DNA of 52,157 bases from an archaeon (GTDB taxonomy: Archaea; Nanobdellota; Nanobdellia; SCGC-AAA011-G17; PNOQ01). The DNA lies in NCBI GenBank assembly GCA_018652475.1, contig JABICB010000010.1, forward strand, positions 1-52,157. Direction: 5' to 3'. The number at the start of each line of letters is the position of its first letter. The first letter of the stretch is position 1. Shown here piece after piece: positions 1-52,157 of the stretch. A model generated the notes under the pieces. That model saw nothing but the letters and a program-made list of their open reading frames with translations, was not told the DNA's origin and did no database searches. The position numbers and the translations under genes were made by a program.

Positions 1-166
1 CTGAAGCGACTAAACCATTAAAACCATAAATGTAACGAGTGATGCTTTCTTCTCTTGTTTCAGTAATGATATCTTTTTGATAAATTTCTTCTATTTGAAT
101 TGCACTAACAAAACTAATACTTAACAAGAATACTAATACTAATACTAATACTAAACCTCTTTTCAT
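1..166 (-). CDS. RHS-repeat-type secreted protein, N-terminal fragment (runs off the window)
   Basis: The reading frame starts at the ATG at 166-164 and is open to the window edge (55 codons). It begins with a short basic start, MKRG, then a hydrophobic segment with four Leu-Val pairs, FLLSISFVSA, typical of a Sec signal peptide cleaved after SA. The last visible part, TRYIYGFNGLVAS, resembles the 'RYxYG..GLVA' segment that precedes the conserved core of RHS proteins. Four TTAGTA hexamers encode the Leu-Val run. The frame does not join directly to the RHS fragment at the other end of the window (codon phase is off by one base), so sequence is missing between them or they are separate genes. 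RHS assignment from this fragment alone is moderate. Confidence 0.6.
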   Translation of the reverse strand, partial: MKRGLVLVLVLVFLLSISFVSAIQIEEIYQKDIITETREESITRYIYGFNGLVAS

Positions 167-242
167 AACTAATTTATTATTTCAGTCTATTTATATGTTT
201 TTATTTAGATAGAATTAATAATGTGAACTGTTTCTCTTTCTT

Positions 243-1448
243 ATGAAGTTTGCACATTTGGCAGATTGTCACATTGGTGGTTGGTCTGATCTTAAATTAA
301 AAGAGTTGAATATGAAAGTTTTTTCTAAAAGTATTCAGACTTGTATTGAGAGAAAAGTAGATTTCGTTTTAATCGCCGGAGATTTATTTAATACAGCTTT
401 ACCTTCAATTGACTTGATTAAAGAAACTGTTTCTGAACTTAAATATCTAAAAGATAATGATATTCCTTGTTATATTATACCAGGGAGTCATGATTATTCT
501 CCTTCTGGAAAAACAATGCTTGATGTTTTAGAAAATGCAGGTTTAGTTATTAATGTTGCAAGGTTTGATGTAGTTGATGGTAAGATTAAATTAAATTTTG
601 TTGAGGATAAAAAAACTGGAATTAATATTACTGGTTTATTTGGTAAAAAAGGTGGGTTGGAAAAAGGACATTATGCGTTGTTAGATAAGACAAATTTAGA
701 GTCCAAATCAGGAAAAAAAATATTCATGTTTCATACTACATTAACTGAGTTTAAACCCGAACATTTGGCTATGATTTCTTCTGAACCGGTTGCCATGTTA
801 CCAAAAGGGTTTGATTATTATGCAGGAGGACATCCTCATTATGTTTTTAATGAATTTAGGGAACTATATGGATATATTGCATATCCAGGAGCATTGTTTC
901 CTAATAATTTTGTTGAACTTGAAAAGTTTGAACACGGAGGATTCTGGATAAATACATTCAAGGAAGATAAACTTATTTCTGAATATGTCCCTATTAAGTT
1001 GAAAGAGATTAAAAAATATGTGATTGATTTGACAGGGATTGATTCTAACCAAGCAAATGAAGTTATAATTAAAACTATAAAATCGGAAGATATTTTAGAT
1101 AAAATAATTTTGTTGAGATTAGTTGGTACTTTAAATTCTGGTAAACTTTCAGATATAAACTTCAGAGAGATTATTAATACTTTTTCCGGTGCTTATTCTA
1201 TCTTGAAAAATTCTTCCGAGTTGAGAATAAAGGAATTTGATGAAATTGGGCAAATTACTGATTCTGTAGAAGAAGTTGAAGAGAAATTAATCTCTAAGCT
1301 TGAAAAAGATTCAGATTTTGTAAAAAATTTGATTTCTATATTGAATGTAGAAAAATTAGATGGTGAAAAGAATTTCGATTTTGAAGATAGGATTTTGAAA
1401 GATTGTTATAAGGTATTAAAATTAGAAAATGAAACTAAAATACATTAA
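243..1448 (+). CDS. mre11: DNA double-strand break repair nuclease Mre11
   Basis: This is a calcineurin-like metallophosphoesterase of 401 residues, the nuclease half of the archaeal Mre11-Rad50 complex that processes DNA ends. Metal-ligand motifs appear in order: D8-x-H10 in LADCHIGG, D47 in AGDLFN, H83-D84 in GSHD, H164 in MFHTTL, and H197-x-H199 in GGHPHY. The usual GNHD motif reads GSHD, with Ser82 replacing Asn. The C-terminal 150 residues are a capping and Rad50-binding region rich in Lys and Glu. The stop overlaps the rad50 start by 20 bases, so the pair is translationally coupled. Family assignment is secure because rad50 is adjacent. Confidence 0.95.
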   Translation: MKFAHLADCHIGGWSDLKLKELNMKVFSKSIQTCIERKVDFVLIAGDLFNTALPSIDLIKETVSELKYLKDNDIPCYIIPGSHDYSPSGKTMLDVLENAGLVINVARFDVVDGKIKLNFVEDKKTGINITGLFGKKGGLEKGHYALLDKTNLESKSGKKIFMFHTTLTEFKPEHLAMISSEPVAMLPKGFDYYAGGHPHYVFNEFRELYGYIAYPGALFPNNFVELEKFEHGGFWINTFKEDKLISEYVPIKLKEIKKYVIDLTGIDSNQANEVIIKTIKSEDILDKIILLRLVGTLNSGKLSDINFREIINTFSGAYSILKNSSELRIKEFDEIGQITDSVEEVEEKLISKLEKDSDFVKNLISILNVEKLDGEKNFDFEDRILKDCYKVLKLENETKIH

Positions 1449-3492
1449 GTTAAAGAATATTAGGAGCTATTTAAATCAAATAATTGATTTTAAAGATGGT
1501 AGTACTTTGCTTAGTGGTAATATTGGTACTGGAAAAACTACTTTACTTTTAGCTCTTGACTTTGCTTTTTTCGGTTTAAGAAAAAGTGATCTTTCTGGTT
1601 CTGCATTACTTAGAAATGGTGAAAATGAGGGTTATGTTGAAATTAATTTTGAATTGGATGGAAAAGATATAATAATTAGAAGAAATTTGAAACGAACTTC
1701 AAAATCTATCACTCAAGGTTCTGGAATGTTTATAATTGATGATAAAATTGAAGAACTTACTCCGATTGAATTGAGACAAAAAGTTATTGATTTGTTTAAA
1801 TATCCTCAGGAGTTTTTAACAAAATCAAAGTCTTTGATATATAATTATACTGTTTATACACCTCAAGAAGAGATGAAATCTATTTTGTTGGCAAAATCAG
1901 ATGAAAGATTAAATATTCTTAGGAAAACTTTTGGTATTGATAAATATAAGAGAATTGTTGAAAATTCTAAGTTGTTAATATCTAATTTAAACTCTTCAAA
2001 AAAAGAGTTTGAAATTATTTCTTCTAATTTAAATATTTTGTTAGATGAAAATGAAATTAAAACTAAAAGGCTTGTCGAAATTGATTCTTCTTTAATTGAT
2101 ATAAAACTTAAATTGATAGGGTTTGAAAAGAAAATTAATCAAAAAAAACTTGAACTTTCTGGACTAGCTGAACAAAATAAAAGAAAAATTGAAATTCAAA
2201 ATAAAATTAATTTACTTAATGTAAAATTAAATGAATTAATTACTCAAAGATCTCGAAATAATAGTGAAACTTCTGATTTAAATTCTGAAATTGAAAGTAT
2301 TAGGTTAAATATCGGTTCTGAAGTGGTAGGGGAAGTTAGTGTTATCTTGACTGATATTGCTAGTTATGAATCTGATTTGAATAAATTAGAAATACAAAAT
2401 AAGGAGATACTAAAAAAATCTGGAGAATTACAATATATTTTATCTGAATCTGATAAACTTGTTAATGGAATAATATCTCTTGATTCTTGTCCACTTTGTA
2501 AACAAACTGTTAGTGAAGATCATAAAAATCATATCTCAGTTAATGAATCTGAAAAATTATCCAGCATAAAATTAAAGTTGTCTGATAATGATTGCATTGA
2601 GAAAGAAAATTTAGAGAAAATTTCTAATTTTAAATTGAAAATATCTGAGCTTATTAAAGATAAGAATTTGATTGAGTTGAAATTGATTAAAAAGAAAAAT
2701 TTAGATTCTAAATTTATTAGATTGAATAATTTGATTAAAATACAATCTGATCTAAAAAGAGATATTGGGCAAATCAATTCTCAAAAAATTTGTTTATCTG
2801 AAGAATTTGAAGGAATATATTTTTCTCAAGAAGAATTCAATTCACTTAGTGAAGAAATACTTGAGTTAAGTTTTGATGAACGTAATCTTAATGCTATTTC
2901 TGCTGCTAATGAGAAGGAAGTTAGTTTACTTAAGGAAAGGATTGATAGTTTGAAGATAGATATTGAAAAAAAGAAAATATTTAAACAAAAAATAGTAAAA
3001 ATTTCTGAAATCTTAACATTTTTGGAGAAAGAGTTTGTTCCTTTGATGCAACTTACTGAAAAACAGATAATGAAAAAGATTCATGGGGATTTCAATTCTT
3101 TATTTAGCGAATGGTTTAAAGTTCTTGTTGATGATGAAGATATAGAAATATCTTTAGATTATGATTTTACTCCAATAATTAGACAAAATGGATATGATAT
3201 TGAATATGGTTTTTTAAGTGGGGGTGAGAGAACTGCTGCTGCGTTGGCTTATCGTTTGGCACTGAATCAGATTATTAATACTGTTTTATCTGAAATTAAT
3301 ACAAAAGATTTATTGATATTAGATGAACCCACAGATGGTTTTTCCTCTGAACAGGTCGATAAGTTAAGAAGTATCCTTGAAGAGTTAGATATAAAACAAG
3401 TAATTATTGTTAGTCATGATCCTAAAATTGAAAGTTTTGTAGATAATGTTATAAAATTTGAGAAAAAAGATGGAGTTTCTGAAGTTATTTAA
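1429..3492 (+). CDS. rad50: DNA double-strand break repair ATPase Rad50
   Basis: SMC-like ATPase of 687 residues, partner of the upstream Mre11. Walker A is GNIGTGKT (30-37). A coiled coil of Lys, Glu, Leu and Ile runs from about 180 to 560 and is interrupted by the zinc hook CPLC (354-357). The ABC signature LSGGE is at 596-600, Walker B LLILDEP at 628-634, and an H-loop VSHDP follows. At 687 residues it is short for Rad50 (often about 850-900), so the coiled-coil arms are compact. The start ATG lies inside mre11. The last 100 bases have a decayed second copy at 3899-3997. Confidence 0.95.
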   Translation: MKLKYIKLKNIRSYLNQIIDFKDGSTLLSGNIGTGKTTLLLALDFAFFGLRKSDLSGSALLRNGENEGYVEINFELDGKDIIIRRNLKRTSKSITQGSGMFIIDDKIEELTPIELRQKVIDLFKYPQEFLTKSKSLIYNYTVYTPQEEMKSILLAKSDERLNILRKTFGIDKYKRIVENSKLLISNLNSSKKEFEIISSNLNILLDENEIKTKRLVEIDSSLIDIKLKLIGFEKKINQKKLELSGLAEQNKRKIEIQNKINLLNVKLNELITQRSRNNSETSDLNSEIESIRLNIGSEVVGEVSVILTDIASYESDLNKLEIQNKEILKKSGELQYILSESDKLVNGIISLDSCPLCKQTVSEDHKNHISVNESEKLSSIKLKLSDNDCIEKENLEKISNFKLKISELIKDKNLIELKLIKKKNLDSKFIRLNNLIKIQSDLKRDIGQINSQKICLSEEFEGIYFSQEEFNSLSEEILELSFDERNLNAISAANEKEVSLLKERIDSLKIDIEKKKIFKQKIVKISEILTFLEKEFVPLMQLTEKQIMKKIHGDFNSLFSEWFKVLVDDEDIEISLDYDFTPIIRQNGYDIEYGFLSGGERTAAALAYRLALNQIINTVLSEINTKDLLILDEPTDGFSSEQVDKLRSILEELDIKQVIIVSHDPKIESFVDNVIKFEKKDGVSEVI

Positions 3493-3527
3493 TTGAGTAA
3501 TGTGGGCTGTTATTTATTGTGGAAACA

Positions 3528-3535
3528 TTTATATA
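3528..3535 (+). promoter_or_regulatory. TATA box for the small exported protein gene
   Basis: TTTATATA lies 39 bases before the ATG at 3574. Between them is the Shine-Dalgarno-like GGAAGTGAT, which matches the archaeal GGAGGTGAT in all but one base. This gene therefore has its own promoter and a short leader, unlike the leaderless genes common elsewhere in the window. Confidence 0.5.
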
Positions 3536-3573
3536 CATATATTTTCAGGTTTCATTAAAGGAAGTGATAATTG

Positions 3574-3888
3574 ATGAATAATAAGATAATCGGGATTGTT
3601 CTTGGAATTTTAGTTTTAGGAGTAGTTATTTTTACAGGAATGAATGATATTCAAATGAGTAAAAATTTTAATGTTCAAGATAAAATAAAAAGTATTAAAT
3701 TGATTGATCCTTCCGTATTTGGAGAAAGTGATTGGGTTGATGGACATGAGTTTGGACCCGGTAATCCTGGCCCTAATGAAAATATAATAGATTGTAAGGG
3801 GCGAGACTCTCATGAAGTTATGAGTTTGGAATGTGCTACGGGTTGGAGATCAACAGATTTTAATGGCGAAACTCATTGGATATGTTAA
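3574..3888 (+). CDS. small exported or membrane-anchored protein of unknown function
   Basis: Unrecognised protein of 104 residues. The N-terminal segment IIGIVLGILVLGVVIF is a single hydrophobic helix (signal anchor or uncleaved signal). The outside part is Asp/Gly-rich and ends with a three-Cys region (DCKGRDSHE ... LECATGW ... HWIC) that could form a disulfide or bind metal. The ATG at 3574 is preferred over an in-frame TTG at 3571 because it sits at good spacing from GGAAGTGAT. The gene is wedged between intact rad50 and a decayed copy of the rad50 3' end, suggesting it arrived by insertion or duplication. Confidence 0.6.
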   Translation: MNNKIIGIVLGILVLGVVIFTGMNDIQMSKNFNVQDKIKSIKLIDPSVFGESDWVDGHEFGPGNPGPNENIIDCKGRDSHEVMSLECATGWRSTDFNGETHWIC

Positions 3889-3898
3889 TAATTTAAAA

Positions 3899-3997
3899 GA
3901 AGTATTCTTGAAGAATTATATATAAGACAAGTAATTATTATTTGATATAATTCTAAAATTGAAAATTTTTGTAGAAAATGTTATATAATTTTAGAAA
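3899..3997 (+). pseudogene. decayed duplicate of the rad50 3' end
   Basis: By hand alignment, 3899-3997 matches rad50 bases 3368-3465 at about 85% with one single-base insertion. The copied piece encodes the D-loop/H-loop end of Rad50 (from EELDIKQVIIVSHDP onward). In the copy the VSHDP codons are destroyed, an in-frame TGA (3943-3945) is present and a T-run is one base longer, so it is not translated. It sits between the small exported gene and tRNA-Pro. Its changed sequence TTATATAATT (3981-3990) may now be part of the tRNA-Pro promoter. Confidence 0.8.
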
Positions 3998-4024
3998 GTT
4001 AAGGGGGTAGTAATATTTATTGAT

Positions 4025-4097
4025 GTGGCTGTAGTGTAGCTTGGTATCACATAAGGCTGGGGGTCTTATAACCGGGGTTCAAATCCTCGCAGCCACA
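4025..4097 (+). tRNA. tRNA-Pro (anticodon GGG)
   Basis: All four arms fold. The acceptor GTGGCTG pairs fully with CAGCCAC, the D-arm stem is GTG/CAC, and the anticodon stem TAAGG/TCTTA closes a 7-base loop CTGGGGG with anticodon GGG. The T-arm stem is CGGGG/CCTCG around TTCAAAT. Discriminator A is at 4097. CCA is not encoded and there is no intron. Confidence 0.95.
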
Positions 4098-4105
4098 TAA
4101 CATTA

Positions 4106-4116
4106 CTTTTATAAAA
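4106..4116 (+). promoter_or_regulatory. TATA box of the TsaC/Sua5 gene
   Basis: TTTTATAAAAT lies 21-31 bases before the ATG at 4137, the spacing seen for leaderless genes in this window. It lets tsaC be transcribed independently of tRNA-Pro. Confidence 0.55.
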
Positions 4117-4136
4117 TATCAATAGCCCCATTTAGT

Positions 4137-4706
4137 ATGGTTAAAATCTTAAATTTCAAAGATATAGATTCTAAAGAAATTATTAAGGCAATGAAAGCTG
4201 GAGCTATTTTTATTTATCCAACGGATACAATTTATGGGATTGGTTGTAATGCGAATAACCAAGATAGTGTAAATAAAATTAGGGCAATAAAAGGAAGAGA
4301 TTCAGATAAACCTTTTTCAGTGATTGCACCTTCAAAAAAATGGGTTTATGATAATGTAGTAATTAATAATAAAAATTATATAAAAAAACTCCCTGGACCA
4401 TTCACATTCATATTTAATATAAAACCAAGATCTCCCACTAAAAAAATAAATAAAGGATTTGGTAGTTTAGGTGTAAGAATTCCAGATCATCCTTTTACAA
4501 AGTTAGTTCAAAAGGCGGGAATTCCCTTCATAACTACTAGTGTTAATTTTTCTTCTCAAATGCCAGTTAGGTTAATAAAAAAAATACCTAATGCTATCCT
4601 TAAAAAAGTAGATTATGTTTTAGATGATGGATATTTACATAGATATCCCTCTACAATTATAAATTTAATGGATGAAACTCCAACTATCATAAAAAGGCGA
4701 ATGTAA
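4137..4706 (+). CDS. tsaC: threonylcarbamoyl-AMP synthase (TsaC/Sua5/YrdC family)
   Basis: Makes threonylcarbamoyl-AMP from threonine, bicarbonate and ATP, the first step of the t6A37 tRNA modification. The 189 residues cover only the YrdC domain, without the C-terminal Sua5 domain. Family motifs are AGAIFIYPTDTIYGIG (near 22-37), KGRDSDKPFSV, the PGPFTFIF strand, and SLGVRIPDHP ... ITTSVNFS, which forms the nucleotide pocket. Kae1, which completes the modification, lies at 20.3 kb. It sits just downstream of tRNA-Pro but has its own TATA box. Confidence 0.92.
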   Translation: MVKILNFKDIDSKEIIKAMKAGAIFIYPTDTIYGIGCNANNQDSVNKIRAIKGRDSDKPFSVIAPSKKWVYDNVVINNKNYIKKLPGPFTFIFNIKPRSPTKKINKGFGSLGVRIPDHPFTKLVQKAGIPFITTSVNFSSQMPVRLIKKIPNAILKKVDYVLDDGYLHRYPSTIINLMDETPTIIKRRM

Positions 4707-4756
4707 CTTCAAAATATACAAAGCTTTAAATATTTTTTATTGTTCTCGTTTATATA

Positions 4757-6154
4757 ATGATTAAAAAGGGATTAATATTTGGATTAATTTTTACAATTTT
4801 ATTAATAAATTGTGTGTCTGCAAATAGTTTTATTTTGGTGTCAGAAGATGAAATTAAAGATTCTGTCTTTTTAAGTGAAACTGCCATATTTAAATTATCC
4901 ATTCATAATAATCAAGATTTTCAAGATACATTCAGATTTTCAATTTTAGATATTGGGTGGGAGTTTGAAACAATTCCTTCAACTTTAACTTTAGATTCTG
5001 GCGAAATTGGTGAAGTTGAAGTATTATTTAGTCCTGATTCTGATTTTAATGAGGGAAAGTATGGGATTACTGCATTGATTTATTCTATTGCAGATAGTAA
5101 TATTTTTACTGAGCATATATTTGATATAAGAGTTATAGATTTTTATGATGTTTTAACTACTGCAGTTCAGATTCCTACCGATATAAATCCTCAAAAACAA
5201 GTTGTTTTTAATGTAGATTTTAATAATAATCATGATGTTAATATAGAAAATTTTGAAGTTATTTTAAAAAGTCAATTTTTTGAAGAGAAGAAAACTATTT
5301 CCCTAATGCCTTATGAAACTATTAAAGAAGAATTTGTAGTTGAATTTAGCGGTGCTGTTTCAGATGGAAGTTATGATTTGATTCTTGAAGTTTACAATGG
5401 AGATGAATTGTTAATAGAACGTGATTATGATATGTTAATTGGATATTATCCTGAAGTTAATGAACAAAGATCTCCTGAGTCTGGATTTTTAATTAAAAGT
5501 GTAACTGTAGTAAAATCTAATTATGGTACAACTACTAGTCATGAATTATATACGAAAAGATTTTCTTTCTTTGAAAGATTATTTACTAGTGTTAGTCCAG
5601 AACCAACAACTACATTTAGGAGTGGTTCTGCATATACTTTACAATGGGATTTTGATCTTGCTCCTGGCGAGTATAAAGAAATTGTTGTAACAACCAATTA
5701 TAGGTCTCTGGCGATTATATTCATTATATTATCAGGTTTATTTGGATATTATTATTACTATAGGAAAGAAGATATTGCTATCACAAAAAGAGTAGTGAAT
5801 GTTAGACATTCTCATGAAGGAATCTCTACTATCAATGTGTTACTTGTTTTAAAAAATAAAAGTGGAAAATTGTTAAAAAATTTAAAAGTGATGGATAATT
5901 TAGTTAATGTTGCAGATAATCCTACTAACTTTGGTACTATCAAGCCAACTATAATTAGAAAGGGCCTAGGTGGAGTTAAGATGATTTGGAATATCGAAAC
6001 TCTTGAAAGAGGTGCAGAAGTAATAATTTCATATCAAGCAAAATGTAATGTTCAAGTCATTGGTCATTTGAATATACCCCTTGCAGTGGCTAAATATATT
6101 AAAAGAAAAAGGCCCATAATTGTTAAGTCGAATAAAGTCAAATTATTTTCATAA
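4757..6154 (+). CDS. membrane-anchored extracellular beta-sandwich protein
   Basis: Not assigned to a named family. A signal peptide (MIKKGLIFGLIFTILLINCVSA) is followed by about 280 residues of beta-rich, Asp/Glu/Ser/Thr-rich sequence of the Ig-like type common in archaeal surface proteins. A transmembrane helix, LAIIFIILSGLFGYYYYY, lies at about 319-336. A further beta-rich domain of about 120 residues follows, ending in a basic KRKRP ... KSNKVK tail. The stretch beginning VRHSHEGISTINVLLVLKN resembles CARDB/DUF11-like repeats. A TATA-like TTTAAATAT at 4729 fits a leaderless start at 4757. The next gene starts 22 bases after its stop, so the protein probably shares an operon with two phosphoesterases. 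Confidence 0.65.
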   Translation: MIKKGLIFGLIFTILLINCVSANSFILVSEDEIKDSVFLSETAIFKLSIHNNQDFQDTFRFSILDIGWEFETIPSTLTLDSGEIGEVEVLFSPDSDFNEGKYGITALIYSIADSNIFTEHIFDIRVIDFYDVLTTAVQIPTDINPQKQVVFNVDFNNNHDVNIENFEVILKSQFFEEKKTISLMPYETIKEEFVVEFSGAVSDGSYDLILEVYNGDELLIERDYDMLIGYYPEVNEQRSPESGFLIKSVTVVKSNYGTTTSHELYTKRFSFFERLFTSVSPEPTTTFRSGSAYTLQWDFDLAPGEYKEIVVTTNYRSLAIIFIILSGLFGYYYYYRKEDIAITKRVVNVRHSHEGISTINVLLVLKNKSGKLLKNLKVMDNLVNVADNPTNFGTIKPTIIRKGLGGVKMIWNIETLERGAEVIISYQAKCNVQVIGHLNIPLAVAKYIKRKRPIIVKSNKVKLFS

Positions 6155-6176
6155 ATCCATTTTGGAGGTGGTTTTT

Positions 6177-7634
6177 TTGGTAAAAAAGAAAAAAAGTCCA
6201 GAAGTCAAAACATATATTATTACAGCTGCGCAGAATTCTTATAGAATGAACAAAGATTGTGATTTGGTTACCTTGGGCGGGGGCAGAGCTAAGGCAAAAC
6301 TTCATAAAAATTTTTATCAAGGTTTAGAATCCTGTGCTAAGGAGTTAGGTGCAGAATTAATAATTGCACCTATTGCTGGAAAAAGTTCTTTAGAAAATAT
6401 ATTGCATGAAGATTTAGATAACAACTCAAATATATTTACCGGAACAAATTTATGGTTAAATAAAAATATTCAATTGAGGGATATTGTTGTACCTCCACAA
6501 AATGTTGATCCTACAACAGGGAAAAAAACATTAGTTAGTAAATATAATTCCTCATTAATTATTCCCCATTCAAAACAGAGATATCTGCCAGTTCCTGTTT
6601 TTAATTCAGATTTGCCAAGATATCTTTATACTACTGGTGCAGTAACATTACCTAATTATAATATTGCCAATCATAGGGGAGATACTGCTGAACGGAATCA
6701 TATATTTGGTGGACTTGTAGTTGAAGTTATAGATGATGTTTATTTTAATATTAGGAATCTCAGAGCCTTAAAGAATGGTAAGTTTGCAGACCTAGGCAAA
6801 TTATATAATGGTGATGCTACTCCAAAAGATATTAAATGTGATTCATTAGTTTTGGGAGATTTACATTGGGGAGATCATGATCCTGCTGCTGTTGAAGCTA
6901 ATTATGAGATGATAGAACATTTCAAACCTAGTAGAATATTTGTTCATGATTTCTTTAATGGACATAGCATTAATCATCATGAGAAAGATAATCTTTTGAG
7001 AAAAACTAGGGAATATAAAAGAGGAAGGTTATTTTTAGATGATGAATTGGGGCAGGGCTATGAAGAATTGAAAAATTTATCTAAGGTTGCAGGGAAAAAT
7101 TCACAAATTTATGTAGTTTCTTCTAATCATCATGACTTTTTACCAAGATATATTAATAGTGATGCTTGGAGAAAAAATGATTTATGGAATGCAGAGATAG
7201 GTTCATATTTATTTTCACAAGGAGTGAGTTTGGCAGATTCAGAAAGTTATAATGATGATTCTGCTTATCTTATTGAACAAGGAATGAAAAGGCATGGAAG
7301 ATTACCTTCTAATGTTAATTTTTTAAAATTAGAAGAAAATCTCAGAAGGCATGGATATCAATTAGCAAGTCACGGCCATAAGGGTGGCCATGGTTCTCGT
7401 GGAGGAAGTGCTAAGGCAAGATCTGTAACTGGTGGTGGTAAGAGTATTACTGGCCACAGTCATAGTATGGAGATGTTTGGTGATACCTATATTGTAGGAA
7501 CTTCTAGTCAATTGAATTTACCTTATACTGCGGGAGGAGGATCTGCATGGATAGCTGCAAATGCAGTATTGTATAGTAATGGAACTGTTCAGTTGATACC
7601 TTCTATTGATGGTAAGTGGAAAGCTAAGAGATAA
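6177..7634 (+). CDS. metallophosphoesterase, large atypical form (possible phage A1-like nuclease)
   Basis: The start is taken as TTG at 6177, because GGAGGTGGT (about 6164-6172) lies just before it; a longer frame from 6120 would run back into the upstream gene. The 485-residue product has calcineurin-like motifs in its second half: GDLHWGDHD (Asp228, His230), VHDFFNGHS, SSNHHDF replacing GNHD, and a final TGHSHSMEMFG. A Gly/His-rich loop, GHKGGHGSRGG, precedes the last motif. The first 220 residues match nothing I recognise. The plan recalls phage A1-type DNases with an Mre11-like domain, but that is from memory and unproven. A second phosphoesterase follows after one base. Confidence 0.7.
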   Translation: MVKKKKSPEVKTYIITAAQNSYRMNKDCDLVTLGGGRAKAKLHKNFYQGLESCAKELGAELIIAPIAGKSSLENILHEDLDNNSNIFTGTNLWLNKNIQLRDIVVPPQNVDPTTGKKTLVSKYNSSLIIPHSKQRYLPVPVFNSDLPRYLYTTGAVTLPNYNIANHRGDTAERNHIFGGLVVEVIDDVYFNIRNLRALKNGKFADLGKLYNGDATPKDIKCDSLVLGDLHWGDHDPAAVEANYEMIEHFKPSRIFVHDFFNGHSINHHEKDNLLRKTREYKRGRLFLDDELGQGYEELKNLSKVAGKNSQIYVVSSNHHDFLPRYINSDAWRKNDLWNAEIGSYLFSQGVSLADSESYNDDSAYLIEQGMKRHGRLPSNVNFLKLEENLRRHGYQLASHGHKGGHGSRGGSAKARSVTGGGKSITGHSHSMEMFGDTYIVGTSSQLNLPYTAGGGSAWIAANAVLYSNGTVQLIPSIDGKWKAKR

Positions 7635-7635
7635 G

Positions 7636-8358
7636 ATGAGTCTGATTCCCTATGGCTATTTTGATGATTCCAAATCTATCTTTAAATATGCTGTAATTGG
7701 AGATTTACATATAGGTTCAAAATTTTTCAATAGTGAGGTTTTGGATAATTTTTCTGAAAAAGTTTCTGAATTCGAACCTGATTTCATTTTAGATGGAGGG
7801 GATAGTGTTGATGGTTCTGCCAGTATGCATAAGGGAATGTGGAAACATCAAAATTATATAGGATTTTTCCCCCAACTTTTCGCATATAGTGATATTTATC
7901 CTAAATTCGAAGCTAAAACTTACAGGATTAATGGTAATCATGACCTTAGTTTTTTAAAATATGAAAAAATTGATGTAGGTAAAGAAATCATTAAATTAAG
8001 AAAAGATATAATTCATATGGGTGATGAAATGAGTGATTTTTTTGTAAATAATACTAAGATAAGAATATGTCATCCAAATAGTGGAGATTATAGGGGACCT
8101 TCTTCAAAAAAATTAAATTCAATAATCGATGACTATGATGATACTACTCGTCCAGATATACTCCATATAAGTCACTATCATCAAATGTTACAATCTCAAC
8201 ATTTAGATGTATGGGCTTTCTTAAATGGAACTTTCCAAGATAGTCCGGCATATGGTAATTTCTATGAATTGTCAGATTTAGGTAGTTGGTTAATAAAATT
8301 TGAACAGGATGAATCCGGAAAAGTTGTCGATTTAGTTAGTAGATTCGTATGTTTGTAA
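7636..8358 (+). CDS. metallophosphoesterase, second of an adjacent pair
   Basis: Calcineurin-like phosphoesterase of 240 residues. Metal motifs are GDLHIG (Asp23, His25), GGDSVDG (Asp56), GNHD (Asn101, His102), a His in RICHPNSGD, and SHYHQ as the final His-x-His. The start ATG at 7636 is one base after the previous stop, and an in-frame ATG at 7606 would overlap the upstream gene more. It is much smaller than Mre11 and has no capping domain, so a soluble phosphatase, phosphodiesterase or nuclease subunit is possible. Direct adjacency to another phosphoesterase suggests the two products act together. Substrate unknown. Confidence 0.75.
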   Translation: MSLIPYGYFDDSKSIFKYAVIGDLHIGSKFFNSEVLDNFSEKVSEFEPDFILDGGDSVDGSASMHKGMWKHQNYIGFFPQLFAYSDIYPKFEAKTYRINGNHDLSFLKYEKIDVGKEIIKLRKDIIHMGDEMSDFFVNNTKIRICHPNSGDYRGPSSKKLNSIIDDYDDTTRPDILHISHYHQMLQSQHLDVWAFLNGTFQDSPAYGNFYELSDLGSWLIKFEQDESGKVVDLVSRFVCL

Positions 8359-8402
8359 TTTTAGAAATGTTTTTAATTCTTTTCTAATTCTCTTTTTATA
8401 CA

Positions 8403-8732
8403 ATGAAGCTAAATACAATTTTCGAGTATAGTACAAATGACGAATATTCAGTAGGGGAAATTATAACTCTTAATGATATTTCTTTTGAAATAATTGGTTC
8501 TATGTCAGAAAAAACTACAAACATATATCATCTTGCTCCGAAATATATAGGAGATAAAATAACTGATGATTTAATTAAGAATGGTTACCTTGATGATGTG
8601 GTTAATACATATGTTTCTGCATTTAATAAATTTCCAGTTTTCGAAGATAATAAGTTAAGTACTGAAAGAAATGATTATATTAAGGATAATCTTGATCAAT
8701 TGAGTATACAATATAGTTTATTCAAAAAATGA
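8403..8732 (+). CDS. hypothetical protein
   Basis: Unrecognised acidic protein of 109 residues with no Cys, no signal peptide and no transmembrane helix, so probably cytoplasmic. The first 50 residues look beta-rich (EYSVGEIITLNDISFEIIG) and the rest helical. Its stop overlaps the next start as ATGA (8729-8732), so the two short genes form a translationally coupled unit. There is a 44-base gap after the phosphoesterase pair containing T-rich runs and CTTTTTATAC just before the start, so it may be transcribed separately. Confidence 0.55.
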   Translation: MKLNTIFEYSTNDEYSVGEIITLNDISFEIIGSMSEKTTNIYHLAPKYIGDKITDDLIKNGYLDDVVNTYVSAFNKFPVFEDNKLSTERNDYIKDNLDQLSIQYSLFKK

Positions 8733-8932
8733 AAGAAATAGAACTTAATGACTATAAATATATTGATAGTTTACTTGAAGGTATTGCAATTGGAACAAAT
8801 GAAAATGAATTAGTATCATATGAGGAAAAGTTTTTTAGATCAATTATTAATTTAGTTAAAGAAGATTATAATGTGCAGCCCCTGATGGAAACATATCACA
8901 TGATTGATAAATTCAAAAAGAATAAGCGTTAG
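8729..8932 (+). CDS. hypothetical small protein
   Basis: A 67-residue, mostly helical acidic/basic protein with no recognisable motif. It overlaps the preceding gene by four bases (ATGA), a classic coupling signal and the best evidence that both short frames are real. Nothing in the sequence shows a function. A small cytoplasmic partner of the 109-residue protein is the simplest reading. Confidence 0.5.
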   Translation: MKEIELNDYKYIDSLLEGIAIGTNENELVSYEEKFFRSIINLVKEDYNVQPLMETYHMIDKFKKNKR

Positions 8933-8942
8933 TTTTATATAT
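8933..8942 (+). promoter_or_regulatory. TATA box of tRNA-Tyr
   Basis: TTTTATATAT lies 25-34 bases before the first base of tRNA-Tyr. No other promoter-like element is visible before the FKBP and JAMM genes, so this box probably drives all three. Confidence 0.55.
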
Positions 8943-8966
8943 GTGAATCTGACTTGATTTATTAAC

Positions 8967-9089
8967 CCCACCATAGCTCAACGGCAGAGCGTTCGGCTGT
9001 AGATATTATTTGATTATGTCGATATGACTAGAGATGAAAAATAATTAGCCGTCACCGAAAGGTTCCCAGTTCAAATCTGGGTGGTGGGA
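8967..9089 (+). tRNA. tRNA-Tyr (anticodon GTA) with a 51-nt intron
   Basis: The acceptor CCCACCA pairs with TGGTGGG, giving the C1-G72 pair characteristic of archaeal tRNA-Tyr. The D-stem is GCTC/GAGC, the anticodon stem TTCGG/CCGAA, and the T-stem CCCAG/CTGGG. The anticodon GTA is at 8999-9001. The intron lies at the usual 37/38 position, 9003-9053. Inside it ATTATTT (9005-9011) pairs with AAATAAT (9039-9045). Exon CGGCT (8994-8998) can pair with intron AGCCG (9047-9051), competing with the anticodon stem, so the bulge-helix-bulge looks relaxed and the exact splice points are uncertain by a base or two. Confidence 0.92.
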
Positions 9090-9100
9090 CTCATATTAAA

Positions 9101-9520
9101 ATGGATAAAGATATTTTAAACAAAGTGATTATTGGATTAGGTTTATTATTAGTTGTTATAGTATTATTAAAAGTTAATACTGGTGAAGATAATATGGAAT
9201 TAAAAATTGAAATATTACAAGAAGGTACTGGTGATAAAGTTGTTGCAGAAGGAGATAGCATAACTGTACATTACACTGGTACTTTAGAAGACGGAACAAA
9301 ATTCGATTCAAGTGTTGATCGTGATGATCCTTTCAAATTTACTATTGGAAGAGGAATGGTTATCCAAGGATGGGAACAAGGTTTACTTGGCATGAAGATC
9401 AGTGAAAAAAGAAAAATTACTATTCCTTCTGAATTAGGATATGGTGCGAGTGGTGCTGGCGGAGTAATACCTCCGAATGCTACTTTAATTTTTGAGGTGG
9501 AGTTAATCTCCATCGATTAA
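9101..9520 (+). CDS. membrane-anchored FKBP-type peptidyl-prolyl isomerase
   Basis: A single transmembrane helix (about 9-25, [15 protein letters not shown]) is followed by one FKBP domain of about 110 residues. Core FKBP features are [35 protein letters not shown], the [13 protein letters not shown] strand, and [14 protein letters not shown]. It would help fold proteins at the membrane. It lacks the IF insert domain of the large archaeal SlyD-like FKBPs. The gene begins only 11 bases after tRNA-Tyr with no room for its own promoter, and ends 2 bases before the JAMM gene. Confidence 0.92.
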
Positions 9521-9522
9521 TT

Positions 9523-10086
9523 TTGGATCATTATGAATTTTTTGAGAATCTCGAAGGGGACTTCGATGATTCTCGTCCAATTTTTAAAAAAATATTTGTT
9601 GCCCTAATGGGTCTTTTCCTAATTATTATCATTCTTAGTTATTTTCTATTATCTCCAGGGGCAAGAGTTGCTATTGTTGGATTAATTGATAGTTCAGTTC
9701 TTGAAGATGATATGTCTCTATCTTTAAATTTCGGTGGACATTTATATTTTATTAATGGATCTTATGAAACTCTTTTAGATATTTATAATGAAAATGAATT
9801 ATTAGAAATTAAGGCATGCTTGTTTGGTGAGAAATTGAATGATGATTATTTTATTTCTGAGGTAGTTCAACCCGTAATTTATTCTCAATCTTATACTCAT
9901 GTTTCTGCAGAGAGATGTAGTAATTCTTCCTTAGTTTCCCTTCATAGTCATCCTTACAAAAGCTGTTATCCCTCTCACCAAGATTTTGTTAGTTTTTCTT
10001 ATGTAAAAATGGAAAATAACGACTCACTAATGGCAATAATGTGTGATAAAACTAGATTTAATGTTTTTTCGACGCCAGTTCTTTAA
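9523..10086 (+). CDS. membrane-anchored JAMM/MPN+ metalloprotease-like protein
   Basis: A start at TTG 9523 is the only one giving the full frame; the next ATG lies inside the membrane helix. The 187 residues contain one transmembrane segment (about 25-48, IFVALMGLFLIIIILSYFLL) and then a JAB1/MPN fold. The zinc motif is exact: H141-S-H143-P followed by ten residues to D154 (HSHPYKSCYPSHQD), the H-x-H-x10-D pattern of JAMM deubiquitinases and related peptidases. No ubiquitin-like, E1 or E2 gene is in the window. The substrate is unknown. It shares an operon with the FKBP. Confidence 0.8.
   Translation: MDHYEFFENLEGDFDDSRPIFKKIFVALMGLFLIIIILSYFLLSPGARVAIVGLIDSSVLEDDMSLSLNFGGHLYFINGSYETLLDIYNENELLEIKACLFGEKLNDDYFISEVVQPVIYSQSYTHVSAERCSNSSLVSLHSHPYKSCYPSHQDFVSFSYVKMENNDSLMAIMCDKTRFNVFSTPVL
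9544..9574 (+). other. strong hairpin inside the first codons of the JAMM gene
   Basis: GAGAATC-TCGAAG pairs with CTTCGA-GATTCTC around a GGGA loop, with one bulged T: 13 base pairs. A T-run (9582-9586) lies 7 bases downstream. It covers codons 8-17 of the JAMM frame. It may be an attenuator or terminator limiting read-through from tRNA-Tyr/FKBP, or a structure lowering JAMM translation. Confidence 0.55.
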
Positions 10087-10186
10087 GTAGGTAAACTTTG
10101 AAAACAAAAGCTTTATATATGGGAGTCCTTCGCTAAATACAATAGGTAGCACCTCTCTCCAAAATGATCAATAATATTTAATCTAC

Positions 10187-10197
10187 ATTATAAATTT
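10187..10197 (+). promoter_or_regulatory. TATA box of the tRNA-Asp/tRNA-Lys/RNA polymerase unit
   Basis: ATTATAAATTT ends 18 bases before tRNA-Asp, so its centre is about 23 bases upstream, consistent with a tRNA start. An additional TTTATATA at 10112-10119 lies further upstream; what it drives is not evident. Confidence 0.55.
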
Positions 10198-10214
10198 ATT
10201 TTAGTGAGAACTAC

Positions 10215-10289
10215 GCCCTGGTAGTGTAGCTCGGTTTATCACCCGGCCCTGTCGAGGCCGTAACCCGGGTTCAAATCCCGGTCAGGGCG
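10215..10289 (+). tRNA. tRNA-Asp (anticodon GTC)
   Basis: The acceptor GCCCTGG pairs with TCAGGGC with one G-T pair. The anticodon stem CGGCC/GGCCG closes loop CTGTCGA with anticodon GTC. The T-stem is CCGGG/CCCGG around TTCAAAT. Discriminator G at 10289 is the expected tRNA-Asp identity base. No CCA and no intron. Only 14 bases separate it from tRNA-Lys. Confidence 0.95.
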
Positions 10290-10303
10290 TTACCTACTTT
10301 ATT

Positions 10304-10377
<74 letters not shown>

Positions 10378-10400
10378 TACCTAATCATAACTTGAAAAAA

Positions 10401-10643
10401 ATGGAAAAAAAATTTAATATTTCACAACATATTCTGGTGCCTGAACATATCAAATTAAACGACGAAGAGAAAACTGTAGTTTTAAAACAATATAATATTG
10501 AAGAAACGAAATTACCTAAAATCTTTTTGAAGGATCCAGCTATACAACATTTAGAAGCTAATGTTGGAGACGTTATCAAAATAATTAGAAAAAGTCCTAC
10601 AAACGTAAAAAGTATATATTATAGGGTGGTTATAAATGGTTAA
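10401..10643 (+). CDS. rpoH: DNA-directed RNA polymerase subunit H (Rpb5-like)
   Basis: An 80-residue subunit matching the C-terminal assembly domain of eukaryotic Rpb5, the usual archaeal form. Recognisable sequence is HILVPEHIKLNDEEKTVVLKQY, LPKIFLKDPAIQHLEANVGDVIKIIR and SIYYRVV. The start is ATG 10401; an in-frame ATG further upstream lies inside tRNA-Lys and is rejected. It is the first protein gene of the RNA polymerase operon and overlaps rpoB'' by 8 bases. Confidence 0.95.
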   Translation: MEKKFNISQHILVPEHIKLNDEEKTVVLKQYNIEETKLPKIFLKDPAIQHLEANVGDVIKIIRKSPTNVKSIYYRVVING

Positions 10644-12117
10644 AGAATATAAAACATTATTAAAAAATTATTTTAGTCAACATTCATTTGTTGAATCAAA
10701 TATTAATTCATTTGATTATTTTTTAGACAAACAATTACAAGGATTAGTAGACGAAGTTGGTGAAATAGTACCTACTATTATTCCTCAAGAAGTTGAAAAT
10801 TTTATGATTAAGTTAGGAAAAATTTCTGTCGGCACACCAGAAATTACCGAAGCTGATGGGTCAAGAAGAGATATTTTTCCAACTGAAACAAGGCTTAGGG
10901 ATTTAACTTATGCTGCACCAATAACGCTAGAAGTAAGTTCTGTTATTAATGGTGTAACAAATGAATCATTTGTAGCATATCTTGGTAAAATGCCAGTTAT
11001 GCTTAAATCAAAACATTGTCATCTTCATGGTTTAAAAAATGATGATTTGACTAAACAAGGTGAAGATTCAAATGATTCTGGTGGATATTTTATTCTTAAT
11101 GGTAACGAAAGAGCATTGATTATGGTTGAAGATTTAGCTTCAAATAAATTCTTTGTTAAAAAAGCTACTATAGGTACGAGTAAATTTGTTGGAAAATTAT
11201 ATTCAGAAAAAACAAGTTATCGTATTCCACATACACTTGAACAAACAAAAGATGGAATTATAAGTCTTAGTTTTACAAGATTTAAAAGAGTTCCAGTTGT
11301 GGCTTTAATTAAAGCATTAGGTATAACTTCTGATCAAGAAATAATGCAGTCTATTTCAAAAGATACTTTTGATGATGTGTTAATTAACTTATATGATAAT
11401 ATTGAATTAAAAACACAAGATGATGCATTAGATTTTATTGCAAAGAAAATTGGTATAACTCAAAAAGAAATTAGAGTTGAAAGAGTTAGAGAATATCTTG
11501 ATAAATATTTATTACCTCACTTGGGAATTGAGAAAAAAGATAGAATTGTGAAAGCACAAAATCTTGCAAAAATGGTTAAAAGATTTTTATTAGTATCTAC
11601 TGGTAAAATTTCTTCATTAGATCAAGATCATTATTCTAATAAAAGATTGAAATTAAGTGGGGATTTATTAATGGATTTATTTAGAGTAAATCTTAGATCA
11701 CTAGTACAAGATATTTTATACAACTTTCAGAGATTAGTAAAGAGGGGTAAATTTACTTCCCTTAAAATTATTATTCGTGAACAGTTATTAAGTTCTAGAG
11801 TACATAGTGCGATGGCTACTGGTTCTTGGGTAGGTGGACGAGCAGGAATTAGTCAGAATATGCAGAGAACAAATAGGATTGATACTTTATCTCATTTACA
11901 AAGAGTTGTGAGTTTGTTAACATCCTCACAAGAAAATTTCGATGCTAGGGCACTGCATAGTACCCATTGGGGAAGATTATGTCCAGTTGAAACACCAGAA
12001 GGTACACCAATTGGTTTAAGAAAAAATTTAGCAATACTTGCTAATATTACAAGAGTTGAACCAACTGAAGAGAAAGTTAAAAGTTTATTGGTTGGAGCGG
12101 GAGTTAAATTATCATAA
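10636..12117 (+). CDS. rpoB2: DNA-directed RNA polymerase subunit B'' (N-terminal half of B)
   Basis: 493 residues covering the protrusion, lobe and fork of RNA polymerase B. Typical segments include SKHCHLHG, GGYFILNGNERALIMVEDLA, SRVHSAMATGSWVGGRAGISQ and the fork end RALHSTHWGRLCPVETPEGTPIGLRKNLA. B is split here, as in many euryarchaeal and DPANN lineages: this frame ends at 12117 and B' begins at 12119. Both halves appear complete, so the split is natural and not a frameshift. Confidence 0.97.
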   Translation: MVKEYKTLLKNYFSQHSFVESNINSFDYFLDKQLQGLVDEVGEIVPTIIPQEVENFMIKLGKISVGTPEITEADGSRRDIFPTETRLRDLTYAAPITLEVSSVINGVTNESFVAYLGKMPVMLKSKHCHLHGLKNDDLTKQGEDSNDSGGYFILNGNERALIMVEDLASNKFFVKKATIGTSKFVGKLYSEKTSYRIPHTLEQTKDGIISLSFTRFKRVPVVALIKALGITSDQEIMQSISKDTFDDVLINLYDNIELKTQDDALDFIAKKIGITQKEIRVERVREYLDKYLLPHLGIEKKDRIVKAQNLAKMVKRFLLVSTGKISSLDQDHYSNKRLKLSGDLLMDLFRVNLRSLVQDILYNFQRLVKRGKFTSLKIIIREQLLSSRVHSAMATGSWVGGRAGISQNMQRTNRIDTLSHLQRVVSLLTSSQENFDARALHSTHWGRLCPVETPEGTPIGLRKNLAILANITRVEPTEEKVKSLLVGAGVKLS

Positions 12118-12118
12118 A

Positions 12119-13921
12119 ATGGTTGACATATTTTTAGATGAAAAATTTATTGGTTCAGTAGAGGATGCAAATAAGTTCGTATCTGATATAAGGACATCAA
12201 GGAGAAATGGAGATATTCCAAATACTCTAAATCTTCATTATGACGAAGGTTCTGATGAAATTATTGTTGAAACAAATAAAGGAAGGGTAAGACGCCCATT
12301 AATAATTGTTGAAAATGGTGTTTCAAAACTTACTGAAGACCATATTAAAAGATTAAAGGATGGAGAATTTAATTGGGATGAATTAGTTAAAACCGGAATA
12401 ATTGAATATATTGATGCAGGTGAAGAAGAAGATTGTTATGTTGCATTAACTGAAGAAGAATTAACTACTGAACATACTCATTTAGAAGTCAGTCCAATTA
12501 CAATTTTAGGTTTATGTACTTCATTGATACCTTATTCAAATTTTGGTAGTTCATCAAGATTGATTAGAGGTTCAAAGATTCAAAAACAATCACTTGGTAT
12601 GTATTCTACAAATTTTATGAATAGATTAGATACTGATTCTAATGTTTTACATTATCCACAAAAACCTATCGTGAAAACTTTCATGCATGATATTTTGAAT
12701 TATGAAAATACTCCTTCTGGACAAAATTTTACTATTGCAGTAATGAGTTATGAAGGATATAACATGGAAGATGCGGTTATTATCAATAAAGGTAGTATTG
12801 ATCGAGGTTTAGCAAGATCTACTTATTATAAACCTTACAAATTAGAAGAACTTAGATATTCTGGTGGATTAAGGGATGAAGTTGGTATACCTGACAAGGA
12901 AACTAAAGGTTACAAATCTGAAAAAGATTATAGACATTTAGAAACTGATGGTATTGCTTATACTGAAGCAAAATTAAATTCTGATGACGTTGTTATTGGA
13001 AGATCTAGTCCTCCAAGATTCCTTAGTGGATTAGAAGAGTTTAGTGTTGCTGCAAATATCAGAAGAGAAAGTTCATCTTATTTGGGTGAAGGTGCTTCAG
13101 GTACAGTTGATATGACTTATTTAACTGAGAGTAATGCTGGAAACAGATTAATAAAAACTAGATTAAGACAACAAAGAATTCCGGAGATTGGAGATAAGTT
13201 CGCTTCTAGACATGGTCAGAAAGGAGTTATTGGAATGTTGTATCCTCAAGAAGATATGCCATTTACTGAAAGTGGTATAACTCCAGATATAATTTTCTCT
13301 CCACATAGTTTGCCTGGAAGAATGACAATATCTCATGTTATTGAAATTCTAGCTGGTAAACTTGGTGCACTTGATGGAACATATATCGATGCAGCATCAT
13401 TTGATACACCATCTGAGGATGATTTGAGAGCTAGATTATTAGAATTAGGATTTAGAGAAAATGGTACTGAAACTATGTATAATGGTTTATCTGGTCAAAG
13501 ATTTAAAGTTAAAATTTTCATCGGAAATATATACTATTTAAGATTGAAACACATGGCGGCAAATAAATTACATACTCGTGCAGCTGGAAGAGTTCAATTA
13601 TTAACAAGACAACCTGTAGAGGGAAGAGCAATGGGTGGAGGATTGAGATTAGGAGAAATGGAGAAAGATTGTTTAGTGGCTCATGGAGCTTCTCTATTAT
13701 TGAAAGAAAGATTCGACTCAGATAAAACCATATTCCATGTTTGTGAAGATTGTGGTATGATTGCAGTGTATGATAATTATAGACATACTGCACATTGTCC
13801 TAGATGTGGTGCTTCTGCTAAGGTAAGTCCAATTGAATTAAGTTATGCATTCAAATTATTATTGGATGAAATAAAATCTTTAGGAATATCACCAAGTATT
13901 AATTTGGAGGATAAATTTTAA
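12119..13921 (+). CDS. rpoB1: DNA-directed RNA polymerase subunit B' (C-terminal half of B)
   Basis: 600 residues carrying the hybrid-binding and wall regions of B. Marks include SYEGYNMEDAVIINKGS, GDKFASRHGQKGVIG, MPFTESGITPDIIFSPHSLP and GRAMGGGLRLGEMEKDCL. A C-terminal zinc ribbon is CEDCGMIAVYDNYRHTAHCPRCG. ATG 12119 is one base after the B'' stop; an in-frame ATG at 12038 would lie within B'' and is less likely. It abuts rpoA' with one base between. Confidence 0.97.
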   Translation: MVDIFLDEKFIGSVEDANKFVSDIRTSRRNGDIPNTLNLHYDEGSDEIIVETNKGRVRRPLIIVENGVSKLTEDHIKRLKDGEFNWDELVKTGIIEYIDAGEEEDCYVALTEEELTTEHTHLEVSPITILGLCTSLIPYSNFGSSSRLIRGSKIQKQSLGMYSTNFMNRLDTDSNVLHYPQKPIVKTFMHDILNYENTPSGQNFTIAVMSYEGYNMEDAVIINKGSIDRGLARSTYYKPYKLEELRYSGGLRDEVGIPDKETKGYKSEKDYRHLETDGIAYTEAKLNSDDVVIGRSSPPRFLSGLEEFSVAANIRRESSSYLGEGASGTVDMTYLTESNAGNRLIKTRLRQQRIPEIGDKFASRHGQKGVIGMLYPQEDMPFTESGITPDIIFSPHSLPGRMTISHVIEILAGKLGALDGTYIDAASFDTPSEDDLRARLLELGFRENGTETMYNGLSGQRFKVKIFIGNIYYLRLKHMAANKLHTRAAGRVQLLTRQPVEGRAMGGGLRLGEMEKDCLVAHGASLLLKERFDSDKTIFHVCEDCGMIAVYDNYRHTAHCPRCGASAKVSPIELSYAFKLLLDEIKSLGISPSINLEDKF

Positions 13922-13922
13922 A

Positions 13923-16511
13923 ATGAAAAAACAACCGATTACAAAAAAAATAGGCGCAATTAAGTTTAGTTTATTTTCGCCATCTGAAATAAAAAAGATG
14001 TCTGTAGCTAAAATAATTACTCCTGAATTGTATGATCGTGAAGGTTATCCTGTTGATGGTGGTTTAATGGATATTAGATTGGGTGTTATTGATCCTGGAC
14101 TAAGATGTAAAACTTGTAGTCAAAAATTGAAACAATGTCCTGGACATTTTGGATATGTTGATTTAGCAAGGCCAGTTATTCATATAGAATTTATTAAACA
14201 TATTCTTAGATTTTTAAGATCTAGTTGTGCTGAATGTGGAAGAGTTTTAGCTTCTGAAGAAAAGAGTGAAAAATTCTTTAAAGAGTTGGAAAGTGTTGAA
14301 AAAAATAAAACTATAAAAGATAAATTAACACTTATTAGAAAATTCACAAATACTTTGAAGACTATAACAAAATGTCCTCATTGTAATGCAAAACAACAAA
14401 AAGTTACACTTGAAAAACCTGTAACTATCTTAGTTGATGGAAAAAGAATTACTCCTATAGAAATAAGGTCAAGATTAGAAAAAATTACTGATGATGATTT
14501 GAAAATATTTGGTTTAAATTCAAAAGATGCTAGACCTGAATGGATGGTAATGAATATATTGCCTGTTCCACCAGTAACTATCAGACCAAGTATAACTCTT
14601 CAAAGTGGTGAGAGAAGTGAAGATGATATTACTCACAAAATTGGAGATATAGTAAGAATTAATCAGAGATTATTTGAGAATATCAATGCAGGTGCACCTG
14701 AAATAATTATTGAAGATTTATGGGATTTATTACAATATCACGTAACAACATTCTTTAATAACAGCGTCGCACAAATGCCTGTTGCTAGACATAGATCAGG
14801 TCAACCTTTGAAAACTTTAACTGAAAGAATCAAAAGTAAAGAAGGTAGATTTAGACATAATTTAGCAGGTAAGAGAGTAAATTTCTCATCAAGGACAGTT
14901 ATTAGTCCGGATCCAAAAATTAAATTTAATGAAGTTGGAATTCCTGTTGCTGTAGCACAAGAATTAACAATTCCAGAACGAGTTAATGAATGGAATAAAG
15001 ATTGGTTAAAAACTTTAATTGCAAGAGGTCCAGCTGGATATCCTGGTGCAAATTATTTGATTGATTTGGATGGTAAAAAGAAGAAGATTACTGATGAATC
15101 TGTTGAAATGATTTTAGAAGAATTAGACTTTGGTCATATTGTAGAAAGACATATTCTTGAAGGAGATGTATGCATCTTTAACAGACAACCAAGTTTGCAC
15201 AGAATGAGTATAATGGGTCATAAAATAAAGATTTTGCCAGGAAAGAGTTTCAGAATTAATCCTGCAGTATGTACTCCATATGGAGCTGATTTTGATGGAG
15301 ATGAGATGAATTTACATATCCCACAAACTCCTGAAGCGAGAGCCGAAGTAGAATTATTGTTGGATGTTGGAAATCATATTATTAGTCCAAAGAATGGATT
15401 TAATATTGTTGGTTCAACTCACGATGCAATTACTGGAAATTATTTATTAACTAAAAAGTTAGTATTCACAAAAGAAGATGCAATAAGATTATTAGCTTCA
15501 ATTGGAGTTTATTCTGGTGCTGATTTTGGGGATACAGTGAGCGGTAAGGAAATATTTAGTGAATTACTTCCTAATGATTTAGATTTTGTTGGTTATGCTA
15601 AGGAATTTACTGATGACAGTGATGATCCCGATCATATTGTTAAGATAAAACAAGGTAAATTAATCAGTGGAGTAATTGATAAAGCAACAATTGGTGAAGA
15701 TAATGGTAGATTAGTAAGATCTATTTACTCTAAATATGATAGAGAGACTGCACTTGGCATAATGAATAATATGTTTAAATTAGGTCTTTCTACTTTATTG
15801 TATAGGGGATTCACTTCTTCTGTTTCGGATACTGATTTACCTGATTCAATAACTTCAAAGAATACTAAATTATTAAATGAAGCTACTGGTAAGGTGGATG
15901 ATTTAATTGAATCATTTAATAAAAATAAATTAGAATCTTTGCCAGGTAATACTGTTGAAGAAACTTTAGAGATTAGAATTGTAGAAGTATTGAATAAAGT
16001 TAGAAATAAGATTGGTAAACAAGTTTCAGATTCTATAAAAGAAAACTCTACTATTATTATGGCAAATTCTGGTGCAAGGGGAAATTTCCTTAATGTTGCT
16101 CAGATGTCTGCTTGTGTAGGTCAGCAATCTATGAAGGGTAAAAGAATTGTCGGAGGATACAAAGGTAGAACTCTTTCAACATTCAAGAAAGGAGATTTAA
16201 GTCCATTATCTAGAGGATTTATTAGTAAGGGTTATAAAAAAGGTATGGGTCCAACTGAATACTTCTTCGGTGCAATGACTGGAAGAGATGGACTGATGGA
16301 CACTGCATTAAGAACTCCTAAATCCGGTTATCTATATAGAAGATTAGCTAATTCATTACAAGATATTAGAATCTTTTCAGATTTAACTGTAAGGGGTGCC
16401 GATAATGAAATAGTTCAATTTGTTTATGGTGAAGACGGTTTAGATGTTTCACAAAGTGAAGGTGGAACAATTAATGTAGATAGAATCATAAAGGAGATTA
16501 GGGGAAGATAA
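13923..16511 (+). CDS. rpoA1: DNA-directed RNA polymerase subunit A' (N-terminal part of A)
   Basis: 862 residues with the clamp zinc sites CKTCSQKLKQCPGHFGY and CAECGR ... CPHC, the ANLAGKR-like segment RHNLAGKRVNFSSRTVISPDP, and the catalytic magnesium loop YGADFDGDEMNLHIPQ with three Asp residues. The funnel and bridge region contains SGARGNFLNVAQMSACVGQQ. The A subunit is divided into A' and A'' as in all archaea. Its stop is one base before the A'' start. Confidence 0.97.
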   Translation: MKKQPITKKIGAIKFSLFSPSEIKKMSVAKIITPELYDREGYPVDGGLMDIRLGVIDPGLRCKTCSQKLKQCPGHFGYVDLARPVIHIEFIKHILRFLRSSCAECGRVLASEEKSEKFFKELESVEKNKTIKDKLTLIRKFTNTLKTITKCPHCNAKQQKVTLEKPVTILVDGKRITPIEIRSRLEKITDDDLKIFGLNSKDARPEWMVMNILPVPPVTIRPSITLQSGERSEDDITHKIGDIVRINQRLFENINAGAPEIIIEDLWDLLQYHVTTFFNNSVAQMPVARHRSGQPLKTLTERIKSKEGRFRHNLAGKRVNFSSRTVISPDPKIKFNEVGIPVAVAQELTIPERVNEWNKDWLKTLIARGPAGYPGANYLIDLDGKKKKITDESVEMILEELDFGHIVERHILEGDVCIFNRQPSLHRMSIMGHKIKILPGKSFRINPAVCTPYGADFDGDEMNLHIPQTPEARAEVELLLDVGNHIISPKNGFNIVGSTHDAITGNYLLTKKLVFTKEDAIRLLASIGVYSGADFGDTVSGKEIFSELLPNDLDFVGYAKEFTDDSDDPDHIVKIKQGKLISGVIDKATIGEDNGRLVRSIYSKYDRETALGIMNNMFKLGLSTLLYRGFTSSVSDTDLPDSITSKNTKLLNEATGKVDDLIESFNKNKLESLPGNTVEETLEIRIVEVLNKVRNKIGKQVSDSIKENSTIIMANSGARGNFLNVAQMSACVGQQSMKGKRIVGGYKGRTLSTFKKGDLSPLSRGFISKGYKKGMGPTEYFFGAMTGRDGLMDTALRTPKSGYLYRRLANSLQDIRIFSDLTVRGADNEIVQFVYGEDGLDVSQSEGGTINVDRIIKEIRGR

Positions 16512-16512
16512 A

Positions 16513-17709
16513 ATGGCAGATATATATGATAAATTTAGTGATAAATTACCTGGAAGAATACTTGAAGATATTAAAGCTAAAGAAAAATTAGAAAAACTTA
16601 CTACTGTAGAACTTACAAAAGTTCTGGAGAGAGTTTCTGATGAGTTTGAAAAGTCTAAGGTTGTACCTGGTGAAGCTGTTGGATTAGTTACTGCAGAATC
16701 ATTTGGTGAGTCTGGTACTCAGATGACATTAGATGTATTCCACTTTGCAGGAGTATCCGAATTACAGGTTACTAGTGGTTTACCAAGATTAATTGAGCTA
16801 TTTGATGCTAGAAAAATACCTAAAACTCCAGAGATGGAAGTTCAGATTTTATCAAAATATGCAAAAGATGAAAAGATGATTAGGAAAGTTGCTAGTAAGT
16901 TGAAAGAATTAACTTTACAAGATATTAGTACTGAGTTTTCTTTAAATTTAATGAAAGGTAATATTGAAGTTAAATTAGATTTAACAAAGGTCAAAGATTT
17001 TGGATTTACTCTTGATGAAATTGAAAAAACACTTAAAGAAAAATTGAAAAAAGTTAATGTTAGAAAATTAACATATGGTTTCGTTTTTGAAGCCCCAGAG
17101 GGTGTTTTCGAATTGACTGAACTTCATAAAGTTAAAGAAAAAGTTAAGGAAGTTGTTGTTAGGGGAATTGCAGGAATAACTCAAGTACTTCCAGTTAAAG
17201 TTGGATCTAAAACTATAGTAAAATGTGCAGGTTCAAATGTTAAGGATGTTCTTGCAATGGAAGAAGTTGATTCAAAAAATGTTACTTCAAATAATCTATT
17301 TGAAATCTTAGATTCATTAGGAATTGAAGCAGCTAGACAAACTTTGATTAATGAAGGTTTATCTATCATTGAAGGTCAAGGTCTTGATGTTGATGTCAGG
17401 CATATGTTATTATTAGCAGATTTAATGACGAATACTGGAACTTTAAAAGGAATTACTCGTGGAGGAATTGCTGGAGAAAAAGGTAGTGTTTTAGCTAGAG
17501 CAAGTTTCGAGACTCCAATACCTCATATCATTAATGCGAGTATTAGTGGTGAAGTTGATGAATTGAAGAGTGTTATCGAAAATGTAATGGTGAATCAGCC
17601 AGTTCCAATGGGTACAGGCTTGCCTAATTTAGTTTTTGGTGTTGAGAAAAAAACGAAAGAATTAAAAACAGAAGATAAAAAAGAAAATAAGGAGAAAATT
17701 AAAAAATGA
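16513..17709 (+). CDS. rpoA2: DNA-directed RNA polymerase subunit A'' (C-terminal part of A)
   Basis: 398 residues covering the trigger loop and jaw/clamp end. Diagnostic segments are PGEAVGLVTAESFGESGTQ followed by MTLDVFHFAGV, GLPRLIELFDARK and MLLLADLMTNTGTLKGITR. It ends with a Lys/Glu-rich tail (KKTKELKTEDKKENKEK) that looks disordered. It overlaps the L30e start by 4 bases (ATGA), keeping the operon coupled. Confidence 0.97.
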   Translation: MADIYDKFSDKLPGRILEDIKAKEKLEKLTTVELTKVLERVSDEFEKSKVVPGEAVGLVTAESFGESGTQMTLDVFHFAGVSELQVTSGLPRLIELFDARKIPKTPEMEVQILSKYAKDEKMIRKVASKLKELTLQDISTEFSLNLMKGNIEVKLDLTKVKDFGFTLDEIEKTLKEKLKKVNVRKLTYGFVFEAPEGVFELTELHKVKEKVKEVVVRGIAGITQVLPVKVGSKTIVKCAGSNVKDVLAMEEVDSKNVTSNNLFEILDSLGIEAARQTLINEGLSIIEGQGLDVDVRHMLLLADLMTNTGTLKGITRGGIAGEKGSVLARASFETPIPHIINASISGEVDELKSVIENVMVNQPVPMGTGLPNLVFGVEKKTKELKTEDKKENKEKIKK

Positions 17710-17960
17710 GTTTATCAAGTTTGAAAGCAGCATTGAAAGAAGGCAAGGTAGTTTTTGGTACTGAAAAAACATTAAAAGCTTTAAAGAATAATAAAGTTGT
17801 TGAAGTTTTCGTATCTAAGAATTGTCCAGATGAATTAAAAGAATCTATTGAATATTATGGGAAATTAAATGAGATTACAATTTCAATTCTAGATATTTTT
17901 AATGATGAACTTGGTTCCATTTGTAAAAAACCTTTTTCTGTTAGTGTTTGTTATTGCTAA
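17706..17960 (+). CDS. rpl30e: large ribosomal subunit protein L30e
   Basis: 84 residues, slightly shorter than the usual ~100, with the L7Ae/L30e fold: LKEGKVVFGTEKTLKALKNNKVVEVFVSKNCP, and the C-terminal ELGSICKKPFSVSV strand. L30e between rpoA'' and nusA is the standard archaeal order, which supports the call. The stop is one base before the nusA ATG at 17962. Confidence 0.93.
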   Translation: MSLSSLKAALKEGKVVFGTEKTLKALKNNKVVEVFVSKNCPDELKESIEYYGKLNEITISILDIFNDELGSICKKPFSVSVCYC

Positions 17961-17961
17961 A

Positions 17962-18372
17962 ATGGGTATATATGATAAAGAGATTATAGATTATATCAAC
18001 TTATTTGAAAGAGTTACAAGATCTAGAGTAAAAGATTGTTTTTATCATAATGAAATTTTAGTTTTTGTCGTGGAAGAAGGATACGCTAGTAAAGCTATTG
18101 GAAAAAAAGGTGCAAATATATCTAAATTTTCTGCACTGATAAAAAAGAGATTAAAGGTTGTAGAATATAGCGAAGATCCCTTAGTATTTATAAAGAACTT
18201 AGTATATCCAATTAAATTAAAAGATGTAAAACTCGAAGGAGATACATTAAAAATCTCTGCTGAGCTTCAAAAAGACAAAGGTTTATTAATAGGAAGAGAT
18301 AAACGAAATTTAGAAAATTTTAAAAAGGCTATGAAAAGCTATTTTAAGATAGAAAACGTTAAGGTAATATAA
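17962..18372 (+). CDS. nusA: NusA-like transcription elongation factor (two KH domains)
   Basis: Archaeal NusA homologue of 136 residues consisting only of RNA-binding KH domains. The first KH has [18 protein letters not shown] (GxxG loop GKKG); the second has [20 protein letters not shown] (GRDK loop). It lacks the bacterial N-terminal RNA polymerase-binding and S1 domains, as is normal in archaea. ATG 17962 directly follows the L30e stop; an upstream in-frame ATG at 17902 lies within L30e and is rejected. Confidence 0.93.
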
Positions 18373-18374
18373 AA

Positions 18375-18812
18375 ATGAGTAAAAAAAGTAGAGGAATAAA
18401 TGCAGCAGTAAAACTGGTTAAGAAAAGAAAGCAGTTTAGATGGAAGGATGCTTATTTTACTCGAAGAGCTCTTGGATTAAATAAAAAGGCAGACCCATTA
18501 GGTGGAAGCCATCAAGGTTCAGCTATTGTATTATCTAAAGTTGAAATTGAAGCTAAACAACCAAATTCAGCATTGAGAAAATGTGTTAAATGTCAGTTAG
18601 TTAAATCTGGTAATAAAGTAACTTCTTTTGTTCCAGGCGATAATGCAATCAAATTTATTGATGAGCACGATAGTGTTGTTATAGAAAGAATTGGTGGTGC
18701 AAAGGGTAGATCTAAGGGAGATTTATCAGGTATCAGATATCAAGTTATAAAAGTTAATGATCAAAGTTTAAATGCTTTGGTACGAAAAAAGATTGAGAAG
18801 GGTAGAAGATAA
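18375..18812 (+). CDS. rps12: small ribosomal subunit protein S12 (uS12)
   Basis: 145 residues with the invariant uS12 segment [19 protein letters not shown] and the decoding-site loop TSFVPGDNA, then [22 protein letters not shown]. The N-terminal extension ([23 protein letters not shown]) is the archaeal/eukaryotic type. It overlaps S7 by one base (TAATG). Confidence 0.97.
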
Positions 18813-19408
18813 TGAAATTATTCAATATATGGGATACAAGCAAAATAAAAGTTTCTGAAGAAGCTTTGGTACCTTATATCAACTTAAGACCTATTTTAGT
18901 TCCTAGGACTGGTGGAAGAAGTGCTCAAGGAAGTAGAATATGGGCTCCAAAAATTCACATAGTTGAAAGATTAATGAATAAATTAATGGTTCCAGGTCAT
19001 AGAGGTAAGAAACATAAAATATCTTCATATCATTGTACTGGAAAAGCAAATTTACAATATAAAACAGTTATTAGTACATTAAAAATTATAGAAAAAGTAA
19101 CTGGAAAGAATCCTATAGAAGTTTTTGTTACTGCAATTGTCAATGCTGCACCAAGAGAGGAAGTATTAGGTATTGAATATGGTGGAGCAAGATATTCTAA
19201 GCCTGTTGAAGTGGCACCTCAGAGAAGAGTTGATTTGGTTCTTAAATTAATGGTACAAGGTGCTTATGGAAAATCTTTCAATAGTAGAGTTGACATTGAA
19301 AAAGCTTTATCTGAAGAAATTTTAGCAGCATATAATATGGATGTTCAAAAAAGTAATGCTCTATCAAAGAAATTAGATAACGAAAGACAAGCAGATTCAT
19401 CTAGGTAG
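18812..19408 (+). CDS. rps7: small ribosomal subunit protein S7 (uS7)
   Basis: 198 residues, complete. Family segments are IVERLMNKLMVPGHRGKKHK, NPIEVFVTAIVNAAPREEV, PVEVAPQRRVDLVLKLMVQG and the end AYNMDVQKSNALSKKLDNERQADSSR, typical of archaeal S7. It closes the operon. The elongation factor and S10 genes that often follow are instead at 28.2-32.1 kb. Confidence 0.97.
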   Translation: MKLFNIWDTSKIKVSEEALVPYINLRPILVPRTGGRSAQGSRIWAPKIHIVERLMNKLMVPGHRGKKHKISSYHCTGKANLQYKTVISTLKIIEKVTGKNPIEVFVTAIVNAAPREEVLGIEYGGARYSKPVEVAPQRRVDLVLKLMVQGAYGKSFNSRVDIEKALSEEILAAYNMDVQKSNALSKKLDNERQADSSR

Positions 19409-19438
19409 TTTTTTATATTCTTTCTTATTACTTATTTT

Positions 19439-19618
19439 ATGGATAATATTTTCAAAACTTTACCTGTCGGATTTAAGCATGATTTTAGTCTTGCAGAAGT
19501 TGATGAAGAATATCAACGTGCAAAAGTTATGTTGAGTATTTTTAAGGAATTAATGAAACGTCAAGAAGAACATCCTAGTGATTGCCCTTGGTGTAAGAAG
19601 GAGTTAAAAAATGATTGA
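19439..19618 (+). CDS. small CPWC protein, hypothetical
   Basis: Short gene of 59 residues starting at ATG 19439. TTTTATATTC at about 19412 fits a leaderless promoter. The body is helical (EVDEEYQRAKVMLSIFKELMKRQEEHPS) and ends with CPWCKKELKND, half of a zinc-finger or a redox-type CxxC. Its last 8 bases overlap the following Cys-rich gene in another frame, so the two are coupled and probably partners. Function unknown. Confidence 0.5.
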   Translation: MDNIFKTLPVGFKHDFSLAEVDEEYQRAKVMLSIFKELMKRQEEHPSDCPWCKKELKND

Positions 19619-19808
19619 AAAAATTATTGAAAAATGTTGTGAGTATCTTCCTGCAGATGTTACTTTTTTTGAAAAAGATGGCCTTTGTACAAGGGATTCT
19701 GAAGCGTGTAAATATTCTGTAAAAAAGAGAGATTCATATTTCTGTCATAAACATACAAAGATATTTTTTAATGAATATAATCGTATGAAGAATAACATAA
19801 ATAAATAA
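19611..19808 (+). CDS. small Cys/His-rich protein, hypothetical
   Basis: 65 residues with Cys at CC (9-10), C27, C34 and a CHKHTK motif near 47, the content of a compact zinc-binding domain. The start overlaps the end of the CPWC gene. No family recognised. The pair CPWC protein plus Cys/His protein between the ribosomal operon and the kae1 unit looks like a small two-gene operon. Confidence 0.5.
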   Translation: MIEKIIEKCCEYLPADVTFFEKDGLCTRDSEACKYSVKKRDSYFCHKHTKIFFNEYNRMKNNINK

Positions 19809-19840
19809 CTTTATAAATAATAATTTTTAAAATTCTATCA

Positions 19841-20320
19841 ATGGAAAAAGAAATTATTATGGAATTCGAGTTAAGATTTAAAGAATTCAAGAAAGATCTT
19901 GGATTTAAATCAAGTTTGAATAAAATTGATGAAATATTCTTATTAAGAGATGGTTTTTCTGAAGAAGGTCATATTGGGTCAGATATGTATCGTGCAATAT
20001 CAAGAAAAATTGTTGATGTTTATACTCATTGGGCAAATCAATTACATGGGTTAGTTATCCCGAATCCAAATTCTATGATTAGTGTTACTCAAAATAGTAT
20101 GTTTAATGAAACGGACAGAGACGAGATGATTATGGTCCTAAATAAAATGCTGGCATTAACCAGTAGAAACTCAGTAATTATCCTTGAAAGAAATAAAAAA
20201 GAGGAAGCAAGATTCATTGATGATTCCGTTAAGTATTGGAATAAAGAATTAGAACCCCTAATGAAAAAAGTTTCTAAAAAAATTCTAAAGACCTGGGAAA
20301 AAAAAGCTTCTGAAAAATGA
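19841..20320 (+). CDS. conserved-looking hypothetical protein upstream of kae1
   Basis: Unrecognised 159-residue soluble protein, mostly helical. It has a central segment, LHGLVIPNPNSMISVTQNSMFNETDRDEMI, and a Lys-rich C-terminal helix. CTTTATAAATAA at 19810 gives a leaderless promoter 31 bases before the ATG. Its last four bases overlap the kae1 start (ATGA), so translation is coupled to the t6A enzyme. A role as a helper of tRNA modification is only a guess from context. Confidence 0.6.
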   Translation: MEKEIIMEFELRFKEFKKDLGFKSSLNKIDEIFLLRDGFSEEGHIGSDMYRAISRKIVDVYTHWANQLHGLVIPNPNSMISVTQNSMFNETDRDEMIMVLNKMLALTSRNSVIILERNKKEEARFIDDSVKYWNKELEPLMKKVSKKILKTWEKKASEK

Positions 20321-21270
20321 TATGTTTAGGTATCGAGAGTACTGCTCATACATTTGGAATTGGTATTGTTAATAATAAAAAAGTTCTTGCTAATGTTAAG
20401 GCAGCTTATACTACTAAAAGTGGAGGTATAATTCCTATGGATGCTGCAAAACATCATGAAAAAAATTGGAAATCTGTGCTTGAGCAAGCACTTTCTGATG
20501 CGAAAATTTCTTTAGATGATGTAGATCTAGTTGCTTATTCTCGTGGCCCAGGACTTGGTCCTTGTTTGAGGGTAGCAAGGGAAGTGGTAAAGGAATTAAA
20601 TAAGCCATTTATCGGAGTTAATCATTGTGTTGCACATCTCGAAGCAGGTAAATGGGAAACGAAAGCTAAAGATCCGGTGTTACTTTATGCATCTGGTGCT
20701 AATACTCAAGTCATAGCTTTTGAAGGTGGCAAATACCGTGTATTCGGTGAAACTTTAGATATGGGGGTTGGTAATTTCATTGATTCTTTTGCAAGGTATA
20801 TGGGCCTAGGTTTTCCTGGTGGACCAAAACTTTCCAATCTTTCAGATTCATCAGATAAAGAATATATTAAACTTCCTTATGTGGTGAAGGGTATGGATGT
20901 ATCTTTTAGTGGATTATTAACTAATCTTAAACAAAAATATGATTCTAATAATTATAAAAAAGAAAATCTTGCTTATTCTATGCAAGAAACTATATTTGCT
21001 ATGTTGTTAGAAGTTGCTGAAAGAGCAATGGCACACACTGGAAAAAATGAATTACTTCTCGGAGGAGGGGTTGCATGTAATAATAGACTTCAAGAAATGT
21101 CCAAACTTATGTGTAAGGGGCGAAAAGCTAAATGTTTTATTCCTTCTAATTCATTGATGTTAGATAATGGTGCAATGATTGCAGTTACTGGTTTAAAATT
21201 TTATAAAGGTAAAAAAGAAATCATTGAAAGTAAACCTTATGAAAGAACTGATGATGTTAAGATTGAGTGA
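20317..21270 (+). CDS. kae1: tRNA threonylcarbamoyltransferase Kae1 (TsaD family)
   Basis: 317-residue ASKHA-fold enzyme that transfers the threonylcarbamoyl group to A37 of ANN-decoding tRNAs as part of the KEOPS complex. Evidence: GIESTAHTFGIGI nucleotide loop, SRGPGLGPCLRVA, metal-binding HCVAHLEAGKW (His103, His107), GGPKLSNLS and LLLGGGVACNNRL. No fused Bud32 kinase is present, although fusion is common in archaea. It works downstream of the TsaC/Sua5 product at 4.1 kb. Confidence 0.96.
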   Translation: MICLGIESTAHTFGIGIVNNKKVLANVKAAYTTKSGGIIPMDAAKHHEKNWKSVLEQALSDAKISLDDVDLVAYSRGPGLGPCLRVAREVVKELNKPFIGVNHCVAHLEAGKWETKAKDPVLLYASGANTQVIAFEGGKYRVFGETLDMGVGNFIDSFARYMGLGFPGGPKLSNLSDSSDKEYIKLPYVVKGMDVSFSGLLTNLKQKYDSNNYKKENLAYSMQETIFAMLLEVAERAMAHTGKNELLLGGGVACNNRLQEMSKLMCKGRKAKCFIPSNSLMLDNGAMIAVTGLKFYKGKKEIIESKPYERTDDVKIE

Positions 21271-21275
21271 ATAAA

Positions 21276-21509
21276 TTATTTTATATAATCTTCAATATCT
21301 TTGTTTTTTTTAATGAATTCTTCATCTTTAATATAATTAGAACAAATGTAATCAAATTTCAAATTATTATTTTGTTTTTCTGTGCAGTATATTCCTATGG
21401 GCATGTCTCCATCAGGATCATATAGTCTTTTTCCAAGAGTACAAGTATTACAACATATCTTATTTGCTAAATTTTCAAGAGTAATATTCAATTCATCCAC
21501 CATATTCAT
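21276..21509 (-). CDS. small Cys-rich hypothetical protein
   Basis: 77 residues; M3 of MNMVDEL is an alternative start. Cys residues at ICCNTCTLGKR, GIYCTEK and YICSNYI make a four- or five-Cys set likely to bind zinc. It resembles short DPANN proteins with a paired CxxC but no family name can be given. It is convergent with kae1, separated by 5 bases. Confidence 0.5.
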   Translation of the reverse strand: MNMVDELNITLENLANKICCNTCTLGKRLYDPDGDMPIGIYCTEKQNNNLKFDYICSNYIKDEEFIKKNKDIEDYIK

Positions 21510-21546
21510 TAATATTATAACAAGAATTATTTTAAAAATCTTTTGA

Positions 21547-22137
21547 TTAATTGTTATAGATTGTTAATCCGGTTAAATATCCCGCTAAACCACTTTTTGG
21601 TTTTGGTATTCCTTTTATTGTATCTATTTTTATCGTAGCATCTCCGCCACCATAATTATATAATGCATATCTTTCTGAACTCATTTCATTAAATGAAACA
21701 TCAAATGTATACCAGTTAAATTCATCTGTTAATGACCCTTCTCCAACTTTTCTTGTTGGGCCCCATAATTCAAAGGAAGCATCATCTCCAATCTTTTTCA
21801 TATATAATGAAATTATTACCACTTTCCTATCAAAATCTATGTGTAAAAAATGATCATCTAATTTTCCAGGTATTGAGGTTGGATAAACTTCTGCAAATAC
21901 TCCATCTTTATTCAGTAAATTATCAGAAACATCTTCTACTAGTGTGTGTTCTCCAGTTGTTAAAAGTGAAGCTATTTCAGGATTGAATGATTCTTCAACT
22001 TTTTCTATATTGAAAGTTTCACTAATAGCATTACCAGTTACAGAAGAATATTGATGTTCTTCTACTATTATTCCCATTCCCAAGGATATTGTTATTAAAA
22101 ATATTAATCCCATTGCATAGTTTGTGTGAAATTTCAT
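21547..22137 (-). CDS. secreted protein with a TGNA motif, hypothetical
   Basis: 196 residues. The N-terminal MKFHTNYAMGLIFLITISLGMGIIV is a signal or anchor helix. It is followed immediately by SSVTGNAIS, a motif also seen in the neighbouring protein (SITGMAI, EITGNVV). The body is beta-rich (DDHFLHIDFDRKVVIISLYMKK, SFELWGPTRK, YALYNYGGGDATIKID), like a carbohydrate-binding or discoidin-like sandwich. The C-terminus SGLAGYLTGLTIYNN is hydrophobic. It overlaps the preceding minus-strand gene by four bases (ATGA), so the two secreted proteins are made together. Confidence 0.6.
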   Translation of the reverse strand: MKFHTNYAMGLIFLITISLGMGIIVEEHQYSSVTGNAISETFNIEKVEESFNPEIASLLTTGEHTLVEDVSDNLLNKDGVFAEVYPTSIPGKLDDHFLHIDFDRKVVIISLYMKKIGDDASFELWGPTRKVGEGSLTDEFNWYTFDVSFNEMSSERYALYNYGGGDATIKIDTIKGIPKPKSGLAGYLTGLTIYNN

Positions 22138-23078
22138 TTTATTATATTTATTATATTTATTATTATATTTTTAAGTTTATTTATTATTCCTTCTTGGTTT
22201 TCTTCTTTAATATTTACTACATTTCCAGTAATTTCTATAGGTTTTATTGTTTCTTTGTTTGTTATTCCAGATTTAATATTATCTTCTAAGTTTATTTCAT
22301 TGTCTGATATTACTTCTATTGAATAGTTAGTTTCTTTTTCGAAACAATGATTTTCTACCATTACATCTATTATTTCATTTGGTTGAATTTTATATTCGAT
22401 GTTTGATAAAACATTATGTTCTTCTGATTTAAAGTCTATTTTGAAACTAGTTTCTTTTGATCCTATATTTTTTACTGTAGAAGTTATTTCACAATTATTT
22501 ATATCTGTTGAAAGTATTTTTAGGTCTGGTGCCAATTCTTTTTCTATTATTTCCTTTTTACATGCCCCATCTTCACACCCATTCGGACAAACATACCAAT
22601 TCCCCTCACACATTTCTTCCGAATTACATGAGAATTCCATGACCATTGTTTTATCTGTGCCACAATAATCTTCAGGATAATCTCCTTTTACAAATCTTCC
22701 CCTATTATCTTTACAAATTCCTTTTTTGAAATAATTAATGTTATTATCTAAATAGTCTGAACATTCAGGTACTCTTTTTGAGGATTTACTTGATGATGAA
22801 GTTGATTTTTTAATTTCTTTTTTTTCTACAACTTCTTCTGACTCTTCTTTTATTTCTTTAACTTCTACTTTCTTTGGTTCTGGTGGTGCCAAGGGTTCTT
22901 TTTCTATAGTTACTTTTTCCTTTACAGTTTCTGCAACTTCTAATATTGCCATCCCAGTTATTGATATAGAACTAAATGTATCTGAAAAATCTTCAAAGAA
23001 ATCTGAAAATGAATATGCAAATGCTCCGGGCACTAATAATAATGTTATAATAATTATTGCTGATAATTTCACACTCAT
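22134..23078 (-). CDS. secreted multidomain protein with CARDB-like domain
   Basis: 314 residues: signal peptide MSVKLSAIIIITLLLVPGAFA, then SITGMAI (39-45), then a Pro/Glu/Lys-rich linker (EPLAPPEPKKVEVKEIKEE) and a Ser-Lys stretch. An eight-Cys extracellular module follows (CSDYLDNN ... CPNGCEDGACKKE), then a CARDB-like beta domain (PDLKILSTDINNCEITSTV, KNIGSKETSF). EITGNVV sits close to the end, followed by a hydrophobic Ile/Asn-rich tail. The layout suggests a cell-surface adhesin or scaffold. It is cotranscribed with the gene that follows it on the minus strand. Confidence 0.65.
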   Translation of the reverse strand: MSVKLSAIIIITLLLVPGAFAYSFSDFFEDFSDTFSSISITGMAILEVAETVKEKVTIEKEPLAPPEPKKVEVKEIKEESEEVVEKKEIKKSTSSSSKSSKRVPECSDYLDNNINYFKKGICKDNRGRFVKGDYPEDYCGTDKTMVMEFSCNSEEMCEGNWYVCPNGCEDGACKKEIIEKELAPDLKILSTDINNCEITSTVKNIGSKETSFKIDFKSEEHNVLSNIEYKIQPNEIIDVMVENHCFEKETNYSIEVISDNEINLEDNIKSGITNKETIKPIEITGNVVNIKEENQEGIINKLKNIIINIINIIK

Positions 23079-23117
23079 TTTATATTAATAATTCAGTTGA
23101 AAACTATTTAAACGTTT

Positions 23118-23885
23118 CTATACTCTTTTCAAAACAAATCTAGGATTGATAAAGTCAGTACCATATACTGCTTGAATTTTCATATCTTCATTTAAATTGC
23201 CTTCTAATATCGGTTCTTGTTCAGAAATTTTCTTTTTTAGTTGTTTTGCAAATAATTTTATTAAATTATTAATTTCCTTATCAGAATTAAATTTGATCCG
23301 AGTTTTTTCTTTTTGATTATTAATTACAACTTCAATTTCCTTTTCTGGACCTAAGCAATGTATTGATTTTATTGATTTATCCATCAATAAAGAATCTAGT
23401 TTACCAAACTTTTCTTTTTTTGGTTTGAATTTTATTTTATAACCTTCTGAATGTATCGGCGTTTCTATTGTTTTTGAATAATGTTCTTTTTTTGGTAATG
23501 GATTATGTATAGGATGTACTTTTTTTATTTGAATATGTTTATCTTTGAGAACAGGTAATGTTTTTATTTTTGGTTTCGTTAAGAAATCTTTTTTTTCTAT
23601 GGGTGTTTTTACTGGCATTGTACTAAGTCTAGAATTTTGACCATAACTCAATTCTTTCAAATGTCTAATTGTTGGTTTTATATCCAATTCATTCTTTTCT
23701 GGTAATTCTAATTTTATATCTTTTAATTTTCTCGGTCCTGCTGCATCAATCAATGCTAATGTAAATTTTTTTAGAAATATTGCTTTTGGATCATGAACTT
23801 TATCTACTTCTTTAGAAACATCTTCGTATAATTGCTCTGCTTCTTTTAATAATGGATCATAAATAAATAAAGGATTCTTTTCCAT
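23118..23885 (-). CDS. conserved-looking hypothetical, Lys/Pro-rich linker protein
   Basis: 255 residues without signal or membrane segment. A helical N-terminal domain (FIYDPLLKEAEQLYEDVSKEVDKVHDPKAIFLKKFTL is its span, about 6-42) precedes a long Lys/Pro-rich low-complexity linker (about 95-170), then a C-terminal alpha/beta domain ending ILEGNLNEDMKIQAVYGTDF, NPRFVLKRV. It shares one base with the upstream coiled-coil gene (ATG within TAATG-type overlap). Probably a structural or adaptor partner of it. Function unknown. Confidence 0.6.
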   Translation of the reverse strand: MEKNPLFIYDPLLKEAEQLYEDVSKEVDKVHDPKAIFLKKFTLALIDAAGPRKLKDIKLELPEKNELDIKPTIRHLKELSYGQNSRLSTMPVKTPIEKKDFLTKPKIKTLPVLKDKHIQIKKVHPIHNPLPKKEHYSKTIETPIHSEGYKIKFKPKKEKFGKLDSLLMDKSIKSIHCLGPEKEIEVVINNQKEKTRIKFNSDKEINNLIKLFAKQLKKKISEQEPILEGNLNEDMKIQAVYGTDFINPRFVLKRV

Positions 23886-24292
23886 TATATCTTAGGTAAT
23901 GGCCTAGGATTCAAGCCAGGCATTGGTTTTCTTTCAATCGATGCCGGTTGATACCCTGATTTTCCCCTCACATATCTTTCTAATAGAACTAATCCCTTTG
24001 CTAGATCTTTATTTTCATCAACTAATTCTTCAACTTTAGAAGTTAGTTTTCCTATGCTTTTATCTGAAAGATCTACTTTTCCAACGTTCTTGCTTGCTTC
24101 TTCAAATAATCCCACTAGATTATCAAGCCTTTTCACAAGTTCATTATTTGAATTTATTAAATTAAGAGAAATTTTTTGTAATGCTAAATTATTTTCTACC
24201 AACTTATCAAATTTTGTGTCTTTTTTCTGCGTTATTTTTTTAGTAGATTTTGCAGTAGTTTTTTTTGTATTAGCTTTTTTCTTAGCTGGCAT
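23885..24292 (-). CDS. basic-tailed coiled-coil protein, hypothetical
   Basis: 135 residues. A very basic N-terminus (MPAKKKANTKKTTAKSTKK) like a nucleic-acid-binding tail is followed by a coiled coil of Leu/Asn/Glu heptads (about 30-110) and a Pro-rich end (KPMPGLNPRPLPKI). The Lys/Ala/Thr tail recalls histone-like tails but no histone fold is visible. It is directly upstream of, and overlaps, the 255-residue gene and lies just downstream of tfb on the same strand, so it may be cotranscribed with it or have its own promoter (TATA-like sequence near 24310). Confidence 0.55.
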   Translation of the reverse strand: MPAKKKANTKKTTAKSTKKITQKKDTKFDKLVENNLALQKISLNLINSNNELVKRLDNLVGLFEEASKNVGKVDLSDKSIGKLTSKVEELVDENKDLAKGLVLLERYVRGKSGYQPASIERKPMPGLNPRPLPKI

Positions 24293-24352
24293 AATATCAC
24301 CTTCTTTATTTTATATACTAATTTGACAAAAGAGGTATAAAAAGTTTTCTAC

Positions 24353-25300
24353 TTATTCTTCTGTTTCTGTTGTCTCTTCTGTTTTCACAACTACAGTAGG
24401 TTTAAGTTCTTCTTCTAGTTTCAACTCTTTTAATAATTCTTTATATCTATTTCTGATTGTAACTTCAGTTACACCTGCAACATCTGCAACTTCTCTCTGT
24501 GTTCTTTTTTCAGTGTTAATTAGTGCTGCTACATAAAGTGCTGCTGCAGCAATACCAGTTGGGCCCCTTCCAGAAGTTAATTCTTCCTCTTGTGCCTTTT
24601 CTAATATTTCAACTGCTTTACTTTGTGTTTTCGCACTTAGTTTTAATGCTGAAGAGAATCTAGGTAAATAATCTACTGGATTACTTGGCAAAATCCTGAT
24701 ACCTAGTTCTCTTGTTATAAATCTGTAAGTTCTACCTATCTCTTTTTTATCAATTCCTGATGCAGTTGCTAATTCATCTAAAGTTCTTGGAACTTCATGT
24801 CTCCTACATGCAGCATATAATGTTCCTGCTACAACGGATTCCATTGATCTTCCCCTAACTAATCCTCGCTGAACTGCGTTTCTGTAAATTTCTGAACTGT
24901 CTTCAACTACTGAAGCAGGTAATTTCAAGTATGAACTAACTCTTTTTAGTTCTGCTAATGCTAATTTTAAGTTTCTTTCAATTGCTGTAGAAATTCTTTG
25001 TTGCCACTTTTGCAATCTCTTGTACTTATCTTTTGATTTTCCACCTAATCTATATATGTCTGAATCTGTACCTACGCTAGTACTTAATCCTCTGTCGAAT
25101 TTAGTAACTGTCATTGGTGCGCCAGTTCTTCTTCTTTTTCCAGCTTGATCGGAATCGAATTCTCTCCATTCTTGACCAAAGTCAATCATTTTATCTTCGA
25201 TAACTAATCCACAATCTCTACAGATTATTTCTCCACGTTCTTTTTTAGAAATTAGCTTTATACTTCCACAATCCGGACATTTTTTTATATAATCAGACAT
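24353..25300 (-). CDS. tfb: transcription initiation factor TFB (TFIIB)
   Basis: 315 residues. An N-terminal zinc ribbon, CPDCGS ... IICRDCGLVIED, is followed by the B-reader/linker (GQEWREFDSDQAGKRRRTG) and two cyclin folds (near 110-205 and 210-300). These include GRSMESVVAGTLYAACR, RTLDELATASGIDKKEIGR, GRGPTGIAAAALYVAAL and REVADVAGVTEVTIRNRYKEL. It recruits RNA polymerase to TBP-bound TATA boxes. It ends in an acidic Thr/Glu tail. The leader carries a G-rich GGTGGTGA just before the ATG as ribosome-binding site, one of the few clear leadered genes here. Confidence 0.97.
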   Translation of the reverse strand: MSDYIKKCPDCGSIKLISKKERGEIICRDCGLVIEDKMIDFGQEWREFDSDQAGKRRRTGAPMTVTKFDRGLSTSVGTDSDIYRLGGKSKDKYKRLQKWQQRISTAIERNLKLALAELKRVSSYLKLPASVVEDSSEIYRNAVQRGLVRGRSMESVVAGTLYAACRRHEVPRTLDELATASGIDKKEIGRTYRFITRELGIRILPSNPVDYLPRFSSALKLSAKTQSKAVEILEKAQEEELTSGRGPTGIAAAALYVAALINTEKRTQREVADVAGVTEVTIRNRYKELLKELKLEEELKPTVVVKTEETTETEE

Positions 25301-25334
25301 TTTGGTTTCACCACCCCGGCAAAGTACCAGTGTG

Positions 25335-25343
25335 TTTTATAAA
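25335..25343 (-). promoter_or_regulatory. TATA box of tfb
   Basis: On the minus strand TTTATAAAA lies 35-43 bases before the tfb start, leaving a leader of roughly ten bases that contains GGTGGTGA. The flank also holds GGCAAAGTACC, seen on the plus strand at 25318-25328, but no symmetric operator is evident. Confidence 0.5.
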
Positions 25344-25410
25344 TGTTTCTCAAAATTAGTTTATAAGTCTTTCTATTTGATTGATTATTAAAATTAATAG
25401 AAAATTAAAC

Positions 25411-25791
25411 TTATTCAATAAGAACTGCGTTCAATGTTCCTTCTTGTCCAGGCCTACTTGTTAATTTTGCCTTTCCTTGTGAAGTTTCAACTATTGAACC
25501 CTTTGTTAAAATGTTACGTCTAACGTAATGTCTGTTAGCTTGGTTTTCAATAACTGTGTTAATTTTTTCTTTAGAATATTTTTTAGTTTTCGGATTGTAC
25601 AAGTTTAATAGGTCTCCAGTTAGTAAAATTTCTTTTCTTCTACCAGACATTGTTCTAATCTTTTTAGATTTTGTTTCTCCAACTTTTGTTAATGTTGGTT
25701 GCCTACCTAGTTCATATTGCTTCTTTTTCTTTAAAGCTACATATCTGCTACCAGATAATTTTCTTTTTGATCTATCTTGTACTTTAGCCAT
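25411..25791 (-). CDS. rps8e: small ribosomal subunit protein S8e
   Basis: 126 residues, the short archaeal eS8. Recognisable parts are SKRKLSGSRYVALKKKKQYELGR, TKSKKIRTMSGRRKEILLTGD, NRHYVRRNILTKGSIVET and the end SRPGQEGTLNAVLIE. Lys/Arg-rich throughout as expected. It precedes tfb on the same strand with a 110-base gap containing the tfb promoter. Confidence 0.95.
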   Translation of the reverse strand: MAKVQDRSKRKLSGSRYVALKKKKQYELGRQPTLTKVGETKSKKIRTMSGRRKEILLTGDLLNLYNPKTKKYSKEKINTVIENQANRHYVRRNILTKGSIVETSQGKAKLTSRPGQEGTLNAVLIE

Positions 25792-25839
25792 TGTTAAATT
25801 TTGAGTATTATACCTATTTAAAAAGATTATGTTTTAAGA

Positions 25840-26016
25840 TTATCTTCGTTTACTTAATTTCATCCAATTGAAGACTCTTAATTTTGCAGTATTACCAAAG
25901 CCGCAGCTAGCACATTTCTTTTTTCTTATGTGATATGCTGATTTTCCACATCTTCTACATCTAGCAAAGTTCTTCTTGCCAGACTTTTTTCCCATAGATG
26001 GTGTTCCTTTAGTCAT
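25840..26016 (-). CDS. rpl37e: large ribosomal subunit protein L37e
   Basis: 58 residues, read as MTKGTPSMGKKSGKKNFARC, then RRCGKSAYHIRKKKCASCGF, then GNTAKLRVFNWMKLSKRR. The zinc finger has CRRCG and CASCGFG. L37e immediately after an Sm-like gene (one base between) is a common archaeal arrangement and supports the call. Confidence 0.95.
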   Translation of the reverse strand: MTKGTPSMGKKSGKKNFARCRRCGKSAYHIRKKKCASCGFGNTAKLRVFNWMKLSKRR

Positions 26017-26017
26017 T

Positions 26018-26242
26018 TTATTCTGCTGAAATTAATATTATTGTATCGCCTCTAACGAATACTGTACCTAATTTTCTTGTTAATTCTCCATTAACTCTTT
26101 CTTCAGTTTCTTCTAATACAACATTTATGTGTTGATCAAATGCTCTTAATGTCCCTACTAATTGTTTACCGTTTTTTAATTCTAATATTGCTCTCTTGTT
26201 TTTTGCATCGTTCAATGCATCAAAAGGTCTGTCACTTACCAT
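26018..26242 (-). CDS. Sm-like (LSm) RNA-binding protein
   Basis: 74 residues. Sm1 motif: AILELKNGKQLVGTLRAFDQHINVVLEETEE; Sm2 motif: GTVFVRGDTIILISAE. It forms a ring that binds U-rich RNA. Located directly upstream of L37e in the same operon, as in many archaea. Size and motif spacing match archaeal SmAP1. Confidence 0.95.
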   Translation of the reverse strand: MVSDRPFDALNDAKNKRAILELKNGKQLVGTLRAFDQHINVVLEETEERVNGELTRKLGTVFVRGDTIILISAE

Positions 26243-26322
26243 TTTATTTTATTCCCCCTTGGAAAATTTAATTTGAAACTACAGCCAATACTTTAAAAAA
26301 CTATCGGTAAATTGTGTTTTTA

Positions 26323-26907
26323 TCAAAACATTAGTTTTGAAGATAGTATCATTAACAATAGTGCTGCTGCCACTGTAAATCCATATGCTACTTTATTCCA
26401 TCTTAATACTTTTGCTCCATCTAAATTTCCAAAGGGGATCATATTGAATAAAGCTAACCAGCTGTTAATTAATAATCCATAGCCAGATATTAGTTTGAAA
26501 GGTGTTATTATTAATAAGATTAAAAATATTAGTGCTAATATTATATTTGTTATTGGACCTGCAATGCTGATCTTTCCATTTCTTTCTTTAGTAACTACTC
26601 CTCGAATCATTACTGCACCTGGTGCTGCAAATACAAATCCGAAAAAACTCATTGCGATTGCTAATAATAGCATATTATCGAATGATCTGAACTCCGCATA
26701 ACAATGATATCTTTGTGCAACGTATTTGTGAGCTATCTCATGTGCTAAGAATCCTACTCCTACTGTTAATGCTGCAATGATAAACATAGAATAAATATTT
26801 CCAGACATTACTCCCTTTAATCCGCCTGCTAAAACTATTCCAAATGCTAGAGAAATTGCAATCCATGCTTTTGCTAAATGTTCTTTCTCAGTGTTACTAA
26901 ATTTCAT
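26323..26907 (-). CDS. site-2-protease-like (M50) membrane metalloprotease
   Basis: 194 residues with about six hydrophobic helices. Zinc ligands are H56-E57-x-x-H60 in LAHEIAHKYVAQR and the C-terminal NMIPFGNLDGAKVL, which matches the N-P-x-D-G third-ligand motif with FGNLDG. This is the short, domain-free archaeal type without PDZ. It cleaves membrane-embedded substrates; none can be named. Start ATG 26907 is chosen over an in-frame TTG at 26919. It is divergent from the exported-protein gene at 26958. Confidence 0.9.
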   Translation of the reverse strand: MKFSNTEKEHLAKAWIAISLAFGIVLAGGLKGVMSGNIYSMFIIAALTVGVGFLAHEIAHKYVAQRYHCYAEFRSFDNMLLLAIAMSFFGFVFAAPGAVMIRGVVTKERNGKISIAGPITNIILALIFLILLIITPFKLISGYGLLINSWLALFNMIPFGNLDGAKVLRWNKVAYGFTVAAALLLMILSSKLMF

Positions 26908-26957
26908 AAAATAATTCAATTCAACATGTTTATAAGTTTTAGCATTGTTTTTTTTAT

Positions 26958-27494
26958 ATGAATAAATTGTCTAAAGTTATGGGTGTTGGAATTCTAGCTA
27001 GTAGTTTGATTTCTAATGTTTATGCCAAGGAAAGGCCTTCAATAAATTATTTCTATGAAGAAATTATTTCTATGAATAATGATTATGTTGGGGGAGGAAA
27101 TAGTGTTTCAGATCAAATTGAAGAAGATTATCTTGAAATCGTGGGCACTATGGTTGGGCTGGAACTAATTGATTTATTAAAACCTCACTGTAAACGAATT
27201 TTAAAAAAGAATAAAATTCCAAAGGATCACTCATTTGAGATGGGAAGTTCTAAAGTTGAATTGAATCTTAACAATGTAGTTGATGCTAATCTTAGTTTGG
27301 AGTCAAATTTATTCGAATTAAATACTACAATAACTAATAATATTGAAACTAGACTTAATATAAATGACTTTAAGTTTGGAATAGATTATAATATCTCTAA
27401 AAATTGTTTAATATTTCCAATTAATAAAAATTTCAAATTTTATAAATATTTAGGCAGGAATAATATAGAATTGAAGTTTCATAAAAGTTTCTAG
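26958..27494 (+). CDS. exported beta-rich protein, hypothetical
   Basis: 178 residues. Signal peptide MNKLSKVMGVGILASSLISN ending VYA-KERP (classic A-x-A cleavage). The mature part has helices in the middle and then alternating beta-strand patterns (SKVELNLNNVVDANLSLESN, LFELNTTITNNIETRLNI), ending IELKFHKSF with a terminal Phe. The TATA-like TTTATAAG at 26930 is 28 bases upstream. It resembles the next gene in signal peptide, strand pattern and aromatic end, so the two may be diverged relatives. Confidence 0.6.
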   Translation: MNKLSKVMGVGILASSLISNVYAKERPSINYFYEEIISMNNDYVGGGNSVSDQIEEDYLEIVGTMVGLELIDLLKPHCKRILKKNKIPKDHSFEMGSSKVELNLNNVVDANLSLESNLFELNTTITNNIETRLNINDFKFGIDYNISKNCLIFPINKNFKFYKYLGRNNIELKFHKSF

Positions 27495-27528
27495 TAGTAT
27501 TTATATAATCCACTTAATTACCTAAATT

Positions 27529-27867
27529 ATGAATAAATTAAAAACTTTCTTAGCTACTGGATGTTTTCTTGGAAGTTTATACTGTACTAGTCCCATTCTT
27601 GCCGAAGAAAATACGGCACAAAAAGATACTATAAATATTGATAAAACAAATGTCGAATTTAAAATTGATAATTTGAGCGATTATCCTTTTTATAGTAATT
27701 TTTTCGATAGTAAACGAAGTTGGATTGAGTATGACTATAATTCCTTGAATGATTTTAATGGAGAAGTTAGAGTAAATGAACTTGAGAAAAAATTATCAAA
27801 AGATTTTGATTTTTTTATTAAATCTAAACCTTATGAAGTTAATGTCGGAATACGATTCAACTTTTAG
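27529..27867 (+). CDS. exported small beta-rich protein, hypothetical
   Basis: 112 residues. Signal peptide MNKLKTFLATGCFLGSLYCT followed by SPILA-EENTA. The mature part is acidic and aromatic with short strands and ends EVNVGIRFNF, a terminal Phe preceded by alternating hydrophobic residues like the closing strand of a beta-barrel. TATTTATATAA at 27497 lies 22-32 bases upstream of the ATG (leaderless). It follows the similar exported gene by 34 bases with its own promoter. No family recognised. Confidence 0.55.
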   Translation: MNKLKTFLATGCFLGSLYCTSPILAEENTAQKDTINIDKTNVEFKIDNLSDYPFYSNFFDSKRSWIEYDYNSLNDFNGEVRVNELEKKLSKDFDFFIKSKPYEVNVGIRFNF

Positions 27868-27901
27868 TAAGATTTAAATAAATAAATAATTGATTAATAG
27901 T

Positions 27902-28174
27902 ATGATAGGTATATTTTCTAACTATATTTTTTTGATTATTACTTTATTGTGGATATTGCCTTGGATGACTTGGTCCCTTTGGCGTGCTGCAAGAAATAAT
28001 CAGAGGATTTGGTTTATAGCTTTGATAATTTTTCAAACAATAGGTATCTTACCCATTCTATATATTTTTGTTTTTCAAAAAAATAGAAATAAACGAAAAA
28101 ATCTTTCTGTAAAGTTGATGAAATCTAAAAAAACACCTGAATTTCTTAAAAAGTTCATTAACAAGATCAAGTAA
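27902..28174 (+). CDS. small two-helix membrane protein, DUF5652-like
   Basis: 90 residues with two transmembrane helices (YIFLIITLLWILPWMTWSLW and FIALIIFQTIGILPILYIFV) separated by the short loop RAARNNQRIW, and a Lys-rich cytoplasmic tail. The pattern 'LPW...W..AR..Q..WF' matches the DUF5652 family as I remember it. ATG 27902 is preferred over TTG 27890 because GATTTAAATAA at 27871 is at leaderless spacing. Function unknown. Confidence 0.6.
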   Translation: MIGIFSNYIFLIITLLWILPWMTWSLWRAARNNQRIWFIALIIFQTIGILPILYIFVFQKNRNKRKNLSVKLMKSKKTPEFLKKFINKIK

Positions 28175-28219
28175 TGATAACAAAGATTTTATAAAGTCGT
28201 CAATAATCAGTTTCATATC

Positions 28220-30379
28220 ATGGCAGACAAAATTATTGAAAAAATTAATCAAATTACTAAGAATACTGAACATATTAGGAATATAGCAATTGCGGCACAT
28301 ATCGATCATGGAAAAACTACTTTCTCAGATAATTTATTAGCTGGTGCAGGAATGTTATCAGAAGATTTAGCAGGTTCACAAAGAGCTTTAGATTTTCACG
28401 AAGATGAGGCAGAAAGAGGAATTACAATTGATTCTGCAAATGTTAGTATGATTCACAAAGTAAATGGTGAAGATCATTTAATTAATCTTATTGATACCCC
28501 GGGTCATGTTGATTTTGGAGGAGATGTTACAAGAGCAATGAGAGCAGTTGATGGTGCAGTAGTATTATGTTGTGCTGTTGAAGGAATAATGCCACAAACT
28601 GAAACAGTTTTAAAACAAGCATTGAGAGAAATGGTTAAACCTGTTTTATTCATAAATAAAGTTGATAGATTAATCAAGGAAGTTAAATTAACTCCCGAAG
28701 CTATGCAACAAAAATTCTTAGATATTGTTGAGAATATTAATAAATACATTAAAGCTAATGCTCCTGAACAATTTAAAGAAGAATGGCAAGTTAGTATAAT
28801 GGATGGAAGCGTTGCTTTCGGTTCTGCATTCCATAATTGGGGAATCAGTTTACCATACATGAAAAAACATGGAATTACATTCAAAGATATTATAGAAGCT
28901 TATGAGACTGAAACTCATAAAGAATTAGCTAAAAAAGCACCTATTCACGAAGTTGTATTAGATATGGTTGTAAAACATCATTCAAATCCAGCAGATGCTC
29001 AAAAATATCGTATTCCAAAGATTTGGTTTGGTGATAAAGATAGTGATTTAGGAAAATCATTAATTAGCTGTGATCCAAATGGTCCAGTTGCTTTTGTTGT
29101 TACAAAGGTTGTTATTGATAAACATGCAGGAGAAATTGCTGCAGGAAGATTATTTTCAGGAACTGTAAAACAAGGAGATATATTATACTTAAATGCAGGA
29201 AAAAGAGAAGTTAGACTACAGCAAGTATCTGTTTACAAGGGTGCTCAAAGGACTGCATTAGATTCTATCTCAGCAGGAAATATTGTAGGATTAGTTGGTT
29301 TGAAAGATACATTTGCAGGAGAAACAATTTCTTCAGAACCTATGGAACCTTTCGAGGCTATTAAACATTTATTTGAACCAGTTATTACTAAATCTATAGA
29401 GCCAAAAAAATCTGCAGATTTACCAAAATTAATTGATGTTTTAAAACAGATTGGAAAAGAAGATCCAAGTATTAGAATTGAAATCAATGAAGATACTGGT
29501 GAAAACTTATTAAGTGGAATGGGCGAATTACACTTAGAAATTATTGAGAATAGAATTAAATCTGAAAAACATATGGAAGTTATTACTTCACCACCTATTG
29601 TTTCATATAGGGAGGCAGTTTCAAAAGTAAGTGCTGAATATGAAGGTAAGAGTCCTAACAGACATAATAAATTCTTTATCAGTGTAGAACCTATGGCTGA
29701 AAATATACTCGAAGCTATAAAAAGTACTGATTTACCAGAAATTAGAATTAAGAAGAAAAATGTTGAAGTTATTGAAAAATTGGTTGAATTAGGTATTTCA
29801 TCTAAAGAAGCTAAAAAATGGAGACAACTTTACAAAGGTAATGCATTAGTAGATAATACAAGAGGTATTGTTTACATAAATGAAGTTATTGAAATGATAA
29901 TGGATGCATTTCAGCAAGTTATGGATGCTGGCCCATTGGCTAGAGAGATGTGTGGAGGAGTATTAGTTAGAATTAATGATATGAAATTACACGAAGATAC
30001 TATCCATCGAGGTCCTGCACAAGTTTACCCTGCAATCAGGGAAGCTATCAAGGGTGCAATGGATGCTGGAGATGCTCATTTAATAGAACCTATCCAAGTT
30101 CTTCAAATTGAAAGCCCTGCAGATTACCTTGGAGATTTATCTGCATTAGTACAGAACAAGAGGGGTCAACTAATGAATGTTGAACAAGTTGGAGAACATA
30201 TTACAGTCAAAGCTAAAATGCCTGTTGGTGAAATGTTTGGTCTTGCATCAGATTTAAGATCAGCAACATCAGGTAAAGGAAGTTATTTCATCGTTGACCA
30301 ATTATTTAGTAAATTACCTAGTAATTTGCAACAAAAGATAGTTGGACAGATTAGAGCGAGGAAAGGTCTAAGAGAATAA
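28220..30379 (+). CDS. fusA: translation elongation factor 2
   Basis: 719-residue ribosome translocase GTPase. The P-loop region is AAHIDHGKTTFSDNLL, switch II is DTPGHVDFGGDV and the specificity motif FINKVDRL. Domain IV carries LHEDTIHRGPAQVYPAIR, where the modified (diphthamide) His is expected. The C-terminal RARKGLRE matches archaeal EF-2. It has its own TATA-type promoter (GATTTTATAAAG near 28188). In many archaea it follows S7; here it is about 9 kb away from it, upstream of EF-1alpha. Confidence 0.97.
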   Translation: MADKIIEKINQITKNTEHIRNIAIAAHIDHGKTTFSDNLLAGAGMLSEDLAGSQRALDFHEDEAERGITIDSANVSMIHKVNGEDHLINLIDTPGHVDFGGDVTRAMRAVDGAVVLCCAVEGIMPQTETVLKQALREMVKPVLFINKVDRLIKEVKLTPEAMQQKFLDIVENINKYIKANAPEQFKEEWQVSIMDGSVAFGSAFHNWGISLPYMKKHGITFKDIIEAYETETHKELAKKAPIHEVVLDMVVKHHSNPADAQKYRIPKIWFGDKDSDLGKSLISCDPNGPVAFVVTKVVIDKHAGEIAAGRLFSGTVKQGDILYLNAGKREVRLQQVSVYKGAQRTALDSISAGNIVGLVGLKDTFAGETISSEPMEPFEAIKHLFEPVITKSIEPKKSADLPKLIDVLKQIGKEDPSIRIEINEDTGENLLSGMGELHLEIIENRIKSEKHMEVITSPPIVSYREAVSKVSAEYEGKSPNRHNKFFISVEPMAENILEAIKSTDLPEIRIKKKNVEVIEKLVELGISSKEAKKWRQLYKGNALVDNTRGIVYINEVIEMIMDAFQQVMDAGPLAREMCGGVLVRINDMKLHEDTIHRGPAQVYPAIREAIKGAMDAGDAHLIEPIQVLQIESPADYLGDLSALVQNKRGQLMNVEQVGEHITVKAKMPVGEMFGLASDLRSATSGKGSYFIVDQLFSKLPSNLQQKIVGQIRARKGLRE

Positions 30380-30400
30380 TGGCTTTGGAGTATACGAAAA

Positions 30401-30410
30401 GTTTATAAAC
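30401..30410 (+). promoter_or_regulatory. TATA box of EF-1alpha
   Basis: GTTTATAAAC lies 59-68 bases before the start codon, between the EF-2 stop and a 29-base palindrome. This gives a leader of about 35-40 bases with GGGGT ahead of the ATG, long for this genome. Confidence 0.65.
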
Positions 30411-30412
30411 AT

Positions 30413-30441
30413 TTTAAATTCTCAAATCTTGAGAATTTAAA
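30413..30441 (+). promoter_or_regulatory. perfect 13-bp inverted repeat at the EF-1alpha transcription start
   Basis: TTTAAATTCTCAA (30413-30425) is followed by loop ATC and its exact complement TTGAGAATTTAAA (30429-30441). It starts 3 bases after the TATA box, covering the expected transcription start. It could be a protein operator or, if transcribed from its first bases, a leader hairpin. Confidence 0.75.
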
Positions 30442-30468
30442 CTCCTAAAGGGGTAAAAATATAAGAAA

Positions 30469-31755
30469 ATGGCTAAAGAAAAACCACACATTAATGTTGT
30501 ATTTGTTGGTCACGTTGACCACGGGAAGTCCACTACAGTTGGTAGACTTTTATTTGATTCAGGTAACGTAGATGAACAAACAATGAGAAGACTTAAAGCA
30601 AAAGCTGAAGAATTAGGAAAAGGCGGTTTTGAATTTGCTTTTGTTATGGATAACTTAAAAGAAGAGCAAGAAAGAGGAGTTACAATTGATTTGTCACACC
30701 AGAAATTTACTACACCTAAATTTGAGTATACTGTTATTGATGCTCCAGGACACAAGGATTTCATTAAGAACATGATTACTGGTGCAAGCCAAGCAGATGT
30801 AGGATTTTTAGTTGTTGCTGCTAACGATGGTGTTATGGCACAAACTAAAGAACATTTATTCTTATGTAAAACATTAGGAGTATCACAACTTGCTATTGCA
30901 GTAAATAAGATGGATATGGTAGATTATTCAGAAGATAAATACAATGCAGTTAAAGAACAAGTAAGTACTTTGTTAAAAACTGTAGGTTACAATCCTGAAA
31001 CGACACCATTTGTACCAATCAGTGCTTTGAAAGGCGACAATGTTGCTAATAAATCAGAGAATATGGCATGGTACAGCGGTCCAACAGTAGTAGAACAATT
31101 AGATGTTTTCAAGGAACCTGAAAAACCAACTAATTTGCCACTAAGATTGCCTTTACAAGACGTTTACAGCATTCCAGGTATTGGAGTAGTTCCAGTTGGA
31201 AGAGTTGAAACAGGAGTAATGAAAGTTGGAGACAAAGTTATTGTTGTTCCGGCAAGAGATGGTAAGGGTGTAACTGGAGAAGTTAAATCTATTGAAATGC
31301 ATCATGAACAAGTACAAGAAGCTATCCCTGGAGATAATATTGGATTCAGTGTTAGAGGTATTGGAAAGAAAGATGCTGCTAGAGGAGATGTTTTGGGACA
31401 CACTGATAGTGCACCAACAATTGCAGAAGAGTTTACAGCACAAATTGTTGTATTAAACCACCCATCTGTATTAACCGTTGGATACACACCAGTATTCCAC
31501 ATACATACGTCACAAGTAGCATGTCAAATAACTGAATTGGTTAAAAAGATCAACCCAGTTAGTGGTGAAACAATAGAAGAGAATCCAGATATGTTAAAGA
31601 ACGGAGATGCAGCAATTGTTAAAATAAGACCAACTAAGGCTTTGGTTATTGAAAAACAATCCGAAATTCCACATATGGCAAGATTCGCTATTAGGGATGC
31701 AGGAACAACAGTTGCAGCAGGAATGTGTATCGACTTAGTTAAGAAGAATCTTTGA
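30469..31755 (+). CDS. tuf: translation elongation factor 1-alpha
   Basis: 428-residue GTPase delivering aminoacyl-tRNA. The P-loop is [16 protein letters not shown], switch [10 protein letters not shown], specificity motif NKMD, and the archaeal insert [15 protein letters not shown] replaces bacterial sequence. The three-domain layout ends with [20 protein letters not shown]. The stop codon lies inside a terminator-like hairpin. Codon use is slightly more G/C-rich than its neighbours, as expected for a highly expressed gene. Confidence 0.98.
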
Positions 31756-31778
31756 TTCTTCTTTTCTTTTTATTTTTA
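31741..31778 (+). terminator. hairpin plus T-tract terminator at the EF-1alpha stop
   Basis: AAGAAGAATC (31741-31750) pairs perfectly with GATTCTTCTT (31754-31763) around TTT. A T-rich tract follows immediately. The EF-1alpha stop codon (31753-31755) is inside the hairpin, so the terminator is built from the last four codons. S10 begins at 31785 after TTTTTATAAAAA, which could also serve as its promoter. Confidence 0.65.
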
Positions 31779-31784
31779 TAAAAA

Positions 31785-32093
31785 ATGCAAAAAGCAAAAA
31801 TAAACTTATCAAGTACTGAAATAGGAAAATTAAATGATGTTTGTAATTCAATAATTGGTATTGCAGAAAAAACTAAAGTTAGTGTTAGCGGACCAATCCC
31901 ATTACCTACTAAAAAACTTAAATTAACAACTCGTAGAAGTCCTGATGGAGAAGGTAAAGCTTCTTTTGATAACTTTGAAATGAGAATCCATAAAAGATTA
32001 ATAGAGCTTGGCGTTGATCAAAGAGCTTTAAGATTAATTTTAAGAGTTCCATTACCAGAAGGCGTTAATATTGAAATAGAGGTTTTAGGATAA
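31785..32093 (+). CDS. rps10: small ribosomal subunit protein S10 (uS10)
   Basis: 102 residues. Typical archaeal uS10 segments are AKINLSSTEIGKLNDVCN, VSGPIPLPTKKLKLTTRRSPDGEG and DNFEMRIHKRLIELGVDQRA, ending RVPLPEGVNIEIEVLG. It follows EF-1alpha, the conserved archaeal order, which confirms both. Confidence 0.97.
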   Translation: MQKAKINLSSTEIGKLNDVCNSIIGIAEKTKVSVSGPIPLPTKKLKLTTRRSPDGEGKASFDNFEMRIHKRLIELGVDQRALRLILRVPLPEGVNIEIEVLG

Positions 32094-32097
32094 AACT

Positions 32098-32367
32098 TTG
32101 AGAGATCTTATCGATTGTAATAATTTCGGATGTTTAAGGATTTTAGAAAAATTAGTATATGATAAACTTGAATCCGAAACTATTTCTTGGTATGTAACTG
32201 AAATTGGGGATAATTTAGTTGGATTAAACTATTATTTACGTACTTATGATGAGGCATATAATCACTCCGATGTTGATTTGAAAAGAAATTATTTTATTGG
32301 CAGGATTAATGCCCATGTTTCTCAGTTAGAACATTATTTCGAAACTAATGAAGTTTTGATGAGATAG
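32098..32367 (+). CDS. small hypothetical protein with TTG start
   Basis: 89 residues, acidic, helical (CLRILEKLVYDKLESETISWY ... GRINAHVSQLEHYFETNEVL spans), no Cys cluster or membrane part. The only available early start is TTG at 32098, four bases after the S10 stop, so it would be read as part of the EF-1alpha/S10 unit. Not recognised. Start and reality are both less certain than for its neighbours. Confidence 0.45.
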   Translation: MRDLIDCNNFGCLRILEKLVYDKLESETISWYVTEIGDNLVGLNYYLRTYDEAYNHSDVDLKRNYFIGRINAHVSQLEHYFETNEVLMR

Positions 32368-32398
32368 GTTTAAAAAGAGAGTTTATTATATTTTCAAA

Positions 32399-32917
32399 AT
32401 GATATTCAATTTATTTTTATTATTCAGTGTAGCAGTATTGATTAAAGTTATAGGTACTTTTTCTAAATTAAGTGAAATTAGGGGCAATAGACATCTTGCT
32501 GTAATATTTTTAGGAATAGATTCATTCCTATTTTTGCTTGTTTTTAAAAACATCATGAGTAATCCTACTGGACTATCTACTATATTTGTATTGAGTGTAG
32601 GTTTTATGTGTGGTTATTTACTTGGAGGAAAACTCGAAGAGCGAGTTGCTGCAGGATATATAGCTGCAACAATTAAAGTTTCAAAAGAAAATTCTAAAGA
32701 ACTTTATAGGCGATTAAACAAAGAAGGATTCATTTTTACTAGATCTAAAAGAATCTATTCTTCCAATGGAGGATATAGGAAATTATACCATGGGATCATA
32801 TTTAGAAAAGAATTACCTAGATTGAAAAAATGTTTGAAAGGATTGGACCATATATCCTATACTGAATCAATTAGTGATATTTTTGGTAAAAAACTTCATA
32901 AGTTGAATAAGGAATAA
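32399..32917 (+). CDS. membrane protein of the DUF5698/DUF2179 type
   Basis: 172 residues. Three N-terminal helices are visible: IFNLFLLFSVAVLIKVIG, HLAVIFLGIDSFLFLLVF and STIFVLSVGFMCGYLLG. They are followed by the sequence LGGKLEERVAAGY and a small soluble domain (SKELYRRLNKEGFIFTRSKRIY) like the C-terminal DUF2179 domain. The 'LGGKLEE(R)(V/I)A.G' segment is the mark of the family as I know it. Biochemical role unknown, possibly nucleotide sensing at the membrane. Confidence 0.7.
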   Translation: MIFNLFLLFSVAVLIKVIGTFSKLSEIRGNRHLAVIFLGIDSFLFLLVFKNIMSNPTGLSTIFVLSVGFMCGYLLGGKLEERVAAGYIAATIKVSKENSKELYRRLNKEGFIFTRSKRIYSSNGGYRKLYHGIIFRKELPRLKKCLKGLDHISYTESISDIFGKKLHKLNKE

Positions 32918-32947
32918 AGTTATATATTATTACCCTCTTTTATTACT

Positions 32948-33274
32948 ATGTCAAAGATAACTGCAGTTAAAAAATCAGATATAAGGTCTGTTTTTATTGT
33001 TGAAAAAAAGAATTCATTTTATAAATTAATGTTGAAAGTTATTAGTAACTATGATTTTGATTATGTTAGTGATATTTTTCCTGTATATGAAGGAGAAGGT
33101 AGTGGGGCAGATCTAACTAAAGAAAATGATTTTTTTCTTGAATTTTCTAATAATTTGATTACTCTTGAATTGAGTTTTGGTCAAAAAAGAATATTTATTA
33201 TTGCAAGGGGTAAAAAAAGGGTCATTGAAAAATTTAATGATTTAATGTTTAAACATTTCGAATTCAAGAAATAA
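32948..33274 (+). CDS. orphan alpha/beta small protein (paralogue of the 35.8-kb gene)
   Basis: 108 residues, not recognised. The start VKKSDIRSVFIVEKKNSFYK matches IKKSETHSVFHIEKNESFLE of the protein encoded at 35762. The rest aligns in outline: a helix, an acidic loop, a strand pair (LITLELSFGQKRIFIIARG) and a final helix. The two are therefore diverged duplicates of a lineage-specific family. Convergent with glmS (2 bases between stops). Confidence 0.55.
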   Translation: MSKITAVKKSDIRSVFIVEKKNSFYKLMLKVISNYDFDYVSDIFPVYEGEGSGADLTKENDFFLEFSNNLITLELSFGQKRIFIIARGKKRVIEKFNDLMFKHFEFKK

Positions 33275-33276
33275 AT

Positions 33277-35103
33277 TTATTCAACGGTTACTGATTTTGC
33301 TAAGTTTCTAGGTTTATCAATATCACAACCTCTTTTTACTGCTATTTGATATGCTAATAATTGAGTGGGTATTGTTGCTAAAATAGGCATTAGATATTCT
33401 GAAGTTTTGGGAATCTTTATTATTTCGTCAAAACTGTGATCTTCTATATCTTCAGTAGTGATTGTAATTACTTTTCCCCCTCTGCTTTGAACTTCCTCAA
33501 TATTGCTTTGAACTTTTTTAAATAATCTATCCATAGGTGCTATTGCAATGGTGGGCATATCTTTGTCTATTAAGGCTATTGGGCCGTGTTTCATTTCCGC
33601 AGCAGGATAACCTTCTGCATGAATATATGATATCTCTTTTAGTTTTAATGCTCCTTCTAATGCAACTGGAAAATTATATCCCCTTCCTAAGTATAATGCA
33701 TTCTTTACATTGAAGTATTTCTCAGATATATTATTAATTTGAGTTTCATTCTCTAAAATTTCTTCAACTTTCTTTGGAATCTCTTTTAATTCTAGTAACA
33801 TTTCATTAGCTTTTTCTTTAGTTATTGTATTTCTTAATCTTGCTAAATAAACTGATAATAAATATAAAATTACTAGATGTGAATTGAATGTTTTTGTTGA
33901 AGCTACGCCAATTTCCGTTCCTGCATGTAAATATATCCCACCATCAACCATTCTAGCAATTGTTGATCCTATTGTATTTACTATTCCAATCGTTCTAACA
34001 TTGAATTTTTTTGCTTCTTCGATTGCAGCAATTGTATCTGCGGTTTCTCCGCTTTGTGATAATGATATTAATAATGTATTTTCAGTTAGTGCTGGTTTTC
34101 TGTATCTAAATTCTGAAGCATACTCTGCAATTGAAGGTATCCTTGCTATATCCTCAAAAAGATATTTTCCATATTGGCATGCGTGCCATGAAGTTCCGCA
34201 ACCAGTAAGTATTACTCTGTCTATTTTTTTTAGGTCAATTTCATCTATGTTTAATCCACCAAACTTTGCAGTTGAATTTTCTTCATCTATTCTTCCTGAG
34301 AATGCATTCGTTATTGTTTTTGGCTGTTCATGAATCTCTTTTAACATATAATGTGGGAAATCTCCTTTTGTAATCTCATCCAAGTCTGCTTTTATTTTAG
34401 TTATTTCTCTATTTACAGGTACTTGATCTAAATTCTGAATTTTATACGAATCTTTAGTTATTGTTAAAATATCACCATCATGTATGTATATTATATCGCT
34501 CATTATTGGCAAAATAGGTAAGGTATCTGATGCTAACATATATTCTCCCTCTTTTATTCCTAAAACTAAAGGACTTGATTTTCTTGCTGCATATATCTTA
34601 TTAGGTTCTGCCCTGTTTATCATAGCAATTGCATATGCTCCTTCTAAAAGTTTTAATGTTTTTATGAAAGCAGTTTCAATATCATTCCCCTCTTTGATCA
34701 TTTCTTCAATTAAGTGGGTGATAACTTCTGTATCAGTTTCACTTTTGAAAATATGTCCTTTTTCTTTCAGAATCTTTCTTAATTGTGTGTAATTTTCTAT
34801 GATTCCATTATGAACTAAAGAAATTTGATTATTGCATCCAGTGTGTGGATGAGCATTAGCTTCGGTAACTTTTCCATGTGTTGCCCATCTCGTATGAGAT
34901 ATTCCCATATTTGATTCAGGTAAATCTTCAGTGATAGCTTTTAGATTTTTTATTCTTCCAACGGCTTTCTTTGTAATAATTTCCCCTTCATTTATTATTG
35001 AGATTCCACTAGAGTCATATCCTCGATATTCTAACTTTAATAATGCATTAAGAATTATATCTTTTGCTCCCTCTTTTCCTATGTATCCAATTATTCCACA
35101 CAT
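33277..35103 (-). CDS. glmS: glutamine-fructose-6-phosphate aminotransferase (isomerizing)
   Basis: 608 residues, full length. Makes glucosamine-6-phosphate from fructose-6-phosphate and glutamine, the entry to UDP-GlcNAc. The N-terminal glutaminase begins with Cys2 (MCGIIGYIG) and has ISHTRWATHG and the HNGIIENY loop. Two SIS domains contain GCGTSWHAC, LISLSQSGETADT and ASTKTFNSHL. The end LAKSVTVE is the conserved C-terminal tail of the family. Divergent from tRNA-Ser. Confidence 0.97.
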   Translation of the reverse strand: MCGIIGYIGKEGAKDIILNALLKLEYRGYDSSGISIINEGEIITKKAVGRIKNLKAITEDLPESNMGISHTRWATHGKVTEANAHPHTGCNNQISLVHNGIIENYTQLRKILKEKGHIFKSETDTEVITHLIEEMIKEGNDIETAFIKTLKLLEGAYAIAMINRAEPNKIYAARKSSPLVLGIKEGEYMLASDTLPILPIMSDIIYIHDGDILTITKDSYKIQNLDQVPVNREITKIKADLDEITKGDFPHYMLKEIHEQPKTITNAFSGRIDEENSTAKFGGLNIDEIDLKKIDRVILTGCGTSWHACQYGKYLFEDIARIPSIAEYASEFRYRKPALTENTLLISLSQSGETADTIAAIEEAKKFNVRTIGIVNTIGSTIARMVDGGIYLHAGTEIGVASTKTFNSHLVILYLLSVYLARLRNTITKEKANEMLLELKEIPKKVEEILENETQINNISEKYFNVKNALYLGRGYNFPVALEGALKLKEISYIHAEGYPAAEMKHGPIALIDKDMPTIAIAPMDRLFKKVQSNIEEVQSRGGKVITITTEDIEDHSFDEIIKIPKTSEYLMPILATIPTQLLAYQIAVKRGCDIDKPRNLAKSVTVE

Positions 35104-35126
35104 ACTAGTTTGTGATAGTTAGATTG

Positions 35127-35147
35127 AATATATAAAACTTTATAAAC
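35127..35147. promoter_or_regulatory. overlapping divergent promoters of glmS and tRNA-Ser
   Basis: On the minus strand TTTATATAT (35127-35135) is about 25 bases before the glmS ATG. On the plus strand CTTTATAAAC (35138-35147) is 24-33 bases before tRNA-Ser. The two TATA boxes are almost side by side, so the genes may compete for TBP. Confidence 0.5.
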
Positions 35148-35170
35148 TAAATTATTAGTCAGATTTGTAT

Positions 35171-35253
35171 GCCGCGATCGCATAATCTGGTATTGCACAA
35201 GCCTGGAAAGCTTGGCCCGCATGGGCATCTGGGTTCAAATCCCAGTTGCGGCG
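35171..35253 (+). tRNA. tRNA-Ser (anticodon GGA)
   Basis: 83 nt, class II with a long variable arm GCCC-GCAT-GGGC. The acceptor GCCGCGA pairs with TTGCGGC, the D-stem GCA with TGC, and the anticodon stem CAAGC/GCTTG closes CTGGAAA (anticodon GGA). The T-arm is CTGGG/CCCAG. Discriminator G fits tRNA-Ser. A run of seven T follows directly and probably ends transcription. Confidence 0.96.
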
Positions 35254-35274
35254 TTTTTTTCTCAAATAGGTACT

Positions 35275-35283
35275 CTTATAAAC
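35275..35283 (+). promoter_or_regulatory. TATA box and leader of the cold-shock protein gene
   Basis: CTTATAAAC lies 47-55 bases before the ATG at 35330. The leader of about 25 bases contains GTGAGGT, a Shine-Dalgarno-like site, 9 bases before the ATG. This gene therefore does not use the leaderless mode of most neighbours, which would allow post-transcriptional control. Confidence 0.5.
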
Positions 35284-35329
35284 TATCTAAATCGGGATAT
35301 GTTATTAATTAGTGAGGTAAATCAATACA

Positions 35330-35521
35330 ATGCAAGGAAAAGTAAAGTTTTTTAACGAAATGAAAGGTTTCGGTTTCATTGCTGCTGAAGATGGTAAAGA
35401 GTATTTCGTACATCAATCAGATCTTGAAGAAGGTACAAGATTGGCTGAAGACGATAATGTGTCTTTCGATGTAGAAGAAGGCGATAGAGGCCCAAAAGCA
35501 GTTAAAGTGAAAAAAGAATAA
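35330..35521 (+). CDS. csp: cold-shock domain protein (CspA family)
   Basis: 63 residues, one cold-shock domain: GKVKFFNEMKGFGFIAAEDG with RNP-1 (KGFGFI), RNP-2 (EYFVHQSDL) and the end DRGPKAVKVKKE. Single-strand RNA/DNA chaperone. Cold-shock proteins are mostly bacterial and scattered in archaea, so transfer is plausible. It lies alone between tRNA-Ser and a 240-base AT-rich gap. Confidence 0.93.
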   Translation: MQGKVKFFNEMKGFGFIAAEDGKEYFVHQSDLEEGTRLAEDDNVSFDVEEGDRGPKAVKVKKE

Positions 35522-35761
35522 TCAAGTAATATTTTTTATTTTTAAATAGTTAATTTTTTTATTTATTTTTTATTTTTAGTTTCTTATTATGTTATTATTT
35601 TTATAAGATATCGCAAGATATATCATAAACGTTCATAATTGTATTTATATCAGGAAAAAAGAATATACAATAAATTAGATTGAAGTTTCGGTTTATTTCA
35701 AATAATTTATATTTCTAAGTTTGAACATAAAATTTATAAACTTAAATAATTATGGGGTTAA
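35522..35761 (+). other. AT-rich intergenic gap
   Basis: 240 bases with very low G+C, many T-runs after the cold-shock gene (likely terminator) and ATTTATAAACTT near 35730, which would be the TATA box for the next gene. No reading frame or structured element was seen. Confidence 0.5.
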
Positions 35762-36109
35762 GTGAAAAAATTAAAATTATACATGATTAAGAAAAGTGAA
35801 ACTCATAGTGTGTTTCATATTGAAAAAAACGAAAGTTTCCTTGAATATTTTAGGGAATTTCTTCATAAATTAGGATTCAAAAAACACATAACTGCAATCG
35901 AATTATTAAAATTACTTGGCGATTCAGATGACAATTATTCTGCAAAGAAGTATTCAAATAAATTATATCAAGATAAGTATTTTTATTTTGAAAATGAAAA
36001 ATTTAAAATTGATGTGTTTTTTGGCAAAGAAGTAGTAATTGTTTCTATTTTCACCCCCTCAAATAATCAAAATAAAATTACAAAATTAATGATGAAATTT
36101 TGTGAATAG
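35762..36109 (+). CDS. orphan alpha/beta small protein (paralogue of the 32.9-kb gene)
   Basis: 115 residues, GTG start at 35762 chosen because TTTATAAA about 30 bases upstream fits leaderless initiation and because the N-terminus then aligns with the 32948 paralogue; ATG 35783 is the alternative. IKKSETHSVFHIEKNESFLE is the shared segment. Basic, no membrane helix, final strands YFYFENEKFKIDVFFGKEVV. Unknown function, apparently a lineage-specific family. Confidence 0.5.
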   Translation: MKKLKLYMIKKSETHSVFHIEKNESFLEYFREFLHKLGFKKHITAIELLKLLGDSDDNYSAKKYSNKLYQDKYFYFENEKFKIDVFFGKEVVIVSIFTPSNNQNKITKLMMKFCE

Positions 36110-36152
36110 TTTGTTAATTTATTCTACTAATATTTTAGTGATTTAGAGAGTT

Positions 36153-36199
36153 TATTTCATCAACAACATTTATAAAGGTTTAATTTCAAAATTAGAAAT
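36153..36199 (+). promoter_or_regulatory. promoter/leader copy A (duplicated at 38278)
   Basis: From 36153 through the first codons (36204), 48 of 52 bases match 38278-38329. It contains the TATA box ATTTATAAAG and, after it, ATTTC-aaaatta-GAAAT as a small inverted repeat ending at the ATG. The two copies drive unrelated genes. Confidence 0.75.
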
Positions 36200-36532
36200 A
36201 TGATAAATAAATATTTTTCTGGCATTTCTAACTCTAAAAATATTTTTTGGGTAAGATTAATGCCACATATTGAAGTAGTTAAAAAAATTAATAGAATTAT
36301 CAATTCGATAGATACTGATTTTGGAGAAGGATTATTATCTCCGAGTGAGAGTGTTGAAGAATTGAAGAACTATGCAGATTTCTTTCCTCGAAGACAAGAT
36401 CACCAACATAAAAATAATATTTGTGCAATTTCTATTTTTAATGAGGATTTGATTGATTTAATATTTATTAAAGATAGTCCCATTTATAAAAAGGCAATTG
36501 CATCCTATAAAAAAGAGTTCGGGATTATTTAG
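36200..36532 (+). CDS. hypothetical protein under duplicated promoter A
   Basis: 110 residues, soluble, alpha/beta: NIFWVRLMPHIEVVKKINRI, then LSPSESVEELKNYADFFPRR, a His cluster DHQHKNN, strand pair ICAISIFNEDLIDLIFIKDS and a final helix. The layout is loosely like the 108- and 115-residue orphan family but clear sequence match is lacking. Leaderless promoter shared with the DUF5654-type gene at 38325. Unknown function. Confidence 0.5.
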   Translation: MINKYFSGISNSKNIFWVRLMPHIEVVKKINRIINSIDTDFGEGLLSPSESVEELKNYADFFPRRQDHQHKNNICAISIFNEDLIDLIFIKDSPIYKKAIASYKKEFGII

Positions 36533-36636
36533 TATTTTCTTGTTTTTTTAAATATTAATCTATGACAAAGTGGTGAAATAATGTAATGTGAGTACACCCA
36601 GTAAATCTTATATAATGCAAATTAGTTATTTAGTCT

Positions 36637-36972
36637 ATGGATATACGAAAAGGAGATATCATGGAAATTAGGAAGGGGAGATATGCTGTGTTAAATATCT
36701 TGGAAGATATAGATGAAGTTGACACTAAAGAGGATAAACTCATTGGAGAGCATACTGCGATAGAATTGCATAAATTTGGAAATTCATCATTATTTGCTAC
36801 ACACCTATTAAAGATTTATTATGATAATGATAGGGAAGGAATTTTATCAGAAATTGAATATGAAAAAATTTCCAAAAAATTAGAAAATCCTTTATTCAGA
36901 GGGACTATGATAACTTATCATAATAAGACGCAGATTCCTATATCTGATATAAAAATTGAAACAACTCAGTGA
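36637..36972 (+). CDS. hypothetical protein with two possible starts
   Basis: 111 residues from ATG 36637 (TATA-like CTTATATAA at 36607, leaderless spacing), or 103 residues from ATG 36661. The second start follows AAAGGAGATATC, a strong Shine-Dalgarno match at ideal distance. The two N-termini repeat the same phrase (MDIRKGD and MEIRKGR), as if the start had been duplicated. The body is acidic alpha/beta, EHTAIELHKFGNSSLFATHL. Not recognised. Its stop runs into a structured region. Confidence 0.5.
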   Translation: MDIRKGDIMEIRKGRYAVLNILEDIDEVDTKEDKLIGEHTAIELHKFGNSSLFATHLLKIYYDNDREGILSEIEYEKISKKLENPLFRGTMITYHNKTQIPISDIKIETTQ

Positions 36973-36979
36973 TACTGCA

Positions 36980-37033
36980 GGAGATAGGGGATTCATATAC
37001 GAAGTGAGATCCTTGCAGGATCTCTTGATCTCC
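36980..37033 (+). other. nested hairpin, candidate structured RNA or terminator
   Basis: GGAGAT (36980-36985) can pair with ATCTCC (37028-37033), enclosing a perfect hairpin GAGATCC-TTGCA-GGATCTC (37006-37024). G+C is clearly above the surroundings and continues to about 37090 (GGTTAGGGGCGTTC). It directly follows the stop of the preceding gene. Confidence 0.5.
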
Positions 37034-37155
37034 GTTAAACTCAATCGAATTTTCAAGAACTAAGAGGTTAGGGGCGTTCTATCAATCACGAAATAGTTAA
37101 AGAACAAGAAGAAAAAAGAAAGATTTATAATTTAATTATTTTATTTATAATTAAG

Positions 37156-38232
37156 ATGCAAGGACAACCATTAGAATTATTAAATACCAGCAAAGAAGTT
37201 ATTCGAGATTGTTGTTTGCCTAATGGGGCAATAGTGGCTGCAAATTCTACTAAATCTTATTTTCCAAAAGAAGCAAAACATTACAAATTTGTGTGGCCGA
37301 GAGATGCAATGTATACTTGTATCGCAGCAGATATATTGGGATTGAAAATTCATGAAAAATTTTTCAATTGGTGCATGGGTGCTGAAGGTTGGAAAAGAAC
37401 AGGATTATTTTATGAAAAATATTATATTAATGGGAAAAAAGCATTGTATCATTTTCAACCCGATCAAACTGGAAGTGTTTTGATTGCAGTTTATGAACAT
37501 TATAAGAATAAAAAGACAGAATCAAAAAAATTTGAAGAACTTATTATAAGATCTGCAAACGGTTTGTGTAAAATTTGGGAGAAAGATCATTTCAAGTTAA
37601 TTACTCAAGATTTATGGGAAGAAAGATTATGTTTTCCAGATTTACAAGATAACTTCACATATTCATTAGCGATTTGTGCAAGGGGATTGGAATGTGCTAA
37701 TAGATTAATTCCAAATAAGAACTGGGAAAATGCCTCAAAAGAAATGGAGGGAGTATTACTAAAAAACTTTAAAAATAACTTTTATCGCTCTTTTGGAAAG
37801 ATAGATGATAAACGAATTGATGCATCTTTATTGGGATTGGTATGGCCTGCAGGATTAGTTTCTGCTAAAGATGAAAGGATAAAAAAAACAGTAAAAATAA
37901 TTGAAAACAAAATTGTTAGAGATTTTGGAGTTTATAGATATGAAAATGATGAGTATGATGGTTGGATGTATAAAAAAAATATACATCGTAAGAAAGGATC
38001 AGGATACTGGCCATTGTTAAATTTCTGGATGGCCATTTATTATCAAGAGAGAGGTAACAAAAATAAGGCATTGAAATTTTATAATAAAGTTCTAGTTGAT
38101 ATGGAAAATAAATATCTTCCTGAACAAGTTTTTAATAACAAAATTCAAAGTTCAGTATCTCCCCTTTGTTGGTCTCATTCTATGTTTGTTATTGCATCTA
38201 AGAAGTTAGGTTATAGTATATTGAATAGTTAA
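37156..38232 (+). CDS. glucoamylase-like glycoside hydrolase (GH15-type)
   Basis: 358 residues forming the (alpha/alpha)6 barrel of GH15 without the N-terminal beta domain that many family members have and without a signal peptide, so it is cytoplasmic. Marks: FVWPRDAMYTCIAA (46-59), FHFQPDQTGSVL-like HFQPDQTGSV, DLWEER (candidate general acid Glu), GYWPLLNFWMAIYY, and LPEQVF ... SPLCWSHSMFV with the candidate base Glu. It would release glucose from alpha-glucans or trehalose-like substrates. No glycogen genes are nearby. Family call good, substrate open. Confidence 0.85.
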   Translation: MQGQPLELLNTSKEVIRDCCLPNGAIVAANSTKSYFPKEAKHYKFVWPRDAMYTCIAADILGLKIHEKFFNWCMGAEGWKRTGLFYEKYYINGKKALYHFQPDQTGSVLIAVYEHYKNKKTESKKFEELIIRSANGLCKIWEKDHFKLITQDLWEERLCFPDLQDNFTYSLAICARGLECANRLIPNKNWENASKEMEGVLLKNFKNNFYRSFGKIDDKRIDASLLGLVWPAGLVSAKDERIKKTVKIIENKIVRDFGVYRYENDEYDGWMYKKNIHRKKGSGYWPLLNFWMAIYYQERGNKNKALKFYNKVLVDMENKYLPEQVFNNKIQSSVSPLCWSHSMFVIASKKLGYSILNS

Positions 38233-38277
38233 AAAGTTATGCAATATTTGATTGAAAAAAATCAAAAATAATTGGAC

Positions 38278-38324
38278 TATTTCATCAACAACATTAATAA
38301 AGTCTGAATTTCAAAATTAGAAAT
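38278..38324 (+). promoter_or_regulatory. promoter/leader copy B (duplicate of 36153)
   Basis: Same 52-base block as copy A with four differences: TATTTCATCAACAACATT, then AATAAAG, then the ATTTC-aaaatta-GAAAT inverted repeat touching the ATG at 38325. The TATA-box base T to A change (TTTATAAAG to TTAATAAAG) may weaken this copy. Confidence 0.75.
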
Positions 38325-38666
38325 ATGATTAAAAAAATAAATGCCCGTGATGAATTGAACAAAAAGCTTAATTCTAATGAAAGAAAATTACTTAGTAAGG
38401 TTTTAAGGGAAAAAGGTATTAATGTTCGTGAAAAATTAGAAGAAGGACATAGTGCATATAAAAAAGAGTTGAAGAAAACATTACTTACTACTATGGTCGC
38501 AGCATTTGGTTTTTTATTAGCAATCTCGTGGAGAGAAGTGTTGGGAGAGTATATTGCAGTTGTTACTTCATTGAGTCCAGTACAAGGTAGTTTGATAGAA
38601 GCAGGATTTATTACAATTATTGTAGTATTTGGAATTCTAATTTTTACAAAAATTCTATCTGAATAG
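38325..38666 (+). CDS. DUF5654-like small membrane protein
   Basis: 113 residues. A basic helical N-terminal half (LNKKLNSNERKLLSKVLREK) is followed by two transmembrane helices: LTTMVAAFGFLLAISWREVL and GFITIIVVFGILIFTKIL. The 'AAFGF..A..W.E' helix is the pattern of DUF5654 proteins common in DPANN archaea, as I recall the family. Function unknown. It uses promoter copy B. Confidence 0.6.
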   Translation: MIKKINARDELNKKLNSNERKLLSKVLREKGINVREKLEEGHSAYKKELKKTLLTTMVAAFGFLLAISWREVLGEYIAVVTSLSPVQGSLIEAGFITIIVVFGILIFTKILSE

Positions 38667-38710
38667 AAAAAAATTATATTAATCCTTGATCAACTAATTA
38701 ATTAAATGAA

Positions 38711-38809
38711 TTGTATTCTTTTTCTGAAATTTATGATAGGGTAGTATTAAGAGATCATGTAAGGGCAATTAAAAGAAATCTAATTGTTTCAATAAATATT
38801 TAAATTAAA
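38711..38809 (+). pseudogene. possible gene relic
   Basis: A short open frame starting with TTG reads LYSFSEIYDRVVLRDHVRAI followed by KRNLIVSINI and stop. The amino-acid composition is protein-like and 'IYDRVVLRD' recalls the ATPase/DUF4143 segment 'Y...I..RD', but there is no proper start, partner or length. Probably a fragment; low confidence. Confidence 0.25.
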
Positions 38810-38826
38810 CAATAATAGATAGTAAT

Positions 38827-39387
38827 ATGAATTTCAAGAAACAGTGCAAGACTTGCCCCACTAGGAAACATTGTTGTATATTTAAGGGAGACGCAGGATT
38901 TACATTTGTTAGTCTTTCTAATGCAAAAGATATTAAAAAAAAGATAAAAAAAGATTACTCTTTTTTCTTAGATTATTCTCCCTTATCAAAAAAAACAATA
39001 AATCTTCTTAAAGAAGGAGATCCTGCACTTGAAGGATATCTTAGATATTCTTTACTTGATAAAAAAGGTAGACTTCTTCGATTAAAAACAAAGAAGGATG
39101 GCAAATGTATTTTTCTTAATGATGATAAAAAATGTGAGATATATGATATCCGGCCAAATATATGTAAGATATATCCACTATGGGCAATGAGGCTTACAGA
39201 TAACAGTATAAAAGTTATTACTCATGATTCTGAACCAGAATGCCCAATCTTAGAATCAAGAAATACTGAAAATATTGAAGATATTTTATCAAAAAAAGAA
39301 ATTAACGTAATCAAAAAAATCTTTAAATTGATTGAGAAAGAAACAATCGATTCTCGTAAATCATTAAAAGAGAAACTCTCTCTATAA
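38827..39387 (+). CDS. YkgJ-type cysteine cluster protein
   Basis: 186 residues. The N-terminal CKTCPTRKHCC (Cys7, 10, 16, 17) and the later CIFLNDDKKCEIYDIRPNIC, KIYPLW form the Fe/Zn-binding CxxC...CC plus C...C...RP..C pattern of the YkgJ/Fli-type family (UPF0153). The spacer is longer than in typical members. The C-terminal 50 residues are a basic helix. Role in the cell is unknown for the family. Leaderless promoter from ATATTTAAATTA near 38797. Confidence 0.85.
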   Translation: MNFKKQCKTCPTRKHCCIFKGDAGFTFVSLSNAKDIKKKIKKDYSFFLDYSPLSKKTINLLKEGDPALEGYLRYSLLDKKGRLLRLKTKKDGKCIFLNDDKKCEIYDIRPNICKIYPLWAMRLTDNSIKVITHDSEPECPILESRNTENIEDILSKKEINVIKKIFKLIEKETIDSRKSLKEKLSL

Positions 39388-39516
39388 ATTTGACTGTAGC
39401 GAGACTAACTGTCCGAAGCACCAAGGAAATCCATCCATAAATTCAAAAACTTCGTTTTTGCTATCTAGTTTTCTTAAAAAGAAAACTGCGTGCGCCTCTC
39501 CTATAGGGTGGGAGAA

Positions 39517-39567
39517 AAAATATAACTTCTATTTATAGGGGTGGCGAAGCTCAGGCCACTGACAATA
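39517..39567 (+). repeat. copy of the AAA ATPase pore-loop segment
   Basis: Bases 39517-39556 are identical to 45764-45803 (40 of 40), and the match continues to 39567/45814 with two differences (49 of 51). In the AAA gene this stretch encodes NITSIYRGGEAQATGN. Here the same frame is open only from a TAG at 39504 to a TGA at 39640, so it is a fragment. Both copies have the same orientation. Confidence 0.9.
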
Positions 39568-39820
39568 ATATTAATTCTAAAATTGCAGGTGCATCAACAT
39601 CTAAATATTTATTTGAACACCAATCCAATATTTTTTCAGCATGACCAACTTCTCGATCTAAATCATATTTTTGGCATTTATATTCAGTAATGAATTCTGT
39701 AATTATGACTTTCTTAGAATTACTACCGAATACGTTTAATATAATACGGGTTGTTGGAGATTGGAAACTAGAAGTTGAAGAAATAACGAGAACTTTGTAT
39801 GATAATTTCTCAAAAAACAT
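39551..39820 (-). CDS. doubtful hypothetical gene or gene fragment
   Basis: 89-residue frame: KVLVISSTSSFQSPTTRIIL, then KKVIITEFITEYKCQKYDLD and REVGHAEKILDWCSNKYLDV. Codon use is compatible with the genome, but a frame on the opposite strand (39690-39896) overlaps it, no clear promoter lies upstream, and its 3' end runs into the AAA repeat. It may be the surviving part of a larger gene. If transcribed past its stop, its RNA would be antisense to the AAA mRNA over 51 bases. Confidence 0.3.
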   Translation of the reverse strand: MFFEKLSYKVLVISSTSSFQSPTTRIILNVFGSNSKKVIITEFITEYKCQKYDLDREVGHAEKILDWCSNKYLDVDAPAILELILLSVA

Positions 39821-40030
39821 AAGAAATATTAAATTATTTGTTATAAGTAAAGAACAGTTTTATCCACATATATTTTCCACGGGAACAAAAATTTAGTGTA
39901 ACTTTCCGAAGGAAAATTTTAGAATTTTGGGCGTTATCTTAACTATTTTTATAAAAAAAACATAAAATAAGTTAATTAATGGTTTAACTAACTATGATTA
40001 CTAAATAAAATTAAAAAAAATAGACGTTAA

Positions 40031-41221
40031 TTAACGCCTTCTTCTTCTATTATCTGATCCTCTTCCGCCTCGGGAGTGTCTTGATTCAGTTTTGTAGTGT
40101 ATTACTGCATGTTCAACCTGTGGAGTTTCTAACTCTGGAATATCAACGTTTTTTTCTTGTAAAACTCTTCCAAAATTTTCATGATCTCTTGAAACAAGAA
40201 TACTTATTGCTTTTCCTTCTTTTCCAGCTCTTGCAGTTCGACCAATCCTGTGTACATAATCTTTTGGATCTGTTGGTATATCATAATTGTATACATGAGA
40301 TACATTTGGAATATCTAATCCTCTTGCTGCAACATCAGTACAAACTAAAGTTAATACTTTTTGAGTATGGAATTTCTTCAAAATGTTATTTCTTTTCTTT
40401 TGTGTAAATCCGCCATGTATTGCTTCTGCATCAATACCTAGTGCAGTTAGATTCTTTGCAATAAAATCAGTATTATGCCTAGTATTACAAAATACCATTA
40501 CTAATCCAGATTTTTCTTTTTCTAATAAGTGTACTAATAATGAAAACTTTATTTTGCTAGTTATATCATAGTAGCCCTGTATTAATTTTTTAGGATCTAT
40601 CTTGTTATCTATTTCAATCTTTACCGGATTTTTTAGATATTTTTGGATTAAATTTGCAATCATGCCATCAATTGTTGCTGAAAATAACATTGTTTGTTTA
40701 TCTTTTGGAGTAGTGTTCATAATTCTCTCAACATCCTCTTTGAATCCCATGTCCAACATTCTATCTGCTTCATCTAAAACTAATGTTTTCACATCGTTTA
40801 ATTTTATTGTTCTTCTTTTAATGTGATCTAGGATTCTACCGGGTGTTCCGACAACTATGTCAGCTTCCTTTAATCTACTAAACTGTCTTTGTATTGGCAT
40901 TCCACCATAAACTGAGGTAATTACTAATTTCTTATATTTTGAAAATTTCTTTAATGAATCTTTAACTTGTTGTGCCAACTCTCTTGTTGGTGCTAAAATT
41001 AATGCTTGAATTCCATTTCCAGCCTTAGTATTTTGTATAATGCTGGCTCCAAATGCTAAAGTTTTTCCAGATCCTGTTGCAGAACCTGCTAATATATCTC
41101 TACCTTCTATTGCATCAGGTATTGCCTTTATCTGTATCTCAGTTGGGCTTTCAAACCCTTCTTCTTCTTCTATTACTCTTAATATTGATTTCTCTATATT
41201 TAATTCCTTAAATTCTTTCAT
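40031..41221 (-). CDS. DEAD-box RNA helicase
   Basis: 396 residues with the whole motif set: Q motif FESPTEIQIKAIPDAI, motif I ASATGSGKT, Ia PTRELAQQV, Ib TPGRILDH, II DEAD (VLDEADRMLDMGF), III SAT, V ARGLDIPNV, VI HRIGRTARAG. It ends with a short Arg/Gly/Ser-rich tail (SRHSRGGRGSDNRRRRR) that binds RNA. Likely acts in RNA unwinding, ribosome assembly or cold adaptation. Confidence 0.96.
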   Translation of the reverse strand: MKEFKELNIEKSILRVIEEEEGFESPTEIQIKAIPDAIEGRDILAGSATGSGKTLAFGASIIQNTKAGNGIQALILAPTRELAQQVKDSLKKFSKYKKLVITSVYGGMPIQRQFSRLKEADIVVGTPGRILDHIKRRTIKLNDVKTLVLDEADRMLDMGFKEDVERIMNTTPKDKQTMLFSATIDGMIANLIQKYLKNPVKIEIDNKIDPKKLIQGYYDITSKIKFSLLVHLLEKEKSGLVMVFCNTRHNTDFIAKNLTALGIDAEAIHGGFTQKKRNNILKKFHTQKVLTLVCTDVAARGLDIPNVSHVYNYDIPTDPKDYVHRIGRTARAGKEGKAISILVSRDHENFGRVLQEKNVDIPELETPQVEHAVIHYKTESRHSRGGRGSDNRRRRR

Positions 41222-41374
41222 TTTAATTTACTTAGAAAAAGTGTGTAAAATTAATTACTGCTTCTTCTCTCCGTTCAATTACTAATTAGGCTGGAATTTT
41301 GAGGGTTTATAAGAGTTTTGGTTTGGCCTTTTTTCTATATATATCTTTATAAATTTGATTCAATTCACTAATTT

Positions 41375-41704
41375 ATGATAATTAAAGATAAAAAAATATG
41401 GGATAAAGTCTTTCCAAAATTAACTGAACTAACTGAACTAGTTAAAAAAGGAGATTTTGAACCTTTTGATGCTGAATGCATGGATGCTGCAGTAAAATTT
41501 CATATCCCGAGTATGTTAGAACATCAATGTTATGATTTTTTAGTTTCTGATAGGGGTGATCTATTCGCTATTAATGAATATCTTACTAAAGAAGGTATGA
41601 GTTCTAAATATCCAGAGAACTCTAATGAATTTATGTTGATAAATGAGTATCTTTTCGGAATAAAAGAGATCAAAGAAGATATTATAGAATATATGAAAGA
41701 ATAA
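41375..41704 (+). CDS. hypothetical acidic protein
   Basis: 109 residues, helical, cytoplasmic, with DAECMDAAVKFHIPSMLEHQ as the most distinctive part. CTTTATAAATTT near 41346 gives a leaderless promoter. No family recognised. It precedes the secreted EEP gene by 30 bases but that gene has its own TATA-like ATTTATACTTG. Confidence 0.5.
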   Translation: MIIKDKKIWDKVFPKLTELTELVKKGDFEPFDAECMDAAVKFHIPSMLEHQCYDFLVSDRGDLFAINEYLTKEGMSSKYPENSNEFMLINEYLFGIKEIKEDIIEYMKE

Positions 41705-41734
41705 TTATTTATACTTGTTTAAACTAATAACAAC

Positions 41735-42763
41735 ATGAAAATTAAAGTATTTTTTATAGTGTTAATAATTCTTTTTTCAATTGGAATCGTTTCTTCTGGA
41801 AAAGTAGGTAGAGTTTTTGTTGAAAATAAAGAAGAAACTGGCCTTTATTCTTCACACGCTAATCAATTGATACCTGCTACTATTTATAAAACTGCAAATG
41901 TTAGTGTTGCAACCTATAATATTCTTAATTTTCCGGGTTCTACTGGTGCTGATCGTGTTTTTTATTTTAGGCAAATTATGGATGAAATGGATGTTGACAT
42001 TTTAGTTGTTCAAGAAATGTTAAATCAGGGTGGTGTTGATTTATTCCTAGATGAAGTTCTTAATTATCATGAAATTGAATATTCTGCCTCCGACTTTATC
42101 AATGGTCCAGATACTGATAATGTTATTTTCTTTAAACACGATGTGGTCACCCTTGTAAATTCTGAACAAATTGAAACTGAATTGAGAGACATATCAGAAT
42201 ATAGTTTTGTTTTAAATCGTAAGCCTAATTTTGAGTTTGTTATTTATTCCTTACATCTTAAGGCTAGTCCGGGTGGAACTAATGGAAATAAACGATTTTT
42301 AGAAATCTCTGAGTTAGATGAACATATTGAAAATCCCTATTCAATAGTTTTAGGTGATTATAATATCTATAAGTGTTCAGAATCTGCATATCAGAAACTT
42401 ATTAATGATTTTTCTGTTGAGTTATATGATCCTATAGATGAATGTGGTAACTGGCATGATAATCCTGATTATGCTGAAATTCACACTCAATCAACTAGAA
42501 CAACTCAGTTTGGAGGAGGAGCAAGGGGTGGAATGGATGACAGATTTGATATCATACTTTTATCTGATATTTTTGAAGACTCCCATTGGATGAAATATAT
42601 TGAAGGATCTTATTTTGCTTTTGGAAATGATGGGCAACATTTTAACCAAGCTGTTAATGAAGGAGAAAATGATAATATTCTTGATGCACTACATTATGCT
42701 TCTGATCATTTGCCAGTAGTTGTTACTTTCGAATATACTTATTATCGTAGGCCTTTCTTTTAA
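41735..42763 (+). CDS. secreted endonuclease/exonuclease/phosphatase (EEP) family protein
   Basis: 342 residues. Signal peptide MKIKVFFIVLIILFSIGIVS-SGK. EEP (DNase I-like) motifs: VATYNILNFPG (Asn metal ligand), DILVVQEM (Glu metal ligand), VIYSLHLKAS (catalytic His region), VLGDYNIYK (GD-x-N) and the end ASDHLPVVVTF (DH). Exported magnesium-dependent nuclease or phosphodiesterase, possibly scavenging nucleotides from host or environment DNA. The short C-terminal tail YYRRPFF is unusual. Substrate cannot be decided from sequence. Confidence 0.88.
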   Translation: MKIKVFFIVLIILFSIGIVSSGKVGRVFVENKEETGLYSSHANQLIPATIYKTANVSVATYNILNFPGSTGADRVFYFRQIMDEMDVDILVVQEMLNQGGVDLFLDEVLNYHEIEYSASDFINGPDTDNVIFFKHDVVTLVNSEQIETELRDISEYSFVLNRKPNFEFVIYSLHLKASPGGTNGNKRFLEISELDEHIENPYSIVLGDYNIYKCSESAYQKLINDFSVELYDPIDECGNWHDNPDYAEIHTQSTRTTQFGGGARGGMDDRFDIILLSDIFEDSHWMKYIEGSYFAFGNDGQHFNQAVNEGENDNILDALHYASDHLPVVVTFEYTYYRRPFF

Positions 42764-43162
42764 TCATTTGAATAATTTACCGAAACTTATTTTGTCACCA
42801 TAATTTAAGAAAGAAGAATGATGTTTTGGCTCTTTAAAATCATTATCCATTTCATGTTTTATTCCACACCAATAACTTTCAGTCCTTGCACCAATTTCAG
42901 AAGTGTAATTTATTAGCCCATTTAAGTATCCACAATATGCACAATTTAATTTTTCTATTGGATTCAAATATGCTAATTTATGCCTATCTAATTTTATGTA
43001 TTTATCTCTATTTACAATATCAAGATCATACAGTCTAAATCCTACATGGTGATATACCTCTAGAAATGCATCTAAAAATAAGAATGGTATGATTAATGAA
43101 TAAATGAATGGTGCTGAAATTAAATGTTTCAATCTCTGGTTCTTTACTAGCCTATATTTCAT
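42764..43162 (-). CDS. conserved-type hypothetical with CxYCGY and WCxIKH motifs
   Basis: 132 residues. One hydrophobic stretch, FIYSLIIPFLFLDAFLEVYH, near the N-terminus. The C-terminal part has NCAYCGYLNGLINYTSEIGA and RTESYWCGIKHE. This 'CxYCGYxNG...EI..RTE.YWCxIKH' block occurs in a widespread uncharacterised family of small proteins, from memory. It should bind a metal through its Cys/His residues. The ORF start follows the MFS gene by about 140 bases that contain a structured element. Confidence 0.7.
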   Translation of the reverse strand: MKYRLVKNQRLKHLISAPFIYSLIIPFLFLDAFLEVYHHVGFRLYDLDIVNRDKYIKLDRHKLAYLNPIEKLNCAYCGYLNGLINYTSEIGARTESYWCGIKHEMDNDFKEPKHHSSFLNYGDKISFGKLFK

Positions 43163-43233
43163 TGTTTTTTTTTGTACTTCTTTATTTTTAAAAGTTTAGT
43201 TAATCTTTTAAACCTTTTAGAATTTTATACTTT

Positions 43234-43297
43234 GACGTTTCGGACACCTTCCGACCTTGCACACGCATATGGTATGAAAGAAGGTCACAAAAACGTC
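43234..43297. other. candidate structured RNA or bidirectional hairpin
   Basis: GACGTTT (43234-43240) pairs with AAACGTC (43291-43297). Inside are CGGA-cacct-TCCG (43241-43253) and GACCTT (43253-43258) pairing with AAGGTC (43281-43286), the latter holding CATA-TGG-TATG. The two inner helices share one G, so they may alternate. The element is G+C-rich against an AT-rich background. Confidence 0.5.
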
Positions 43298-43299
43298 TT

Positions 43300-44442
43300 T
43301 CATTTTTTATATACTAAAAACATTAATGATCCTAATATTGCTAACATAAACATCCAGAAATAACTAGTCATAAAACTTAATGTTAAGAAAGTTAAAGAAT
43401 ATGCCGAATTCAATGTAAACTCTCTTGTCGCTATATAACATAGGGTTTGCTTTTTTCTAGCATTACTATAACAGAACTTATTGAATCCCATGTTTGTTGT
43501 TGTTTTCGATGCATTGTGAACTGAATCTGCTATGAAAACTCCGATGGTTGATTTAAGAAATATTTTTATTGACCAAATTATTGTATTTATTATTATGCTC
43601 GCCCTATAGAATAAATTTATTTTTTTATCAATTTTTCTTGAAACTATGTACGTTACTAATATTGAAAATAATAGTGAAATAGTATATAGTAATCCTAATG
43701 TTGTAAATTTTTGATCTAGAATATTGTAAAAAATGTATACTGGCCAAACTACTGAAGCAATTGCCAATTCAATACCATAACCTGCAGAAGCAATGGTATC
43801 TTTCCTTTTGAATTTACTCTTTTTTATTCCTTCTATAATCGATAAATTAATTTTTTCATGTTTATCTTTTCTTAATAGCAAAGGAATCATTGATAATACT
43901 AAAATCATTATTGAAATTAAAAACACTGTTGCAAAATCAGTCTTTGTTAGTAAATATGCTCCAGTTATTGGGCCGAGTGCAACTGCAAGAGATCCAACTA
44001 TTTTTGCAGAACCTATTGCCTTTCCTGCTGATTTATTTTTTGTAGACTTTGCAAAGTCTGCATGATAGCCTACCCAATATAGGCAAAAACTTATTCCCCC
44101 TATAATTGGAATTATTAAAACTGTAATACCTGCAGCAGTAATTTTTTCCAAAGAGTGTAGCATTAAATAAAACAGAATTGAAAAGGGTGTACTAAGTACC
44201 ATTAAATGTTTATAACCGAATTTTGCCGCTAATTTTGCAGCAGGATAAGCAGTTAGTGCATGTGCTGCACTAGCAACCATGAAAAATAAAAAAACTGTTT
44301 GTATTGAATATCCTAATTTTATTAAATATATTGGAATAAATACTGTGATTAAAGAGAATGCAAATAATCTTAATGCCAAACTTGTAAAAATACTATTTAG
44401 TTCTGTTCTTAAAAATATATTGTGGTGTTGATGTATGTGCAT
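43300..44442 (-). CDS. MFS-type membrane transporter
   Basis: 380 residues with about ten to eleven hydrophobic helices and the major facilitator layout: an N-terminal half with LGYSIQTVFLFFMVASAAHA and AAKLAAKFGYKHLMVLSTPF (the G-x-K-like loop between helices 2 and 3), a central basic loop (LLRKDKHEKINLSIIEGIKK) and a C-terminal half. The N-terminus has MHIHQHHN, a small His cluster that could bind metal. Substrate unknown. Confidence 0.85.
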   Translation of the reverse strand: MHIHQHHNIFLRTELNSIFTSLALRLFAFSLITVFIPIYLIKLGYSIQTVFLFFMVASAAHALTAYPAAKLAAKFGYKHLMVLSTPFSILFYLMLHSLEKITAAGITVLIIPIIGGISFCLYWVGYHADFAKSTKNKSAGKAIGSAKIVGSLAVALGPITGAYLLTKTDFATVFLISIMILVLSMIPLLLRKDKHEKINLSIIEGIKKSKFKRKDTIASAGYGIELAIASVVWPVYIFYNILDQKFTTLGLLYTISLLFSILVTYIVSRKIDKKINLFYRASIIINTIIWSIKIFLKSTIGVFIADSVHNASKTTTNMGFNKFCYSNARKKQTLCYIATREFTLNSAYSLTFLTLSFMTSYFWMFMLAILGSLMFLVYKK

Positions 44443-44520
44443 AGTTGAACTTTAGTTTTTGTTTATTTAAAGTTTTTGAACTTCCAAAACTCTTTTAATG
44501 GTTCGTTAATTACTTTTTTT

Positions 44521-44871
44521 ATGAAAATTAAGTATATTGGCTATTCTACACTAGTAGGAATGTTATCGGTAGGAGGAATTTTATTCTTTAATAATTCAGA
44601 TCCCACAGTGCTGACAACTTCTGAAGAAATAATTAGTGCCGAAAGTGGATTAATTAGTATGCATGAAAGATTAATTGATTCTGAATATTATGGAAAAGCT
44701 CATTCTACTCTGAATTGTGCGGAATCCATTAGATCTGGACAACAATATCTTGATAAATTTAACTCATTAGAGCATTTAATCAGTTTGAAGAAAGCAAATA
44801 CAGAAATTAGAACACTTAAAAGATATGATGTTGTTGATGAAAAACTCATGAAAGAAATTGATAACTTTTAA
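44521..44871 (+). CDS. small exported or membrane-anchored hypothetical protein
   Basis: 116 residues from ATG 44521; an upstream in-frame TTG at 44476 is rejected. Signal/anchor helix MKIKYIGYSTLVGMLSVGGI is followed by an acidic, helical domain, EEIISAESGLISMHERLIDS and SLKKANTEIRTLKRYDVVDE. It precedes the AAA ATPase by 33 bases and could share a transcript with it. Function unknown. Confidence 0.55.
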   Translation: MKIKYIGYSTLVGMLSVGGILFFNNSDPTVLTTSEEIISAESGLISMHERLIDSEYYGKAHSTLNCAESIRSGQQYLDKFNSLEHLISLKKANTEIRTLKRYDVVDEKLMKEIDNF

Positions 44872-44904
44872 AAATAGATTTGCATTCTCTTTTTTGTGAA
44901 ATAA

Positions 44905-46404
44905 ATGTTTGAAGTTGAAGTTAACAAAAATTTAGAAAAATTATATGATTCTTTTATTCCTAAAATGAATTATATCATTGGAAAAATTGATATTGATGAA
45001 GGTGGGATCGATAGTATCGAAACTACTTTGGCTATTTTCAAAGAAGGATATGCCTTGGATACAATAGTTGCAATTTCTGAAAATATTTATTTACCTCACA
45101 AATCTATGGAATTCGAGCTTAATAGGGAAATTGAATCTGAAGCACACCAAGATGATCTTTATGGAGTTTTTGGCGGAAATAAGACTCAATTCACGTTAAG
45201 AAAGAATGGATTAAATCATTTTATTGAAAGATATGCTGATGTTGGAATGGTTGTTCTAACTTCTGATGATGATTACACAAATAAAGATGTCTTTGAAATA
45301 ATGATTAAAGATCATGCAGATCTAATATCTAATTTCATTAATTCACATTATCTTGAAACGCAATCTGAATCTCCCGAATTAATTTATAATATTGGAAAGA
45401 AATCTAAGGAACAAGCAATAGGTTCTGAATTAGTAAAAAGTATTGTTGATAATGTTAAAAAAAATAACACCAAACTTAGTAAGGAATTAGTTTCATTGGA
45501 AAAGAAAATTGAAATATCTAATCCCCAGATCAGTTTTAATAGAATAGGTGGTTGTGAATATGGGAAAAAAGAGATGGATAGAATCTATGAAGATATTATC
45601 CATGGTGATCGTGCAATGTTTTTTGGTCGAAATCCTGAGAAGAAAAAGGGATACTTAATTACTGGAGAATCAGGAAGTGGAAAAACATTATTGGTGAAAG
45701 CACTTGCAAGTAAGTTGAAAAATGATCTTGATAACAAAATTAAATTTTATGCAGTTAATTATGAAAATATAACTTCTATTTATAGGGGTGGCGAAGCTCA
45801 GGCTACTGGCAATATATTCAAACTTGTTGAAAAGAATGAAAAAAATAATTTGAAAACTCTATTATTCTTAGATGAAGTTCATTTAATTGCACAAAGAAAA
45901 TTATCTTCTAGTGTTAATAATGAAGCACTAGATACTTTGTTATCTCATTTAGATGGTATGAATGAACATAGGGGTTTGACTACTATTGGAGCAACATATA
46001 TGCCAGTAAATTCATTGGATACTGCATTTGTTCGAAGATTAAATCGGACCATCGAGGTTGGAAAACCTGATGTTGAGGGCCGTGAAGAAATTTTTAAAAT
46101 TTATTTCGATAGAAAATCTACAATTGCTGGAGGAGTAGGCAATAAATGTTTATTTTGTGATCTTGATATATCTAAGATCGCTGAAACAAGCGATGGTTTG
46201 AATGGGAGCCATATTGAATCTATTGTTGAAAGAGTTGTTGATGCTAAGGAAGATGAAGTTATGTCTAAAATTAAAGGGAAATTTAGTGATCTAAAATTAC
46301 ACAGGGCATTTACTGCTGTGACTACAGAAGATGTATTGAATGCTATTGAAGAATATCCATTAAAAGAAAAAGAGAAAAAGAGAATTGGATTTGGACTTAA
46401 ATAA
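44905..46404 (+). CDS. AAA ATPase with unique N-terminal domain
   Basis: 499 residues. An N-terminal ~200-residue part (acidic, unlike known N-domains) precedes one classical AAA module: FNRIGGCEYGKKEMDRI, Walker A GESGSGKT (254-261), pore loop IYRGGEAQATGN (near 291-302), Walker B LLFLDEVHL (Asp323, Glu324), sensor 1 GATYMP, and arginine-finger region DTAFVRRLNRTIEVGKPD. A single module suggests a hexameric unfoldase or remodeller of the Cdc48/FtsH branch, without a protease domain. The pore-loop codons are repeated at 39517. Confidence 0.85.
   Translation: MFEVEVNKNLEKLYDSFIPKMNYIIGKIDIDEGGIDSIETTLAIFKEGYALDTIVAISENIYLPHKSMEFELNREIESEAHQDDLYGVFGGNKTQFTLRKNGLNHFIERYADVGMVVLTSDDDYTNKDVFEIMIKDHADLISNFINSHYLETQSESPELIYNIGKKSKEQAIGSELVKSIVDNVKKNNTKLSKELVSLEKKIEISNPQISFNRIGGCEYGKKEMDRIYEDIIHGDRAMFFGRNPEKKKGYLITGESGSGKTLLVKALASKLKNDLDNKIKFYAVNYENITSIYRGGEAQATGNIFKLVEKNEKNNLKTLLFLDEVHLIAQRKLSSSVNNEALDTLLSHLDGMNEHRGLTTIGATYMPVNSLDTAFVRRLNRTIEVGKPDVEGREEIFKIYFDRKSTIAGGVGNKCLFCDLDISKIAETSDGLNGSHIESIVERVVDAKEDEVMSKIKGKFSDLKLHRAFTAVTTEDVLNAIEEYPLKEKEKKRIGFGLK
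45764..45814 (+). repeat. AAA pore-loop segment shared with 39517-39567
   Basis: Parent copy of the 51-base repeat, in frame in the AAA gene at residues 287-304. Only two base differences to the fragment at 39.5 kb, so the copy is recent or kept by selection. Confidence 0.9.
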
Positions 46405-46445
46405 ATTTAAATAGAGTAAATTCTGAATATTGTTGAGGTGATACT

Positions 46446-46652
46446 ATGATTGAAGCAATATTATTTTATCTAGTTTTGACCGATAGTTTGCTTGCTAATA
46501 TTTTTGCATGGACTAATAAGAAATGGTACAAGAAGAGATATAAAAAACTGGCAAAACATTTACCGCTGACTAAGGCTTGGTGTTTTATTTATTTAGCTTT
46601 TGTTCTGTGGGTAGGTAGTTTGTTATACAGAATGGGTGCATTATTAATTTAA
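46446..46652 (+). CDS. small two-helix membrane protein
   Basis: 68 residues. Two transmembrane helices, MIEAILFYLVLTDSLLANIF and TKAWCFIYLAFVLWVGSLLY, with a strongly basic loop NKKWYKKRYKKLAKHL between them. GAGGTGAT ends 4 bases before the ATG, one of the strongest Shine-Dalgarno matches in the window. It overlaps the 3' end of the convergent hydrolase by 9 bases. Function unknown. Confidence 0.6.
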   Translation: MIEAILFYLVLTDSLLANIFAWTNKKWYKKRYKKLAKHLPLTKAWCFIYLAFVLWVGSLLYRMGALLI

Positions 46653-47375
46653 TGCACTTTTTAATTTTTTTAAAAATATTATGCATTCATCCAGGATTTC
46701 TTGTTTAGATTCTTGCTTTGAATACCTATGGTCTGCACCCTTTATTATTTTTAAAGTTCCATCTTGTGAATTTTTTAAAAAGATATTTGCTTCTTCTATC
46801 GGTACAACTTCATCTTTATCACCATGAAAAATTAAAATTGGTTTTTTCAATTTTAAAATATTATTTACTGGATTATATTTTTTATAATCAGTTATGAATG
46901 ATTCTTTAATGAAAATATCTTCAATTAATCTATAGTTGTTGCCAATTTTTTCTAACTTGTCTAGATATCCTAAATAATTTGCCCTTCCACTTAATAATAT
47001 TGCTCCTTTAACGGAGATATCTTTACTAAACTCTAATGCTGTTAAAACTGAAAAACTATTTCCAACTATTATTATATTATCTGTTCGAATCTCATTAATT
47101 TGTGAAAGAACTAAATCTATTTCTCCTAATTGTTTTGATATTGTTGCATCTTGTAGTTTTCCTTCACTTTCTCCATGTCCAGAAAAATCAAACTGTATTG
47201 TATTAAATTGTGAATTTGGAAGGTGTTTTGCTAGAAAATGTATAGTTTTATTTTCTTTTTTGCCAGTAATTGCATGCAATATCAATATGGTTAATTTTGA
47301 ATCTGTTACCTTATTAATCTCACAAACAATATTTTCTCCTTGTTTATTTTTTATAATTTTCCTTATTAATTTCAT
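46644..47375 (-). CDS. alpha/beta hydrolase (serine aminopeptidase/lipase-like)
   Basis: 243 residues from ATG 47375 (a longer frame from 47444 lies inside the Nudix gene). Catalytic triad: Ser107 in VGNSFSV, Asp in HGDKDEVVP, His in GADHRYS. Oxyanion region ILHAITGKK and QFDFSGHGESEG. Cytoplasmic esterase or acylpeptidase of the COG1073 type. Its start overlaps the Nudix stop as ATGA, so both enzymes come from one transcript. Confidence 0.88.
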   Translation of the reverse strand: MKLIRKIIKNKQGENIVCEINKVTDSKLTILILHAITGKKENKTIHFLAKHLPNSQFNTIQFDFSGHGESEGKLQDATISKQLGEIDLVLSQINEIRTDNIIIVGNSFSVLTALEFSKDISVKGAILLSGRANYLGYLDKLEKIGNNYRLIEDIFIKESFITDYKKYNPVNNILKLKKPILIFHGDKDEVVPIEEANIFLKNSQDGTLKIIKGADHRYSKQESKQEILDECIIFLKKLKSALN

Positions 47376-47878
47376 TTTAATTTCTTTTCTATTATTTTTA
47401 TTGCAGAATCTATCATTACCTTTCCAGTATCGCCCCAAGGACAATATTCTAGAAATTGTTCTGGCTTGATAAAAATTCGTTCATTGATTAGGTCTTCTGC
47501 TGGATCTTCTGTTTGTTCGTTTATTTTTGAAATTTTTCCACAACATCTTATATATAATTCTTCTTTTTTATCTAAGGTTATTGCTTTAATATATCCTAGA
47601 TGTAATAAATCTTCTTTTTTTATTTCTATATCTGCTTCTTCATTTGCTTCCCTTATTGCAGTCTCTTTCCAATTTTTGTCTTCTAATTCAGGACCTCCGC
47701 CGGGAAGTCTCCAGCCCCTTTCTTTAGTTGGCCTAACTAAACATATGCTTCCAGAATTATCAAATAAAACAGCATATACTTGTTTAATCTTTTTTTTATC
47801 TAACTTTGAGCAATCTTTAGAAGATTTCCAAGTAATAGAATATTCAACCCCTTTCCAGATTATTTTATCTGTTGTCAT
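47372..47878 (-). CDS. Nudix hydrolase
   Basis: 168 residues. The Nudix box runs from Gly61 to about residue 83: GGPELEDKNWKETAIREANE then EAD, giving G-x5-E-x7-REx2E-E with Ala in place of the usual Gly. The N-terminal 30 residues (MTTDKIIWKGVEYSITWKSS) add a small beta extension. It cleaves a nucleoside diphosphate derivative; the substrate cannot be told from sequence. Upstream member of an operon with the alpha/beta hydrolase. Confidence 0.88.
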   Translation of the reverse strand: MTTDKIIWKGVEYSITWKSSKDCSKLDKKKIKQVYAVLFDNSGSICLVRPTKERGWRLPGGGPELEDKNWKETAIREANEEADIEIKKEDLLHLGYIKAITLDKKEELYIRCCGKISKINEQTEDPAEDLINERIFIKPEQFLEYCPWGDTGKVMIDSAIKIIEKKLK

Positions 47879-47958
47879 TACTTGATATGTTATTTATTGA
47901 GATTATAAATTTTTTTATTCTTAGTAACTTTTTTAAATAAAACTAGTTAAGTTATAGT

Positions 47959-50400
47959 ATGGATTTTCATAAGATTGAGAAGAAGTGGCAAAAGAAATGG
48001 GAAGATGAGAAAATCTTCGAAGTTAAAGAATCTAAAAAAGATAAATATTATGTTTTAGAGATGTTTCCATATCCTTCAGGTTCTGGACTTCACATGGGTC
48101 ATGCTTTCAATTATACTATTGGTGATATTCTTACTCGTTTTAAAAGAATGCAAGGATTCAATGTTATGTATCCGATGGGTTACGATTCTTTTGGTTTGCC
48201 AGCTGAAAATGCAGCCATAAAAAATAAAGCTCATCCTAAAAAATTTACAGAAGATGCTATAAAAAATTATATTTCTCAACAAAAAAGTCTTGGTCTTAGT
48301 TATGATTGGAGCAAGATGATCAAAACTAGTTCTCCAGAGTATTATAAATGGGATCAATGGATTTTTTCAAAAATGTTTGAAAAGGGATTGGCTTACAAAA
48401 AAACTTCTCCAGTAAATTGGTGTCCTGAATGTAACACAGTCCTAGCTAATGAACAAGTTCATAATGGATATTGTTGGAGACATGAAGATACTAAAGTCGA
48501 GATTAAAAAACTAAATCAATGGTACTTAAAAATTACTGATTATGCTGATGAACTCTATGATGGTTTAGAGAAATTGAAAGAATGGCCAGATTCTATAAAG
48601 AAACTTCAAAAAAATTGGATAGGAAAAAGTTTTGGAACTGAAATTAATTTCGAGATTGAAGGAGAAAAATGGCCAATTTTCACAACAAGAGCAGACACCC
48701 TGTTTGGTGTAACTTTCTTGGTTATCTCTGCACAACATTCTAAATTATTTGATATTGTTAGTGATGAACAAAAAAATAAAGTTAGTAAATTTGTTAGTAA
48801 ATTAAATTCTGTTAGTTCTGAAGATATAGAAAAACTTGAGAAAGAAGGAATATTTACAGGCAGTTATGCTACTCATCCTTTGACTGGGGAAAAAATACCC
48901 GTTTATGCAGGTAACTTTGTATTGGCAGAGTATGGTTCTGGAATGGTGATGGCAGTACCTGCACATGATCAAAGGGATTATGAATTTGCAAAAAAATATG
49001 ATATTCCTATCAAAATAGTAATCAGTGCTGATGGAAAAAGGACTAAATTAGATCGAGCATTTACTGAACAAGGAATTTTATTTGATTCTGGTGAATTCTC
49101 CGGATTAAATTCATTCCAAGCTAAACAAAACATAACTAAATACTTGACTTCTAAAAAACTTGGTAAGAAAACTAAGAACTTTAGAATTAGAGATTGGTTA
49201 ATTTCTAGGCAAAGATTCTGGGGAACACCAATTCCAATAATTTACTGTGAAGATTGTGGTCCAGTTGCTGTTCCTGAAAAAGATCTTCCCGTTGAACTTC
49301 CAACAAATATAAAATTTGATAGCTCTGAAAATCCTTTAAAGAAAAATAAAACATTCTTAGAAGCAAATTGCCCAAAATGTGGTAAAAAAGGTAGAAGAGA
49401 AACTGATACTATGGATACTTTTGTTAACTCCTCATGGTATTATCTTAGATATTGTGATTCTGGTAATGATAAGAAGATATTTAACAAGTCTAAAGTAAAT
49501 TATTGGGCTCCAGTTGACACATACATAGGTGGAAAAGAACATGCATGTATGCACCTTATTTATATCAGATTTTATACTAAATTTTTGAGAGATTTGGGTC
49601 TTTTAAATTTTGATGAGCCTGCTGTTCGTCTATTTAACCAAGGAATGTTACATGGCGAAGATGGCGAAAAGATGAGTAAGTCGAAAGGTAATGTTGTGCT
49701 GCCAGAAAGCGTTTCCAAAGAGTATGGAATTGATACTGCTAGATTATTTTTAATTTCGATTGCTTCCCCGGACAAAGATATTGATTGGGATGTGAAAGGA
49801 ATTGAAGGGAGCTCAAGATTTTTGAACAAAGTTTTTGAGAAGGTTTCTAGTTTGAAAATTAGTAAAACTAGTGCTAGACTTTCTAGTAAATTAAATAAAA
49901 CAATAAAAGAAGTTAGTTCAGATATTGAAGAGTTTAAATATAATTTAGCCGTTATTAAACTTAGATCATTATTCGACGCTATTGAAGAGATTAGTAAAAA
50001 AGATTTAGAAAGTGCTTTGAAACTATTGTCTCCATTCTGCCCACATATTGCTGAAGAACTTTGGTCTAAAATTGGTGGAAAAGGTTTTATTAGTTTAGCT
50101 AAATGGCCAAAAGTTGATGAGTCTAAAATTGATGAATCTTTTGAGAAACAAGATTTAATGGTTAGTAAATTGATTGAAGATATAAATAATATTTCTAAAA
50201 TTGTTCCCGGAAAAAAGAAAGTGTTTGTTTACGTCCTACCTAATGAAAAACAAGATTATTTGGATAATTTAGAGAGTATTAAAGTTAGAACTAGTATTTC
50301 TGATTTAACTATCTATGCAGTTAATGATAAAGATAAAAAAGATCCCGAGAATAAATCTAAGAAAGTAAAACCCGGTAGGCCAGGAATTCATTTTGAATGA
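47959..50400 (+). CDS. leuS: leucyl-tRNA synthetase, bacterial type
   Basis: 813 residues. Class I signatures HMGH (45-48) and KMSKS (571-575). The zinc-like insert CPECNTVLANEQVHNGYCWR comes before the editing domain (FTTRADTLFGVTFLVI, YGSGMVMAVPAHDQRDYEFA); this order, and motifs such as GYDSFGLPAENAA, are those of bacterial LeuRS, whereas the archaeal/eukaryotic form has the editing domain placed differently and is longer. It lacks the archaeal C-terminal extension. Attaches leucine to tRNA-Leu. TTTTTTAAATAA near 47931 gives a leaderless start. Confidence 0.95.
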   Translation: MDFHKIEKKWQKKWEDEKIFEVKESKKDKYYVLEMFPYPSGSGLHMGHAFNYTIGDILTRFKRMQGFNVMYPMGYDSFGLPAENAAIKNKAHPKKFTEDAIKNYISQQKSLGLSYDWSKMIKTSSPEYYKWDQWIFSKMFEKGLAYKKTSPVNWCPECNTVLANEQVHNGYCWRHEDTKVEIKKLNQWYLKITDYADELYDGLEKLKEWPDSIKKLQKNWIGKSFGTEINFEIEGEKWPIFTTRADTLFGVTFLVISAQHSKLFDIVSDEQKNKVSKFVSKLNSVSSEDIEKLEKEGIFTGSYATHPLTGEKIPVYAGNFVLAEYGSGMVMAVPAHDQRDYEFAKKYDIPIKIVISADGKRTKLDRAFTEQGILFDSGEFSGLNSFQAKQNITKYLTSKKLGKKTKNFRIRDWLISRQRFWGTPIPIIYCEDCGPVAVPEKDLPVELPTNIKFDSSENPLKKNKTFLEANCPKCGKKGRRETDTMDTFVNSSWYYLRYCDSGNDKKIFNKSKVNYWAPVDTYIGGKEHACMHLIYIRFYTKFLRDLGLLNFDEPAVRLFNQGMLHGEDGEKMSKSKGNVVLPESVSKEYGIDTARLFLISIASPDKDIDWDVKGIEGSSRFLNKVFEKVSSLKISKTSARLSSKLNKTIKEVSSDIEEFKYNLAVIKLRSLFDAIEEISKKDLESALKLLSPFCPHIAEELWSKIGGKGFISLAKWPKVDESKIDESFEKQDLMVSKLIEDINNISKIVPGKKKVFVYVLPNEKQDYLDNLESIKVRTSISDLTIYAVNDKDKKDPENKSKKVKPGRPGIHFE

Positions 50401-50441
50401 TTAAATTTATAAAATCAGGATTATTATGAGTCCATTAGATA

Positions 50442-51191
50442 ATGGAAATAAAACTAGATAAAATATACGAATCCCAACGTTCTGAAAATCAAGATATAGT
50501 CGATTTTGATAAGAATCATAAAAAAAGACCTTCATGGGTTAAGGCAGATTTAGATAAAAAAATAATATTTATAAAAATATTAGTTGATGGAGAGGCATTC
50601 TGGTATAGGAGATATTTTGAAAATTTTTATTTTATTTTTGAACCTACTTCTGAAGATTATAAAAATTATTATAATGAAATTGCTGATAAATATGAACAAT
50701 ATGTCCCATATAATAAAAAACTTGTAGGAAAATTATTAAATTTCTTTAATGAATTAAATATTAGAAAATCTGCTAAAATATTAGATGTTGGATCAGGTAC
50801 TGGAATTGTTACGGAAGGCATTGTGAAGGGAGGATATTCAAATATTACTTTGCTTGATCTCTCTGAAAATGAATTAAATATTGCTAAAGCTAAGGGTATT
50901 TTAAAAAATGCAAACTATCAAAATATCGATTTAACACAGGAGGATATTGAAGGAAAATTTGATTTAATTTTCGGAACTATGTCCCTAGAATATTTCAAGG
51001 GCGAAAAAATGGTAGGTGTTCTTAAAAAAATCCATAATGCTCTTTCCGAAAAAGGTAAAGTTATTGTGATCGATAGGCATATTTATTCAGAATTTAATGA
51101 ATTTTTTAAAGAAATTGAAAATGGAAAATTTGAGTTAGAAACTCCTGATGGAACTTACGATTATTTTTATTATGTTGGTGAAAAGAAATGA
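50442..51191 (+). CDS. SAM-dependent methyltransferase, C-terminus frameshifted
   Basis: 249 residues as read. The first 65 residues are a small beta-rich domain (KKIIFIKILVDGEAFWYRRY), followed by a class I methyltransferase: motif I ILDVGSGTG (113-121), motif II LLDLSENELN, motif IV LIFGTMSLEY and post-I helices. The frame stops at TGA 51189-51191 after GEKK, shortly after a run of A. Deleting one A in 51186-51188 would let it continue for 54 more residues to 51351. Methyl acceptor unknown. Confidence 0.8.
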   Translation: MEIKLDKIYESQRSENQDIVDFDKNHKKRPSWVKADLDKKIIFIKILVDGEAFWYRRYFENFYFIFEPTSEDYKNYYNEIADKYEQYVPYNKKLVGKLLNFFNELNIRKSAKILDVGSGTGIVTEGIVKGGYSNITLLDLSENELNIAKAKGILKNANYQNIDLTQEDIEGKFDLIFGTMSLEYFKGEKMVGVLKKIHNALSEKGKVIVIDRHIYSEFNEFFKEIENGKFELETPDGTYDYFYYVGEKK

Positions 51192-51351
51192 TATATTATC
51201 AAAATTAAGAGAAGTGGAAATTGTATCAATATTTTTTGTAAGTGATTTATTAATTGAAGATAACTGGGAACCAGGATTCCACAAAGTAGATTATAAGAAA
51301 AACATGCATGATGTTTTAGATTTGAGTATAGAATTTCTTCAAGAAATTTGA
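51189..51351 (+). pseudogene. detached C-terminal part of the methyltransferase
   Basis: In the next frame, NDILSKLREVEIVSIFFVSD then LLIEDNWEPGFHKVDYKKNM and HDVLDLSIEFLQEI follow directly on from the methyltransferase. The stretch has the composition and secondary structure of the normal last strands and helix of such enzymes and has no start codon of its own. It is best read as the original C-terminus separated by a one-base insertion (sequencing error, recent mutation or programmed slip). Confidence 0.65.
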
Positions 51352-51355
51352 ATGA

Positions 51356-52157
51356 TTATTTATTTGAGTTTAATGTTTCATGTATTATTGGAATAGTATT
51401 ACCTTTATCATCCTTAAATTTCTGATAATAATCTGAGGGATTGTTGTATAAATTCCCCCAATCTACTATGGTCGTGTCACTTACTGCACTCCGAGTATTA
51501 ATTATTGAAACTGATGCGTGTCCAGGAATATCATTCATTAAAATTTCAATACCCTCCAATCCTAATTTTTCTTTTGCATTACCCAATAGTATGCTTGTGA
51601 ATATTGCTTTTTCGTAACAAACAGATTTACCTTCAAAAAGCATAGTAGATAGTTCTGGAGCAATAAACATTAGGGAGCTGTGATGACCTTCCTTGGAAAA
51701 CATAGTATTAAGCATCGAGGTTACCTTGCCCAGTATCCCCTTCCTTAGATATGGCTTTGACCATGCCTCCCATTTTTCAGTCTTATCTTCTGTTTTTATC
51801 GCCCTATCATGATCATAATCAAATAAATCCCATGCAACTATTGTTGTTGTTTCTGCAATGACATAAAATGTTTCTAATGGGTCATCTATTTCTTCACTCA
51901 TAACAGTACCCATTATATCATTCATTAAAATCTCCGTATTTTCCCCTATATTTACACTTAAGGATCCGGCACCTACATCATAGCCCCCCATACCAGTTGG
52001 ATCAATTAAATTTAATGGATTATTATTAACATAAGAATAAGCATGATTTTCTTTTACTGGATCAACTGAAGTAAATCTTCCTGATTCAGAATCATAATAT
52101 CTAGCGCCAAAATAGTATAAGTTACTTTCATCTAATTCTTTTCCGGTTGCAAAACTA
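51356..52157 (-). CDS. RHS-repeat core protein with a transglutaminase-like C-terminal domain (5' end beyond the window)
   Basis: About 266 residues are visible, open to the window edge. The upstream-most part is the RHS core: GKELDESNLYYFGARYYDSE, then SGRFTSVDPVKENHAYSYVN and NNPLNLIDPTG. After the PTG, where polymorphic toxins usually change domain, comes a 210-residue domain. Counting from the Met at 51991, it has SVCYEKA (Cys125), PGHASVSI (His158) and IVDWGN (Asp177), the Cys-His-Asp order of transglutaminase-like/papain-like folds. A 17-base repeat encodes EILMNDI twice in this domain. No immunity gene is evident downstream. Confidence 0.7.
   Translation of the reverse strand, partial: SFATGKELDESNLYYFGARYYDSESGRFTSVDPVKENHAYSYVNNNPLNLIDPTGMGGYDVGAGSLSVNIGENTEILMNDIMGTVMSEEIDDPLETFYVIAETTTIVAWDLFDYDHDRAIKTEDKTEKWEAWSKPYLRKGILGKVTSMLNTMFSKEGHHSSLMFIAPELSTMLFEGKSVCYEKAIFTSILLGNAKEKLGLEGIEILMNDIPGHASVSIINTRSAVSDTTIVDWGNLYNNPSDYYQKFKDDKGNTIPIIHETLNSNK

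What the first reader, a model, noticed from the sequence alone, without database searches (positions are those of the whole stretch)
51356..52157. RHS-core protein carrying a Cys-His-Asp C-terminal domain
The C-terminal domain after the RHS core has Cys125, His158 and Asp177 in order and spacing suited to a transglutaminase- or papain-like enzyme. RHS proteins in bacteria deliver variable C-terminal toxins. An archaeal version with an enzymatic tip would be a contact-dependent effector or surface-processing enzyme not often described in DPANN archaea.
Basis: partly seen in the sequence, partly recalled or inferred. Interest (0 to 1): 0.72.

Follow-up and report, generated by a model that had tools for sequence, protein, structure and literature searches.

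The report
Secreted mini-RHS protein, transglutaminase-like tip
The edge of this window holds the end of a gene from a large family of short secreted archaeal proteins that keep one shared RHS core and swap unrelated end domains; the end domain here looks like a cysteine enzyme of the transglutaminase kind, so these tiny, probably host-dependent archaea seem to carry a set of exchangeable extracellular effectors.

Summary
Window 51359-52156 (minus strand) encodes 266 residues cut by the contig end: the last part of an RHS core, then a 211-residue tip with Cys125, His158 and Asp177 (Cys125 is its only cysteine). Two homologous tips were found, one in another archaeal family (also on a secreted RHS-core protein) and one in the same genus; Cys, His and Asp are invariant in all three. 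Two of the three have Pfam DUF553 (transglutaminase-like) as best hit, at or just under its cut-off. AlphaFold without relatives was uninformative (pLDDT 32), so the fold is unproven.

The larger finding is the family around it. Seven of nine genomes of this GTDB family carry 4-10 RHS cores, mostly in 350-480-residue proteins: signal peptide, one RHS core with no room for the usual cage, and an almost always unrelated tip. At matched chromosomal sites, flanks and core are conserved but tips are not. In this genome 141 identical bases of core lead into two unrelated tips.

Best reading: a cage-less, secreted, tip-swapping effector family in Woesearchaeota-like DPANN archaea. Toxicity is inferred. 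No immunity gene sits beside this tip; candidates elsewhere are only leads. New variant of a known kind.

The parts
51992..52156 (-). C-terminal part of the RHS-associated core (SFATGKELDESNLYYFGARYYDSESGRFTSVDPVKENHAYSYVNNNPLNLIDPTG); the 5' part of the gene lies beyond the contig end
   Evidence: TIGR03696 64.1 bits, cut-off 32.5; second search places it at 51989-52147
52017..52157 (-). 141 bases identical to the end of contig C16 of the same genome, where a different tip follows
   Evidence: first 120 of 120 bases identical, identity ends 21 bases into the next 60, chance-level (19-21 of 60) after that; longest exact match within the reading frames 140
52061..52063 (-). Asp of the first DP motif of the RHS core (SVDPV)
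   Evidence: invariant in A1 and A8
52001..52003 (-). Asp of the second motif, DPTG, equivalent of the catalytic Asp of Rhs autocleavage (D1338 in Photorhabdus Rhs1)
   Evidence: invariant in A1, A2 and A8; role from PMC8636562
51356..51991 (-). Variable tip, 211 aa plus stop: transglutaminase-like (DUF553-like) domain
   Evidence: DUF553 E=8e-4, 19.3 bits, cut-off 20.5; homologues L075 and L169
51617..51619 (-). Cys125, predicted nucleophile (SVCYEK)
   Evidence: invariant in all three homologues
51518..51520 (-). His158 (GHASVSI)
   Evidence: invariant in all three homologues
51461..51463 (-). Asp177 (IVDWG)
   Evidence: invariant in all three homologues
50442..51191 (+). Convergent neighbour: SAM methyltransferase (Methyltransf_25), not a candidate immunity gene; probably continues by a frameshift into the 67-aa ORF 51148-51351
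   Evidence: Pfam 2e-12; overlap of the two ORFs

Best explanation
The feature is the 3' end of a gene for a short secreted RHS protein: signal peptide, about 100-130 residues of linker and RHS core, and an exchangeable C-terminal enzyme domain. Shown: the core, the tip, the conserved Cys-His-Asp set, the multi-copy family, and replacement of tips next to a conserved core at fixed chromosomal sites. Inferred: the protein leaves the cell by the Sec route; the core, keeping the aspartates used for self-cleavage in bacterial Rhs proteins, presents or releases the tip; and the tip acts outside the cell as a thiol enzyme (peptidase, amidase or transglutaminase) on proteins or envelope of a neighbour or host. 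Selection favours tip diversity and the conserved core DNA is the recombination handle. It therefore works like a polymorphic effector system, but without the closed RHS cage that normally encloses the toxin.
For: Tip homology and invariant Cys/His/Asp; DUF553 best hit for two tips. Seven of 9 genomes of the family carry 4-10 RHS cores, against 8 of the other 94 genomes of the order. Every family copy whose N-terminus is held has a hydrophobic signal-peptide-like start. Intact own-genome copy: 372 aa. All tips unrelated by BLAST except three sorting-tail tips; three more share part of the tip. Site 1 in three genomes: flanking genes 75-91%, N-terminus plus core 50-56%, tips 2-7% (z -0.9 to 1.5); two more sites alike. 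141 identical bases then unrelated tips in this genome. Both DP aspartates kept.
Against: No toxicity or secretion data. No immunity gene at this tip, and convergent neighbours elsewhere are mostly ordinary genes. This gene's own N-terminus is not in the assembly, so signal peptide and short length are inferred from relatives. The DUF553 score is just under the curated cut-off and L169 does not hit it. Structure models are low confidence. Two genes in one genome (L040, L042) have longer RHS stretches.
Confidence: 0.6

Rival explanations
1. Not a toxin: a set of secreted surface or processing enzymes and adhesins used for attachment to a host or envelope remodelling. The tips vary because hosts or partners vary; no killing and no immunity are involved.
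For: No immunity gene next to this tip; some tips are FN3 plus sorting-tail-like rather than enzymes; DPANN lineages generally depend on partners (established knowledge).
Against: Near-complete lack of similarity between tips at one orthologous site is more typical of conflict systems; several tips look like hydrolases by eye; at site 1 the convergent gene changes together with the tip.
Confidence: 0.28
2. An ordinary full-length RHS toxin whose cage-coding part is simply missing from the contig.
For: The window gene is cut at the core; long RHS stretches exist in genome G007 (L040 874 aa, L042 750 aa, both 5' open).
Against: The intact copy in the same genome is 372 aa and nearly all intact copies in the family are 340-480 aa with the signal peptide close to the core; the mini form is also seen in L075.
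Confidence: 0.08
3. A decayed or chimaeric remnant: the tip joined to the core by assembly error or in a pseudogene.
For: The gene lies at a contig end inside a repeat; L169 shows that such genes do decay (core lost, frame broken).
Against: The tip frame is open over 211 codons with its catalytic residues conserved, and an independent intact gene (L075) joins the same core type to the same tip type. The contig carries archaeal housekeeping genes.
Confidence: 0.04

Closest known systems
Bacterial RHS polymorphic toxins (e.g. T6SS-delivered Rhs1, PMC8636562; Tox-TGase and Tox-PL tips in Zhang et al. 2012, PMC3482391)
   Same: RHS core with conserved DP...DPxG motifs followed by an exchangeable C-terminal domain; transglutaminase/papain-fold tips with C, H, D are listed in the 2012 survey.
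   Different: About 100-130 residues before the tip and a signal peptide, instead of a shell of roughly 1,000 residues and a T6SS or other delivery part; no linked immunity gene here; the carrier is a DPANN archaeon.
Archaeal RHS toxins of Methanosarcina acetivorans
   Same: RHS core in an archaeon; the control search finds it.
   Different: Described as classical stalked RHS toxins with toxin and immunity cassettes (PMC3482391), against single-core secreted proteins scattered around the genome.
Pfam DUF553 (PF04473), transglutaminase-like domain
   Same: Best hit for the window tip and for L075; Cys, His, Asp in the same order.
   Different: Just under or at the curated cut-off; here a C-terminal tip of an RHS protein.
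Nanohaloarchaeal SPEARE proteins (PMC6642349) and woesearchaeal peptidoglycan-attack genes (PMC9723730)
   Same: Proposed DPANN partner-attack factors.
   Different: Very long single proteins or separate enzymes; no RHS core and no tip exchange is described in the passages read.

Membership tests
RHS polymorphic toxin system | RHS-associated core domain | tested here: met
   TIGR03696 64.1 bits against cut-off 32.5
RHS polymorphic toxin system | Unrelated C-terminal domains after a conserved core, exchanged by recombination | tested here: met
   141 identical bases then unrelated tips; orthologous sites with conserved flanks and core and unrelated tips
RHS polymorphic toxin system | Conserved aspartates of the self-cleaving C-terminal plug (two DP motifs) | tested here: met
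   Asp of both motifs invariant in A1 and A8; catalytic role taken from PMC8636562; cleavage itself not testable here
RHS polymorphic toxin system | Long YD-repeat shell that encages the tip | tested here: not met
   Intact relatives, including one in this genome, have mostly 95-140 residues before the ARYY motif; for the window gene itself the 5' part is missing
RHS polymorphic toxin system | Cognate immunity gene next to the tip | tested here: not met
   Next gene is a convergent methyltransferase; candidates at other loci are only leads
RHS polymorphic toxin system | Toxic activity of the tip | not testable with these tools
   needs expression
Transglutaminase-like (DUF553) | Score above the curated Pfam cut-off | tested here: not met
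   19.3-19.4 bits against 20.5; the L075 tip reaches 20.5
Transglutaminase-like (DUF553) | Cys, His, Asp in that order and conserved | tested here: met
   invariant in three homologues
Transglutaminase-like (DUF553) | Papain-like fold with Cys at a helix start and His, Asp on adjacent strands | tested here: inconclusive
   the model shows helix 124-143, strands 148-155 and 158-165, but pLDDT is 32

The most novel reading that the evidence does not exclude
A lineage of host-dependent DPANN archaea has reduced the RHS toxin to a cage-less secreted module and runs it as a multi-site arsenal in genomes of about 0.5-0.8 Mb, changing tips, and at some sites a convergent membrane or lipoprotein gene that would serve as extracytoplasmic immunity, by recombination at the core.
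Probability: 0.35. Interest if true: 0.82.

Novelty: new variant of a known kind. Interest (0 to 1): 0.62.

Why it matters
How DPANN archaea act on their partners is largely open. A compact, secreted, tip-swapping protein family that occupies several sites in genomes this small points to strong selection on interactions, supplies about 40 candidate effector domains, most without any Pfam match, and asks whether an RHS core can work without its cage. The transglutaminase-like tip, with three conserved catalytic residues, is directly testable.

Tried and rejected
(1) L039 (G007) looked by eye like a third homologue (GHAVISI, WGRYY) and was first placed in alignments A3 and A4; a profile without it gives E=0.078 and pairwise alignment does not align the Cys, so it was dropped; statements that rely on A3 or A4 are not used. 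(3) Structure of the mini-RHS core from 37 sequences: pLDDT 61, pTM 0.40, plug region below 50: not used. (4) PDB profile search, made with A3: only ribosomal-protein noise at E about 0.7. (5) Viral contigs and plasmids: no relatives of the tip. (6) Convergent genes as immunity genes: many are housekeeping genes in a compact genome, so only site 1 is kept as a lead. (7) The key 2019 survey of archaeal polymorphic toxins (Makarova et al., mBio) is not in the library, so priority could not be checked against it.

Full report
What is there. The window is a whole contig (G000:C4) of a 0.53-Mb, 20-contig draft genome, 92% complete. It carries archaeal housekeeping genes by eye (split rpoB, TFB-like factor, EF-1 alpha, EF-2). 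At its right end, minus strand 52156-51359, lies a 266-codon frame open at the contig edge. Its first 55 residues are the end of an RHS-associated core (TIGR03696, 64.1 bits, cut-off 32.5).

What the tip is. The best Pfam hit is DUF553, transglutaminase-like, 19.3-19.4 bits against 20.5. A search of 371 genomes of the phylum gave one homologue, L075, in another family of the same class: a 361-residue protein with a signal-peptide-like start, one RHS core and the same tip, BLASTP 9e-12. Its tip alone reaches 20.5 bits for DUF553. A two-sequence profile then found L169 in the same genus (E=2.3e-5). There the first 58 or so codons of a mini-RHS gene run into the tip with the core lost and the frame changed, so it looks like a decayed gene. 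Across the three, C125, H158 and D177 (and the following Trp-Gly) are among 23 invariant columns. L169 itself does not hit DUF553. The AlphaFold run without relatives puts Cys125 at the start of a helix and His158 at the start of a strand, as this fold would, but at pLDDT 32 it carries no weight. I take the tip to be a thiol enzyme of the transglutaminase/papain kind, at about 80% confidence, by inference.

What surrounds it. The same genome has five RHS cores, four of them at contig ends, each with a different tip. The one intact gene codes for 372 residues: signal peptide, short linker, one core, tip. In the GTDB family, 7 of 9 genomes have 4-10 cores; in the rest of the order 8 of 94 have any. 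Every family copy whose start is held begins with a strongly hydrophobic stretch. The distance from start to the ARYY motif is mostly 95-140 residues, against about 1,400 in many bacterial hits of the same search. A barrel like that of Rhs1, residues 420-1262 (PMC8636562), cannot be built from this; that is an inference.

Tips are exchanged. BLASTP among all tips finds only three related ones (FN3 plus sorting-tail type), and a further three share part of the tip next to the core. At site 1, between a TrmB-like gene and a TrpRS-like gene (names by eye), three genomes of two genera keep the flanks at 75-91% and N-terminus plus core at 50-56%, while tips are 2-7% identical with shuffle z-scores of -0.9 to 1.5. 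Two more sites shared by G004 and G008 behave the same way (core 64-72%, tip 4-8%). In this genome the window contig and contig C16 share 141 identical bases that end within the core, after which similarity is at chance. Assemblies of related MAGs are labelled k141, so this length is probably the assembler's overlap: the reads hold one core sequence leading to two tips, in two loci or in two strains. The data do not say which.

How it may work. Export by signal peptide, presentation or release of the tip by the core, and action outside the cell. The two DP motifs are conserved; in Photorhabdus Rhs1 the second holds the catalytic Asp of self-cleavage, and cleavage is needed for toxicity (PMC8636562). 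Whether this happens without a cage is unknown. Without a cage the producer would be exposed to its tip mainly after export, which fits a target absent from its own surface or a surface-located immunity protein.

Immunity. Next to this tip lies a convergent methyltransferase gene, not an immunity candidate. At site 1 the convergent gene overlapping the tip's end differs in all three genomes and each copy begins with a membrane-anchor or lipoprotein-like stretch. That is a lead from one site only; many other convergent neighbours are ordinary genes.

Known or new. Polymorphic toxins with RHS cores and transglutaminase or papain tips are known from bacteria, and RHS toxins from Methanosarcina (PMC3482391). 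DPANN partner-attack candidates of other kinds are published (PMC6642349, PMC9723730). Searches of the held library found no paper that describes RHS proteins of this kind in DPANN archaea, but the main survey of archaeal toxins is not held. I rate it a new variant of a known kind.

Noticed in passing
L041:3446-4060, L046:3393-3998, L073:289-864: Three mini-RHS tips in three DPANN genomes end in a domain that scores above the cut-off for the Bacteroidota T9SS type A sorting domain (TIGR04183, 26-30 bits, cut-off 23).
   Followed up: partly
L039:4895-5419, L047:4824-5195, L057:4776-5429: At one orthologous site the gene convergent with and overlapping the tip differs in each genome and starts with a membrane-anchor or lipobox-like stretch: candidate immunity genes in convergent orientation.
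   Followed up: partly
L169:1107-1845 (G001:C9): Mini-RHS gene with the core deleted and the frame changed, leaving the signal-peptide start and a transglutaminase-like tip: a decay stage of the family.
   Followed up: partly
window 50442-51351: Methyltransferase ORF and the overlapping 67-aa ORF 51148-51351 look like one gene with a frameshift near 51180; its last residues recur on contig C5 (72-81% over 21-25 aa).
   Followed up: partly
L043:4992-5588: Secreted protein convergent with a mini-RHS tip that by eye resembles an L,D-transpeptidase (YkuD-like), unusual for an archaeon.
   Followed up: no
window 41735-42763: Secreted protein that by eye resembles an endonuclease/exonuclease/phosphatase family nuclease, possibly for scavenging extracellular DNA.
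   Followed up: no
window 26958-27494 and 27529-27867: Two adjacent small secreted proteins ending in Phe with an alternating strand-like pattern, similar in look to the tip at G000:C16 (L074).
   Followed up: no
L051 and L059 tips: HExxH motifs suggest metallopeptidase tips; other tips look by eye like NlpC/CHAP or SleB-type hydrolases but have no Pfam match above cut-off.
   Followed up: partly
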